Shown here piece by piece: positions 1 to 55,115 of a stretch of 55,115 nucleotides of DNA (positions are counted from its first letter, which is position 1; the number at the start of each line of letters is the position of its first letter). The position numbers and the translations under genes are program-made. Location of the stretch: assembly GCA_009778695.1 (NCBI GenBank), contig WRFS01000010.1, positions 1-55,115 on the forward strand, written 5' to 3'. This stretch comes from Oscillospiraceae bacterium (GTDB taxonomy: Bacteria; Bacillota; Clostridia; TANB77; CAG-508). The notes below the pieces were generated by a model. The model was not told the origin of the DNA and made no database searches. It worked only from the letters and a program-made list of their open reading frames with translations.

Positions 1-30
1 ATTTTTGAGTGTATGAAAGACATTCAACCA

Positions 31-149
31 TATCTGGTGATGATAACGAAGAGGAAACACCTGTACCCATACCGAACACAGAAGTTAAGCTCTTATGTGC
101 CGAAAATACTTGGGGGATTCCCCCCTGGAAACATAGGTAATCGCCAGGT
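31..149 (+). rRNA. rrf: 5S ribosomal RNA
   Basis: The terminal helix forms between TCTGGTGA near 33 and TCGCCAGG near 141-148. The interior carries the conserved 5S segment ACCCATACCGAACAC followed by GAAGTTAAGC. Length of about 119 nt is normal. The 16S and 23S genes presumably lie before position 1. Exact ends are uncertain by a few bases. Confidence 0.93.
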
Positions 150-156
150 TTTATAT

Positions 157-444
157 TCCTCAATAGCTCAGTTGGTAGAGCATGCGGCTGTAAAATGTTA
201 GCAGCTTCATAAGGAAACTTATGAATGACAAAGGTGGCTAAGTCGGTGAAACTCTTGTAAAAGACAATACCGAGCAAGGCGAAAGCTATGTGTAGAGACT
301 TTACACCACCTACCTAAATTCTTATATGAATATGGTAAAGATAAAGTCCAGACTACAAATTATGATTTAATTCATAATGTTAATGTAAATTAATGTAGTG
401 CAGTAACCGCAGGGTCGTTGGTTCGAGTCCAACTTGAGGAGCCA
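157..444 (+). tRNA. tRNA-Asn(GUU) interrupted by a group I intron
   Basis: Exon 1 is 157-191 and exon 2 is 404-444, including an encoded CCA. Joined, they give a 76-nt class I tRNA with a perfect 7-bp acceptor stem (TCCTCAA/TTGAGGA), D arm, and T arm GTTGG/CCAAC. The joined anticodon stem is TGCGG/CCGCA with loop CTGTTAA, so the anticodon is GUU (Asn). The intron enters between anticodon bases 35 and 36. The gene sits 7 nt after the 5S gene, at the end of an rRNA operon. A tRNA-Tyr reading was rejected because its loop would be one base short and the long variable arm of bacterial tRNA-Tyr is missing. Confidence 0.93.
192..403 (+). ncRNA. group I self-splicing intron in the tRNA-Asn anticodon
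   Basis: This is a 212-nt intron with no open reading frame. The upstream exon ends in U and the intron ends in G, as group I splicing requires. Internal guide GCAGCT (201-206) pairs with exon GGCTGT (186-191) to form P1, with a U-G wobble at the splice site. The P7 strands are visible as GACTTT (297-302) and AAAGTC (343-348), inside the typical contexts GTGTAGAGACT and AAAGTCCAGACTAC. The small size and tRNA anticodon-loop position resemble other bacterial tRNA group I introns. The full P3-P8 fold was not computed. Confidence 0.9.
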
Positions 445-542
445 TACTGTTCATACAAGAACTCTAAAATATTTTGCAGGTGGGTTCATAATGTGTATGA
501 AAATAAAGGAGCAGGATTGAAATATCTTGCTTTTTTCTTTGA

Positions 543-719
543 CTTTTTCTGCTAGAAGAGCAACTAGCAGGTATTATTGAGTCAACAACGCAATACGGGA
601 CGAAGATGAGTATTTTAGGGGTTACCCTTATCCCTGCGGGTTCGCCACAAGCTAAAGGAAGAATCGAGAGACCTTGGAATACCTTACACAACAGGTTTAG
701 AACCGAATTCGGATTCTAG
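543..719 (+). pseudogene. transposase C-terminal fragment (ISNCY/DDE type)
   Basis: An open frame with no start codon, bounded upstream by an in-frame TGA at 540-542, encodes about 58 residues. These include the stretch IPAGSPQAKGRIERPWNTL, which matches the end of the integrase-type catalytic core seen in ISNCY-like transposases. The rest of the transposase is absent. It is a relic between the tRNA-Asn gene and the rhuM-like gene, and no terminal inverted repeats were recognised around it. Confidence 0.7.
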
Positions 720-737
720 CTCATACAAAATAAAGCA

Positions 738-766
738 TTGCAATTTGTACTTTATTGTAATATAAT
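738..766 (+). promoter_or_regulatory. sigma-A-type promoter of the RhuM gene
   Basis: The -35 box TTGCAA (738-743) is separated by 17 bases from the -10 box TATAAT (761-766). The RhuM start codon follows at 801, preceded by AAAGGAG. Confidence 0.7.
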
Positions 767-800
767 TACAAAGAATAATTGATAAAGGAGCAATAATACT

Positions 801-1823
801 ATGGGTAATGAATTAACTGAAAATAATACTCTGATTTTTTATGATGATGAAGAAGGTAATATAAATATTGAAGTGGTGTATGCAAATGAAGATGTATGGT
901 TATCACAAAAAACGATGGCAGAATTGTTTGATACAACATCAGATAATATTGGATTACACTTAAGAAATATCTATAAAGAACAGGAATTAAATGAAAATTC
1001 AACTGCCGAGAAAATCTCGGTAGTTCAAAAAGAAGGCAATAGAGATGTTAAAAGAACTATAATATTTTATAATTTAGATGCAATTATTGCGGTTGGATAT
1101 AGAGTAAATAGTAGAAAAGCAACAAAATTTAGAACATGGGCTAATAAGATTATAAAGGATTATATGGTGCAAGGTTGGGTATTAAATGAAAAGCGATTTA
1201 TGGAAGGTAAAAAAGGCGATTTAGAGTATTTTCAACGATTACTAGAAAAAATCAAATTAATTAGAACTAGTGAGAGAATGTTTTATCAAAAAATTACAGA
1301 TATATTTGCAGAATGTAGTATAGATTATTCAAGTAATAGTGATATAGCAAGAGAATTTTTTGCAAATGTTCAAAACAAATTTCACTATGCCATAACTGGT
1401 AAAACTGCAAGTGAACTAATATATGAAAGAATAGATAGTTCTAAAGAAAATATGGGACTAACTTCATGGAAGGAAAGTCCAGACGGTAAAATATTAAAAA
1501 GTGATGTAACTATTGCTAAAAACTGTTTAGAAGAGAACGAACTAGAGCAATTAAATAATTTAGTAAATATATTTTTAGATGTTGCTGAAGATAATGCAAA
1601 AAGGAATATTGCAATGACTATGGAACAATGGAAAGAAGAAGTTGAAAGAACTATTGAATTTAGACGATATAATAAATTAGTAGGACATGGGAAAATAAGC
1701 AAAGAAAACGCAGAAAAAAAAGCACATGGTGAATATGAGAAATATAAGAAGATACAAGATAAAAATTATATTTCAGATTTTGATAAAAAGGTAATGGAAT
1801 TAGATAAAAAATTGAACAACTAA
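801..1823 (+). CDS. RhuM family (virulence RhuM/KilA-type) protein
   Basis: A 340-residue protein with the RhuM-family signature: an N-terminal region with a DNA-binding look (VWLSQKTMAELFDTTSDNI, roughly residues 32-50), then the conserved block IIFYNLDAIIAVGYRVNSR and a FRTWANKIIKDYMVQG motif. These proteins occur in prophages, islands and near mobile DNA; their biochemical role is not settled. The ATG at 801 has AAAGGAG at 785-791. It stands alone with its own promoter, between a transposase relic and a decayed tRNA-Asn 3' end, so it is probably cargo of an old insertion. An imperfect inverted repeat (998-1028) lies inside the coding sequence. Length is normal for the family. Confidence 0.88.
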   Translation: MGNELTENNTLIFYDDEEGNINIEVVYANEDVWLSQKTMAELFDTTSDNIGLHLRNIYKEQELNENSTAEKISVVQKEGNRDVKRTIIFYNLDAIIAVGYRVNSRKATKFRTWANKIIKDYMVQGWVLNEKRFMEGKKGDLEYFQRLLEKIKLIRTSERMFYQKITDIFAECSIDYSSNSDIAREFFANVQNKFHYAITGKTASELIYERIDSSKENMGLTSWKESPDGKILKSDVTIAKNCLEENELEQLNNLVNIFLDVAEDNAKRNIAMTMEQWKEEVERTIEFRRYNKLVGHGKISKENAEKKAHGEYEKYKKIQDKNYISDFDKKVMELDKKLNN

Positions 1824-1913
1824 AATATATGTAAAAAGCTTCATACGTAGTCAATATGTAGTCATTTATATGAGTCAGAAGCAGGAAATGTTTGATATAT
1901 CAACAAAAATAAC

Positions 1914-1939
1914 GAGTTCGTATTTGGTTTGAGGAGCCA
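1914..1939 (+). pseudogene. decayed tRNA-Asn 3' end
   Basis: The segment contains GTTCG, and ends in TTGAGGAGCCA, identical to the last 11 bases of the intact tRNA-Asn gene at 434-444. The T-stem is destroyed and no 5' half is present. It could be an attachment-site duplicate made by an insertion into tRNA-Asn, or the end of a lost second tRNA copy. Confidence 0.55.
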
Positions 1940-1951
1940 CTCTGGTAAAAT

Positions 1952-1994
1952 GACAAGAAATAAATGTCTACAAAAAGGCATTTATTTTTTTGTC
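1952..1994 (+). terminator. hairpin with T-run after the tRNA-Asn relic
   Basis: Stem AAATAAATG (958-966) pairs with CATTTATTT (979-987), followed by more T. GACAA and TTGTC extend the stem imperfectly. The rest of the 1824-2270 intergenic region holds the tRNA relic, a GCACTTAT/ATAAGTGC inverted pair around 2068-2140 of unknown meaning, and the next promoter. Confidence 0.6.
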
Positions 1995-2171
1995 CCAAAT
2001 CTATTGATATGAAAGGGTTATAGCACACAGTGTCAAACCTGCTTGCAAACTATAAAATCTGATTTTGCACTTATACATCGGCATTCACTTCCATAGTGTG
2101 AGATGTTAGCATACGGTTTTTAGTATAGCAAGGCATAAGTGCTTATATATCAATGTTTTTTTGAAAATATT

Positions 2172-2200
2172 TTGCATAATTTACATAAATATGCTATAAT
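2172..2200 (+). promoter_or_regulatory. promoter of the small zinc-ribbon gene
   Basis: TTGCAT (2172-2177), 17-bp spacer, TATAAT (2195-2200). Confidence 0.75.
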
Positions 2201-2270
2201 AGGATTAGTATCGTTTTACAAATCTATGTATAGCGAAATGCTATATAGAAATCAAAAGGAGGACTACGGT

Positions 2271-2552
2271 ATGAACTTAGCAGATAGGAAGGTAGAATTG
2301 GAAAGAGAGTTGGCTTCGGTTAAACGGGAAATGAAGAGCTGTAACCACGAGTGGGGAGAAACCAAATATGATCCTAAAACCGTAAAGGAACCATACGGCT
2401 ACAAACTGGTTGGGCAAGGTTCCGATACTTGGTTTGAGCCTGAAGGTTACAGAGACGTCGAGAAAAAACGCTGGAGCCAAACCTGTAAGAAATGCGGTGA
2501 CAAGAGGTACACCGAACAAACAAGACCTACAGGTTTTGAGCCAACATTTTAG
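2271..2552 (+). CDS. small zinc-ribbon-like protein, unknown function
   Basis: I do not recognise a named family. The start at 2271 is chosen because AAAGGAGGAC lies just upstream; a longer frame from 2139 exists but has no such site. The 93-residue product begins with a short charged helix (ADRKVELERELASVKREMKS). It then has a C-x-H element (SCNHEW) and a CKKC pair near the C-terminus, which together could bind one zinc ion. Base composition is clearly richer in G+C than neighbouring genes. The gene is a self-contained unit, with a consensus promoter 5' and a strong terminator immediately 3', which suggests lateral arrival as a cassette. Confidence 0.7.
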   Translation: MNLADRKVELERELASVKREMKSCNHEWGETKYDPKTVKEPYGYKLVGQGSDTWFEPEGYRDVEKKRWSQTCKKCGDKRYTEQTRPTGFEPTF

Positions 2553-2563
2553 CAACTTGCTAA

Positions 2564-2604
2564 ATCCCCTGTCCAAAGTTTTTTAGGACAGGGGATCTCC
2601 TTTT
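2564..2604 (+). terminator. strong intrinsic terminator
   Basis: ATCCCCTGTCC (564-574 of this kilobase block) pairs perfectly with GGACAGGGGAT (2586-2596), followed by CTCCTTTT. It lies directly after the zinc-ribbon gene. Confidence 0.85.
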
Positions 2605-2635
2605 AAATATGTAACTTAATATTGTTTTTAAAATA

Positions 2636-2718
2636 AAATTTATATTATGAAAAAAACGCAAAATTCGTAATATAAATTTTTATAAAACGAAAAATTGAAA
2701 AAATTCGTTTTATAAAAA
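2636..2718. repeat. two tandem AT-rich inverted repeats
   Basis: The first hairpin has arms 2636-2651 and 2664-2679 (16 bp, one mismatch). The second has arms 2677-2691 and 2704-2718 (15 bp, perfect). The arms share three bases, and both end in GAA...TTCG next to an A-rich loop. Confidence 0.75.
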
Positions 2719-2819
2719 TCAATCAAATTAGAGCATATTAAAATAAGATTTTTTATTTAATTCTGAAAAAATGTGTGATATAATGCTACTAGATAAATAG
2801 TAAGTTGTGGGGGTGTAAA

Positions 2820-3506
2820 ATGATTAAGAAAAGTAAAATTATCTTAATTGTCGTTTCTTCAATAGTATTACTAATAATAGTATTTTTAGGAGTAATGGGA
2901 GCTGGATTTCTGAGCTTTTTGATAGAAATTTTCTCATTATTATTTATATTAATAGGATTGGGATTTAGATATGGCAAAAAAAATTTAAAAATTATTTTGT
3001 CAGCAATAATAGTTATGGTAACTTTAGTTATTATTAATATGAATATGACAAATCCTTTTAAAAATAGAATAGATAATTTAACATGGTATCCTCAATATTT
3101 TGTTATATGGGTTTTGCCTTTACTATTTTTATCAATTGCTCTCGTAGTTAAATATTGTAAAAGAACTTTAAGGATTGTTTTATCAGTAATAATAATTCTA
3201 GTAACTTTATATTGTGGAATGATTTATATTGATGTAGACAGAGTAATTAGAAATGAAGAGCCAATATTTGCATGGAAAACAAATAACAAAAGTGAAATTT
3301 CAGAAAATGTAGTTTTATATAAAGAGTTCGGGATAGATTATAGAGTAATTAATACAACTTTATATCAAGGGTTAGTTTACAAAATAATTATTGAAGATTA
3401 TGAATATGATAACTTACATTTCGGGGAATCAACAACTCTGTATATGTTTGGTAAAAGAAGATTCGTTATTTCTACAGAAAGTATTGCAGTATCTTTCAAA
3501 CCTTGA
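2820..3506 (+). CDS. membrane protein of unknown function
   Basis: A 228-residue protein with about five predicted membrane segments in its first 145 residues, arranged as hydrophobic pairs separated by short basic turns (FRYGKKNLK, KYCKRTLR). The second and third pairs look like internal duplicates: KNLKIILSAIIVMVTL compared with RTLRIVLSVIIILVTL. A soluble C-terminal region of about 80 residues follows. The ATG at 2820 follows GGGGGTG. The frame stops at a single TGA (3504-3506) and then stays open for 36 more codons to a TGA at 3615-3617, so the protein may be truncated by a point mutation or a base error. No function can be assigned. Confidence 0.7.
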   Translation: MIKKSKIILIVVSSIVLLIIVFLGVMGAGFLSFLIEIFSLLFILIGLGFRYGKKNLKIILSAIIVMVTLVIINMNMTNPFKNRIDNLTWYPQYFVIWVLPLLFLSIALVVKYCKRTLRIVLSVIIILVTLYCGMIYIDVDRVIRNEEPIFAWKTNNKSEISENVVLYKEFGIDYRVINTTLYQGLVYKIIIEDYEYDNLHFGESTTLYMFGKRRFVISTESIAVSFKP

Positions 3507-3605
3507 ACTGATAGTGAAATAACAAAATCAACTTTGAAGCCAGTTTATGAGAAATTCAATGATTGGATTTTAAATTATGATAGAGAAGAAATAGAAAAAA
3601 ATCTC

Positions 3606-3634
3606 TTGACAAAATGACGAACATATGTTTAAAT
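3606..3634 (+). promoter_or_regulatory. probable promoter of the restriction-modification pair
   Basis: TTGACA (3606-3611), 17-bp spacer, weak -10 TTAAAT (3629-3634). It lies 130 bases before the methylase start. Confidence 0.5.
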
Positions 3635-3765
3635 ATGAGTTGCAGATATTTAATAAATGAAAAATTTTTGTAGAAAAAAGTATGGCAAAATTTATACTTT
3701 TAATATATAATAAGATTGTTGTTAAAAGTAATAAATTCAGCTTGAAATAATGGGAGGTAGTGCAA

Positions 3766-4857
3766 ATGACAATAAAAGAAAAACTACAAACTGAAAAAGA
3801 TAACAAAAGAGAAGTCTATACTCAATGTCCTGCTGTAAGAAAAAAATATGATGTTATTTCTTTATTTTCAGGGTGTGGTGGATTAGATTTAGGTATAGAA
3901 GGAGATTTCCATTATTTAGGGAAAAAATATATAAAGAATCCGTTTAATGTTGTTTGGGCTAATGATATAAATAAAAAAGCAACAGAAACTTATAAATTGA
4001 ATTTTCCAAATACAAATGTTGTATGTGGAGATATTACGGAAATTTTAAACATCAATAATAATAAACAAACTAATTTTTTTGACAATGAAATTAATCTTCC
4101 AAATGCAGACATTATTATTGGTGGATTTCCGTGTCAAGATTTTAGTTTGGCAGGTAAACGAAAAGGATTGACTGTACAAAGAGGAAATTTATATCAAAGT
4201 ATGGTAAAAGCAGTAGAAATAATAACCCCTAAAATTTTTATTGCAGAAAATGTAAAGGGTTTGATTTCTTGGGAAAACGGATTAGCTATTAAAACTATAA
4301 CTGAAGATTTTGCCAAACTTGGTTATAAAGTTGATTATAAATTATTTAATGCAGCTGACTTCGGTGTCCCTCAAAATAGAGAAAGAGTTATAATTCTTGG
4401 CATTAGAAACGATGTATATGTGGATTTTGAATGGGCTAAACCAACACATACAACAGATTCATGGGTTACAATTAAACAAGCAATAGATGATTTAGTTACT
4501 GAAGATAAACATAATTCTATGCCAAATTGTGGCTATTCAAAAGCAAAATTATTTCCTGGAAAACAAGGTAATATAAAAACTAGTGCTGATAAGCCTGCTC
4601 CTACTATGAGAGCAGAACATCACGGTAATATAGAATTCCATTATTCTTTACCAAGAAGGCTATCTGCTCGTGAAGCCGCTAGGATACAGACTTTTCCAGA
4701 TGATTTTGTTTTTGTTAGTTCTACAACAGATGCATATAGGCAAGTAGGAAATGCTGTTGCACCAGTATTTGCTTGGCATATAGCACAAATGCTAAGGAAT
4801 ATTTTAATAAACATAGAAGCAATGGAGGAGACAAAATATGAATGGAAGTGTATATAA
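3766..4857 (+). CDS. DNA (cytosine-5-)-methyltransferase (type II)
   Basis: A C5 methylase of 363 residues with the usual motif order: motif I DVISLFSGCGGLDLG (S-adenosylmethionine pocket), motif IV GGFPCQDFS with the catalytic Cys, motif VI IAENVKGL, motif VIII QNRERVIILGI, and motif X RQVGNAVAP near the end. The target-recognition stretch between VIII and IX is short, as in four-base specificities. ATG 3766 has GGGAGG eight bases upstream. Its last 20 bases overlap the restriction gene, so the two are translated together and the methylase is made first. It protects the host's own sites against the neighbouring nuclease. Confidence 0.95.
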   Translation: MTIKEKLQTEKDNKREVYTQCPAVRKKYDVISLFSGCGGLDLGIEGDFHYLGKKYIKNPFNVVWANDINKKATETYKLNFPNTNVVCGDITEILNINNNKQTNFFDNEINLPNADIIIGGFPCQDFSLAGKRKGLTVQRGNLYQSMVKAVEIITPKIFIAENVKGLISWENGLAIKTITEDFAKLGYKVDYKLFNAADFGVPQNRERVIILGIRNDVYVDFEWAKPTHTTDSWVTIKQAIDDLVTEDKHNSMPNCGYSKAKLFPGKQGNIKTSADKPAPTMRAEHHGNIEFHYSLPRRLSAREAARIQTFPDDFVFVSSTTDAYRQVGNAVAPVFAWHIAQMLRNILINIEAMEETKYEWKCI

Positions 4858-5485
4858 CAAACTCTTTGATGATAATTTAATAATAAAAAGAGTGAAAAAC
4901 AAATTGCCTCATTTATTTCAGTTAGCAGAATTAGAAAGTTCGAGGAATGGTAAAATAGGTATGGAGATTGGTTCTGTTAGAGAACGTATATTAATTGCAC
5001 TTTTAATGTATAAATTTGGAATAGATATAGTTGACCCTGATATACCTATTACTGCTCCAGAGGTTGATGTGTATGTGAAAGACACACCATTATCAATTAA
5101 AACATTGACAACAATCAATAATAAATGGCAACCAATAAAATTGATATGGACAGTTGACCCTCATAAGACTCTTGAATTTAAAAATACATATACACCTTCT
5201 TGTGATATGATGATTGCTAAAATTTGTTGGAATGGCACAGGGAAGTTATTATTATTTTCAAAAGAAAGTCAGCATAAAATTTTGCGAAAGATAGGTAGAG
5301 AAAATTATATTAAAATGCCAAAAGCAGGAACCAATGCAAGAGGTGTTGAAATTTCAGCAGAAGCTTTATCCATTCTTGAGAAAGCAAAAGATACCCGTTG
5401 TATAGATATTGATTTTATTAGAAAAGAAATTGATTATAGAGAAGTATATACAAAGTGGCTTGATGCTTGGACGGAGGATTATTAG
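4838..5485 (+). CDS. type II restriction endonuclease, ThaI-like
   Basis: A 215-residue protein encoded in overlap with the C5 methylase, the standard layout of a type II system. A nuclease-like core is visible as PEVDV followed after a short loop by LSIK, a divergent PD-(D/E)xK arrangement. Downstream motifs PSCDMMIAKICW and GRENYIKMPKAGTNARGVEIS are reminiscent of the ThaI family, which cuts CGCG; that assignment is from memory of the family and not from a search. If correct, the cognate methylase modifies CGCG. The codon usage matches the surroundings. The gene is intact, with no truncation visible. Confidence 0.75.
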   Translation: MNGSVYNKLFDDNLIIKRVKNKLPHLFQLAELESSRNGKIGMEIGSVRERILIALLMYKFGIDIVDPDIPITAPEVDVYVKDTPLSIKTLTTINNKWQPIKLIWTVDPHKTLEFKNTYTPSCDMMIAKICWNGTGKLLLFSKESQHKILRKIGRENYIKMPKAGTNARGVEISAEALSILEKAKDTRCIDIDFIRKEIDYREVYTKWLDAWTEDY

Positions 5486-5544
5486 ACATAGTAGGCGTAG
5501 TAAAATAATACAAGAAAATAAAAGAAAGGAAATTGTGGGGAGTA

Positions 5545-7074
5545 ATGACAGAACAAGTTAAAACGCAATTAGAATACATGGATAAAATAAGCAAAATAAA
5601 CAAAGGCAAAAATCTAAAATATCATATTATAACTATGGGATGTCAGTTAAATGAAAATGATTCTGAAAAAATAGCGGGAATGCTTATGAAAATGCAATAT
5701 GCCGAAACAATAGATTCCCATGATGCAAATATATTAATTTTCAACACATGTTGTGTAAGAGAAAACTCAGAAGAAAAATTATTTGGCAAAATAGGAGAAA
5801 CAAAAAAACTTCGCAAAGAAAAAGGCACTATTGTGGCAATATGTGGTTGCATGATGCAAGAAAAACACATTACAGAAAAAATCAAAAAAAGTTATCCATT
5901 TATTGATATAATCTTTGGAACGCATACATTATATAAGTTTGCCGAAGACTTATATAATTTGTTGCAAAATAAGAAAAAAATAGTGGATGTTATCGATATA
6001 GATGGTGAAATTTACGAAGGACTTCCAATAAAGCGAAATGATAATAAAAAAGCAAATGTCATAATAATGTATGGGTGTAATAACTTTTGTTCTTATTGTA
6101 TTGTACCGTATGTAAGGGGTAGGGAAAGAAGTAGAAGTCCACAGGACATATTAAACGAGGTTAGGGAGTTGGCAAAAGAAGGCTATAAAGAAATTACTTT
6201 GCTGGGGCAAAACGTGAATTCGTATGCAGGGAAATGTAGGGGCGAACTGTGTTCGCCCGAGATGCCACTGCGAGAGGTGTTTCTTCCTCAGGCGAACGCA
6301 GTTCGCCCCTACACGGACAACACCTCTCTCCGTTTACGCTACTCTGAATACGGAAATGCACTTGACCAAACTTGGGACTTTGCAATCCTACTAAAAGAAG
6401 TAGCAAAAATTGATGGCATAGAAACCATTCGTTTTTTATCTCCACATCCAAAAGATTTTACAGATGAAGTAATAGAGGCTATTTCTGAAAATAAAAAGGT
6501 AAGTAGATGGATTCATTTGCCTTTACAATCTGGAAGTACTAATGTGCTTAAATTGATGAATAGAAAATATACGAAAGAACAGTATTTAAACTTAGTTGAA
6601 AAAATTAAAAACAAAATTCCAGATGTAGTGCTTTCAACAGATATAATTGTAGGATTTCCAGGAGAAACAGAAGAAGACTTTGAAGACACGCTAGAAGTTG
6701 TAAAAAAAGTTGGATTTGAGCAAGTATATATGTTTATATATTCTAAAAGAATTGGAACACCAGCAGCAGAGGCTCAAGACCAAATTTCAGAAGATATAAA
6801 ACATAAAAGATTTGATAGATTAAAAAAGCTAGTAGATGCAGAGGTTCAAAAGAATAATCAAAAATACATAGGCAAAACAGAAAAAATACTGGTAGAAGGA
6901 TTTAGTAAAAACAATGAAAATATGTTGACTGGAAGAAACAGTGCAAATAAGATAATTGTGTTTGAAGGCAATTCTGATTTAATAGGAAAAACTGTAGAAA
7001 TAAAGATAACTTCGGAACATCAATGGTATTTAAGAGGGAAAGTAGAAAATAATATCGAACGCACAAGCAAATAA
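5545..7074 (+). CDS. miaB: tRNA-2-methylthio-N6-dimethylallyladenosine synthase
   Basis: A radical-SAM methylthiotransferase that adds the methylthio group to i6A37 of tRNAs reading UNN codons. N-terminal cluster cysteines appear in TMGCQLNENDSE, NTCCVRENSE and CGCMM; the radical-SAM triad is in YGCNNFCSYCIVPYVRGRERS; the C-terminal TRAM region ends the protein. ATG 5545 is used; TTG 5533 is an alternative. Between GQNVNSYAG and DFAILLKEV, where the family has only a few residues, there is an in-frame insert of about 48 residues. It is encoded by palindromic DNA (6235-6328). The insert lies after the SAM core's third strand, so the enzyme may tolerate it. Confidence 0.95.
   Translation: MTEQVKTQLEYMDKISKINKGKNLKYHIITMGCQLNENDSEKIAGMLMKMQYAETIDSHDANILIFNTCCVRENSEEKLFGKIGETKKLRKEKGTIVAICGCMMQEKHITEKIKKSYPFIDIIFGTHTLYKFAEDLYNLLQNKKKIVDVIDIDGEIYEGLPIKRNDNKKANVIIMYGCNNFCSYCIVPYVRGRERSRSPQDILNEVRELAKEGYKEITLLGQNVNSYAGKCRGELCSPEMPLREVFLPQANAVRPYTDNTSLRLRYSEYGNALDQTWDFAILLKEVAKIDGIETIRFLSPHPKDFTDEVIEAISENKKVSRWIHLPLQSGSTNVLKLMNRKYTKEQYLNLVEKIKNKIPDVVLSTDIIVGFPGETEEDFEDTLEVVKKVGFEQVYMFIYSKRIGTPAAEAQDQISEDIKHKRFDRLKKLVDAEVQKNNQKYIGKTEKILVEGFSKNNENMLTGRNSANKIIVFEGNSDLIGKTVEIKITSEHQWYLRGKVENNIERTSK
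6235..6328. repeat. TGTAGGGG-type palindromic insert inside miaB
   Basis: Arms TGTAGGGGCGAAC (from 6235) and GTTCGCCCCTACA (301-313 of the block, ending 6313) are complementary. Each arm is also a small hairpin (GGGCGAAC/GTTCGCCC; GGCGAAC/GTTCGCC). A second pair, GAGAGGTGTT (6272-6281) and AACACCTCTC (6319-6328), interleaves with the first. The frame stays open through the repeat. Confidence 0.85.
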
Positions 7075-7078
7075 AAAC

Positions 7079-7105
7079 TAGCCGAGATAAACTCAGCTAG
7101 CTTGA
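7079..7105 (-). terminator. terminator of the minus-strand zinc-finger gene
   Basis: Read on the minus strand, CTAGCTGAG pairs with CTCGGCTAG across a TTTAT loop and is followed by TTTTTATTT. It lies just after miaB and may stop transcription from both sides. Confidence 0.75.
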
Positions 7106-7128
7106 CGAAAACGAGCAAGGCTCTACAT

Positions 7129-7539
7129 TTAATCGAGTCTTTCTTCCTTGGGATCCACAACAGTTGTCCCCCGTTTGGGACATGGTTTAGGGTTATTAAT
7201 ACCAGTTTGGTTGCGTTTTGGAAGTGGTATAGGCTTAATCCCATTTCTCCATTCCTCATAGGTACAACCAAATTGGCTGAAATCAAGAGTTTTACCATTG
7301 TGTAAGGTATGCTTCCCAGTATAAACATGTTGAAATTCGTTGGAGTAAAAAACCCTTTTAATTCCCTTTGTTTCTTTAATACCAGTAAATGGGATATATT
7401 CTAAGGTTGTATATCCGTTACCATTACAATCATTACAAATTGTTGCAGCGCCATTATGGCACAACCAGTTCACGATAAGACCAGAGCCACCGCATTTAAA
7501 ACATTGTGTTCGTACTGTTACTTCTAATTGTTCGCTCAT
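7129..7539 (-). CDS. DnaJ-type zinc-finger-like small protein
   Basis: A 136-residue product with two CxxCxG-like pairs near the N-terminus (QCFKCGGSG and ICNDCNGNG), resembling half of the DnaJ zinc-binding region, but with no J domain. The remainder (FSQFGCTYEEWRNGIKPIPLP, then a basic, proline-rich tail) is not recognised. TGGAGGAATTACA precedes the ATG on the minus strand. The gene opposes miaB and has its own terminator and richer G+C than its neighbours, like the small genes at 2271 and 32484. A chaperone role cannot be claimed from the zinc ribbon alone. Confidence 0.7.
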   Translation of the reverse strand: MSEQLEVTVRTQCFKCGGSGLIVNWLCHNGAATICNDCNGNGYTTLEYIPFTGIKETKGIKRVFYSNEFQHVYTGKHTLHNGKTLDFSQFGCTYEEWRNGIKPIPLPKRNQTGINNPKPCPKRGTTVVDPKEERLD

Positions 7540-7657
7540 TGTAATTCCTCCAATTGGGTTGTTGTGTCCTATTGTAAAACATAGGAATTATTAATATATA
7601 GGTAAATGCCTGTACTTTTTAAGTTTAACATATTTAACATAAAATTGCAAATTTTTC

Positions 7658-7687
7658 TTGCAAAAAAACGTATTTATGTAGTAAAAT
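7658..7687 (+). promoter_or_regulatory. promoter of the ICMT-like gene
   Basis: TTGCAA (7658-7663), 18-bp spacer, TAAAAT (7682-7687). Confidence 0.5.
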
Positions 7688-7705
7688 AGGAGAAGAGGTA
7701 TTTTA

Positions 7706-8287
7706 ATGAGAAGTATTATTATCTACATATTTGGCTATGCTCTTTTAGTAGGATTTTTCTTAATAGAACATTTTGTGCGTAAAGGCAAAGATACAAAAGA
7801 TATGAATCGTACTAAATTTGATAAAAAAAGCACAACTTTTGTCTCTATTGCAATGGGAACAGCACTTATTCTTTTGATATGTTCACCACTTTTAAATTAT
7901 TTAAAAATTTGTAATGCTTTTAATATATGGGTCAGTATTATAGGTATAATATTGGGGACGACTGGACTGATTATACGCTATTTTGCGTTATCCACATTGG
8001 GACGTTTTTTTACTAGAATTCTTCGCGAAACAGAGAATCATACACTTATAACAAGTGGAATATACAAATATATTCGACACCCTGGTTACCTATCAGACCT
8101 TTTAATTTTTATTGGTTTAAGTTTAACAATGGGAAATTGGCTTTCACTGATTATTGTTCCAATTATGTTTATTTTGGCGTACATTTATAGAATACATGTA
8201 GAAGAAAAAATGCTGTTGAAAATATTTGGAGAGCAATATAAAAGCTATCAAAAAAATTCTAAAATGATAATACCGTATATATATTAA
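7706..8287 (+). CDS. isoprenylcysteine carboxyl methyltransferase-like membrane protein
   Basis: A 193-residue integral membrane protein with about five hydrophobic segments. The C-terminal half carries the ICMT/PEMT-type cofactor motif GIYKYIRHPGYLSDLLIFIG and the later RIHVEEKMLLKIFGEQYKSY block, both typical of the family. Bacterial members are membrane methyltransferases whose substrates are mostly unknown; nothing here identifies one. GAAGAGG precedes ATG 7706. It has its own promoter and is divergent from the zinc-finger gene. Length is typical. Confidence 0.85.
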   Translation: MRSIIIYIFGYALLVGFFLIEHFVRKGKDTKDMNRTKFDKKSTTFVSIAMGTALILLICSPLLNYLKICNAFNIWVSIIGIILGTTGLIIRYFALSTLGRFFTRILRETENHTLITSGIYKYIRHPGYLSDLLIFIGLSLTMGNWLSLIIVPIMFILAYIYRIHVEEKMLLKIFGEQYKSYQKNSKMIIPYIY

Positions 8288-8335
8288 AAGGATAATAATC
8301 AATAATTAACAAAGTATATTTATAGAGGAGTAAGT

Positions 8336-8842
8336 ATGATTAGAGATAATTTAATTGAAGTACTTCACGAAATGGAAGAAGTAACAAAACTGTTCAAATT
8401 AGAACCATTTGATATTTATATAATTGGTGGAGGAGCTTGTATATTAGGTGAATATACTACCAGAGCCACAGTAGATATAGATTTCGTAGATTTGGGCTAT
8501 CCATCAAAATATGGAAAAGTGTTTACATTATTAAGAGATTATGATATGTTGGAGTATGAAAGTACGTTACTTTCGCCAACATATAAACAAAGAGCAAAAA
8601 AACTCGAAGACTTTAAATATATTAGCGTATATATTTTAGCAAAAGAAGATGTAGTTGCAAGTAAAATTATCAGACTTGTTCCCAAAGATATAGAAGATTT
8701 AGACCAAATAGTACCGACATGCAATAAAGAAGTTTTAAATAACATTATAGAAGAAATTTTAAATAGAAAAGACTTATTTGAAAGTAAAAAAACAGAATTT
8801 ATAAACAAACTAAAAATATTTAAGGAGAAATATAATGTATAG
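8336..8842 (+). CDS. nucleotidyltransferase-fold protein (DUF6036-like)
   Basis: A 168-residue protein with the minimal nucleotidyltransferase signature: IIGGGACILGEYTTRATVDIDFVDLG contains the GG turn and a DxD pair (DID). KEDVVASKIIRL and a helical C-terminus follow. Relatives act as toxin or antitoxin NTases or as uncharacterised DUF6036 proteins. GAGGAG precedes ATG 8336. The next gene starts inside this one (ATG 8835, overlap 8 bp), indicating translational coupling and a joint function. I infer a two-gene module; which partner, if any, is toxic cannot be told from sequence. Confidence 0.75.
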   Translation: MIRDNLIEVLHEMEEVTKLFKLEPFDIYIIGGGACILGEYTTRATVDIDFVDLGYPSKYGKVFTLLRDYDMLEYESTLLSPTYKQRAKKLEDFKYISVYILAKEDVVASKIIRLVPKDIEDLDQIVPTCNKEVLNNIIEEILNRKDLFESKKTEFINKLKIFKEKYNV

Positions 8843-9170
8843 AATTTTTTGTGAAAGTTACATTAACTTCATAAATTCATTTGATGAAAGTAATTATAGG
8901 CTAGAAATGGCTAAGCCTTTAGAATTAATTGTAGATATAGAAAAATACGCAGAAGAAGAAAAAAAGAAGAGCGAAATATATAAAAGATTATGTGATTTAA
9001 TAGCCTTTATGAAAAACAATATTACAAAATTCCCAAAATTGAAAGCATTTTTATGGACATTAAGTTCGAGAAATATAAATGGAAAAGAATATAATGTATC
9101 AAATATTGAAGATTTGGAAGAACAAACAAAATTAGTAAACTCATTTTTAAAATTAGCATATTGGTATTAG
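8835..9170 (+). CDS. small helical partner of the nucleotidyltransferase
   Basis: A 111-residue charged, mostly helical protein with no family I recognise. It overlaps the nucleotidyltransferase gene by 8 bp and has its own AAGGAG at 8822-8827, inside the upstream gene. The C-terminus reads LVNSFLKLAYWY. No membrane segment or metal motif is seen. mutS starts 23 bases after its stop, with a separate AGGAGG, so the pair may be co-transcribed with mutS. Coupling to an NTase suggests a toxin-antitoxin or regulatory partner, which is inference only. Confidence 0.65.
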   Translation: MYRIFCESYINFINSFDESNYRLEMAKPLELIVDIEKYAEEEKKKSEIYKRLCDLIAFMKNNITKFPKLKAFLWTLSSRNINGKEYNVSNIEDLEEQTKLVNSFLKLAYWY

Positions 9171-9193
9171 AAAAATTTAAGGAGGACAAACAC

Positions 9194-11791
9194 ATGACCC
9201 CAATGATGCAGCAATATTTGGAAACCAAGAAAAATTATAAAGATTGCATACTATTTTACAGGCTCGGCGACTTTTACGAGATGTTCTTTGAAGATGCACT
9301 AACAGCTTCAAGAGAACTTGAAATAACCTTAACAGGTAAAGATTGCGGAGAAAAAGAAAGAGCACCAATGTGTGGAGTGCCATTTCATTCAGCCGAAAGT
9401 TACATTTCAAAATTAATAGATAAAGGCTACAAGGTTGCAATATGTGAGCAAATGGAAGATGCAAGTATTGCAAAAGGGCTAGTAAAAAGAGAAGTAGTAA
9501 GAATTGTAACACCTGGTACAGTGATGGAAACTAACATGCTTGATGAAAAGAAAAACAACTACATTATGAGTATTTTTAAAAAAGGAACATACTTTGGATT
9601 AGCAGTTTGCGACATAACAACAGGCGGTTTTTATGCTTCTCAAATAACAGAAATAAATAACTTTGAAAAACTTTTAAGCGAAATCGCCAAATATTCACCA
9701 AAAGAAATTATTATAAATGATTTACTCTTTTCTACAGAAGCAGAAATAAATATAATTCGTGAAAATTTAGATATATATATTACAAAAGCTGATGAAAGCA
9801 CTTTTAAAGAAGATAGCAGTAATTTAAATTATGAATTTCTACATACAAATGATGAAAAAGTTAAAGATTTAAAACAATATGCATTTTGCATACCTGCAAT
9901 TAATGCACTGTTAGATTACTTGAATACTACACAAAAGGTAAAGTTAGAACATATTAACAAAATATATATTTATAATGTCACGGAGTATATGGCATTAGAT
10001 GTTACAGCTAGACGAAATTTAGAATTAACAGAAAGAATGCGTGAAAGTGGTAAAAAAGGCACATTGCTTTGGGTATTAGATAATACGTCTACATCAATGG
10101 GTGCTAGAGAGTTAAGAAGATGGATTAATGAGCCATTGTTGAATTCGATAGAAATAAATAAAAGGCTAGACGCCGTTGAAGAGTTAAAGCGAGAAATAAT
10201 TGCAAAAGATGATTTAATTATGGGTTTAAAAAAAGTTTATGATATTGAAAGACTAATAGGTAAAATTGCGTTTGGGAATGCTAATGGAAGAGATTTAATT
10301 TCATTAAAAAGTTCTATATCGCAAATACCTAATATAAAAAATCTTTTGCAACAGTTTAGTGCATCATTACTAAAGGAATTATTTAATAATTTAGATGAGT
10401 TACAAGATATATACAAATTAATTGATGATTCAATTGTGGAAGAACCTCCAATTTCGCTTAAAGATGGGGATTTGATAAAATTTGGATACAATGCTGAGTT
10501 AGATGAATATAAAACAGCTTCAACAGAAGGTAAACAGTGGCTTTTAAAAATCGAAGCGAATGAAAAAGAAAAAACTGGAATAAAAAATTTAAAAATTAGT
10601 TATAACAAAATCTTTGGCTATTATTTAGAAGTAACAAAATCCTATTTAAACCTAGTTCCAGATACATATATTAGAAAGCAAACATTGGCAAATTGTGAAA
10701 GATACGTCACGCCTGAATTAAAAGAATTGGAAGAAAAAATATTAAATGCTGGGGAAAAAATGTGTGGGCTAGAATATGAAATTTTCCTACAAATTCGTCA
10801 AGAATTATCAGACAATATTCTAAGAATTCAAAAAACAGCAAATATTATTTCCTCTTTAGATGTATTGATTTCGTTTGCCATTGCTGCAGAAGACTTAAAT
10901 TACGTTAAGCCAGAAATAACAAATTCAGGTGAAATTGAAGTAAAAGAAGGCAGGCATCCAGTTATAGAAAAAATGCTTCCTACTGGTACATTTATAAGTA
11001 ATGATACATATTTAGATAACAATACACACAGATTTTCAATTATAACAGGACCGAATATGGCAGGTAAATCAACATATATGCGACAAATTGCATTAATTAC
11101 AATAATGGCTCAAATTGGAAGTTTTGTGCCAGCAAAACTTGCTAAAATTGGCGTGGTAGATAAGATTTTCACGAGAATTGGTGCTTCAGACGATTTAAGT
11201 ATTGGGCAAAGTACGTTTATGGTTGAAATGATGGAAGTGGCAAACATTATCAAAAACTGCACTTCAAAAAGTTTAGTTTTATTAGATGAAATAGGCAGGG
11301 GAACTTCAACATATGATGGATTAGCCATTGCGTGGGCAGTTGTAGAATATATGGCAGATAAAGATAAATGCGGTGCAAAAACATTATTTGCAACGCACTA
11401 TCATGAATTGATTGGTTTAGAAGATACAATAGATGGAATAAAAAACTATTCAATTGCAGTAAAGGAAAATGGTGAAGATATAATATTTTTAAGGAAAATA
11501 GTAGAAGGCGGAACTGATGATAGTTATGGAATACATGTTGCAAAATTGGCAGGAGTTTCGCCAGTTGTTACAAAAAGAGCAAACGAGATTCTTAAAAATA
11601 TTGAAAGAAAATCAATTATTAATTCTAAAACAGTAAGCAAAACCGAAAAAGAGCTTGAAGCTGGACAACTAGACTTTTACAATATAAAATTAGCTGAAAT
11701 AGCACATGAATTAGACAAAATTAATTTGGATGAATTAACTCCAATTAGTGCACTAAATATATTGGTTAAAATGAAAGAAAAAATGAAGTAA
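9194..11791 (+). CDS. mutS: DNA mismatch repair protein MutS
   Basis: An 865-residue MutS that recognises mismatches and signals repair. The mismatch-binding N-terminus contains YKDCILFYRLGDFYEMFFEDA with the conserved Phe of the F-x-E motif. The ATPase holds Walker A GPNMAGKSTYMRQ, DEIGRGTSTYDGLAIAWA (Walker B and signature) and ATHYHEL. The start ATG 9194 follows GGAGGAC, replacing a longer frame from 9161 that overlaps the preceding gene. It is followed after 10 bases by the alkyl-adenine glycosylase gene, making a small DNA-repair operon. mutL is not adjacent. Confidence 0.97.
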   Translation: MTPMMQQYLETKKNYKDCILFYRLGDFYEMFFEDALTASRELEITLTGKDCGEKERAPMCGVPFHSAESYISKLIDKGYKVAICEQMEDASIAKGLVKREVVRIVTPGTVMETNMLDEKKNNYIMSIFKKGTYFGLAVCDITTGGFYASQITEINNFEKLLSEIAKYSPKEIIINDLLFSTEAEINIIRENLDIYITKADESTFKEDSSNLNYEFLHTNDEKVKDLKQYAFCIPAINALLDYLNTTQKVKLEHINKIYIYNVTEYMALDVTARRNLELTERMRESGKKGTLLWVLDNTSTSMGARELRRWINEPLLNSIEINKRLDAVEELKREIIAKDDLIMGLKKVYDIERLIGKIAFGNANGRDLISLKSSISQIPNIKNLLQQFSASLLKELFNNLDELQDIYKLIDDSIVEEPPISLKDGDLIKFGYNAELDEYKTASTEGKQWLLKIEANEKEKTGIKNLKISYNKIFGYYLEVTKSYLNLVPDTYIRKQTLANCERYVTPELKELEEKILNAGEKMCGLEYEIFLQIRQELSDNILRIQKTANIISSLDVLISFAIAAEDLNYVKPEITNSGEIEVKEGRHPVIEKMLPTGTFISNDTYLDNNTHRFSIITGPNMAGKSTYMRQIALITIMAQIGSFVPAKLAKIGVVDKIFTRIGASDDLSIGQSTFMVEMMEVANIIKNCTSKSLVLLDEIGRGTSTYDGLAIAWAVVEYMADKDKCGAKTLFATHYHELIGLEDTIDGIKNYSIAVKENGEDIIFLRKIVEGGTDDSYGIHVAKLAGVSPVVTKRANEILKNIERKSIINSKTVSKTEKELEAGQLDFYNIKLAEIAHELDKINLDELTPISALNILVKMKEKMK

Positions 11792-11801
11792 GGAGGAACC
11801 A

Positions 11802-12329
11802 GTGGCAAAGCTTGATAAAAATTTTTATATACAAGATGCCTTAACAGTTGCACCACAATTAATAGGAAAAATATTAGTAAGAAAACTTAAAAATGGGGAA
11901 ATAATTAAACATAGAATAACAGAAACGGAAAGCTACTGTGGAGAAGAAGATACAGCGTGTCATGCTAGAGCAGGAAAAACTAAACGTACTGCGATTATGT
12001 ATGAACAAGGAGGCTTCGCATATATATACTTGTGTTATGGTGTACATTATATGTTAAATGTAGTAACGGGAGAAAAGGAACATCCGCAAGCAGTTTTAAT
12101 ACGTGGAGTTGAAGGATATAACGGACCGGGCAAACTCACAAAAGCAATGAATATAGGAAAAGAATTAAATGGAATAGATCTTGTTGATTCAGATGAAATA
12201 TGGATAGAAGATGACGGCTATGTCACAAGTTATACGACAAGTAAAAGGATAGGAATTGATTATGCAACAGAGCCATATAAAAGCATGGAATGGCGATTTA
12301 TAGCCAATACGCATTTCGTCTTTGCGTAG
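11802..12329 (+). CDS. DNA-3-methyladenine glycosylase (AAG/MPG family)
   Basis: A 175-residue monofunctional glycosylase that excises alkylated purines. Recognisable blocks are APQLIGKILVRK, the catalytic ITETESYCGEEDTACHA (Glu of TETE), YEQGGFAYIYLCYGVHYMLNVV and AVLIRGVEG...GPGKLTKAM. GTG 11802 follows AAGGAGGAACCA, 10 bases after mutS, so the two are probably co-transcribed. It is slightly shorter than the roughly 190-200 residues usual for bacterial members, the difference being in the C-terminal region, which still ends WRFIANTHFVF. Confidence 0.93.
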   Translation: MAKLDKNFYIQDALTVAPQLIGKILVRKLKNGEIIKHRITETESYCGEEDTACHARAGKTKRTAIMYEQGGFAYIYLCYGVHYMLNVVTGEKEHPQAVLIRGVEGYNGPGKLTKAMNIGKELNGIDLVDSDEIWIEDDGYVTSYTTSKRIGIDYATEPYKSMEWRFIANTHFVFA

Positions 12330-12342
12330 TATCACAGTGACA

Positions 12343-12371
12343 TTGACAATATACATAATATGTAGTATAAT
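12343..12371 (+). promoter_or_regulatory. consensus sigma-A promoter of the TPR gene
   Basis: TTGACA (12343-12348), 17-bp spacer, TATAAT (12366-12371): a perfect consensus, just after the glycosylase gene. Confidence 0.85.
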
Positions 12372-12400
12372 TTTATGTGATAAATTAATTGAGGTGTAAG

Positions 12401-13396
12401 ATGAGGAAATACATACCTAGAACTAGAATTAAACCGTTAGATAAAGCAGCCAAAAGTCGTATTAAACAATTTAAAATGGCAATAGAGTATATGAAACAAG
12501 GAGAATATGAAAAGGCAAAACAAATTTTTCTAAAAAATTTAGAAGATTATAGAGGAAATGAGTTTGCATTATTTTATATGGGGAAAATAATGTTAATTGA
12601 ATCGAGAGGATTAGATCGCAACAGTATTTTATACAAAGAAAAGATAAATGAGGCAGAACAATATTTTTTAGAATGTATAAAACAATTCCCAACCTCTGTA
12701 GGACCGAGAATTGAATTAAGTGATTTATATATAAGTCAAAAAAAAGAAGTAGAAGCAGAGAGGTTGCTTTTATCTTGTATTAATTTACCTTTGCAAAAAC
12801 AATCTGCGGGATTAAGGCTAGCAGAACTTTATGAAAAGCAAGGTAAGTTGGATCAAGCAAACAAGATGTATTTATATTGTATCAGCAAAGATCCACAAGA
12901 TAATGTAGCAAGACCTGCTTTAGAAGGATTATATCGAACAAAAAAAGCAGGAGAAGGATTGACAGAAATAGAGAAAAACATAATATCAATAATGCATGAT
13001 AATGGTGCAATTAATAGACTAGAAAGAGGCAATCATATAAAAAGGCATACAAACGATGATTTAACCAAGGATCTTCATGGCATATTCTTAGAACCATATA
13101 CATATAAAGAGGTTTTGAATATGGTGAATAATTTTTTAAGAAATAAAGGAAATGAGAAAAAATTAGTTATAAAAGGCTGCGATATGTATTGCATTCGTGT
13201 AGAAGGGTGCGGATATATGGGAGGTAAAATGGGAGATGGAAAGATTTTGGACAATATAACAATTGTTACATTATCTAATTCTAATAAAGTAATAACAGCG
13301 TATCCGAGCAGAGATATTTTTGCTATTGAAGAACCGACAAAGGTACTTTGTCCGAGTAATGTTTTAAAAGTTGAAGAAGATGATTATGAAAGATAA
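12401..13396 (+). CDS. tetratricopeptide-repeat protein
   Basis: A 331-residue protein. Residues about 20-180 contain three to four TPR-like helical pairs (for example YMKQGEYEKAKQIFLKNLEDY and LAELYEKQGKLDQANKMYLYCI), normally protein-interaction surfaces. The C-terminal 130 residues form a separate domain containing KGCDMYCIRVEGCGYMGG that I do not recognise. There is no signal peptide, so it is likely cytoplasmic. ATG 12401 follows GAGGTG; the upstream ATG at 12389 lies before that site. The consensus promoter suggests constitutive strong transcription. Function is unknown. Confidence 0.75.
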   Translation: MRKYIPRTRIKPLDKAAKSRIKQFKMAIEYMKQGEYEKAKQIFLKNLEDYRGNEFALFYMGKIMLIESRGLDRNSILYKEKINEAEQYFLECIKQFPTSVGPRIELSDLYISQKKEVEAERLLLSCINLPLQKQSAGLRLAELYEKQGKLDQANKMYLYCISKDPQDNVARPALEGLYRTKKAGEGLTEIEKNIISIMHDNGAINRLERGNHIKRHTNDDLTKDLHGIFLEPYTYKEVLNMVNNFLRNKGNEKKLVIKGCDMYCIRVEGCGYMGGKMGDGKILDNITIVTLSNSNKVITAYPSRDIFAIEEPTKVLCPSNVLKVEEDDYER

Positions 13397-13471
13397 AAAT
13401 ATACTAACTATCGCAAGTTATTTTTTTAAAAAGGATTAACTAGAACCATAATAGAGAAAGGATGTGGAATA

Positions 13472-14579
13472 ATGATTGAATTAGAAGAAAATAGGACAAA
13501 TTTATTAAATTGCAAATCAAGATTAACAAGTTTAGGTGATTCACTTTGAAATAGATTCACTTAGAGTACGATTAAAAGAGTTAGAAAATAAAACGTTAGA
13601 CAGCCATTTTTGGGATGATTCAAAAAAAACAGAACCAATTTTAAAAGAAATTAAAAGTATAAAAAACAAAATAACTGGATATGATTTTTTGCAAACAGAG
13701 CTTTTAAACTTAACGGAATTAAATGAATTATTGCTTGTTGAAAAAGACGAAGAATTGGCAAAGGAAGTATTAAAAAATACAAGTAATCTAATTAATGAGA
13801 TTGAGAAATTAGAATTAAAAACATTATTTACAGAAAAATACGATTCTAACAATGCCATTATTACACTACATCCAGGTGCAGGAGGAACGGAATCTCAAGA
13901 TTGGGCTGAAATGTTATATCGTATGTATTGCAAGTGGGCTAATTCGAATGGATTTACTGTGCAAGAGTTAGATTTTTTAGAAGGCGATGGTGCAGGAATA
14001 AAAAGTGTAACGGCTTTGATATCTGGAGAAAATGCATATGGCTATTTGAGGTCAGAGGCTGGAGTACATAGATTGGTAAGGATTTCACCATTTGATTCTG
14101 GAGGAAGAAGACACACTTCTTTTGCTTCTGTTGAAGTCTTGCCAGAGATAAATGAAGATATTGAAATAGAAATAAATTCAGATGATTTAAGAATAGATAC
14201 ATATAGAGCTTCAGGGGCAGGGGGACAACACGTAAATAAAACTTCATCTGCAGTAAGGATTACACATATTCCAACTGGTATAGTAACAAGTTGCCAAATG
14301 GAACGTTCTCAACTTCAAAATAAAGAAACAGCTTTAAAAATGCTAAAATCAAAATTGATTACACTAAAAGAAAAAGAACAAAGAGAGCATATGGAAAGTA
14401 TAAAAGGGGTAGAAAAAGATATAGCATGGGGTAGCCAAATTCGTTCATATGTATTTCATCCGTATAGTATGGTAAAAGACCATAGAACAGGAACAGAGAC
14501 GGGCAATGTTCAATCGGTTATGGATGGTAATATAATGGAGTTTATGGAAAGTTATTTAAAGAAAAAATTTATTATTTAA
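13472..14579 (+). CDS. prfB: peptide chain release factor 2 with programmed +1 frameshift
   Basis: RF2 releases peptides at UGA and UAA. The first frame runs from ATG 13472 to CTT TGA at 13544-13549. The ribosome must slip +1 at CTT so that reading continues GAA ATA GAT, the classical autoregulatory site. AGGTGA at 13534-13539 is the internal Shine-Dalgarno-like stimulator. In the main frame SPFD (ISPFDSGGRRH) is the stop-codon tripeptide region and GAGGQHVNKT holds the catalytic GGQ. The site lets low RF2 raise its own synthesis. About 368 residues, normal length. This frameshift is genuine regulation, unlike others in the window. Confidence 0.96.
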
Positions 14580-14627
14580 TTTATATAATACTCTCCATAT
14601 AGAAATCAATTGCAATATTTCGCTTCC

Positions 14628-14728
14628 GTGGTAGGTATGTATTTTTAAAAAGCTCCCTCCAAGTCAAGGGGTAATCCGTAGCCTTGGGAGGGCTGTCGGG
14701 CAGTTTTTTAAAAATACATACCTACCAC
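14628..14728. repeat. foldback element A1 (arms 24 bp, conserved core)
   Basis: Perfect arms at 14628-14651 and 14705-14728 (ending TTTTTAAAAA at the loop side) flank a core reading AAGTCAAGGGGTAATCCGTA, then GGGCTGTCGGGCAG. The outer flank GCTTCCGTGG resembles the half-copies at 33902 and 34151. It lies between prfB and smpB, whose genes converge, and may end both transcripts. Confidence 0.85.
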
Positions 14729-14770
14729 TTACGCTATTCTATGTACTTATGATATCAAAATTTTATTTCT

Positions 14771-15226
14771 TTAGTGAGTATTAGTAAACGTTGTGTGTCT
14801 TCGTATATCCATGTCGGCATCTTTTTTAGCCAAATCTTCACGCTTGTCGTGGAGTTTTTTTCCTTTTCCAACACCAAGTTCGATTTTGACAAAATTATTT
14901 TTAAAATACATAGAAATAGGTACAAGAGTTACACCTTGTTGTTTTATTCGACCAATCAACTTATTAAGTTCTGATTTATTCAATAACAGTTTTCTATTTC
15001 GTAAAGGATCTTTATTGAAGATATTGCCTTGTTCATATGGGCTAACATGCAATCCGATAATGTATGCTTCGCCATTCTTAATAATGGCATAGCTATTTTT
15101 TAAATTTGCATTGCCATTTCTAATTGATTTAATTTCCGTACCATTTAAAACAATACCAACCTCCAAAGTATCTAAAATTATATAGTTATGGCGAGCATTT
15201 GGATTTTTTGCAATTAACTTTCCCAT
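14771..15226 (-). CDS. smpB: SsrA-binding protein SmpB
   Basis: A 151-residue tmRNA-binding protein needed for trans-translation. It has the oligonucleotide-binding core NYIILDTLEVGIVLNGTEIKSIR, then NLKNSYAIIKNGEAYIIGLHVSPY, and the C-terminal tail GKGKKLHDKREDLAKKDADMDIRR, which mimics a missing tRNA anticodon in the ribosome. All family landmarks are present. It is the only housekeeping gene here on the minus strand and has a clear promoter. In many Firmicutes smpB follows secG-rnr; here secG is some 39 kb away. Confidence 0.96.
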   Translation of the reverse strand: MGKLIAKNPNARHNYIILDTLEVGIVLNGTEIKSIRNGNANLKNSYAIIKNGEAYIIGLHVSPYEQGNIFNKDPLRNRKLLLNKSELNKLIGRIKQQGVTLVPISMYFKNNFVKIELGVGKGKKLHDKREDLAKKDADMDIRRHTTFTNTH

Positions 15227-15268
15227 GTTTTTTCTCCAGTCAAGTTTTTATTTATTTTTTTAAATATA

Positions 15269-15297
15269 ATTATATATGAAAAATAGTCATAATGCAA
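15269..15297 (-). promoter_or_regulatory. promoter of smpB
   Basis: On the minus strand: TTGCAT (15297-15292), 17-bp spacer, TATAAT (15274-15269). Confidence 0.75.
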
Positions 15298-15415
15298 GAA
15301 GCTTATGTGGAAAATATGCTTGTAATGTAAATGTAACGAGAATGTAATGTAAATATAATAAAACTACAAAGCCAGTACTGGGGCAGGCAATATAATATAT
15401 GACTGAATGCACCTA

Positions 15416-15444
15416 TTGAAAAACAAATGGAAATAATATATATA
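15416..15444 (+). promoter_or_regulatory. possible promoter of the prepilin-like gene
   Basis: TTGAAA (15416-15421), about 17 bases, TATATA (15439-15444). The 270-base gap 15227-15497 otherwise shows no recognised riboswitch. Confidence 0.4.
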
Positions 15445-15497
15445 TTAAATTACTTAAGAATCAAATCATTATTATAAAAGGAGGAATAAATAAACAA

Positions 15498-25305: not shown

Positions 25306-26011
25306 ATGAATAATTTACCAAATCACATTGGAATAATAATGGATGGTAACAGAAGATGGGCAAAAAATAAGGGAATTGATTCAAAGCTTCGGACATAAAG
25401 AAGGTGCAAAAACATTAGAAAATATAGTAAGATATGCAAACAAAATCGGACTTAAATATTTAACAGTATATGCATTTTCAACAGAAAATTGGAAACGAAC
25501 GAAAGACGAAGTTGGAGCATTGATGGGACTTTTGGAATATTATTTAGAAGAATTCTTTAAAAGAGCTGATACTGAAAATATAAGAATACGATTTTTAGGT
25601 GATATAGAAATGTTAAATAAAAGCCTTTATAATAGGATAATTAAAGTATCAGAAAAGACAAAAAACAATACAGGAACTACATTTAATATAGCCTTTAACT
25701 ATGGTGGCAGACTGGAAATAGTACGAGCAGTTAAAAATATAGCAAGCAAGGTAGAAGCAGGCGAAATTAAGGTAAATGATATAACTGAGCAAATGATTTC
25801 AGATAACCTATATACGGCTGGTCAACCAGATCCAGACTTAATAATAAGAACAAGTGGAGAATTAAGATTAAGTGGATTTTTAACTTGGCAAAGTACATAT
25901 TCTGAATTTTATTTCCCAGATAAACATTGGCCAGATTTTAAGGAAGAAGATTTGGATATGGCAATAAAAATATATCAAAATAGGAATAGAAGATTTGGTG
26001 GCACAGGTTAA
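25306..26011 (+). CDS. uppS: isoprenyl transferase UppS (one frame break)
   Basis: Undecaprenyl diphosphate synthase, which makes the lipid carrier for peptidoglycan. Frame 1 from ATG 25306 (GGGAG upstream) reads [22 protein letters not shown], holding the catalytic MDGN. The frame must lose one base at about 25376-25391 to continue [19 protein letters not shown], then [12 protein letters not shown] and the C-terminal [22 protein letters not shown]. Corrected length is about 234 residues, near normal. All active-site blocks are present. As the enzyme is essential, a base insertion error in the assembly is more likely than a real null allele. Confidence 0.9.
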
Positions 26012-26039
26012 AATATTCTCGATAGAAAGGAATAAACAC

Positions 26040-26837
26040 ATGAAAAGAGTCATATCAGCATTACTAGGAATGCCCATAGTAATTGTAATAATGTTATTGA
26101 ACAATATTTATGTTGTCGACATAACATTTGCAATAGTTGCAGCACTTGCGTTACATGAATTCTTAATAGCATTTAAAGAAAAGTTCAAACCAATTGTTTG
26201 GATTGGATATTTTGCAGCAGCTTTTATAGCGGTAATGCCATTTATAGCCAAAGAACATATATTAACTTTTATGGGATTATTCTTATTCTTTATGATAATA
26301 TTACTATTTATTGAAATATTTAAAACTAACATGGAAATAAATATAGCGGATATATCAATTACATTTTTTGGGATATGCTATATAGTATTCTTTTTAATGT
26401 TTATGCCACTTATATATGAAAGAACTAATGGATATTATTTAATATGGTACGTTTTTGCAGCATCATGGGGTACAGATGTTTTTGCATATGAAATTGGGAA
26501 AAGGTTTGGAAAACATAAATTTAGTAAAATTAGTCCAAATAAATCAATTGAAGGATGTATAGCTGGAATAGTTGGAGCGGTAGTGTTAATGCTGTTAGTT
26601 ACAATTTTATTTAATACAGTATTTCATCTAGGTATATCATATTTATATGTAGCATTTATTGGTGTAATATTAAGCATAATTGGGCAAATGGGAGACTTTG
26701 CTGCATCTAGCGTTAAAAGATATACTGGAATAAAAGATTTTGGTAACCTAATACCAGGGCATGGTGGAATGCTTGATAGATTCGATAGTGTTATATTTAT
26801 AGCTCCAGTAGCATACTTTTTACTAATGTTTATATAA
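26040..26837 (+). CDS. cdsA: phosphatidate cytidylyltransferase (CDP-diglyceride synthase)
   Basis: A 265-residue polytopic membrane enzyme making CDP-diacylglycerol from phosphatidate and CTP. About seven to eight hydrophobic segments are present. The family signature is complete: IGQMGDFAASSVKRYTGIKD followed by FGNLIPGHGGMLDRFDSV. GAAAGGAA precedes ATG 26040. It follows uppS at 28 bases, the order usual in bacteria. The next gene in most relatives would be dxr; here it is replaced by a foldback element and then rseP. Confidence 0.95.
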   Translation: MKRVISALLGMPIVIVIMLLNNIYVVDITFAIVAALALHEFLIAFKEKFKPIVWIGYFAAAFIAVMPFIAKEHILTFMGLFLFFMIILLFIEIFKTNMEINIADISITFFGICYIVFFLMFMPLIYERTNGYYLIWYVFAASWGTDVFAYEIGKRFGKHKFSKISPNKSIEGCIAGIVGAVVLMLLVTILFNTVFHLGISYLYVAFIGVILSIIGQMGDFAASSVKRYTGIKDFGNLIPGHGGMLDRFDSVIFIAPVAYFLLMFI

Positions 26838-26869
26838 ATATATTTAATGAAATTAGAAAAAGACATCCG

Positions 26870-27055
26870 TTTCCAGAGTATAAGGTACTCTTTTATGAGT
26901 ACATACCTCCCGTGGTTTTAAGTATCTTTTTAAAAAATGCCCTCCGGGTCAAGGAGTAATCCGTATGCCTCAAAGGGCTGTCGGGCAATTTTTTAAAAAG
27001 ATACTTAAAACCACTAGCGGTACTTAACTTTGTACAGTACCTTATACTCTGGAAA
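26870..27055. repeat. foldback element A3 nested in an outer 20-bp inverted repeat
   Basis: Inner perfect arms are 26912-26937 and 26989-27014 (26 bp), around a core with GGTCAAGGAGTAATCCGTAT and CCTCAAAGGGCTGTCGGGC. A separate outer pair, 26870-26889 and 27036-27055, is also a perfect 20-bp inverted repeat (TTCCAGAGTATAAGG/CCTTATACTCTGGAA). It lies between cdsA and rseP. Confidence 0.88.
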
Positions 27056-27097
27056 CTAGTATATGCTAATTCCATTAAATATTAGTGGAGGATTAAA

Positions 27098-27820
27098 TTG
27101 ATAATTACGATTATAAAAATAGCATTTTTACTTGGTGTTTTAATAATTATACATGAATTTGCACATTATTTAGCAGCAAGGCTTTGTAAAGTTCATGTAT
27201 TAGAGTTTGCAATTGGATTTGGTAAAAAGATATATTCAAAAGAAAAAAATGGAACAAAATACACGTTAAGAATAATACCGCTGGGAGGTTTTGTTTCACT
27301 TAAAGGTGCAGATGAACCAAATGACGATGTTGATTCATATACAAGAGCTAGTATTTGGAAAAGAATTGTTATTTTATTAGCTGGTGGACTTTTAAACATA
27401 TTATTTGGATTAGTTGTATATTTTGTATTAATAATGATAATAAACAATTTTCAAACAGCAATATCTGCTTCAGGCGAATTCTTATTTACCTTATTTGATA
27501 GCTTAAGAATGTTGTTTACAGGACAAATTGGTATGGATCAATTTATGGGACCAATTGGAATTTCAGAACTTGTAGCACAAACAAAAGGATTTGCACAATT
27601 TGCTTATTTATTAGCAGTAGTTTCATTATCGCTTGGAGTAACAAACTTATTACCAATTCCGCCATTAGACGGAAGCAAAATACTTATACTATTAATAGAA
27701 GCAATAAGAAGAAAACCTATTAAACGAGAACTAGAATTAAAAATTCAAGCCTATGGCTTTATAATATTAATTGTGCTATCAATTTATATAGCATATAGGG
27801 ATGTACTGAGGATAATTTAG
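27098..27820 (+). CDS. rseP: site-2 protease, short RseP form without PDZ
   Basis: An intramembrane zinc metalloprotease of 240 residues. The catalytic HExxH is in VLIIIHEFAHYLAARL, with membrane segment 1 around it. FGKKIYSKEKNGTKYTLRIIPLGGFVSLKG and the LDG motif in NLLPIPPLDGSKIL follow. Typical RseP/RasP enzymes are 350-450 residues with one or two PDZ domains between the middle membrane segments; here that space has only a short loop (ASGEFLFTLFDS). Start TTG 27098 follows TGGAGGA. Substrates may differ from classic anti-sigma factors, as the PDZ domain controls access. Confidence 0.9.
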   Translation: MIITIIKIAFLLGVLIIIHEFAHYLAARLCKVHVLEFAIGFGKKIYSKEKNGTKYTLRIIPLGGFVSLKGADEPNDDVDSYTRASIWKRIVILLAGGLLNILFGLVVYFVLIMIINNFQTAISASGEFLFTLFDSLRMLFTGQIGMDQFMGPIGISELVAQTKGFAQFAYLLAVVSLSLGVTNLLPIPPLDGSKILILLIEAIRRKPIKRELELKIQAYGFIILIVLSIYIAYRDVLRII

Positions 27821-27877
27821 TAATATACTAACCTCTGGAAGCGGCTGGATTATTGGGTATAAGAAAGGAAAAGAATT

Positions 27878-28372
27878 ATGGAAAAAATCGAACCATTTTT
27901 AAAACTAAAACCTAAATTTAATTTATTGTACATGCTCTTAAGTAAACATATTGGAACAATCATCGTGTTAATATTTTTTGGTGCACTTATAATACCAAAT
28001 GGAGGAGCAACATACTTTTTTATGATAATTGTGATATATGCATTGTATGTTATAATTAGTTTATTAATCTCGAAATACAGAATTGAAAGAACAGCATATC
28101 TGTTTTTTGAAAAGCAATTGGTAATCTTAAAAAAATATGGAAATCGTCGTGAAGTAAAAATATTGTATAAAGATATAGATAATATGTATTTATCTAATCC
28201 AAAATATTTTAAATCATACTTTCAAACATATTTGCAAAAGTATTTCCATATGGGGGATATATTAATAAGATTAAAGAATAAAAATTTTCTTATTAACCAA
28301 GTTAAACTTGGGTCGTTAGTTAATATTGAGAAAGTAGTAGAAGATTTGGTACACATTATATATAATAAATGA
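27878..28372 (+). CDS. membrane protein with PH-like domain
   Basis: A 164-residue protein. Two adjacent hydrophobic segments lie at about 20-70 (MLLSKHIGTIIVLIFFGALI, then FFMIIVIYALYVIISLLI). A soluble C-terminal part has the look of a bacterial PH (YdbT-like) domain: YRIERTAYLFFEKQLVILKKYGNRREVKILYKDIDNMYL, DILIRLKNKNFLINQV. This is by pattern only. GAAAGGAAAAG precedes ATG 27878. It sits between rseP and polC and ends 13 bases before polC, so it is probably in the same transcript. Confidence 0.65.
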   Translation: MEKIEPFLKLKPKFNLLYMLLSKHIGTIIVLIFFGALIIPNGGATYFFMIIVIYALYVIISLLISKYRIERTAYLFFEKQLVILKKYGNRREVKILYKDIDNMYLSNPKYFKSYFQTYLQKYFHMGDILIRLKNKNFLINQVKLGSLVNIEKVVEDLVHIIYNK

Positions 28373-28385
28373 GCGAGGGTGAATA

Positions 28386-31300
28386 ATGGACAAGCAACTT
28401 AAAAGTGTTTTTAAAGATTATGTGGCAATAGGCAACATAGCCCATTGTACAGTGAAAGAAGTAAATTTATATAAAAAAAGTAACAAATTAGTTGTTCATT
28501 TGGTATCTCAAAATGCTGTAGATCCAAGTGAGTTAATTGATTTTGAAACATATTTAAGAAGAAAATTTAATAGTGATGTAGAGGTTAATGTTGATAACGT
28601 AGGAGCACATGATTGCACCCGAACCACGGCACAACGGAACACGGCACAACGGAACACGACATAAATTCGCACAAGGCACAATCATGCACCACAACCCGTA
28701 ACGCCCTAACGTCGGCAATATATGGAAAATCAAAATCGATTACAGGTGAAATTTCAAAAATAATAGACTTAAACGTAGAGTCTGGAACAGTTGTAATTGA
28801 AGGAGAGGTTATTAGTAAAGAAGCTCGAGATTTAAAAACAGGTAAAGTTTTAATTAGTATAAATGTTTTTGATGGGACAAGCACCATTACAAGCAAGATA
28901 TTTGCTAAAGACCAAGCAAGTTCTAAAGAGATTTTAGACAAAATAAATAAAGCAAGAGGCGTTAGAATATCAGGAGATGCACAATTTGACCCATTTTCTA
29001 AGGAACTTGGAATAATGTGCAAAGCAATTGCTGAAACAGCGGGAACCAATAAGGAAAAAAGGATTGATAATGCTGAAAATAAAAGAGTAGAATTGCATTT
29101 ACATACCCAAATGAGCCAAATGGACGGTATTAGTTCAGCAACAAATTTAATTAAAACAGCGGCAGATTGGGGAATGAAAGCAATTGCGATTACTGACCAT
29201 GGAGTTGCACAAGCGTTTCCAGAAGCTAATAAGGCAGCTAAAGATTTAGATATAAAGGTTATTTATGGGGTTGAAGCGTATATAGTTCCAGATAAAAGTT
29301 CTATTTTATTTGGGCATTCACAAAAAAGCTTAGATACAGAATATTGTGTACTTGATATTGAAACAACAGGGCTTTCATATAGAACAGAAAAAATTACAGA
29401 AATAGCAGCAGTAAAAATTAAAGATGGTAAAATAATAGATGAATTTACTTGTTTTGTAAATCCTGAAAGACCAATACCAACACGAATTACAGAAATAACA
29501 AACATTACAGACGATATGGTAAAAAATGCAGAAACAATAGAACAGATTATACCTAAATTTTTAGACTTTATAGGTGAAACAACTCTTGTTGCACATAATG
29601 CGAATTTCGATTTAGGATTTTTAAGATATAATGCAGAAAAGATAGGATTATCCATAAACAATACATATGTAGATACTGTAGCTTTAGCTAAAGGACTGTT
29701 TCCGAATTTCCCAAAATATAAATTAGGTGTTATAGCAGAAAATTTAAAAATACAAGTAGAAGTAGCACACAGAGCATTAGATGATGTTATGACTTTGATT
29801 AAGATTTTTAATATTATGCTTGAAAAGCTTAAAGAAAAAGAAGTTTTAAGAGTATCAGAAATAGAAGAGACATTAGATAAAAATATAGATTTTAAAAAAA
29901 TGGAAATGTATCATGCTGTAATAATAGCAAAAACGCAGGAAGGATTAAAAAATTTATATAAATTAATTTCATTTTCACATTTAAATTATTTTTATAAAAA
30001 ACCACGTATACCAAAGAGCTTATATATGAAGTATTCAGAGGGACTAATTATTAGCAGTGGATGTGATCGTGGTGAGTTGTATTCGGCGATTTTGCAAGGA
30101 AAAACAGATGAAGAAATTGAAGAAATTGCAAGGTTTTACGATTATTTAGAAATACAACCAATTGGGAATAATAAACATTTAATAAATAGCAATGTAGTTG
30201 CTGATGTTGAAGCATTAAAAAATATTAATAAAAAAATTATTGAAACTGGAGAAAGTCTAGATAAATTGGTAGTAGCAACAGGAGATGTACACTTTTTAAA
30301 TCCAGAAGATGAGATTTACAGAAGGATAATTCAGTTAGGACAAGGATACAAAGATGCAGATGAGCAAGCTCCGCTATACTTTCGTACAACAGAAGAAATG
30401 CTAGAAGAATTCTCATATTTGGGTGAAAAAAAGGCATATGAAGTTGTTGTAGAAAATACAAATAAAATAGCAGATTTATGTGAAAAAATAAGTCCAATTT
30501 CTAAAGAAAAATGTCCACCAGAAATACCAGGTTCTGAAATAGAGATTAGAAATATCTCAGAAGAAAAAGCAAAAGAACTATATGGAGATGTTTTACCGAC
30601 AATAGTAAAAGAAAGGGTGGAGAAGGAGCTAAAATCTATTATTGACAATGGTTTTGCAGTTATGTACATGATTGCACAAAAACTTGTACATAAATCAAAT
30701 GAAGATGGATACTTAGTTGGTTCAAGAGGTTCAGTAGGTTCTTCTTTTGTGGCTTATTTGCTAGGTGTAACAGAAATAAATTCATTGTTGCCACATTATA
30801 GATGTGATAATTGTAAGTACTCAGACTTTACTGATTATGGAATAAAATGCGGGGTGGACTTGCCAGATAAAAATTGCCCAGAATGTGGCACTTTGCTTAA
30901 AAAGGACGGTATAGATATTCCATTTGAAACTTTTCTAGGCTTTGATGGAGATAAAGAGCCAGATATCGACTTGAATTTTTCAGGAGAATATCAAGCAAAG
31001 GCACATAGATATGTTGATGAATTATTTAAAGATGGAAGCACATACAAAGCGGGAACAATAGGTACAATAGCCGATAAAACAGCATTTGGTTATGTAAAGA
31101 AATATTTTGAGGAGAAACACATACCAGTTACAAATGCAGAAATAGCTAGGTTATCGGCAGGATGTACTGGAATAAAAAGAACAACTGGGCAACATCCAGG
31201 AGGGATAATCGTTGTGCCTGCAGGAAGAGAAATATATGAATTTTGTCCTGTTCAGCATCCAGCAGATGATGCAAAATCAAATATTATTACAACCCACTTT

Positions 31301-32386
31301 GATTACCATTCTATCGATGCAAACTTATTAAAGTTAGACATATTAGGGCATGATGATCCTACAATGATAAAAATGCTTTATGATTTAACAGGCATTGACC
31401 CACAAAAAGTTTTATTGGATGAACCAAAAACAATGTCAATATTTTCTGGAACAGAAGCACTTGGGGTTACGCCAGAGCAAATTAATTCAAAGGTTGGAAC
31501 TTATGGTGTTCCTGAATTTGGTACGAAATTTGTTAGGGGTATGTTGGTAGACACCAAACCTAAAACATTTGACGAACTAATTAGAATTTCTGGGCTTTCA
31601 CATGGTACAGATGTATGGCTGGGTAATGCACAAACTTTAATATTAGACGGTACAGCCACATTAGACGAAGCAATATGTACCAGAGATGAAATTATGACAT
31701 ATTTGATTAAACAAGGGTTACCTACAAAATCAGCTTTCGTCATAATGGAGGCTGTACGTAAAGGTAAGGGATTAAAGCCAGAATGGGAAGAAGAAATGAA
31801 AGAGTATAATGTACCAAATTGGTATATTGATTCATGCAAAAAAATAAAGTACATGTTCCCTAAAGCACATGCAGCAGCATATGTAACAATGGCATATAGA
31901 ATTGCATGGTTTAAGGTGCATCAGCCAAAAGCATATTATACAGCATATTTCTCAATAAGGGCAGACGAATTTGATAGTGATGTTATGATTTATGGTAAAG
32001 AAAAAGTAAAAAACAAAATGCGAGAAATTGAAATGCAAGGAAATTTCGCTTCTGCAAAAGATAAGAATATGTATTCAATTTTAGAGGTAGTTTTGGAAAT
32101 GTATGAAAGAGGAATAAAATTTTTGCCAATGGATTTATATAAATCTCATTCTACAAAATTTATTATGGAGGAAGAAGGCATACGTCCGCCATTAAATAGC
32201 ATACCAGGATTGGGTGGCGTTGCAGCAGAAAAGATTCACACTTCTACCAAAGAAGGCAAATTTATGTCGATAGATGATTTAAAGGTGAAGTCTGGAATTG
32301 GGAAAAGCATTATTGAGATGTTGAATAGATTTGATTGTTTGAAAGGGTTGCCAGAAAGTAATCAATTGAGCCTGTTTACGATGTAA
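28386..32386 (+). CDS. polC: DNA polymerase III PolC-type alpha subunit (insert and frame break)
   Basis: The Gram-positive replicative polymerase with built-in proofreading. The N-terminal frame starts at ATG 28386; the rest is in another frame from about 28613. Domains in order: N-terminal domain, OB fold (IYGKSKSITGEISKI...), PHP (VELHLHTQMSQMDG), DEDDh exonuclease inserted in PHP (YCVLDIETTGL, HNANFDLGFL, HRALDDVMTL), then the polymerase core (GSRGSVGSSFVAYLLGVTEIN, EPDIDLNFSGEYQ). An insert of palindromic and tandem-repeat DNA at 28603-28700 separates the two frames; adding one base there gives about 1333 residues. An essential gene, so the break is probably an assembly error. Confidence 0.95.
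28603..28697. repeat. palindromic and tandem repeat insert inside polC
   Basis: The outer arms contain CATGATTG (left) and CAATCATG (right), with GCAC/GTGC neighbours. Between them GGCACAACGGAACAC occurs twice in tandem. Both reading frames are open through the insert. A related GGCACA/TGTGCC hairpin occurs in radA (51730-51747). Confidence 0.75.
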
Positions 32387-32407
32387 GGGAGGAATTTACA
32401 TAAAAAC

Positions 32408-32436
32408 TTGATTTTTTATGAAAGTTATTGTATAAT
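32408..32436 (+). promoter_or_regulatory. promoter of the 32484 gene
   Basis: TTGATT (32408-32413), 17-bp spacer, TATAAT (32431-32436). Confidence 0.75.
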
Positions 32437-32483
32437 AATGAAAATTGAGTTATTTTTTGTTAACCTTAATTAAGGAGAATGAT

Positions 32484-33083
32484 ATGAAAGAATTTTTTTT
32501 GGTTTTATGGTATGTCTTTCGGGAATTTGTAAGCAAAACATGGGATGCTGTTCGAAAATTTGTGAACTGTGAGAACTTTATTTTTTATGGAGCACTTATT
32601 TGGTTTATAATAGCAACATTTGTGGGAGGGCAATTTGCAGAAAGAGTCTACGCTAATAAAGATAAGAATATGGAATTAACTAAAGTAGCAGAGAGGGAGT
32701 TTTATAAAAATGTTGCTCCACAAATCGCATGGAATGGGGTAATCCGAGTCAAATGGCCAAATAATACTAACAACATTGTCACAAATATTCAAATTGAAGA
32801 TAAGAATAATATTATTTTTAATTTTAAATCTGGCAATGTTGTTGTTGGAAAAGTTTCAGGGATGGAAATAGTGTATAAAGAGCAGGGAAGTCTCTACAAC
32901 GAATCCCCATTTTTAAGATTTTTTGAATCGTACGTTGTGGTTGGTTTTGTAGTTTCTGGATTGTTTGGAGGAATACTCCTTTTGATGATTATTATAGCTA
33001 TAGAGTCTATTTATGAAAACATTATAAAAATGAGGGAGAACTATAGAAAAACAAAACGGCGATGGAAAGATAGCTTAAAATGA
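32484..33083 (+). CDS. membrane protein of unknown function (cassette-like)
   Basis: A 199-residue protein with two membrane segments: one near residues 30-50 (FIFYGALIWFIIATFVGG) and one near 150-180 (VVVGFVVSGLFGGILLLMIII), with an extracellular-type region of about 100 residues between them and a basic cytoplasmic tail. ATG 32484 has AAGGAG at 472-477 of the block; an in-frame upstream start at 32445 lies nearer the promoter but has no site. The gene is a complete transcription unit with a consensus promoter and a perfect 14-bp terminator. No family recognised. Confidence 0.7.
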   Translation: MKEFFLVLWYVFREFVSKTWDAVRKFVNCENFIFYGALIWFIIATFVGGQFAERVYANKDKNMELTKVAEREFYKNVAPQIAWNGVIRVKWPNNTNNIVTNIQIEDKNNIIFNFKSGNVVVGKVSGMEIVYKEQGSLYNESPFLRFFESYVVVGFVVSGLFGGILLLMIIIAIESIYENIIKMRENYRKTKRRWKDSLK

Positions 33084-33087
33084 AAGG

Positions 33088-33133
33088 GTGTGTGGTGGAA
33101 GTGAATTAACCTTCCACCACACACTTATTCTTT
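33088..33133 (+). terminator. terminator of the 32484 gene
   Basis: GTGTGTGGTGGAAG (33088-33101) pairs perfectly with CTTCCACCACACAC (33111-33124), followed by TTATTCTTT. Confidence 0.88.
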
Positions 33134-33249
33134 ACATAATTTATTTTCATATTCGACAAATTTTCCGAGATTTTTTGCAAAAATATCTTATATAATACAT
33201 TAGTCCTTCGCTTTAAGAGCAATCTTATGGACAGAAGGGAGGCATCTAC

Positions 33250-33339
33250 ATGAACATGGCAACATTAATCCTTGTTTTGATTGACCGACTTATAGAAGAA
33301 AAGCTAAAAAACAAGGAGAAAACGGAAAATAAAGACTAA
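33250..33339 (+). CDS. 29-residue peptide gene, unknown
   Basis: ATG 33250 follows GAAGGGAGGC at a good distance and opens a 29-residue frame: a short hydrophobic stretch (ATLILVLIDRL) and a highly charged tail (EEKLKNKEKTENKD). TATAAT lies at 33191-33196, and a terminator follows at once. The promoter-RBS-ORF-terminator layout is what makes a real gene likely; the ORF alone would not. It could be a small membrane-associated peptide or a type I toxin-like product; neither is shown. Confidence 0.5.
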   Translation: MNMATLILVLIDRLIEEKLKNKEKTENKD

Positions 33340-33353
33340 GTCAATCGTCTTGG

Positions 33354-33388
33354 ACAGAACTGAGCCCGCTACTTGGTTCTGTTTTTTT
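33354..33388 (+). terminator. terminator of the 29-residue gene
   Basis: ACAGAAC (33354-33360) pairs with GTTCTGT (33376-33382), followed by seven T. The 33340-33599 gap also has a 12-bp perfect hairpin (33402-33431) and a T-rich hairpin at 33483-33509. Confidence 0.8.
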
Positions 33389-33401
33389 AATATAAAAAAA
33401 T

Positions 33402-33431
33402 GAAACATAGATACCGCTATATCTATGTTTC
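33402..33431. repeat. 12-bp perfect hairpin
   Basis: GAAACATAGATA (33402-33413) and TATCTATGTTTC (33420-33431) flank a 6-base loop. Confidence 0.7.
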
Positions 33432-33482
33432 TGCATCATATGAACTGGCTACATTTATTTTCTATTGAAATTATAACATTTT

Positions 33483-33509
33483 AAAAACAATTTGTCAATT
33501 GTTTTTTTA
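33483..33509 (+). terminator. T-rich hairpin upstream of the DUF1294 gene
   Basis: AAAAACAATT pairs with AATTGTTTTT around TGTC, with the run of T continuing. It could be a second terminator for the upstream unit. Confidence 0.55.
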
Positions 33510-33545
33510 TATAAAAATCAATAGCAATAATATTATATGAAAATC

Positions 33546-33574
33546 TTGTAAAATTATTATAATTGTGGTATGCT
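33546..33574 (+). promoter_or_regulatory. probable promoter of the DUF1294 gene
   Basis: TTGTAA (33546-33551), 17-bp spacer, TATGCT (33569-33574). Confidence 0.55.
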
Positions 33575-33599
33575 ATACACATAAATTAAGGAGAAAATT

Positions 33600-33890
33600 G
33601 TGCAAGAATTATTGAAAAATAACGTAAACTATATAATACTATACTTATTATTAATAAATTTATTAGGTTTCTTAATTATGGCAATAGACAAATACAAAGC
33701 TGAAAAGCATCATTGGAGAATAAAAGAAAAAACAATTTTTACAATTACCCTACTTGGTGGCGGAATCGGTACGATTGCAGGAATGTATGCATTCAGACAT
33801 AAGACAAAAAAAGCCAACTTCACTATAGGATTACCCGTAATACTAATAGCAGAAATAGTTTTAGTGGGTTATTATATATTTATACATTAA
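33600..33890 (+). CDS. DUF1294 family membrane protein
   Basis: A 96-residue protein with three hydrophobic segments. It shows the DUF1294 pattern: an N-terminal membrane segment with NLLGFLIMAIDKYKAEKHHWRIKE, then TLLGGGIGTIAGMYAFRHKTKKANF, then a final membrane segment. Function of the family is unknown. GTG 33600 follows AAGGAGAAAATT. Single-gene unit with its own likely promoter. Confidence 0.85.
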   Translation: MQELLKNNVNYIILYLLLINLLGFLIMAIDKYKAEKHHWRIKEKTIFTITLLGGGIGTIAGMYAFRHKTKKANFTIGLPVILIAEIVLVGYYIFIH

Positions 33891-33895
33891 ATAAA

Positions 33896-34172
33896 ATATA
33901 TACCTACCACGGAAGCAATGCAGTCAACTTAAGACGTAACGTTACAGCTTGTGTCATTCTGAGCCTTGCTTCAAAGATTATCTTACGAAGAATCTTACTG
34001 TAAATAGTAGATTCTTCGTGAGCTAATCTCTGTAGAAAGTCTCAGAATGACATCTGTAAAACATTGATACTCTAAGAATATTCCTTAAGTTGACGACATT
34101 GCCACGGAAGCGGGATATTGTAGTTGATTTTTTATAGAAAATACATACCTACCACGGAAGCGGGCTATTGTA
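33896..34172. repeat. intergenic repeat cluster with element B2 and A-type half-arms
   Basis: This gap of about 306 bases before the femX-like gene is made of repeats. Element B2 (33951-34053) has TGTCATTCTGAG and CTCAGAATGACA arms. It is bracketed by GTCAACTTAAG (33923-33933) and CTTAAGTTGAC (34084-34094). CTACCACGGAAGC occurs at 33904 and 34149, with a shorter CCACGGAAGCGGG near 34101. The same words border element A1. Confidence 0.8.
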
Positions 34173-34196
34173 GTTAATTTATATATGGGAGGAAAT

Positions 34197-35249
34197 ATGA
34201 AATTAGTTAACGAAACAAACAAACAAAAATATATTGAATTCATTCAAACAAATAAAAAAGGACATTTCTTACAATCCCCAGAATGGGCAAAAGTCAAATC
34301 AGAATGGATAAATGAAACAATAATTGTAGAAGATGAAAATGGTAACATTAAAGGTAGCATGAGTGTACTTATAAGAAAAGTCCCAATTTTAAATAAAAGC
34401 ATTATGTATTCGCCTAGAGGCCCCGTATGCGACATACACGACAAACAAACATTTAAAGCCCTTGTTGATTCTGTGAAAGAATTGGCTAAAAAACATAAGG
34501 CATTTATTTTACGTTTAGACCCAGATATATCAAACACAGACGAAGAATTCAAACAAATTGCAAAAGAAATTGGATTCAAATTAAAAGAAAATGTAAAAGA
34601 TTTTAGTGAAGTTATTCAGCCAAGATATGTTTTTAGATTAAACGTGAAAGATAAAACTGAAGAAGAACTACTTAAATCTTTTCATGAAAAAACTAGGTAT
34701 AATATTCGTTTGGCTGGTAGAAAAGGAGTTACTATTAGAGATGGCGGAAAAGAAGATTTAAAAGACTTTTATAGAATTATGGTAGAAACAGGAAGTAGAG
34801 ATGACTTTTTAATTAGACCTTTAGAATATTTTGAAAAAATGTATGATTGTATGGGAAAAAACTATTTGCGTGTAATTATGGCAGATTATGAAGGACAACC
34901 CATATCTGGTGCAATAGCGATTTACTATGGGAATAAAGTATGGTATTTATATGGTGCAAGTTCAAATGAACATAGAAATGTTATGCCAAATTATTTAGTC
35001 CAATGGGAAATGATAAAATGGGCATTAGAAAAAAAGTGCGATATATATGATTTTAGGGGAGTATCTGGTCATGTTGATGAAAATCACCCACAATATGGAA
35101 TATATAAATTTAAAAAAGGATTTAATGGAGATTTTACAGAATTTGTAGGAGAACTATACATGGTATTTAGACCAATTACAAACTTTTTATTTAATACTCT
35201 TGGTACAATGTATCAAAATTTTCAGATAAAAAGGGCAAGAAAAAAATAA
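34197..35249 (+). CDS. FemX/FemAB-family aminoacyltransferase
   Basis: A 350-residue FemXAB-type GNAT-like enzyme that uses aminoacyl-tRNA to add residues to the peptidoglycan stem peptide, making the interpeptide bridge. Typical blocks: HFLQSPEWAKVKSEW near the N-terminus, YSPRGPVCD, FHEKTRYNIRLAGRKGVTIR in the middle, and IYDFRGVSGHVDENHPQYGIYKFKKGF near the C-terminus. It is shorter than staphylococcal FemA, lacking most of the coiled-coil arm, as in FemX-like clostridial forms. ATG 34197 follows GGGAGGAAAT. Which amino acid it adds is not visible. Confidence 0.9.
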   Translation: MKLVNETNKQKYIEFIQTNKKGHFLQSPEWAKVKSEWINETIIVEDENGNIKGSMSVLIRKVPILNKSIMYSPRGPVCDIHDKQTFKALVDSVKELAKKHKAFILRLDPDISNTDEEFKQIAKEIGFKLKENVKDFSEVIQPRYVFRLNVKDKTEEELLKSFHEKTRYNIRLAGRKGVTIRDGGKEDLKDFYRIMVETGSRDDFLIRPLEYFEKMYDCMGKNYLRVIMADYEGQPISGAIAIYYGNKVWYLYGASSNEHRNVMPNYLVQWEMIKWALEKKCDIYDFRGVSGHVDENHPQYGIYKFKKGFNGDFTEFVGELYMVFRPITNFLFNTLGTMYQNFQIKRARKK

Positions 35250-35255
35250 AAACCA

Positions 35256-35284
35256 TTGAATTATTTAAAAGATTGTAATATAAT
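35256..35284 (+). promoter_or_regulatory. promoter of the adhesin gene
   Basis: TTGAAT (35256-35261), 17-bp spacer, TATAAT (35279-35284). An imperfect direct duplication (ATAGGGG...AATTT) precedes the start codon at 35388-35419. Confidence 0.7.
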
Positions 35285-35423
35285 ATCACAGTAAGGAATA
35301 AAACTATAGAGAAGCCTTAGATACAAAAGATACGAATTAAGAAATTAATTAAATTTAAACATTGGAGAACCTTAACTTCATAATAAAATAGGGGAAATTT
35401 AAAAATAGGGGGAATTTAAAATA

Positions 35424-38229
35424 ATGAGGAAAATTTTAGCATTTAAAATTTTGGCATTAATTATTGCGTTAGTTATGAGCATCGCAATATTTGCACCAGG
35501 AGTAATGGCAGCTAATGGAAATAACGGAAATGGTAATGGTAATGGAAACAATGGGAACGGAAACGGAAATGGAAATGGGAACAACAGTAGTAGCAACAGT
35601 GCAGCACCAAACACAGATGTTAATCAAACCATTTATCTTAAAGGTAGTGGTAGTAACTTCAGCAAAGATGGTTGGAGTAATGTATTCTACCTAGGGGATT
35701 CAGCAAATGCAACAGATCCAAGTGTATGGCATCTTGTATATTCAGGAAACAATTTTGCTGCAATAACTAATATGCAAATAACTTTTACAAATGGTGAAGT
35801 GTTTAAGTGGACTTCCGATATGGGGCCATCAACAAACGGTGGAGGCAATAATCCTGGATGGGTAATTGTAGCACCAGCTGGCTGGCAAATTGCATATGTA
35901 GACAAAGGGAACAATAATAATAGCGATAGCTTTGTAGTTACAAAAGAAAGTGGAAATATACAATTCAATATTAGTGGATTCCATAACGGAACAGCAGATC
36001 CAGATAAACCTCAACCACACGATACAAAAATACTTGTAAAAATAGAAAAATCAGTGGATGGCGTTAATATCGTAGATTGGGCAAAAACTAATAATATTAA
36101 TATAAGTGATCTTAGCAAATATATGAGTTTTGAGCTTTATGCAATAAATACAGATGAAAGCCTAGGGGATTTAGTTGCTAATGGAACTATTGGAACTGAT
36201 GGAAAAATTGATTTTGGTAGTATTACAAATCCAGGTTCTTACAAGGTTGTAGAAAAACTTACAACTGAAGGCGAGAAGATTTTTAAAACTCCAACTGATT
36301 TAACAATATATGTTAGTGCAAACGGAAAAGTAACTCAATTCGATTCTAATGCTCTTTATACGATTGTTAATGGTTACAGCAGTGATTATATAAAAAATTT
36401 GGAATATCGGAGCAAATAATGATGTGCTTAATGACAACGGTGATATTTTCTACATTGGAGAAACTAACACTATAACAGGACAAGAATATCCATCTTTTTG
36501 TGCACATGCTGGTTCTACGGGATTCTCATATTCTGGCTATAAAATTAGTACACTAGAAGATCAAACAAATGAAATTGGTGATATTTCTAAATTTATTTCA
36601 GCTTTCAATTATATTGAAGATAAATATGGAGATGTAAATCAAAATAGAACAATTACACAAACAGTAATATGGACATTACTTGGTGCTATTAAACTTGATT
36701 CAGATTATTTTAATGCAAGCACTTTAACTGATGCTGAAAAAGCTGCTGTAAAAGATGTAATTGCTAACTCTGATGGGTATACAGGAAGTGGGAAAATAGT
36801 TGACCTTGCTTATTTACATGGTGTAGGCACTGGTGACGACCTTTTTAATGCTCAACCTCAACTTGTTCCATTGTATGCACCAGTGTTCAACAATACTACA
36901 ATTCCAATGGTTGGAGCAATGAATGTAAACGTTGACGTTACGAAACAACATGATGTAGTAAATACAACAAACTACTATACACGCGATGTACAAAAGTACT
37001 ATACACATGATGTACAAGATTTCTATACACGTGACGTACAAGATTTCTATACACGTGATGTACAAGATTTCTATACACGTAACGTACAAGATTTCTATGT
37101 ACCAACATTTGAAAAGAAAATAACAAATAATAATACAGGCACATTAGTAAGTTGGGTAAATAGTGGTAACCCTGTAGATGGTAATATACTTGGTGGCGTA
37201 TTGCATAATGGTATGACTTATGTTTCTGTTAATGTTGCAGATGCAAGTAAGGATGGAGGAATTAATTTTGATATCGCAGACTCAAGCAAAGGAAATAACC
37301 CTAATGCAGATATTGGATATGGTTACAATGTGAAAATAGAGGGAAACCAACTTATAATTTCTTTTGACAACAGATTAATATCAGCAAATGTAGGAGCTGT
37401 AGTATCTACAGCACAATTTACTGGTAATCCTACTAGTGAAGTAAAGCATACTCAAGTAGGAAATGGTCAAACCCTTAAAATTGACATGCCAGCTAATTAC
37501 GGTGATACAATTTATTTGTTTGTTCACTTTGAAGGAGGCATCTCATGGTATACAACAGGTCAATACGAATTTACAGGATGGAAATTATCTAATACTGTAA
37601 CAGGGGATTACAGCTTGGTGAAAACTGAAACAGGTGAATATCAATATGTTAAAACTGAAACAGGTGATTATCAATATGTTAAAACTGTAACAGGGAAAAA
37701 TAAATATGTTAAAACTGTATATGGTGATAACGTATTAACTAATACCGAAACGACTACAACAACCGTTCATGATGATGAATATGCTGCAAATTTCGATTTA
37801 ACTGTTTATGATGAAAACAACAATTCAGTTTATGCTACAACTATATCTAATAATGGTCAAGTTAATATTTCTAATTTAGCACCAGGCACATATAATTGTG
37901 TTCTTTCGGGAGCTGGTATTGAGAATATGACAATGCCTGTAGTAGTTACAAGTGGAGAAACAGCATCTGTTTCATTTACAACTGTTGTAAATGGTGATGA
38001 TGTAAACACAAGTAGCCCAGATGTAGTAACAGATAATAACCTTCCAGATGTAATAACAGATAAGGTATTACCTATTAAGTATTCAGATAATAAATTAGAA
38101 GATGTATACGCAGACAATATATTAACACCTGGATATTCAGATAATAAACTTCGCAATGTATATGAAGGTAATAAAAACCCTGAATCTTCTAAAAGTATTG
38201 AATATGGCATTTATACACCTAGTAGATAA
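35424..38229 (+). CDS. thioester-domain surface adhesin (one frame break)
   Basis: About 934 residues after removing one base from the A-run at 36392-36397. Signal peptide: ALIIALVMSIAIFAPGVMAA. Next come an Asn/Gly repeat linker, a beta-rich domain, and a SpaA/Cna-B-like domain (FELYAINTDESLGDLVANGT...GSYKVVEKL). Then a TQXA thioester domain follows: PSFCAHAG with Cys at 36499-36501 and QNRTITQTVIWTLL with Gln, which can form an internal Cys-Gln thioester. Five 8-residue YTRDVQDF units (36976-37095) and four to five 10-residue TGxYxYVKTx units follow. No LPxTG motif or sortase gene is seen, so the mode of attachment is unclear. Confidence 0.8.
36976..37095 (+). repeat. 24-bp tandem repeat, five units, in the adhesin
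   Basis: Each unit encodes YTRDVQDF or a close variant (KY, HDV, RNV). It follows the thioester domain and is probably an extended stalk or ligand surface. A second array of 30-base units encoding TGxYxYVKTx lies near 37600-37730. Confidence 0.85.
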
Positions 38230-38323
38230 AACTTGAAAAATAATACAAATGAAAATAAAGAGAAATATACAAGAACTTTATATATAATAACGATATAGTT
38301 TTAATATTCCTAATATATTAAAA

Positions 38324-38380
38324 GATGTCCTATAATGTAATCCTGTTAAACAGGATTACAACTATAGGATATCTTTTTTT
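38324..38380 (+). terminator. strong terminator of the adhesin gene
   Basis: TGTAATCCTGT (38336-38346) pairs with ACAGGATTACA (38350-38360), and TCCTATA (38328-38334) with TATAGGA (38363-38369), followed by seven T. Confidence 0.88.
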
Positions 38381-38431
38381 GTAATAATATTACGCCTATA
38401 TTAAGTGTTTGTTACATTTTGATTAAGCCTA

Positions 38432-38460
38432 TTGACAAATTTTGCAAACCGTCATAAAAT
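38432..38460 (+). promoter_or_regulatory. promoter of rsmD
   Basis: TTGACA (38432-38437), 17-bp spacer, TAAAAT (38455-38460). Confidence 0.75.
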
Positions 38461-38497
38461 GTACGCAACCAAAGTATTTTTTATGTAAAGAGGAAAA

Positions 38498-39052
38498 ATG
38501 AGAGTTATTGGTGGTATTGCAAGAGGAACAAAATTATATACGTTAGATGGATTAGCAACAAGGCCAACATTAGATAGAGTAAAAGAATCATTATTTAGCA
38601 TTATACAATTATATATTGAAGATGCTAGTGTTTTAGATTTATTTGCAGGAAGTGGGGCTTTGGGGTTAGAAGCTGTAAGCAGAGGAGCAAGCTTCACCAT
38701 TTTGTCGGATTCATCTCGAAGGGCAAACTTTATTATACAGCAAAATATTATAAAGACAAAATTTCAAGACAAAGTAATGCTTTTAGAGATGGACTATAAA
38801 GCGGTCTTGCAAAAAATGAAGGAAGAAACTAGAGAATTCGATATAATATTTTTAGATCCACCATATAAAAAAAATTTATTAATTGATGCAATAAAAAAAA
38901 TTATTGAATATGATTTATTATCTCAAAATGGAATAATTGTAATAGAAACAGATGAAAAAGAAAAAATAGGGGAGATATCAGATATAGACATTAACATAAA
39001 GGACATAAGAAAATATGGTAGAGTATTATTAATATTTTTGGAACAAGTGTAA
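38498..39052 (+). CDS. rsmD: 16S rRNA (guanine966-N2)-methyltransferase
   Basis: A 184-residue class I SAM-dependent methyltransferase that modifies G966 of 16S rRNA. Hallmarks: MRVIGGIARGTKL at the start, TRPTLDRVKESLFSII, the SAM loop VLDLFAGSGALGLEAVSRGA, and the catalytic DPPY in IIFLDPPYKKNLL. AGAGGAAAA precedes ATG 38498. Complete and of normal length. coaD, the common neighbour, is missing; a coiled-coil gene follows instead. Confidence 0.95.
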   Translation: MRVIGGIARGTKLYTLDGLATRPTLDRVKESLFSIIQLYIEDASVLDLFAGSGALGLEAVSRGASFTILSDSSRRANFIIQQNIIKTKFQDKVMLLEMDYKAVLQKMKEETREFDIIFLDPPYKKNLLIDAIKKIIEYDLLSQNGIIVIETDEKEKIGEISDIDINIKDIRKYGRVLLIFLEQV

Positions 39053-39091
39053 AAATATAATTTTAAGTGTCATCAGAAAGGAAATAAAAAA

Positions 39092-39583
39092 ATGGAGATT
39101 TTCACATTATTAGAAGAAATTGAAGATATGCTGGAAATGAGTAGAGGTATACCCTTTACAAATAAAAAGCTTATTGATCAGGAAAAAATATTAGACAAAT
39201 TAGAAGAAGTAGTATTAAATCTTCCAGAAGCGTTAAAGCATGCAAAATGGATAAAAGAAGAAAGAGAAAGAATTATTGCAGAAGCACAAAAAGAAGCTGC
39301 TGAAATTGTAAAAGAGGCAGAAAATCGAATCATTTCTATGATTGATGAACATGAAATTACTAAAAAAGCATATGAAAAAAAGCAAGAAATTATCACAACC
39401 GCAAATGAAATGTCAAGAGAGATTGATAAAGGAACTAGAGATTATGCAGATGGCATTTTAATTGATTTAGAAACTCAAATAAAAGCTATGGAAGAAAGAT
39501 TTCAAGAAGTAACTTCATATGTTAATCTAAAGTTTCAAGAAACTTTAGAAACGATAGATAATAATAGAAAGGAATTAAAATAA
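39092..39583 (+). CDS. coiled-coil cytoplasmic protein, unknown role
   Basis: A 163-residue, highly charged protein, mostly one long helix (about 60-150) with heptad-like spacing: WIKEERERIIAEAQKEAAEIVKEAENRII. It resembles the ATPase-like/DivIVA-like small proteins often found near rsmD and coaD in Clostridia. No membrane segment. GAAAGGAAATAAAAAA precedes ATG 39092, so the start is well supported. It may be a division-associated scaffold, but that is only context. Confidence 0.7.
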   Translation: MEIFTLLEEIEDMLEMSRGIPFTNKKLIDQEKILDKLEEVVLNLPEALKHAKWIKEERERIIAEAQKEAAEIVKEAENRIISMIDEHEITKKAYEKKQEIITTANEMSREIDKGTRDYADGILIDLETQIKAMEERFQEVTSYVNLKFQETLETIDNNRKELK

Positions 39584-39607
39584 AATAAAACAAAATGAAG
39601 TAACGTA

Positions 39608-39722
39608 GCTTGTGGTAGTTAGTATATGATTTTTAAAAAGCGTGCGACAGCCCTTTGAGGCATACGGATTACCCCTTGACCTGGAGGAGCTTTTTAAAAA
39701 TCATATACTAACTACCACAAGC
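39608..39722. repeat. foldback element A4 (arms 32 bp, reversed core)
   Basis: Perfect arms at 39608-39639 and 39691-39722. The core is in the opposite orientation to A1-A3: CGACAGCCCTTTGAGGCATA, then CGGATTACCCCTTGACC. Located between the coiled-coil gene and ftsK. Confidence 0.88.
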
Positions 39723-39765
39723 GGATTGAGTATGAGAAATAATATCTACAGGAGGAATAATAAAA

Positions 39766-42067
39766 GTGGCGAGAAGTAGAAAAAAAAAGAATAGTGAATT
39801 AAAAATAGATATACAAATTATCATAATATTAATATTTAGTATCTTGCTAAGTGTTTTTGTGTTTTCTGAATCTGGAATTGTTGGTAAAACAGTTAGTGAA
39901 ATATTAGGTGGATTAATAAGTTGGGTAAAATACATATTACCTATTGGTTTTTTTATAATAGCCATTTATTTATTTTTTAATAAAAAAGATGGTATTAAAG
40001 GAAAACTAATTTTTTATTTAATAATGCTATTATTAGTCGCTACAATATTGGCTACAAGTGAATTTTCAAATGGCACTTTTAGTGGAATGAAAAGTTTAGT
40101 TGACTTGTCGCAAAAGGCATATGATTTAGGCACTAATGGCATTGGCGGTGGAGTACTTGGAACTGTTATTGCGAATGTTTTTATAACTATGGGGGTTGCA
40201 GGAAGCTATATTCTTTCTGTGGGTTTAATTATTATAATTGCAATATTTAGTTTTGGATTACGACCTGGGAAGTTAATAAAAGAAGCAATGGAAAACGCAG
40301 AAGAAAAAAGAACCTTGAGAGATAAAGAGGATGAAATAAGAAAAAAAGAAAGAGAATTGAGAAAGAAAGAAAAATTTGAACAGTTAGAAATCTTAGATTT
40401 ATCAGAAAAAGATGAAAAGTTAAAAAAAGCAGGAAAAAGATATGTTCAAGATATAGAGGAAGAATTTGAACAGCCTAAATTTAACATAAAAGAACCCAAA
40501 AGAAACAATGTAGAACACGAAAATTTATTTACAGAACAAAGTCCTGTTAAAGAAGAAGCTACTAAACAGGTGCTAAACTTAGACCATGCACTTACAGAAG
40601 AAGAAATGAGATATGAATTTCCGCCAATTAGTTTGTTAAAAGAACCTAAACTTAAAAGAAATACTTTAAAAAAGGACTTAACAGCAATTGCTACAAAACT
40701 TCAAAAAACATTGTACAGCTTTGGAGTTTCAGCCAAAGTAGAAAACATATCAGTAGGACCAACAATTACAAGATATGAATTAAAACCTGCAGAAGGCGTA
40801 AGAGTTAGCAAAATTGCAAATTTAGCTGACGATATAGCACTAAATTTAGCTGCAGATACAATAAGAATAGAAGCTCCAATACCAGGTAAGCAGGCGGTTG
40901 GAATAGAAATACCTAACAAAGAAAAAGAAATGGTATTTTTGAGAGAAATAATAGATAGTAGTGAGTTTTTGGATTTAGAAACAAAGACCGCTTTTGCATT
41001 AGGAAAAGATGCAGCAGGTGAGATAATTGTAACAGATATATCTAAAATGCCACATATGTTAATTGCGGGGTCAACTGGTTCAGGAAAAAGTGTCTGTATC
41101 AATACACTTATTGCGAGTATTATATATAAGGCAAAACCAAATGAAGTAAAACTAGTTATGGTTGACCCAAAAGTGGTAGAACTAGCAATGTATAACGGAA
41201 TTCCACATTTATTAATCCCAGTTGTTACAGATGCAAAAAAAGCAGCCGGTGCGTTGCAATGGGCAGTTCAAGAAATGGTGCACCGTTATGAATTATTTGC
41301 AGAAAAAGGAGTAAGGGATTTAGAAGGATACAATAAAGGCGTACAAGGAGAAGGAGAAAAACTTCCTAAAATAGTAATAATTATTGATGAATTAGCAGAT
41401 TTAATGATGGTTGCAGCTAAAGAAGTAGAAGACTCCATTTGTAGGCTGGCACAAATGGCAAGAGCAGCACGGAATGCACTTAGTTGTAGCAACACAAAGA
41501 CCATCTGTTGATGTAATAACAGGACTTATTAAAGCAAATATTCCATCAAGAATTTCATTTGCGGTTTCTTCGGGAGTAGATTCAAGAACAATATTAGATG
41601 AATATGGAGCTGAAAAGTTATTGGGCAAAGGAGACATGCTGTTTGCACCTATTGGTTCAAATAAACCGCAGAGAATACAAGGAGCATTTGTTTCAGATTC
41701 AGAAATTGAAGAAGTGGTTAATTTTATTAAATCAGGAAAAGATATAAAATATAACGAAGATATTATGGAAAAAATTGAAAAAAACAACAATAAAGATGCG
41801 GATTTAGCAGATAATGATGATGATACAGATGAATTTTTAATGGAAGCAATAGACATGGTTGTCCAAACGGGACAAGCCTCAACTTCATACATTCAAAGAA
41901 AATTTAAAGTTGGATATGCAAGAGCAGGAAGAATTATGGATCAAATGGAAGAAAGAGGAATAATCTCCGCTTCAGAAGGAAGTAAACCAAGAAAAGTACT
42001 TATAACACAAGCACAACTAGATGAACTGAAAATGAGCAGTTCGGCAGAGGAAAGCAATGTAGAATAG
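39766..42067 (+). CDS. ftsK: DNA translocase FtsK/SpoIIIE (one frame break)
   Basis: A chromosome-segregation motor. Start GTG 39766 with AGGAGG upstream. Four membrane segments lie in the first 170 residues, then a charged linker, the alpha domain ([20 protein letters not shown]), the RecA-like motor with Walker [13 protein letters not shown] and Walker [17 protein letters not shown], and a C-terminal gamma winged helix ([29 protein letters not shown]). At 41461-41475 an extra base, most simply C41470, breaks [21 protein letters not shown]. Removing it gives about 766 residues, normal length. Probably an assembly insertion. Confidence 0.93.
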
Positions 42068-42120
42068 AACATAAAATTTTGATATCATAGGGATGCAGAG
42101 TAGCACAAAAAGATTGTAAA

Positions 42121-42207
42121 TGTAGGGGCGAACATTGTTCGTCCGAGAGATAATATTATTGAAAACGGTGTAATTATAGTGCAGGACGAACGATGTTCGC
42201 CCCTACA
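42121..42207. repeat. TGTAGGGG-type foldback, intergenic copy
   Basis: TGTAGGGGCGAACATTG (from 42121) is complementary to the segment ending GTTCGCCCCTACA (42207), with 23 of 24 bases paired. The space between is AT-rich. It lies 38 bases before the start of the next gene. Confidence 0.85.
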
Positions 42208-42244
42208 ACAGCGACAACATTTTTTTAAGAAAGCAGGTGAAACA

Positions 42245-43813
42245 TTGTCAAAAAATCAAATATTTTTCAAAATGACAGGAAGAAACTATAATAACATACT
42301 AGAAAAAGTACTAGAAAAAAAAGACTTTACAGCCAACGCCAAAAGTCTACTATTAAGCATGTTCTATAAAATAGAAAACAGCTATGATGACTATAAAACA
42401 GTAAAAATTCTCGTAAAAGATAAAGAGCAATTTATAGAAGAAACAATAAACATAATAAACTATCAATGCAATAAAATAATACTCGTTGAGCCAAACTCAG
42501 ATAAAGGCAAAGAACTTAAAGAACAAGGCAGAAGTGCCGTAGTAGAAGATGGCATAATGTTTGCACACCCTACAGAAAATGCATTATTTGCTGGAGTTGC
42601 AGAAATGGTTACAAAAAACTATAACATAAAATCAGAATACAATTTTGTAAAGCAACAATTAAAAAAAGTCTTAGAATTAGGGTATATTCATAACACAAAA
42701 GAAATCATTTACGACTTTGATGGTTGGTCTTGGAATGCTGGATTAGTAAGCCAAGACGAGACATTATACAATTTAATTTTTTTTAATGCATTAGTTTTGC
42801 TTGGAATTGAATTTATGGAAGAATGGAGAATTAGTGACGACACAACACAAAACTTTATTGACAAAGCAGAAATAAGATTAGCACATTATTATGGAAAAAA
42901 GAACAAAATTATTAGTATGAACGCAATGTTTGATATATTGGTAAAAATACTGATTAAGGATTCTATGAAAGAATTCGTAGAATTGCTCGCTAAAGGAAAA
43001 GATACAAAAAAATCCTTGGATTATATTGAAAACAGACTTAAGTATTTAGAAGATATATATAAAGAAAAAAGGCGTATTAACAAAAAAATAAAAGATATAG
43101 ACAATATAATATTAGATAAGGAACTCTTAGATAGTGAATATAAAAAAAGAAATTCAAAATTACCTTTGAATAACCAGATATTTAGCAAAAAACATTTATT
43201 TGAACTATTAAAACGTGAAAGAGAAAAACTATTTGAACAACTTAAAAACTACAATGTAAAGCTAGAACCTCAAAATTATATTAAAGAAAAAAATGAAATT
43301 ATAAAAGAGTATAAAAAAATTAAACATTTAGAAAAAATTCATAATAATGATTTAAGCTTAAAAGCACAAATAATAAACTTTCAAAAGATTTTTTTAAGTA
43401 ATTTGCAAAAAAAGACAATTAAAACTGATAACAAAAAAGCTATTATAGACTTAATTTTTTTATTTAGATATTACAAATATATAAAAATAGATGAAAATGA
43501 ATATATAAAGGATATCCCAGAAATACAAAAACATATAAAAAAGACCGAAAGGTTAATATTACGAAAAGCATATGAATATAGTGTTTTTGTTAGAATTACA
43601 CAAGACTTAGAAAAAAGCATTGATATTTTAGTAAGAATTTTAGATACAAAAATTATTGATTTACATGAAATAAAATTGGTATCAAAAGTGATGCATAAAA
43701 AGCTATTGTTAGAAATATATGATGGCGAAGTCCTGGACACCACCTTAGAAATTGCAGACAATGTAAAAAGTGGAGCTAATAATAAGGGAAAGAAGATAAA
43801 TTTGTTTTTGTAA
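42245..43813 (+). CDS. hypothetical protein, about 520 residues
   Basis: I do not recognise this family. The start chosen is TTG 42245 with AGGTG upstream; a longer frame from 42179 begins inside a repeat element and is unlikely. The N-terminal half has mixed alpha/beta character (NILEKVLEKKDFTANAKSLLLSMFYKIENSYDDYK, QCNKIILVEPNSDKGKELKEQGRSAVVEDGIMF). The C-terminal half is nearly all charged helix (about 260-450), so probably a coiled coil. No signal peptide or membrane segment. It lies between ftsK and a beta-CASP nuclease gene, same strand. Cytoplasmic, unknown function. Confidence 0.7.
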   Translation: MSKNQIFFKMTGRNYNNILEKVLEKKDFTANAKSLLLSMFYKIENSYDDYKTVKILVKDKEQFIEETINIINYQCNKIILVEPNSDKGKELKEQGRSAVVEDGIMFAHPTENALFAGVAEMVTKNYNIKSEYNFVKQQLKKVLELGYIHNTKEIIYDFDGWSWNAGLVSQDETLYNLIFFNALVLLGIEFMEEWRISDDTTQNFIDKAEIRLAHYYGKKNKIISMNAMFDILVKILIKDSMKEFVELLAKGKDTKKSLDYIENRLKYLEDIYKEKRRINKKIKDIDNIILDKELLDSEYKKRNSKLPLNNQIFSKKHLFELLKREREKLFEQLKNYNVKLEPQNYIKEKNEIIKEYKKIKHLEKIHNNDLSLKAQIINFQKIFLSNLQKKTIKTDNKKAIIDLIFLFRYYKYIKIDENEYIKDIPEIQKHIKKTERLILRKAYEYSVFVRITQDLEKSIDILVRILDTKIIDLHEIKLVSKVMHKKLLLEIYDGEVLDTTLEIADNVKSGANNKGKKINLFL

Positions 43814-43859
43814 GGACGGACGATTTTAAATATTATTTTAAAAAGAAAGGAAAAAAATA

Positions 43860-45509
43860 ATGAAAGTAAAAATTTTAGGAGCAGCAAAAACCGTAACAGG
43901 TTCAAACATATTAGTAGAAGGAGCAGGAAAAAAATTCTTGTTAGATTGTGGGATGTACCAAGGAAAAATAACAGAAGAACAACAAAACCTAGATGCTTTT
44001 GAGTTTAACATAAACGATATTGACTTCATGCTGTTAACCCATGCCCATATCGACCATTCTGGCAGAATACCCAAGTTGTACAAAGAGGGATATAGAAAAC
44101 CCATTTATACAACAAAAGCTACATATGACTTGTGTACAATAATGTTGCCAGACAGCGGACACATTCAAGAAACTGAAGCAAAATGGAAAAACAAGAAACA
44201 TCTAAGAGAAGGTCAAATGCCAGAACCACCAATGTATACAGTTGAAGAGGCCATTCAATCTTTAGAAATATTTAAACCTATTCAATATGATGAAATAATT
44301 GATATAGATGAAAATATTAAAGTTAGATTTAATGATGCAGGACACATGTTAGGTTCTGCAATCCTTGAAATTTGGGTTACAGAAAATGATAAAATACAAA
44401 AACTAGTATTCACAGGAGATTTAGGAAGCAATAATTTACCACTTCTGGATGCCCCAACAATGATTAGAGATACGGACTTTTTAATTATGGAATCAACATA
44501 TGGCGGAAGATTACATATGGACGTAAGCGATAGAGCGGATAAGTTTTTAACTATTGTTACAGAAACTATAGAAAAAGGTGGTAGAGTTATAATTCCATCA
44601 TTTGCAGTTGGAAGAACGCAAGAAATTTTATATGAATTATATAAAATAAAAGAAAGAGAAACCACTGATGCCGAATTTAAAAGAAAATATGAAATTTTAA
44701 TGAAAACTTTAGTATATGTAGATAGCCCACTTGCTATTTCTGCAACAGAAATATTTAAACAAAACATGAACTTGTTTAATGATGAAATAAAAGAAGTTTT
44801 GCAAAAAGGCGACAATCCACTAGAATTTCCGGGACTCAGACTTACAAAAACTTCAGATGAATCAAAACTAATTAACGAAGACACAACCCCTTCAATAATT
44901 ATTTCAGCAAGTGGAATGTGTGAAGTTGGTAGAATAAAGCAACATTTAAAACATAATATATGGAATTCCAAAAATACGGTATTATTTGTGGGATATCAAG
45001 CACCAGGCACCTTGGGATATTCGATAGTTAATGGAGCAAAAAAAGTAAAAATCTTTGGAGAAGAATTTGTTGTGGCTGCTAGAGTTGAATATATAGAAGG
45101 ATATTCAGGACATGCAGATCAAGAATGGCTATTAAACTTTGTTTATTCTTTTGATAAAAGACCAAAACATATATTTTTAGTACATGGCGAAATAGATCAA
45201 CAAGTCATATTAAAAGACAAAATTCAAGAAACAACGCAAATACCTGTTACCATCCCTGATTTAGGAGATGAATTTGATTTAGAAGAAACATCAACATTAG
45301 TAAGTAAAGCAACAACATATGATAAGCATGAATACCTAAAACTCGAGGTTTTAGGCAGGTTAGAAACTTTAAAAGAAGAATTAGTTGATATGAATGAATT
45401 AATAAAACAAGATTTAGATAATGAGGATACCAAGAATGAAAAACTAATGGAGCTAAATGCACAGATTAAAGATTTAGAACAACAAATGGTGAAAATATTG
45501 GAGGTATAA
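43860..45509 (+). CDS. metallo-beta-lactamase/beta-CASP RNase-like protein
   Basis: A 549-residue member of the CPSF/Ysh1-like group. The zinc site is in MLLTHAHIDHSGRIP (HxHxDH), with later ligands in FNDAGHMLGSAIL and VFTGDLGS. The beta-CASP domain follows, then an RNA-specificity-type end (VEYIEGYSGHADQEWLL, LVHGE). These enzymes are RNA endo- or exonucleases; the exact substrate is not evident. A coiled-coil tail (about 495-549) is unusual compared with the common 450-530-residue forms. AGAAAGGAAAAAAATA precedes ATG 43860. Intact. Confidence 0.9.
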   Translation: MKVKILGAAKTVTGSNILVEGAGKKFLLDCGMYQGKITEEQQNLDAFEFNINDIDFMLLTHAHIDHSGRIPKLYKEGYRKPIYTTKATYDLCTIMLPDSGHIQETEAKWKNKKHLREGQMPEPPMYTVEEAIQSLEIFKPIQYDEIIDIDENIKVRFNDAGHMLGSAILEIWVTENDKIQKLVFTGDLGSNNLPLLDAPTMIRDTDFLIMESTYGGRLHMDVSDRADKFLTIVTETIEKGGRVIIPSFAVGRTQEILYELYKIKERETTDAEFKRKYEILMKTLVYVDSPLAISATEIFKQNMNLFNDEIKEVLQKGDNPLEFPGLRLTKTSDESKLINEDTTPSIIISASGMCEVGRIKQHLKHNIWNSKNTVLFVGYQAPGTLGYSIVNGAKKVKIFGEEFVVAARVEYIEGYSGHADQEWLLNFVYSFDKRPKHIFLVHGEIDQQVILKDKIQETTQIPVTIPDLGDEFDLEETSTLVSKATTYDKHEYLKLEVLGRLETLKEELVDMNELIKQDLDNEDTKNEKLMELNAQIKDLEQQMVKILEV

Positions 45510-45538
45510 TTATAGCGGACTTGAAAAAGGAGAAACAA

Positions 45539-47434
45539 ATGAAAAACAAATATTTTAACGATGCAATAATAGGAAACGGAAACATGACAGCAAGCTATTC
45601 AAAAAAAGGAGAGCTGCTTAGAATATCATGCCCAAACGTTGACTATGGACAATTTTTAGACTTTATACATTTTGGATTCAAAATAAACGATTCAAAATTT
45701 ATTTTCTTGCATGAAGACATAAACAACAGTTATGAACAAAAATACATTTCACAAACCAATATTTTACAAACAGAAATATACAATTCATATTTCAAATTTA
45801 AAACAAGTCAAACAGACTTTATTTCATATGATAAAAATGTTTTATGCAAAAGATATGAATTTACTAATGAAAACAACTTTGATATGAACTTAGAAGTTAT
45901 GGGAATTTCGAAGCTTTTAACAGACATAAATAATCAAGTAAGTGGTTTTTATAAAAATAACATTTTAATGCAATATACACATGACAATACATTTAGTATA
46001 TTTTCGCCTAATCCGATGTCTTCATATCAAATTAATGGTAGCATGGATAGTATTCAAACTGGTTCCATTGGTGGCAAAGATTATATTGGAATGTCGCCAG
46101 ACTCTAGCATTTTGTATAATTTAGGAGTATTGAAACCAGGCAAAAAGGTGTATTTTGACATATTTATTTATATTAAAGAAAATAATTTGAAAAATAATAT
46201 TGATAAGTTAGAAGAAGACGTAAAATACATAACCAAGAAAGGCTTTACTGGATTTTATAACGAAACTAAAAGATACTGGACAAATTATTACAAAAAACAT
46301 GTTACTGTGGGGGTCGACGTCCTCGGCGACCCTAATTTGACACAACTGTTAAAAAATAGATTATTTGCAATTTATGAAAGAACAATATTGTTATTTCCAT
46401 TGTTAACGAATGCAAAAACTGGTGGAATCTCAGCAGCAATGGAAATTGATGAAGAAAAAACAAAGTGCGGAAGATATTCATATTGCTGGCCGAGGGACGG
46501 TGTTTTTATGACCTCAGCAATGCATGCTTTAAATATGAAAGAGGAAATGGAAAGGTTTTACAATACGTTTTGTAAAAATACACAAAGCAAAAATGGCATG
46601 TGGGAGCAACGTTTTTATACAGATGGAAACTTGGCACCAAGTTGGGGGTATCAAGTTGATGAAACAGCCTCTATAATTTGGGGCGTACATAAATATTATG
46701 AACTTACAAAAAACAAAAAATTCTTAGAAGAAAATTTAAACATGTGTGAAAAAGCAATGAAATTTTTATTAGACTATTTTGACGATTTGCAAAATAACAC
46801 AAATAAATTTAAGCCGAGTTATGATTTATGGGAAGAAAATGAAGGAGTACATACATATTCATTAGCAGCCATATTTGGGGCTTTTGAAGCTATGCAGAAA
46901 ATTTACGATAAGGTTTATGATGGATTTAAAACAAACAGGTTAAAACAAGAAAAAATTAGAAAATATCAATTAATTCTAGAAGATAGACTTTTAAAAGTAA
47001 AGCAGTACATAATAGACAATTTTTATAATAAAAACTTAAAAAGCTTTGTTAGAGGTAAAGATAACAAAATGGATATAAGTTTGTTGGGCTTAGTTGAGCC
47101 ATTTAATGTGTTTACAGCTAAAGATCAAAAAATATTAAATACTGTAGAAAGGTTAAACCTAACTGTTAGAACTCATACAGGTGGATATTTGCGTTATGAA
47201 GGCGACAAATATGCCGGAGGAAACCCTTGGGTTATAGCCAATTTGTGGATGGCACGCTATTATAATAAATTAGGTAAAAAAAGTAAAGCAAAAGAATGCT
47301 TTGATTTTGTAGCAAAATCAGCAACAGAGCTTGGATTCTTGCCAGAGCAAGTGGATAACAAGACAATGAAACCTGCGTGGGTAATAGGGCTTGGCTGGTC
47401 TCATGCGGCGTTTATAGATGTTGTGCTAAGCTAA
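45539..47434 (+). CDS. glycoside hydrolase family 15-like protein (glucoamylase type)
   Basis: A 631-residue enzyme. The N-terminal super-sandwich domain (about 1-250) is followed by an alpha/alpha barrel with GRYSYCWPRDGVFMTSAM, YDLWEENEGVHTYSLAAIFGAFEAM (probable general acid Glu) and GGNPWVIANLWMARYY. These match GH15 glucoamylase-type enzymes, which release glucose from alpha-glucans or act on related oligosaccharides. There is no signal peptide, suggesting intracellular glycogen or oligosaccharide use. ATG 45539 is preferred over 45521 because AAGGAG lies between them. A small hairpin (46311-46332) adds VGVDVLGDP in frame between the two domains. Confidence 0.85.
   Translation: MKNKYFNDAIIGNGNMTASYSKKGELLRISCPNVDYGQFLDFIHFGFKINDSKFIFLHEDINNSYEQKYISQTNILQTEIYNSYFKFKTSQTDFISYDKNVLCKRYEFTNENNFDMNLEVMGISKLLTDINNQVSGFYKNNILMQYTHDNTFSIFSPNPMSSYQINGSMDSIQTGSIGGKDYIGMSPDSSILYNLGVLKPGKKVYFDIFIYIKENNLKNNIDKLEEDVKYITKKGFTGFYNETKRYWTNYYKKHVTVGVDVLGDPNLTQLLKNRLFAIYERTILLFPLLTNAKTGGISAAMEIDEEKTKCGRYSYCWPRDGVFMTSAMHALNMKEEMERFYNTFCKNTQSKNGMWEQRFYTDGNLAPSWGYQVDETASIIWGVHKYYELTKNKKFLEENLNMCEKAMKFLLDYFDDLQNNTNKFKPSYDLWEENEGVHTYSLAAIFGAFEAMQKIYDKVYDGFKTNRLKQEKIRKYQLILEDRLLKVKQYIIDNFYNKNLKSFVRGKDNKMDISLLGLVEPFNVFTAKDQKILNTVERLNLTVRTHTGGYLRYEGDKYAGGNPWVIANLWMARYYNKLGKKSKAKECFDFVAKSATELGFLPEQVDNKTMKPAWVIGLGWSHAAFIDVVLS
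46311..46332. repeat. short GGGTCG palindrome inside the GH15-like gene
   Basis: GGGTCG (46311-46316) and CGACCC (46327-46332) flank a 10-base spacer, headed by TGTGGG. It closely matches the radA hairpin at 51761-51782. Confidence 0.7.
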
Positions 47435-47511
47435 TTTCATGAGGGAGATTTAGGTTAATGTTTAACAAATCCTATCAACTAAATTCAATTATCTCAAAAA
47501 ATGTCAGAAAA

Positions 47512-47577
47512 GCACCACGAATTTATAAAGTCAAGCACCACGAATTTATAAAGTCAAATGCCACGAATTTGTAAAAT
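47512..47577 (+). repeat. three direct repeats of 23 bp upstream of the DUF4143 ATPase
   Basis: The unit is GCACCACGAATTTATAAAGT plus CAA, starting at 47512 and 47535; a third, divergent copy starts at 47558. The array ends 4 bases before the -35 box of the following promoter, so it may be an operator or an RNA-processing element. Confidence 0.9.
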
Positions 47578-47581
47578 GATA

Positions 47582-47612
47582 TTGCATTATTTATTTAAAT
47601 TGGGTATATAAT
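47582..47612 (+). promoter_or_regulatory. promoter of the DUF4143 ATPase gene
   Basis: TTGCAT (47582-47587), 17-19-bp spacer, TATATAAT (47605-47612). Confidence 0.7.
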
Positions 47613-47630
47613 ATATACGGGGGTTTTACA

Positions 47631-48899
47631 ATGGGATATATAAAAAGAATAATTGATAAATCAATTAAGGAAAAGCTAAAAGTCATGGGATGTGTGGTTG
47701 TAAGAGGACCGAAATGGTGTGGTAAAACTACTACTGCAAAGCAATTCGCAAAAAGTATAATAGAATTGCAAGATCCTGTAGAAGGTGCTAAATATAAAGA
47801 AATAGCAGAAAATAATATTAATTTATTGTTAGAAGGAGAAAAACCACGACTTGTTGATGAATGGCAATTAATACCTGGTGTTTGGAATGCTATTAGATAT
47901 GACATAGATAAACAAAATGAACGAGGATTATACTTAATTACTGGCTCTGTGAAACCAAATGATAAAGATAAAAAAGATTTACATTCGGGCATAGGAAGAA
48001 TGTCTTTTGTAACTATGTATCCAATGAGTTTATATGAAAGTGGAGATTCTAATGGAAGTATTTCATTAAAAGAAATATTAGATGGAAAAGCAAAAGTACA
48101 TGGACAAACAACAGATATTACTTATGAAAGATTAGCGTATTTAACATGCCGTGGCGGATGGCCATCTAGCGTTACGCAAAAAGACGAAAACTTAGCATTG
48201 AAAATAGCAAAAGAATATTTAGATGTATTATGTGAATCAGACATAGAAAGTGACACTGAAAATATTAATCCAAAACTTACAAGAGCAATAATGAGAGCAT
48301 ATTCAAGACTTACATGTACTATTGAAGCAGGTAAAACATTATATGAAGATATTAGGAATATATACGGTGATGTATCTGATGTGACAATAATAAATTATTT
48401 GAATAAATTAAAAAGGCTATACGTTATAGAAGATGTGGAGGCATGGAATCCAAATATAATAAGTAAAACAAATATGAAAACTGCACCAAAGAAGACATTA
48501 ATTGATTCATCTATTGCATGTGCTGCTTTAGAGTGTTCACCAAAAGAATTGACTATGGATCCCATGACTTTTGGCTTATTATTTGAAAATTTAGTAGATA
48601 GAGATTTAAAGGTATATGCCAATAGTTTAGGCGGATATTTAAGACATTATAGAGATAGATATGGATTAGAATGTGACCAAGTAATACATTTCGATAACGG
48701 GGAATATGGGCTTGTTCAAACAAAGCTGGGAACAAAAAAAATAAAAGAAGGTGCTGAAAAATTAATTGAACTAAGAGATAAGTTAAGAGAAAATGGCAAA
48801 AAAGAACCTAAGTTTTTAATGGTTATTACAGGAAGCGATATGGCATACACAACAAAAGATGGAGTGCTGATAGTACCAGTGGGATGTTTGAAGGATTAG
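47631..48899 (+). CDS. AAA ATPase with DUF4143 domain
   Basis: A 422-residue protein of the AAA_14/DUF4143 group. Walker A is VRGPKWCGKTTTAKQ (about 25-39), Walker B is PRLVDEWQLIPGVWNAI, and LITGSVKP is the sensor strand. The C-terminal DUF4143 region follows, with LLFENLVDRDLKVYANSLGG and a nuclease-like ...LVQTKLGTKKIKEG end. These are common, poorly understood ATPases; some occur near mobile or defence genes. ATG 47631 follows ACGGGGG. It carries a 23-bp repeat array before its promoter, hinting at specific control. The four following genes run the same way with short gaps. Confidence 0.88.
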   Translation: MGYIKRIIDKSIKEKLKVMGCVVVRGPKWCGKTTTAKQFAKSIIELQDPVEGAKYKEIAENNINLLLEGEKPRLVDEWQLIPGVWNAIRYDIDKQNERGLYLITGSVKPNDKDKKDLHSGIGRMSFVTMYPMSLYESGDSNGSISLKEILDGKAKVHGQTTDITYERLAYLTCRGGWPSSVTQKDENLALKIAKEYLDVLCESDIESDTENINPKLTRAIMRAYSRLTCTIEAGKTLYEDIRNIYGDVSDVTIINYLNKLKRLYVIEDVEAWNPNIISKTNMKTAPKKTLIDSSIACAALECSPKELTMDPMTFGLLFENLVDRDLKVYANSLGGYLRHYRDRYGLECDQVIHFDNGEYGLVQTKLGTKKIKEGAEKLIELRDKLRENGKKEPKFLMVITGSDMAYTTKDGVLIVPVGCLKD

Positions 48900-48921
48900 T
48901 AGAAGGGGTATAAAAGCGATT

Positions 48922-49476
48922 ATGTGGAAAAAATTTCTTAAAGAACAATTTATTAATATTGGTGAGTTGTTAATATATATTGTTATATGTTTTGTATTTA
49001 TGATAATTGGAATATATGGAGAGGACATGTCATTTATTATATGTGGCATTATAAGTATAATATTAATAGTAGTAACAGCATACAAGTTTAGTAATAGAAA
49101 AAAAGGATTGTTTAAATTTGATATATTAATTACAATAATCATTCCTTTATTAATTTTTTTTATATATCTGTTTTATAGTACAAGAGATAATTATACCATT
49201 CATAAAATGTTCGCTGGAATAGTCATTCTAATATTAATTATACCATTTTTGATATTTGTAATGAAACTAATATCATATCTGTTAGATAAAGGAAAAACAA
49301 AGAAATTTATAATTATATTTGTAACTTTTGTAACTGTAGTTGCGTTTTTGACAATAATAGTAATTGGATTAATTAGAAATTTAATAGTAGGGCCTGTTAA
49401 TCCTGTTAATAGTAATTATTATTATGATTCGGTATTAAATCTATATATTCCATACACAGGCTCGAATTTATACTAA
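48922..49476 (+). CDS. membrane protein of unknown function
   Basis: A 184-residue protein with about five hydrophobic segments, beginning LLIYIVICFVFMIIGIYG and including FVTFVTVVAFLTIIVIGLI near residue 140. The C-terminus (NPVNSNYYYDSVLNLYIPYTG) is likely outside the membrane. It starts 22 bases after the DUF4143 gene with GAAGGGG upstream. No domain recognised. It may be part of the same transcript as the ATPase. Confidence 0.65.
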   Translation: MWKKFLKEQFINIGELLIYIVICFVFMIIGIYGEDMSFIICGIISIILIVVTAYKFSNRKKGLFKFDILITIIIPLLIFFIYLFYSTRDNYTIHKMFAGIVILILIIPFLIFVMKLISYLLDKGKTKKFIIIFVTFVTVVAFLTIIVIGLIRNLIVGPVNPVNSNYYYDSVLNLYIPYTGSNLY

Positions 49477-49498
49477 TTTCATAAGGGAGATTTTTTAT

Positions 49499-49657
49499 AT
49501 GAACTACAAAGTAAAAATAAGTTTAATAATTGGTATATTTATATTATTCTTCCTATTAATGTCGCATAAAGTTTATGCTAGAAGTTATAGCATAGATAAT
49601 ATGGATATACAGGCATTGGAGGAGGATTTTCTAGAGGTCGGAGGAGGAGCATTTTAG
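49499..49657 (+). pseudogene. collapsed DUF2207-type membrane protein gene
   Basis: ATG 49499 with AAGGGAGA upstream encodes 52 residues: an export signal (ISLIIGIFILFFLLMSHKVYA), then SYSIDNMDIQA, the usual start of DUF2207 proteins. It then ends abruptly with a short GGGAF tail. The 3' DNA read in the alternative frame gives GGGFSRG, and one base removed leads to GGGGAF, as at the C-terminus of DUF2207 proteins. The large middle of the gene seems deleted. A genuine 52-residue secreted peptide is the alternative. Confidence 0.55.
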
Positions 49658-49682
49658 CTTCACTAAAAGGGGGATTTAAGTT

Positions 49683-50288
49683 GTGAGAGTTATATTTATA
49701 ACAGGAGCACAAGGGACAGGAAAATCTTTTGTTGCAACTGAAGTAGCAAACAGATTAGGCATAAAAAAAGTTATGAGTACTGATATAATTAGAGAATTAA
49801 TAAGAAAGAGTATTCAAAGGACTCCAGAAACAGAAGTGTTACATAGGTCAGCGGTTTTAACTGATTTAGTTCCTGAAGCAAAACATCCAGAGATAAGAGG
49901 GTTTAAACAACAAGCTAAATATTTACAAGAATATATTAGAACAGAGATTGAACAATCTAAAAAAAAGAATAAAGATATTATTTTTGAAGGAATTCATTTA
50001 TTGCCTGGATTAATAGATATTGACCCAGATGTAAACTTCACACATATAATTTTATATGTAAAAGATGAAGAAAGACATAAAAATCAAATAATAGGACAGG
50101 GAGAAAATAGAGCTCCATATAAATTAAAAAACTTTTCAAGAATTAGGTCTTATCAAAGTTATTTATTAGAAAAAGCAGATAAACTTAAAGATAAATATAA
50201 TTTTAAAGTTATTGAATCGGATGACCAAACAATTAATAATGTAATTAACAGCATATCAAAACCAGATAAGGAGCAAATAGAAATATAA
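49683..50288 (+). CDS. P-loop kinase-like protein (2-phosphoglycerate kinase type)
   Basis: A 201-residue nucleotide-binding protein with Walker A FITGAQGTGKSFVATEVA at the N-terminus, then VMSTDIIRELIRK, FEGIHLLPGLID (Walker B-like) and HIILYVKDEERHKNQI. This pattern fits archaeal 2-phosphoglycerate kinase-like and related small-molecule kinases; the substrate is unknown. GTG 49683 with AGGGGGAT upstream. Its stop overlaps the next start by one base (TAATG at 50286-50290), so the HAD protein is translationally coupled and probably works in the same pathway. Confidence 0.78.
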   Translation: MRVIFITGAQGTGKSFVATEVANRLGIKKVMSTDIIRELIRKSIQRTPETEVLHRSAVLTDLVPEAKHPEIRGFKQQAKYLQEYIRTEIEQSKKKNKDIIFEGIHLLPGLIDIDPDVNFTHIILYVKDEERHKNQIIGQGENRAPYKLKNFSRIRSYQSYLLEKADKLKDKYNFKVIESDDQTINNVINSISKPDKEQIEI

Positions 50289-50905
50289 TGATTAAATTAG
50301 TTATTTTTGATATGTTAGGAGTAGTATTCCCTAACATGAGAGGTGGTTCATACCTTAATATAAATGAATTATACTTAAAAATTAAAACTCCTAAAATTAG
50401 TTTTGATGACTTTTTTTCAAAGTATCAAAAGCTAATAATAGGAGATATTAATATTTCTCAATTTTGGGAAAACGTTTCTGATGGCGATATTAAAGTAATT
50501 GAAACAGAACATCTTAATAATTACAAAATATATCCTAATATACAATTTATTTTGCAAAAGTTAAAGGAGTACTACAATGTAATATCTATAACTAATCATC
50601 CAACAAGTTGGATTCAGTATGTTATAAATCGAAACAACCTAAATGGTTATTTTGATAAAATATATGTTAGTGAGGATGTAAAGCTAAAGAAACCTCAAGA
50701 GAAATTGTATAATTTAGCATTAAAAGAATTTGGCGTAAAACCCATAGAAGCAGTTATTATTGATGACCAAATAAAAAATTTAATGTGTGCATCAGAATTG
50801 GGAATGAAAACAATTTTGTTTGGAAGTAATGGAACAGAAGGATTTGTACCCGCCAAATCAATAACTTCATTTGAGAATTTAGTAGATATAGTTAATGATT
50901 TATAA
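50288..50905 (+). CDS. HAD-like hydrolase
   Basis: A 205-residue HAD-superfamily protein. Motif I is VIFDMLGVVF, in which the second Asp of the usual DxD phosphatase motif is Leu, as in some dehalogenase-like and epoxide-hydrolase-like members. Motif II is ISITNHP, motif III K (KLKKPQEKLY) and motif IV AVIIDDQIKNL. It is thus probably a haloacid-dehalogenase-type hydrolase with altered or non-phosphatase chemistry. It overlaps the P-loop kinase gene by 1 bp. Substrate unknown. Confidence 0.82.
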   Translation: MIKLVIFDMLGVVFPNMRGGSYLNINELYLKIKTPKISFDDFFSKYQKLIIGDINISQFWENVSDGDIKVIETEHLNNYKIYPNIQFILQKLKEYYNVISITNHPTSWIQYVINRNNLNGYFDKIYVSEDVKLKKPQEKLYNLALKEFGVKPIEAVIIDDQIKNLMCASELGMKTILFGSNGTEGFVPAKSITSFENLVDIVNDL

Positions 50906-50925
50906 AATAAGCAAAACTAATCCTA

Positions 50926-50955
50926 TTGCGAAAAAGTCACGAAGTGTGTTATAAT
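50926..50955 (+). promoter_or_regulatory. promoter of tRNA-Gln
   Basis: TTGCGA (50926-50931), 18-bp spacer, TATAAT (50950-50955), 27 bases before the tRNA. Confidence 0.75.
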
Positions 50956-50981
50956 ACTTTTGTTTTGTAAATATAGTTAAT

Positions 50982-51056
50982 TGGGGTGTAGCCAAGCGGT
51001 AAGGCATCTGGCTCTGACCCAGAGATGCATAGGTTCGAATCCTATCACCCCAGCCA
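50982..51056 (+). tRNA. tRNA-Gln(CUG)
   Basis: A 75-nt tRNA with encoded CCA. Acceptor TGGGGTG pairs with CACCCCA. The anticodon arm TCTGG-CTCTGAC-CCAGA gives anticodon CUG for CAG codons. The T arm contains GGTTCGAATCC. CUG is the less usual Gln isoacceptor in such an AT-rich genome, so a UUG tRNA must also exist elsewhere. No intron. Confidence 0.95.
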
Positions 51057-51062
51057 TATGTG

Positions 51063-51129
51063 CCCTACGGGCAATGTACTGTTTTTCTAAAAACAAAAGA
51101 GCGTATGCTGTACACACACACACGCTCTC
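51063..51129 (+). other. hairpins after tRNA-Gln
   Basis: GCCC/GGGC (51063-51073) and GAGCGT (51101-51106) / ACGCTC (51122-51127) could form stems, but no clean T-run follows. The rest of the 51057-51291 gap shows nothing I can name beyond the radA ribosome-binding site. Confidence 0.4.
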
Positions 51130-51291
51130 CTGTTTCGATGTACCCATTCGGGTTCACAAATTCGCTTTTTCGACTTTGTCCTGAATAGCTTGCTTGAACC
51201 GATTTTATCAATGTAAATATCAATGTAATTATTGATGTTTTTTTCGAGTTGTGATATACTAATGGTATTTATGACAAGGAGTAACGATATA

Positions 51292-52806
51292 ATGCCAAAA
51301 ACAAATACAATATTTGTATGCAGTAATTGTGGATATGAATCATCAAAATGGCTAGGCAAATGTCCTGGTTGCAGTGCGTGGAGTAGCTTTTATGAAGAAA
51401 AAATAACTAAAACGAACGCAGGAGCCAGCTCTAGCTCTGCATCTGCTCGTACAAAAATGGCAACACCACAAAAATTAAATGAAATCGAGCAAAAAGCTAC
51501 TGTAAGGCAAAAAACTGGATTTGAAGAACTAGATAAAGTATTAGGCGGTGGGCTAGTAAAAGGATCATTAATATTATTAGGTGGAGAACCAGGCATAGGA
51601 AAATCAACGCTAATCCTCCAAATATGCAACAACGTAGGTGGTGCAAATCCTACATCCATCCAAAACGTAGGGTCAAATTCCATATCCATCCAAGATGTAG
51701 GGGCAGATTCTATATCTGCCCCAAATGCAGGCACATATGATTGTGCCAATGACAATGTAGGGGTCGGTGTCCCCGACGACCCTGCCCACCCAGTCCTATA
51801 CATATCTGGTGAAGAATCCGCAGAACAAATAAAAATAAGGGCAGACAGGTTAAATATAAAAAATGACAATATTGTATTTTTGTGGGAAACTAACATAGAA
51901 TTAATCGAGTCTGCAATAGATCAAATTAAACCAAAGCTTGTAATAATAGATTCTATTCAAACAATGTACAGCGAAGAACTTTCTGCATCACCAGGTAGTG
52001 TAAGTCAAGTAAGGGAAATAACATCCAGAATTATGCGTAATTGCAAAGAAAACGAAATAACAACAATAATTATAGGACATGTTACTAAAGATGGAAACAT
52101 AGCAGGACCAAGAGTTTTAGAGCATATGGTAGATGTGGTTTTATACTTAGAAGGAGAAAGATACTTTTCATATAGAATATTAAGAGGTGTAAAAAATAGA
52201 TTTGGTTCTACTAATGAAATTGGTATGTTTGAGATGCAAAATGAGGGGATGGTCGAAATAAGCAACCCTTCAAGCATATTAATTTCAGAAAGAGAAGAAA
52301 ATTCAACTGGTTCAGTTATTGTAGCAACTATGGAAGGAACCAGACCATTATTACTAGAACTGCAAGTACTTACTACTGGGAGTGTTTTTGGTATGCCAAG
52401 AAGAAATGCAAATGGAATAGATTATAATAGATTAACCTTGTTAATCGCAGTCTTAGAAAAAAAGTTGCAAATTCCGCTTGGTTCACAAGATGTTTATTTA
52501 AACATTGTTGGAGGAATAAAAGTAAATGAACCAGCAATAGATTTAGGGGTAATATTAGCAGCATATTCTAGCTTTAAAAATTTAAGCATTAAAGAAGACG
52601 TTGTTGTAATGGGTGAAGTTGGCTTAACTGGCGAAGTTAGAAGAGTTAATTTAATCGAAAAAAGAATTAAAGAAGCAGAAAAATTAGGATTTAAAACATG
52701 TATAATTCCAGAAAGTAATAAAAAACTATTGAAAGAAAATTATAAATCGGATATAATAGGAGTCAAGAATATTTTTGAAGCAATTAACAATATAAGAAAT
52801 AGGTGA
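51292..52806 (+). CDS. radA: DNA repair protein RadA/Sms with a repeat-encoded insert
   Basis: A RecA-like, Lon-fused branch-migration factor of 504 residues. N-terminal zinc finger: FVCSNCGYESSKWLGKCPGCSAW. Walker A: GGEPGIGKSTL. RadA KNRFG motif: KNRFGSTNEIG. Lon-like C-terminal domain: GGIKVNEPAIDLGVILAA. Between LILQICNNV and VLYISGEESAEQ, which are normally a few residues apart, an insert of about 50 residues is encoded by a tandem string of palindromes (51634-51790), all in frame. It sits right after Walker A, on a loop. ATG 51292 with AAGGAG is preferred over the frame from 51232. The pilin-like gene follows 4 bases later. Confidence 0.95.
   Translation: MPKTNTIFVCSNCGYESSKWLGKCPGCSAWSSFYEEKITKTNAGASSSSASARTKMATPQKLNEIEQKATVRQKTGFEELDKVLGGGLVKGSLILLGGEPGIGKSTLILQICNNVGGANPTSIQNVGSNSISIQDVGADSISAPNAGTYDCANDNVGVGVPDDPAHPVLYISGEESAEQIKIRADRLNIKNDNIVFLWETNIELIESAIDQIKPKLVIIDSIQTMYSEELSASPGSVSQVREITSRIMRNCKENEITTIIIGHVTKDGNIAGPRVLEHMVDVVLYLEGERYFSYRILRGVKNRFGSTNEIGMFEMQNEGMVEISNPSSILISEREENSTGSVIVATMEGTRPLLLELQVLTTGSVFGMPRRNANGIDYNRLTLLIAVLEKKLQIPLGSQDVYLNIVGGIKVNEPAIDLGVILAAYSSFKNLSIKEDVVVMGEVGLTGEVRRVNLIEKRIKEAEKLGFKTCIIPESNKKLLKENYKSDIIGVKNIFEAINNIRNR
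51634..51790. repeat. tandem palindromes inserted in radA
   Basis: Visible hairpins: GTAGG...CCTAC (51634-51653); GGGGCAGAT...ATCTGCCCC (51700-51722); GGCACA...TGTGCC (51730-51747); GGGTCG...CGACCC (51761-51782). Several are headed TGTAGGGG. Stem sequences differ from unit to unit while each stays self-complementary. Confidence 0.85.
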
Positions 52807-52810
52807 TAAA

Positions 52811-53293
52811 GTGAAAGAACAAAAAGGTATTACTTTAATAATTTTAGTAGTAACAATTATATTGTTGTTAATTTTGATGAGTATAAGTATACCATTTTCA
52901 AGAAAAGTAATAGACGACACAAAATTAAATCAATTTAGTTCAGAATTGCAAGTGATACAAAAAAAACTTGGTGTTATTGCAGATGAAATAAGTATGGGTA
53001 GCAATGCATATGATAAGATAGGTTTAAAGATAGTAGACCCTGCAAGTACGGATTTCCAAAATTTATCGTCAAATAATCAGACAACGGTAACAGAAGCTTG
53101 GCAAATATTACAAGATCCGAACTTAAACATATCATCGGATGAAATGGATAATTTTGTATTACTTACAGCAGATGATTTAAATACAATAGGTATAAGTAAA
53201 ATAAATCAATCTGTGTTAGTGAATTATAGTACACAACAGGTGGTAAGCTTCACAGGAATTACAGTTGGTGGAGTGACGTATTATACATATTAG
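52811..53293 (+). CDS. prepilin-like protein
   Basis: A 160-residue product with a class III prepilin signal (KEQKG before ITLIILVVTIILLLILMSISI), no Glu at +5, then an N-terminal helix and a small globular domain (VIDDTKLNQFSSELQVIQKKL, then VNYSTQQVVSFTGITVGGVTYYTY). It is smaller than the FGE-domain prepilin at 15498 but has the same signal style. GTG 52811 overlaps the RadA operon (AGGTGATAAA upstream). No pilus assembly genes (pilB/pilC/pilD) are in the window, so processing must rely on genes elsewhere. Confidence 0.75.
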   Translation: MKEQKGITLIILVVTIILLLILMSISIPFSRKVIDDTKLNQFSSELQVIQKKLGVIADEISMGSNAYDKIGLKIVDPASTDFQNLSSNNQTTVTEAWQILQDPNLNISSDEMDNFVLLTADDLNTIGISKINQSVLVNYSTQQVVSFTGITVGGVTYYTY

Positions 53294-53352
53294 CAATATC
53301 ATTTTGAGCTAGGCTACAATTATACAAAAAATGAAAGGTAGGAAATTTAGAG

Positions 53353-54099
53353 ATGAAGGTAAAAAATATTATTTTGGCAATACTTGTTGTATTAATATTT
53401 ATAATTTTGGAGGTAATAGTAATGGGCTATTACCAAAAAACGGTTGAGGTTGTTAAAAACCCAATAGTAACAATGGAAGTTGAAGGTTATGGTACAGTAA
53501 AAATTGAATTATATCCAGACCAAGCACCCAATACGGTTGCAAATTTTATAGAATTAATTAACGAAGGATACTATAATGGATTAACTTTTCACAGAGTTGT
53601 TCCTAATGCGTTAATACAAGGTGGAGATAAAGATGGAACGGGTAGTGGACAAGTTGATTTTGCAATTGAAGGTGAATTTTTAGCAAATGGATTTAAACAA
53701 AATACTTTAAGGCATGAAGAAGGTACAATATCTATGGCAAGAGCAGATTATTCACAAATCGATTCAAGCTTAACAACACAGGGATATAATTCTGCAGGAA
53801 CACAATTTTTTATTTGTGTAGATACTAATAAAAGTTGGGATGGTTTATATGCTGCATTTGGGAAAGTTATAGAAGGAATGGACATTGTTAAAACTTTATC
53901 TAATGTTCCAACAACAGCTGATGCGAATGGAGATAATACCAAACCTAAGAAATCAATAGTAATAACATCTATGACTGTAGATACTTTTGGTGTTGATTAT
54001 GGCGCACCAAAAAGAATAACACCATTTGATATTAATTCTTGGTATGAACAACAATATTCGAGTTATGACATGAATGACATTATAATACCAGGAAATTAA
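53353..54099 (+). CDS. membrane-anchored cyclophilin-type peptidyl-prolyl isomerase
   Basis: A 248-residue protein. The N-terminal membrane anchor (IILAILVVLIFIILEVIVMG) has no cysteine lipobox, so it is a signal-anchor protein. The cyclophilin domain contains VKIELYPDQAPNTVANFIELINEGYYNGLTFHRVV (catalytic Arg in FHR), SAGTQFFICVD and AAFGKVIEGMDIV. It is likely an extracytoplasmic foldase. ATG 53353 follows GGTAGG. It is next to secG and the pilin-like gene, so an export-related role is reasonable. Confidence 0.92.
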   Translation: MKVKNIILAILVVLIFIILEVIVMGYYQKTVEVVKNPIVTMEVEGYGTVKIELYPDQAPNTVANFIELINEGYYNGLTFHRVVPNALIQGGDKDGTGSGQVDFAIEGEFLANGFKQNTLRHEEGTISMARADYSQIDSSLTTQGYNSAGTQFFICVDTNKSWDGLYAAFGKVIEGMDIVKTLSNVPTTADANGDNTKPKKSIVITSMTVDTFGVDYGAPKRITPFDINSWYEQQYSSYDMNDIIIPGN

Positions 54100-54162
54100 A
54101 AAAGTATTTGCTTTTTGTAAAATATTATGGTAGAATGTTTAAATTGAATGAGGAGGATTATA

Positions 54163-55115: not shown

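Follow-up and report, generated by a model that had tools for sequence, protein, structure and literature searches.

The organisation of the DNA analysed here (the window, 55,115 nt in full) raises the question of whether a tRNA-Asn gene placed at the end of an rRNA operon and interrupted within its anticodon is the host of a group I intron, and of whether the decoding of asparagine in its carriers depends on the removal of that intron. The group I introns known from bacterial tRNA genes lie in the anticodon loop and have a P1 helix with a terminal U.G pair, GNRA-capped P2 and P9 helices and no P5abc. The intron of the window is also a small ribozyme in the anticodon loop with these same properties; unlike them, it is hosted by tRNA-Asn(GUU), splits the gene between positions 35 and 36 and lies at an rRNA operon end. 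The carriers of Asn introns, uncultured gut Clostridia and phages, likewise differ from the hosts of the known bacterial tRNA introns.

All features of the locus are on the plus strand. The contig starts at the end of an rRNA operon, with a 5S rRNA gene at 33-149 (RF00001, 92.7 bits), followed after a spacer of 7 nt by the tRNA-Asn(GUU) gene at 157-444, with its CCA encoded. No tRNA was reported at 157-444 by ARAGORN without introns; with introns allowed, the program returned tRNA-Asn(gtt) i(36,212) at these positions. Exon 1, from the acceptor 5' strand to U35, covers 157-191, its last base being the U at the 5' splice site; the intron covers 192-403 (212 nt, last base G403) and exon 2, from U36 to the encoded CCA, 404-444. 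Once joined, the exons (76 nt) are scored by ARAGORN as tRNA-Asn with a complete cloverleaf and the anticodon GUU. The length of 212 nt, the exact coordinates and the split between G34-U35 and U36 given in a preliminary description of this DNA were thus borne out, as was its claim that the intron holds no ORF, none being found in 192-403. A pattern scan also located a candidate terminator-like hairpin with a U-run 3' of the tRNA (505-536). Elsewhere in the window, the ORF at 801-1823 is RhuM-like by eye; adjacent ORFs at 3760-5485 resemble, again by eye, a DNA cytosine methyltransferase and perhaps a restriction endonuclease acting as its partner; and a miaB-like ORF (5533-7074) contains an in-frame stretch, GELCSPEMPLREVFLPQANAVRPYTDNTSLRLRYSEYGNALD (6226-6375), which looks like an insert and has no second copy in the genome.

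As regards the nature of the intron, the Rfam group I model RF00028 matches 182-371 with 51.3 bits when a short stretch is searched (gathering 50, E 2.3e-12), and the match is also above the cut-off in a whole-genome search. With default filters on 3 kb, Rfam reported the 5S gene only and not the intron, and most of the Clostridia Asn introns scanned with RF00028 score below the cut-off or fail the filters. Folding of the tRNA-Asn gene gives z = -3.6 against shuffles. The preliminary description had noticed P1 and P7, both of which were recovered together with P2-P6, P8, P9 and P10. P1 pairs exon GCUGU (187-191) with guide GCAGC (201-205), with the terminal U.G at the splice site; all 57 bacterial Asn introns retain both the pairing and the G at the splice-site guide position. 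The P10 strand GUUA (197-200) faces UAAC of exon 2 (404-407), with 99% of alignment cells paired in the bacterial Asn introns. Read as a reverse complement, the whole guide, GUUAGCAGC, matches the ligated exons (GCUGU joined to UAAC) at every base but one, the G of the U.G wobble at the splice site. P2 (206-213/218-225) is a hairpin of eight pairs, six of them with two-sided changes, and its GAAA cap is found in 57/57 distinct Clostridia Asn introns. In the core, P3 (232-237/306-311), P4 (243-247/269-273) and P6 (274-276/289-291) are paired in 97-99% of cells across all hosts, P5 (253-256/261-264) in 98% of the bacterial Asn introns and 58% across all hosts, and P6a (278-280/285-287) in 100% and 88%, respectively. 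P7 (297-303/342-348) is pseudoknotted with P3, and P8 (312-314/334-336) carries an inner helix (318-321/328-331). The 3' domain (352-399) comprises P9 (352-357/394-399), P9a (359-365/372-378) and P9b (380-384/389-393), the last with the GNRA loop GUAA, L9b being GNRA in all 57 distinct Clostridia Asn introns.

Over the complete 70-pair structure, standard pairs occupy 98% of cells in these 57 introns, compared with 30-42% in controls in which the 3' partners were slid by 1-3 columns, and two-sided changes were found at 24 of the 70 pairs, versus 1-8 in the slid controls; both totals include three misplaced P8 columns, the correct columns being paired in 171/171 cells. The percentage paired is biased in favour of this structure, which was derived from the window sequence itself; stronger evidence comes from the two-sided changes. 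Such changes are absent from P1, P4 and P9 and limited to one pair in P7, which hardly varies and so adds little covariation; these four helices therefore rest on conservation. Moreover, the locus parser imposed a U before the intron and a G at its end, so that the presence of both in relatives is no independent test. A pseudoknotted P3-P7 core with P4-P6 and P8 is thus present with covariation support, and the compact fold, with no P5abc, a short P5 and GNRA loops in L2 and L9, resembles that of subgroup IC3. Sequence and fold place the window intron among the group I introns and make it IC3-like, similar to those of other bacterial tRNAs; the earlier interpretation of a group I intron in tRNA-Asn between positions 35 and 36 is supported by RF00028, by the fold and by the joined exons.

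The reading that we consider very probable is that an ORF-less group I ribozyme splices tRNA-Asn(GUU) at U35/U36, having been gained once in the tRNA-Asn of these Clostridia and inherited mainly vertically with losses, and being akin to tRNA-Lys and tRNA-Asn introns of phages. It draws on the anatomy of the locus, the covariation, the exact empty sites, the lack of a second tRNA-Asn in the assemblies and the clade structure. As for the reaction in the window RNA, we infer that in the precursor the guide GUUAGCAGC would first hold the 5' exon through P1, which has its conserved U.G at the splice site, and next the 3' exon through P10. Cleavage after U35 would be due to an external guanosine bound in P7; the 3'-OH of U35 set free by this step would then attack after G403, the last intron base, so that the anticodon GUU would be joined and the intron of 212 nt released. 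The intron is probably self-splicing. GNRA loops in L2 and L9 are typical of robust bacterial tRNA introns, such as those of Azoarcus and Anabaena, and this scaffold argues against a need for a helper protein, whether synthetase- or helicase-like, in vivo, which we regard as unlikely. Such a need would be in keeping with the A+U-rich composition of the window copy, with its minimal P1 and P5 helices and with the requirement of some group I introns for protein factors (PMC3984707).

The second part of the question concerns whether the interrupted gene is the only source of tRNA-Asn. The host, a gut bacterium, is represented by a draft MAG of 80 contigs totalling 1.88 Mb, with a completeness of 93%, a contamination of 7% and 31 RF00005 tRNAs. 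No tRNA-Asn was found among the 30 with ARAGORN-read anticodons, and the 31st (contig 11, 8782-8856) looks by eye like tRNA-Leu(GAG); tRNA-Tyr(GUA) and tRNA-Thr(UGU) of this genome are uninterrupted. Counting the tRNA-Asn genes thus left the interrupted one as the only one found in the draft. When genomes were searched with a pattern for the tRNA-Asn arm without interruption, 18 intron-bearing ones (the host and 17 others), some of which are 97-100% complete and in as few as about nine contigs, gave no match, and five of six genomes without this intron gave a perfect one. The absence of tRNA-Asn in one draft means little alone, because the control genome G003, which is without the intron, gave no tRNA-Asn match either. 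Moreover, the exact join of the two exons is found in members of genera g9 and g2 that have no intron, and the joined anticodon arm of the window tRNA-Asn is present uninterrupted in sister species.

Most scanned carriers have the gene in a 5S-tRNA-Asn context, with the 23S too in one case. Since rRNA operons may be under-assembled, a second tRNA-Asn copy is possible in the host, and the interrupted gene could be a dead copy whose task is carried out by an intact tRNA-Asn of a different rRNA operon that escaped assembly. The start of the contig within such an operon and the two 5S copies of some relatives speak for this explanation, but no parsed relative has damaged exons or splice-site pairings, and none of the 18 independent assemblies contains an intact copy, which makes it very improbable. 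Even more remote is an assembly chimera or a chance resemblance, as might be suspected of a single draft MAG: the same gene structure recurs in dozens of MAGs that were assembled independently by several projects, it shows covariation, and these independent occurrences already refute the idea. Returning to the spliced gene, the statement of the preliminary description that all Asn decoding depends on splicing if this is the only gene stands in so far as no other tRNA-Asn was found in a 93%-complete assembly; the dependence itself is likely rather than certain, because contig 10 starts inside an rRNA operon and such operons assemble badly. On the gene content of these assemblies, carriers probably must splice the intron RNA to read any asparagine codon, and splicing would then be essential.

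The intron is one of a larger set in the relatives of the host. A search with RF00028 over 95 of them revealed introns in tRNA-Asn, tRNA-Tyr, tRNA-Thr and tRNA-Leu, plus others outside tRNAs. When the core model R1 was run on the host's family, probably GTDB CAG-508 within TANB77, 143 of 390 genomes gave a match, and in a sample of 287 genomes of the order 101 did so; as an R1 match alone leaves the host tRNA untold, the loci were fetched and parsed. Host tRNAs were assigned by full cloverleaf pairing, which replaced ARAGORN's own intron boundaries, by which many relatives had been misassigned to Phe, Asp, Ile or Leu. The fetched loci, including a few fetched twice, comprised 63 in Thr(UGU), 66 in Tyr(GUA), about 34 in Asn(GUU) and one each in Lys(CUU) and Leu(UAA). 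The insertion follows an anticodon U, which the parser required without fixing the position beforehand: between positions 34 and 35 in Leu, 35 and 36 in Asn, Tyr and Lys, and 36 and 37 in Thr. The Tyr, Thr and Lys introns of the family share the core of the Asn introns, and often the same genomes, six members of family f1 (G037, G193, G215, G233, G311 and G413) carrying Asn, Thr and Tyr introns together. Guides vary with the host tRNA, which fits the expectation that an intron's guide should match the exons flanking it. The predominant forms are GTTA-GCAGC for Asn introns and (A)CTT, (A)TTT or (A)ATT-GCAGC for Tyr introns; TT-GCACC is the most frequent one for Thr introns. Apart from the tRNA loci, two group I introns (L034 in G079:C105 and L035 in G074:C20) apparently lie in phage-type protein genes, which are tape-measure-like by eye.

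A pattern scan of 84,980 species, which is not an unbiased census because the pattern was built from Clostridia introns, gave at least 56 Asn introns. Their records are titled uncultured Clostridia, Clostridium, Eubacteriales, Clostridiales or Lachnospiraceae, and many are animal-gut MAGs; the scan overlaps with the family survey (contig 44 of G037 has the same length as JAFQIK010000045, from goat caecum). By the same means, tRNA-Lys(CUU) introns were found in Acidobacteria, Methylococcales, an Alphaproteobacterium and a Christensenella. The parsed Clostridia Asn introns measure 212-251 nt and therefore have no room for an ORF the size of LAGLIDADG_2 or PDDEXK_5.

Phages carry similar introns. 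With the same pattern, 49 stretches were found in IMG/VR, of which about 32, on predicted phage contigs, parse as tRNA-Asn(GUU) with an intron between positions 35 and 36, and about nine as tRNA-Lys; L291-L293 are bacterial loci. Several lie in tRNA arrays on contigs of 150-230 kb. One phage Asn intron (L315) has 844 nt and encodes a LAGLIDADG_2 protein, while PD-(D/E)XK (PDDEXK_5) proteins occur in tRNA-Lys introns of bacteria as well as of phages; such homing-endonuclease-like proteins were noted in the tRNA-Asn or tRNA-Lys introns L315, L253, L245, L221, L248 and L324, and endonuclease genes in related introns offer a route for the homing of these relatives. BLAST of the window intron against named phages gave no tRNA-Asn intron; the group I-like matches lay in or beside protein genes (crAss-like helicase, pelagiphage capsid), in the tRNA-Leu of a huge phage and in a tRNA of a Lak phage. 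According to a 2014 review, the phage introns then known were all in protein genes, despite the existence of phage tRNA genes (PMC3984707). The two phage tRNA loci deserve mention. In a 735-kb uncultured phage (L357, LR756501.1 189626-191149) a group I intron interrupts a tRNA-Leu(UAA), and a tRNA of Prevotella phage Lak-B1 (L358, MK250020.1 411498-413009) has a group I intron-like insert after U35. The joined loop of the latter would be CTCTAAA, with anticodon CUA (amber suppressor); if this reading is true, Lak phages would rely on the splicing of an intron for recoding their stop codon.

The history of these elements was approached with a maximum-likelihood tree, which has long branches and a bootstrap that had not settled. 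The Clostridia Asn introns form one clade (98/99 support), and the Tyr and the Thr introns each form their own, with their own guide. Three phage tRNA-Lys introns, the phage tRNA-Asn intron L300 and a Christensenella tRNA-Lys intron group with the Clostridia Asn clade (99/98). Outside its clade, the window intron is nearest to phage introns L300 and L305 (72% identity), its identity with the Tyr and Thr introns of its own family being 62-64%. The phage Asn introns use the same insertion site and are scattered over several places in the tree: some group with the Clostridia Asn clade, whereas others are separate lineages. Homing endonuclease genes are present in a few relatives. A single origin of all tRNA-Asn introns in one clade was rejected (AU p 0.0002), and those of phages apparently derive from separate insertions at the same site. 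The Clostridia Asn introns follow genus for the most part: genus labels change 10 times on the Asn tree, the minimum for 10 genera being nine. The best reading of these sequence comparisons would be one gain of the Clostridia Asn introns followed by mainly vertical inheritance with losses, and an exchange at some point, in either direction, with phage tRNA-Lys/Asn introns. It is plausible that phages were the source of the Clostridia intron. More tentatively, and as a possibility that we hold to be rather less than probable, phages may act as reservoir and carriers, the Lys/Asn introns of their tRNA arrays having repeatedly invaded the site after U35 and seeded the single tRNA-Asn gene, and probably the tRNA-Tyr and tRNA-Thr genes, of Clostridia.

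As to precedents, tRNA-fMet and tRNA-Ile2 have been named as intron hosts (PMC8450103), group I introns in tRNAs have been found to hinder their detection in circularised genomes, mostly of CPR (PMC8172020), and a passage of PMC12641178 cites a 2025 preprint by Nakagawa et al. on tRNA introns of Patescibacteria. The introns claimed in Arg, Gly and Lys tRNAs of cyanobacteria (PMC5733544) were rejected as a precedent, since 22-49 nt are too short for group I introns. No earlier report of a group I intron in tRNA-Asn, nor of this host lineage, was found in the open-access literature; the preliminary statement that tRNA-Asn is not an established host holds within open-access papers.

With these findings, tRNA-Asn, tRNA-Tyr, tRNA-Thr and tRNA-Lys join the tRNAs that harbour bacterial group I introns, and Bacillota and phages join the carriers, whereas reviews name only cyanobacteria and proteobacteria. 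The usual annotation misses interrupted genes, and these genomes therefore look as if they were without tRNA-Asn. Where the interrupted gene is the sole tRNA-Asn, the translation of every AAU or AAC codon would depend on an RNA enzyme, which provides a natural test bed for ribozyme fitness. Furthermore, since one anticodon site has been colonised repeatedly in phages and in hosts, the way in which ORF-less tRNA introns spread becomes testable; if the reading of phages as a reservoir is true, this colonisation would have put the decoding of whole amino acids under ribozyme splicing in a large clade of gut Clostridia.

Follow-up and report, generated by a model that had tools for sequence, protein, structure and literature searches.

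A GTAG-type REP dimer nested with a second palindromic repeat and translated in frame within miaB of a Clostridia bacterium

Palindromic repeats described inside genes

The closest described systems are the GTAG REPs, with their BIME and REPIN arrangements, and the RAYT (REP-associated tyrosine transposase, TnpAREP) proteins (PMC2817692, PMC3116915, PMC3733652, PMC8266576). The rayt genes are reported to be always accompanied by two inverted flanking REPs (PMC2817692), and REP doublets have been described (PMC3116915). The biochemistry of RAYT cutting is available together with that of the 23-nt REPSm, the mechanism of REP spread being termed poorly understood in the same source (PMC8266576). 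In 2013, GTAG and CGTC REPs were described inside genes, many of them for DNA synthesis or repair and also for tRNA pseudouridine synthases; hosts in O. terrae include UvrABC, RecBCD, DNA polymerase I and DNA ligase, in-frame RPEs were noted as well, and the main text makes no mention of Firmicutes (PMC3733652). RPEs in ORFs have been reviewed (PMC2229807).

The repeats reported here share with the GTAG REP/RAYT systems the GTAG at the 5' foot, a short stem and loop, high copy number, outward-facing dimers, compensatory stems, a RAYT that in one relative stands between inverted REPs, and intragenic copies, many in DNA repair genes. A 23-nt unit with an 8-bp stem and a 3-nt loop is also the architecture given for the S. 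maltophilia REPSm in PMC8266576. They differ in their Clostridia host, in the nesting of a REP within another palindromic repeat inside a gene, and in RAYTs of two genera that are tagged with their own REP. The earlier note on this DNA had likened the insert to the Rickettsia palindromic elements (RPE). Compared by description (PMC2229807), both are in-frame mobile palindromes translated within conserved genes, with a working enzyme expected, but the RPEs measure 105–146 bp, whereas here the units are of 23 nt, a RAYT-type transposase is also present, and the insert consists of two REPs and a second repeat family. Furthermore, CGTC is the tag of R. conorii RPEs (PMC3733652), and the free end of the miaB units is GTAG. 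With the coding MITEs of enterobacteria and Neisseria (PMC2229807) the insert shares the fusion in frame of small non-autonomous elements, but here there are REP hairpins and a RAYT, and no target-site duplication fits.

GTAG REPs that keep the frame of their host genes, many of these for repair, have been on record for other phyla since 2013, so the present copies are of a known kind in a new host lineage, and they extend translated RAYT-type REPs to an uncultured lineage of Clostridia. Neither REPs inside RAYT genes nor translated REPs in Clostridia were the subject of a title or abstract opening among the open-access papers listed, of which PMC3733652 came nearest.

Structure of the insert in miaB

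The window, that is, the whole stretch of DNA analysed, comprises 55,115 nt of a 1.88-Mb draft genome with an estimated contamination of 7%. The miaB gene, for tRNA (N6-isopentenyladenosine(37)-C2)-methylthiotransferase, occupies positions 5533–7074 of the plus strand as an uninterrupted ORF of 513 aa, with the cluster cysteines retained and 519.5 bits against TIGR01574 (cut-off 355.3). From its position downstream of GGGGAG, the ATG at 5545 is the likelier start. The gene is single-copy, with no second match at E ≤ 1e-60 in its own genome. A palindromic insert with an open frame had been claimed for this locus, and both the frame and the repeat arms were confirmed.

The added stretch, which follows the invariant QNVNSY and precedes the next conserved helix, is put at approximately positions 6229–6350 on the plus strand and corresponds to MiaB residues 232–278. 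Its outer arms (6235–6261 and 6287–6313, 27 nt) are 93% complementary, and a second inverted pair (6267–6281 and 6319–6333, 15 nt) reaches 87%. The two GGCGAAC hairpins of the earlier note are present at 6240–6258 and 6291–6307, and each belongs to a REP unit. Unit 1 (6236–6258, plus strand) carries GTAG at 6236–6239, the stem GGGCGAAC/GTTCGCCC and the loop TGT, and is read as TGT AGG GGC GAA ..., giving the peptide CRGELCSPE. Unit 2 (6290–6312, minus strand) is inverted, with GTAG facing outward at 6309–6312, the stem GGCGAAC/GTTCGCC and the loop GCA on the plus strand; it shows one mismatch to the family pattern and gives the peptide QANAVRPYT. The GTAG at the 5' foot is unpaired in both units, exact in unit 1 and in reverse orientation in unit 2, and the stems of 8 bp and 7 bp with 3-nt loops lie within the superfamily range (stem 5–13 bp, short loop). 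Both units together form a dimer with the GTAG ends outside (6235–6313, unstranded), as in the head-head dimer, BIME or REPIN arrangement.

The pattern GTAGGGGCGA..TCGCCC matched once in the window and in none of 100 shuffles. A second head-head dimer of the same family is intergenic (42122–42206, unstranded), and a decayed unit, GTTGGGGCGAACTGCATTCGCCC, lies on the minus strand at 18939–18961. In an Rfam scan of the window the gathering score was reached only by 5S rRNA and a tRNA.

The second inverted pair had been regarded as interleaved with the hairpins in one element. It is part of a separate family, element B, and not of the REP. Element B is a hairpin repeat of 60–70 nt, present at five places in its own genome (contigs C19, C5, C4 and C18, and miaB) and absent from the 37 other genomes searched. 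In miaB, its left arm, ACTGCGAGAGGTGTT, with the stem letters GGTG, is at 6267–6281 and its right part, CGGACAACACCTCTCTCCGTTTACGCTACT, at 6314–6343, both on the plus strand, the latter with 93% identity to positions 16612–16641 of C19. The stem covaries on both sides (GATATGTT/AACATATC; AAGGTGTT/AACACCTT on C18; GAGGTGTT/AACACCTC in miaB). The reversed REP unit 2 occupies the loop of element B and the forward unit 1 stands at its left edge; the interleaving is therefore a nesting of two repeat families.

The distance between the motifs GQNVNSY and HPKD is 73 residues in this MiaB. Among 107 other MiaB proteins (some species represented twice, two loci without a motif match left out) it is 29–49 residues in 104 and 62, 71 and 90 in the remaining three, and the site is naturally variable in length. 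The figure of about 48 added residues is fair in relation to the shortest relatives, but the statement that the family has only a few residues at this site is not, and the idea that relatives have no long loops fails for three of the 107. These three long loops are AT-rich and without strong hairpins. The alignment of homologues proposed in the earlier note gave the same picture for the relatives G016 and G015, in which MiaB is alignable in one piece and the long inserts are AT-rich and without strong hairpins. For the proposed structural check, an AlphaFold model from 35 sequences had a mean pLDDT of 80.9 with values under 50 for residues 232–278, which are predicted to form a disordered loop. 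The model superposes on the solved MiaB 7mjw with a TM score of 0.92 by target length; in the solved chain, the junction of the two aligned parts falls between residues 221 and 228. The cluster cysteines are present, as are the columns invariant across 35 MiaB proteins, and the near relatives are 59–68% identical. MiaB with this loop probably still works as an enzyme.

The REP family, its host genes and RAYT candidates

The family pattern GTAGGGGCGAACNNNGTTCGYCC, with up to three mismatches, gave 141 matches (69 + 72) in the 1.88-Mb genome and none with the reversed-pattern control; the stricter general form GTAGGGGCGN{4,14}CGCCC gave 30, again with none in the control. At least 115 distinct units in at least 74 clusters were obtained from 100 of the 141 matches and the 30 strict matches, and 132 units in 82 clusters from 275,047 bases of extracted stretches. 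The units are 23-nt GTAG hairpins that occur singly, in tandem or as dimers, without fixed terminal inverted repeats, and at least 22 clusters hold a dimer with an identical 52-nt spacing and the GTAG ends outward. Of the 55 genomes searched in the order besides its own (56 in all), 13 have the frame GTAGGGGCG..CGYCC. Among the matches listed, the stem letters are genome-specific (GAAC/GTTC, GATT/AATC, GACC/GGTC), and since each genome has its own letters on both sides of the loop, the change is compensatory. The miaB units fit the GTAG REPs in tag, stem and loop, copy number, dimers and a mostly extragenic location.

REPs are mostly intergenic: in the source genome 57 of 71 clusters lie outside ORFs of at least 150 aa and 14 inside, a few of the latter being antisense or in short ORFs and maybe spurious, compared with 66% of random 23-nt windows inside. 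In the relatives the clusters inside such ORFs are 0/43 (G004), 0/11 (G001), 0/11 (G006) and 4/21 (G020), with fractions of 0.52–0.67 for random windows over all five genomes; in G020, two of the four fall within the RAYT and the other two seem spurious. REPs accordingly avoid genes, and the source genome is more tolerant than its relatives. The idea that in-frame REPs are general across the family was abandoned, as REPs within genes are absent, or nearly so, from the four relatives checked.

In the source genome, REPs that keep the frame and match the family on both sides are present in eleven host genes: miaB, polA, ligA, prmC, rho, relA/spoT, an ogg-type glycosylase gene, addB, and the genes of a glycogen debranching enzyme, a P-type ATPase and an Lhr-like helicase. 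The copy in rho is probably a decayed REP. In-frame REPs also occur twice in the genome's own RAYT gene (contig C42) and once each in a 765-aa ORF on C27, which has no Pfam match, and in a 407-aa ORF on C5. The nine single-unit copies (relA/spoT, rho, debranching enzyme, ATPase, ogg-type, prmC, ligA, polA and Lhr-like) are all sense-side up in the GTA frame, giving V-x-x-N, and the dimers in miaB and addB use the frame reading CRGEL. The nearest relative of LigA (77% identity) is without exactly the nine residues VGANIVRPN, which are absent from 25 of 25 other rows, and PolA is some 19 residues longer than its nearest relative at the REP site. Natural pairs with and without the REP peptide, as compared for LigA and PolA, constitute a test set for the neutrality of the insert. 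By our own sorting and with no background comparison, five of the eleven hosts are of repair type (polA, ligA, addB, ogg-type and Lhr-like), and most of these are long genes; gene length alone may explain such hits, which repeat in a new phylum the observation of 2013.

Further REP-like peptides, VGVHDCT, are held by the addB and P-type ATPase ORFs. The sequence suggests that a second, GTAGGGG-headed palindrome family is also translated in frame.

At least two arrays break genes, a lower bound, as a mechanical scan for disrupted genes returned 14 candidates. In queA (contig C43, about 2831–4181), an array of 42-nt units (VGAPAHRYPGCTTN) that ends in a REP divides the gene over two frames, and both parts match QueA. 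A baiN-like flavoprotein gene (contig C12, 41568–41747) is broken by four tandem REPs with a 51-nt period, the first unit giving an in-frame TAG; the two parts of the gene are in different frames, and one and the same family is matched by both.

RAYT candidates stand beside REPs in relatives. In G020, a 149-aa RAYT-like ORF is bordered by a pair of inverted REPs of its own type, and in G004 a RAYT-like ORF has REPs on both sides. Two RAYT genes from two genera, one in the source genome (locus L010, 1432–2043, contig C42; 203 aa) and one in G020 (locus L259, 745–1338, contig C12), contain, without loss of frame, the REP type of the genome they belong to. The two loops concerned correspond between the genes, the first preceding the core and the second directly following the HUH motif (PNHIH). 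No REP was detected by pattern search in the RAYTs of three further loci (L260–L262). The RAYT on C42 matched NCBIfam NF047646 (REP_Tyr_transpos) with E 6e-19 and 68 bits, below the cut-off of 80, and its REP is of the GGAT type; that of miaB is of the GAAC type. It stands between genes that we take, from reading the sequence, to be rpoB and rpoC. Two further RAYT pieces are cut by contig ends, with one upstream REP of the GAGC type, and these pieces are the likeliest RAYTs for the GAAC type. Two RAYT copies with a common 123-nt end are situated exactly at the ends of contigs C44 and C29 (loci L011 and L012), where repeated RAYTs probably break the assembly. Pfam Y1_Tnp tracks REPs poorly, with matches in 9 of 14 REP-bearing and 23 of 42 REP-free genomes, short RAYTs barely exceeding its cut-off.

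Orientation of the copies and origin of the insert

Single REPs between co-directional genes are sense to antisense in a ratio of 62:6 over five genomes (18:3 in the source genome, 6:0 in G001, 26:1 in G004, 8:1 in G006 and 4:1 in G020). As the bias is present between genes too, the sense-side preference is not solely due to selection at the protein level. In G004, every one of the 46 REPs on the contigs tested runs in the direction of its contig, while 20 of the 115 ORFs on these contigs run against it, and ten of the 46 REPs adjoin a gene of opposite direction. The contig directions were assigned from matches that do not include two places of the other sign, a two-headed one and one next to the RAYT. 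Single REPs are uniformly oriented along whole contigs, e.g. C1, C2, C9 and C14 of G004. REP direction agrees with the gene majority in 119 of 135 cases and with GC skew in 119 of 135, with one conflict case each way; because of this tie, replication and transcription are not separated as causes of the bias. Insertion into the lagging-strand template has been reported for IS200/IS605 elements (PMC6006769), and by analogy we read the bias as such insertion, with transcription as the alternative. The bias and the uniform contig direction would be a genomic signature of single-strand, probably replication-linked REP spread. The new details are the composite nesting, the strand bias and the self-tagged RAYT genes, the last two being fresher.

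With a probability of roughly 0.85, two mobile repeats together make up the insert, in a loop of miaB that tolerates them, the REPs having probably been spread by RAYT and the in-frame copies left by purifying selection. A RAYT would recognise the GTAG hairpin, cut nearby and join the REP into exposed single-stranded DNA, mainly the lagging-strand template, which would be the coding strand of co-directional genes. Element B and the GTAG-tagged dimer would have come into the miaB loop, copies breaking needed genes would be lost, and those that happen to lengthen a surface loop by whole codons would persist as translated passengers. What the sequences show are the repeats and their family, the open frame, the variable loop, the in-frame copies in other conserved genes and the REP-flanked RAYTs in a relative; the RAYT as mover, the single-strand insertion and the neutrality for MiaB are what we infer.

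A loss of MiaB function despite the open frame, with miaB in decay, was considered, as queA, which also concerns tRNA modification, and the baiN-like gene are broken by such arrays in the same genome; it is unlikely in view of the conserved cysteines and invariant columns, the identity to near relatives and the restriction of the insert to a length-variable loop. The hairpins might also have been recruited as an mRNA or DNA signal (attenuation, mRNA stability or pseudoknot control), the insert being kept for regulation. The fold is indeed very stable: the energy minimum of the miaB mRNA is a plain hairpin between REP units 1 and 2 of −56.5 kcal/mol (z = −5.8, none of 200 shuffles as good), and it competes with an alternative of −47.3 kcal/mol in which the element B stem is enforced around the REP unit 2 hairpin. 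Nothing links this fold to miaB, however, and the units are for the most part intergenic, with those inside genes spread over many hosts at positions that bear no relation to one another, which makes a regulatory role improbable. The pseudoknot previously suggested finds no support in either fold, the minimum and the alternative both being fully nested under an energy model that excludes pseudoknots; a pseudoknot is not needed, and one of both full-length stems looks, judging from the coordinates, sterically implausible, as the 5-nt link at 6314–6318 would have to bridge a 27-bp stem.

A MITE of the classical type, mobilised by a DDE transposase and framed by a target-site duplication, would agree with the inverted arrangement and with GGAAATG at both 6230–6236 and 6352–6358. 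These copies are 122 nt apart, which is not a multiple of three, so removal would not restore the frame, and no frame-restoring direct repeat is provided by this pair; the occurrence of 23-nt GTAG hairpins singly, in tandem and as dimers, rather than as fixed terminal inverted repeats, likewise makes this origin very improbable. An assembly or sequencing artefact is hardly credible: the insert lies on a single contig of a draft genome, but the frame is kept, the family is present on many contigs, and similar insertions occur in about a dozen other genes. A wider proposal, which we consider doubtful though conceivable, is that the REP acts as a translatable module. Strand-specific RAYT insertion into the lagging-strand template would bring it into genes nearly always with the sense side up, its commonest frame giving the mild peptide V-G-A-N-I-V-R-P with no stop, and replication, repair and tRNA-modification proteins would gain short loops frequently enough to make this an evolutionary route, with RAYTs tagging themselves with their own REP in two genera. 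Such self-tagging may control the transposase, or it may keep the REP linked to its enzyme.

Just upstream of miaB, the window contains a type II restriction-modification pair, in which a C5-cytosine methyltransferase gene (PF00145, 3760–4857) overlaps that of a ThaI-type restriction endonuclease (PF15514, 4838–5485).
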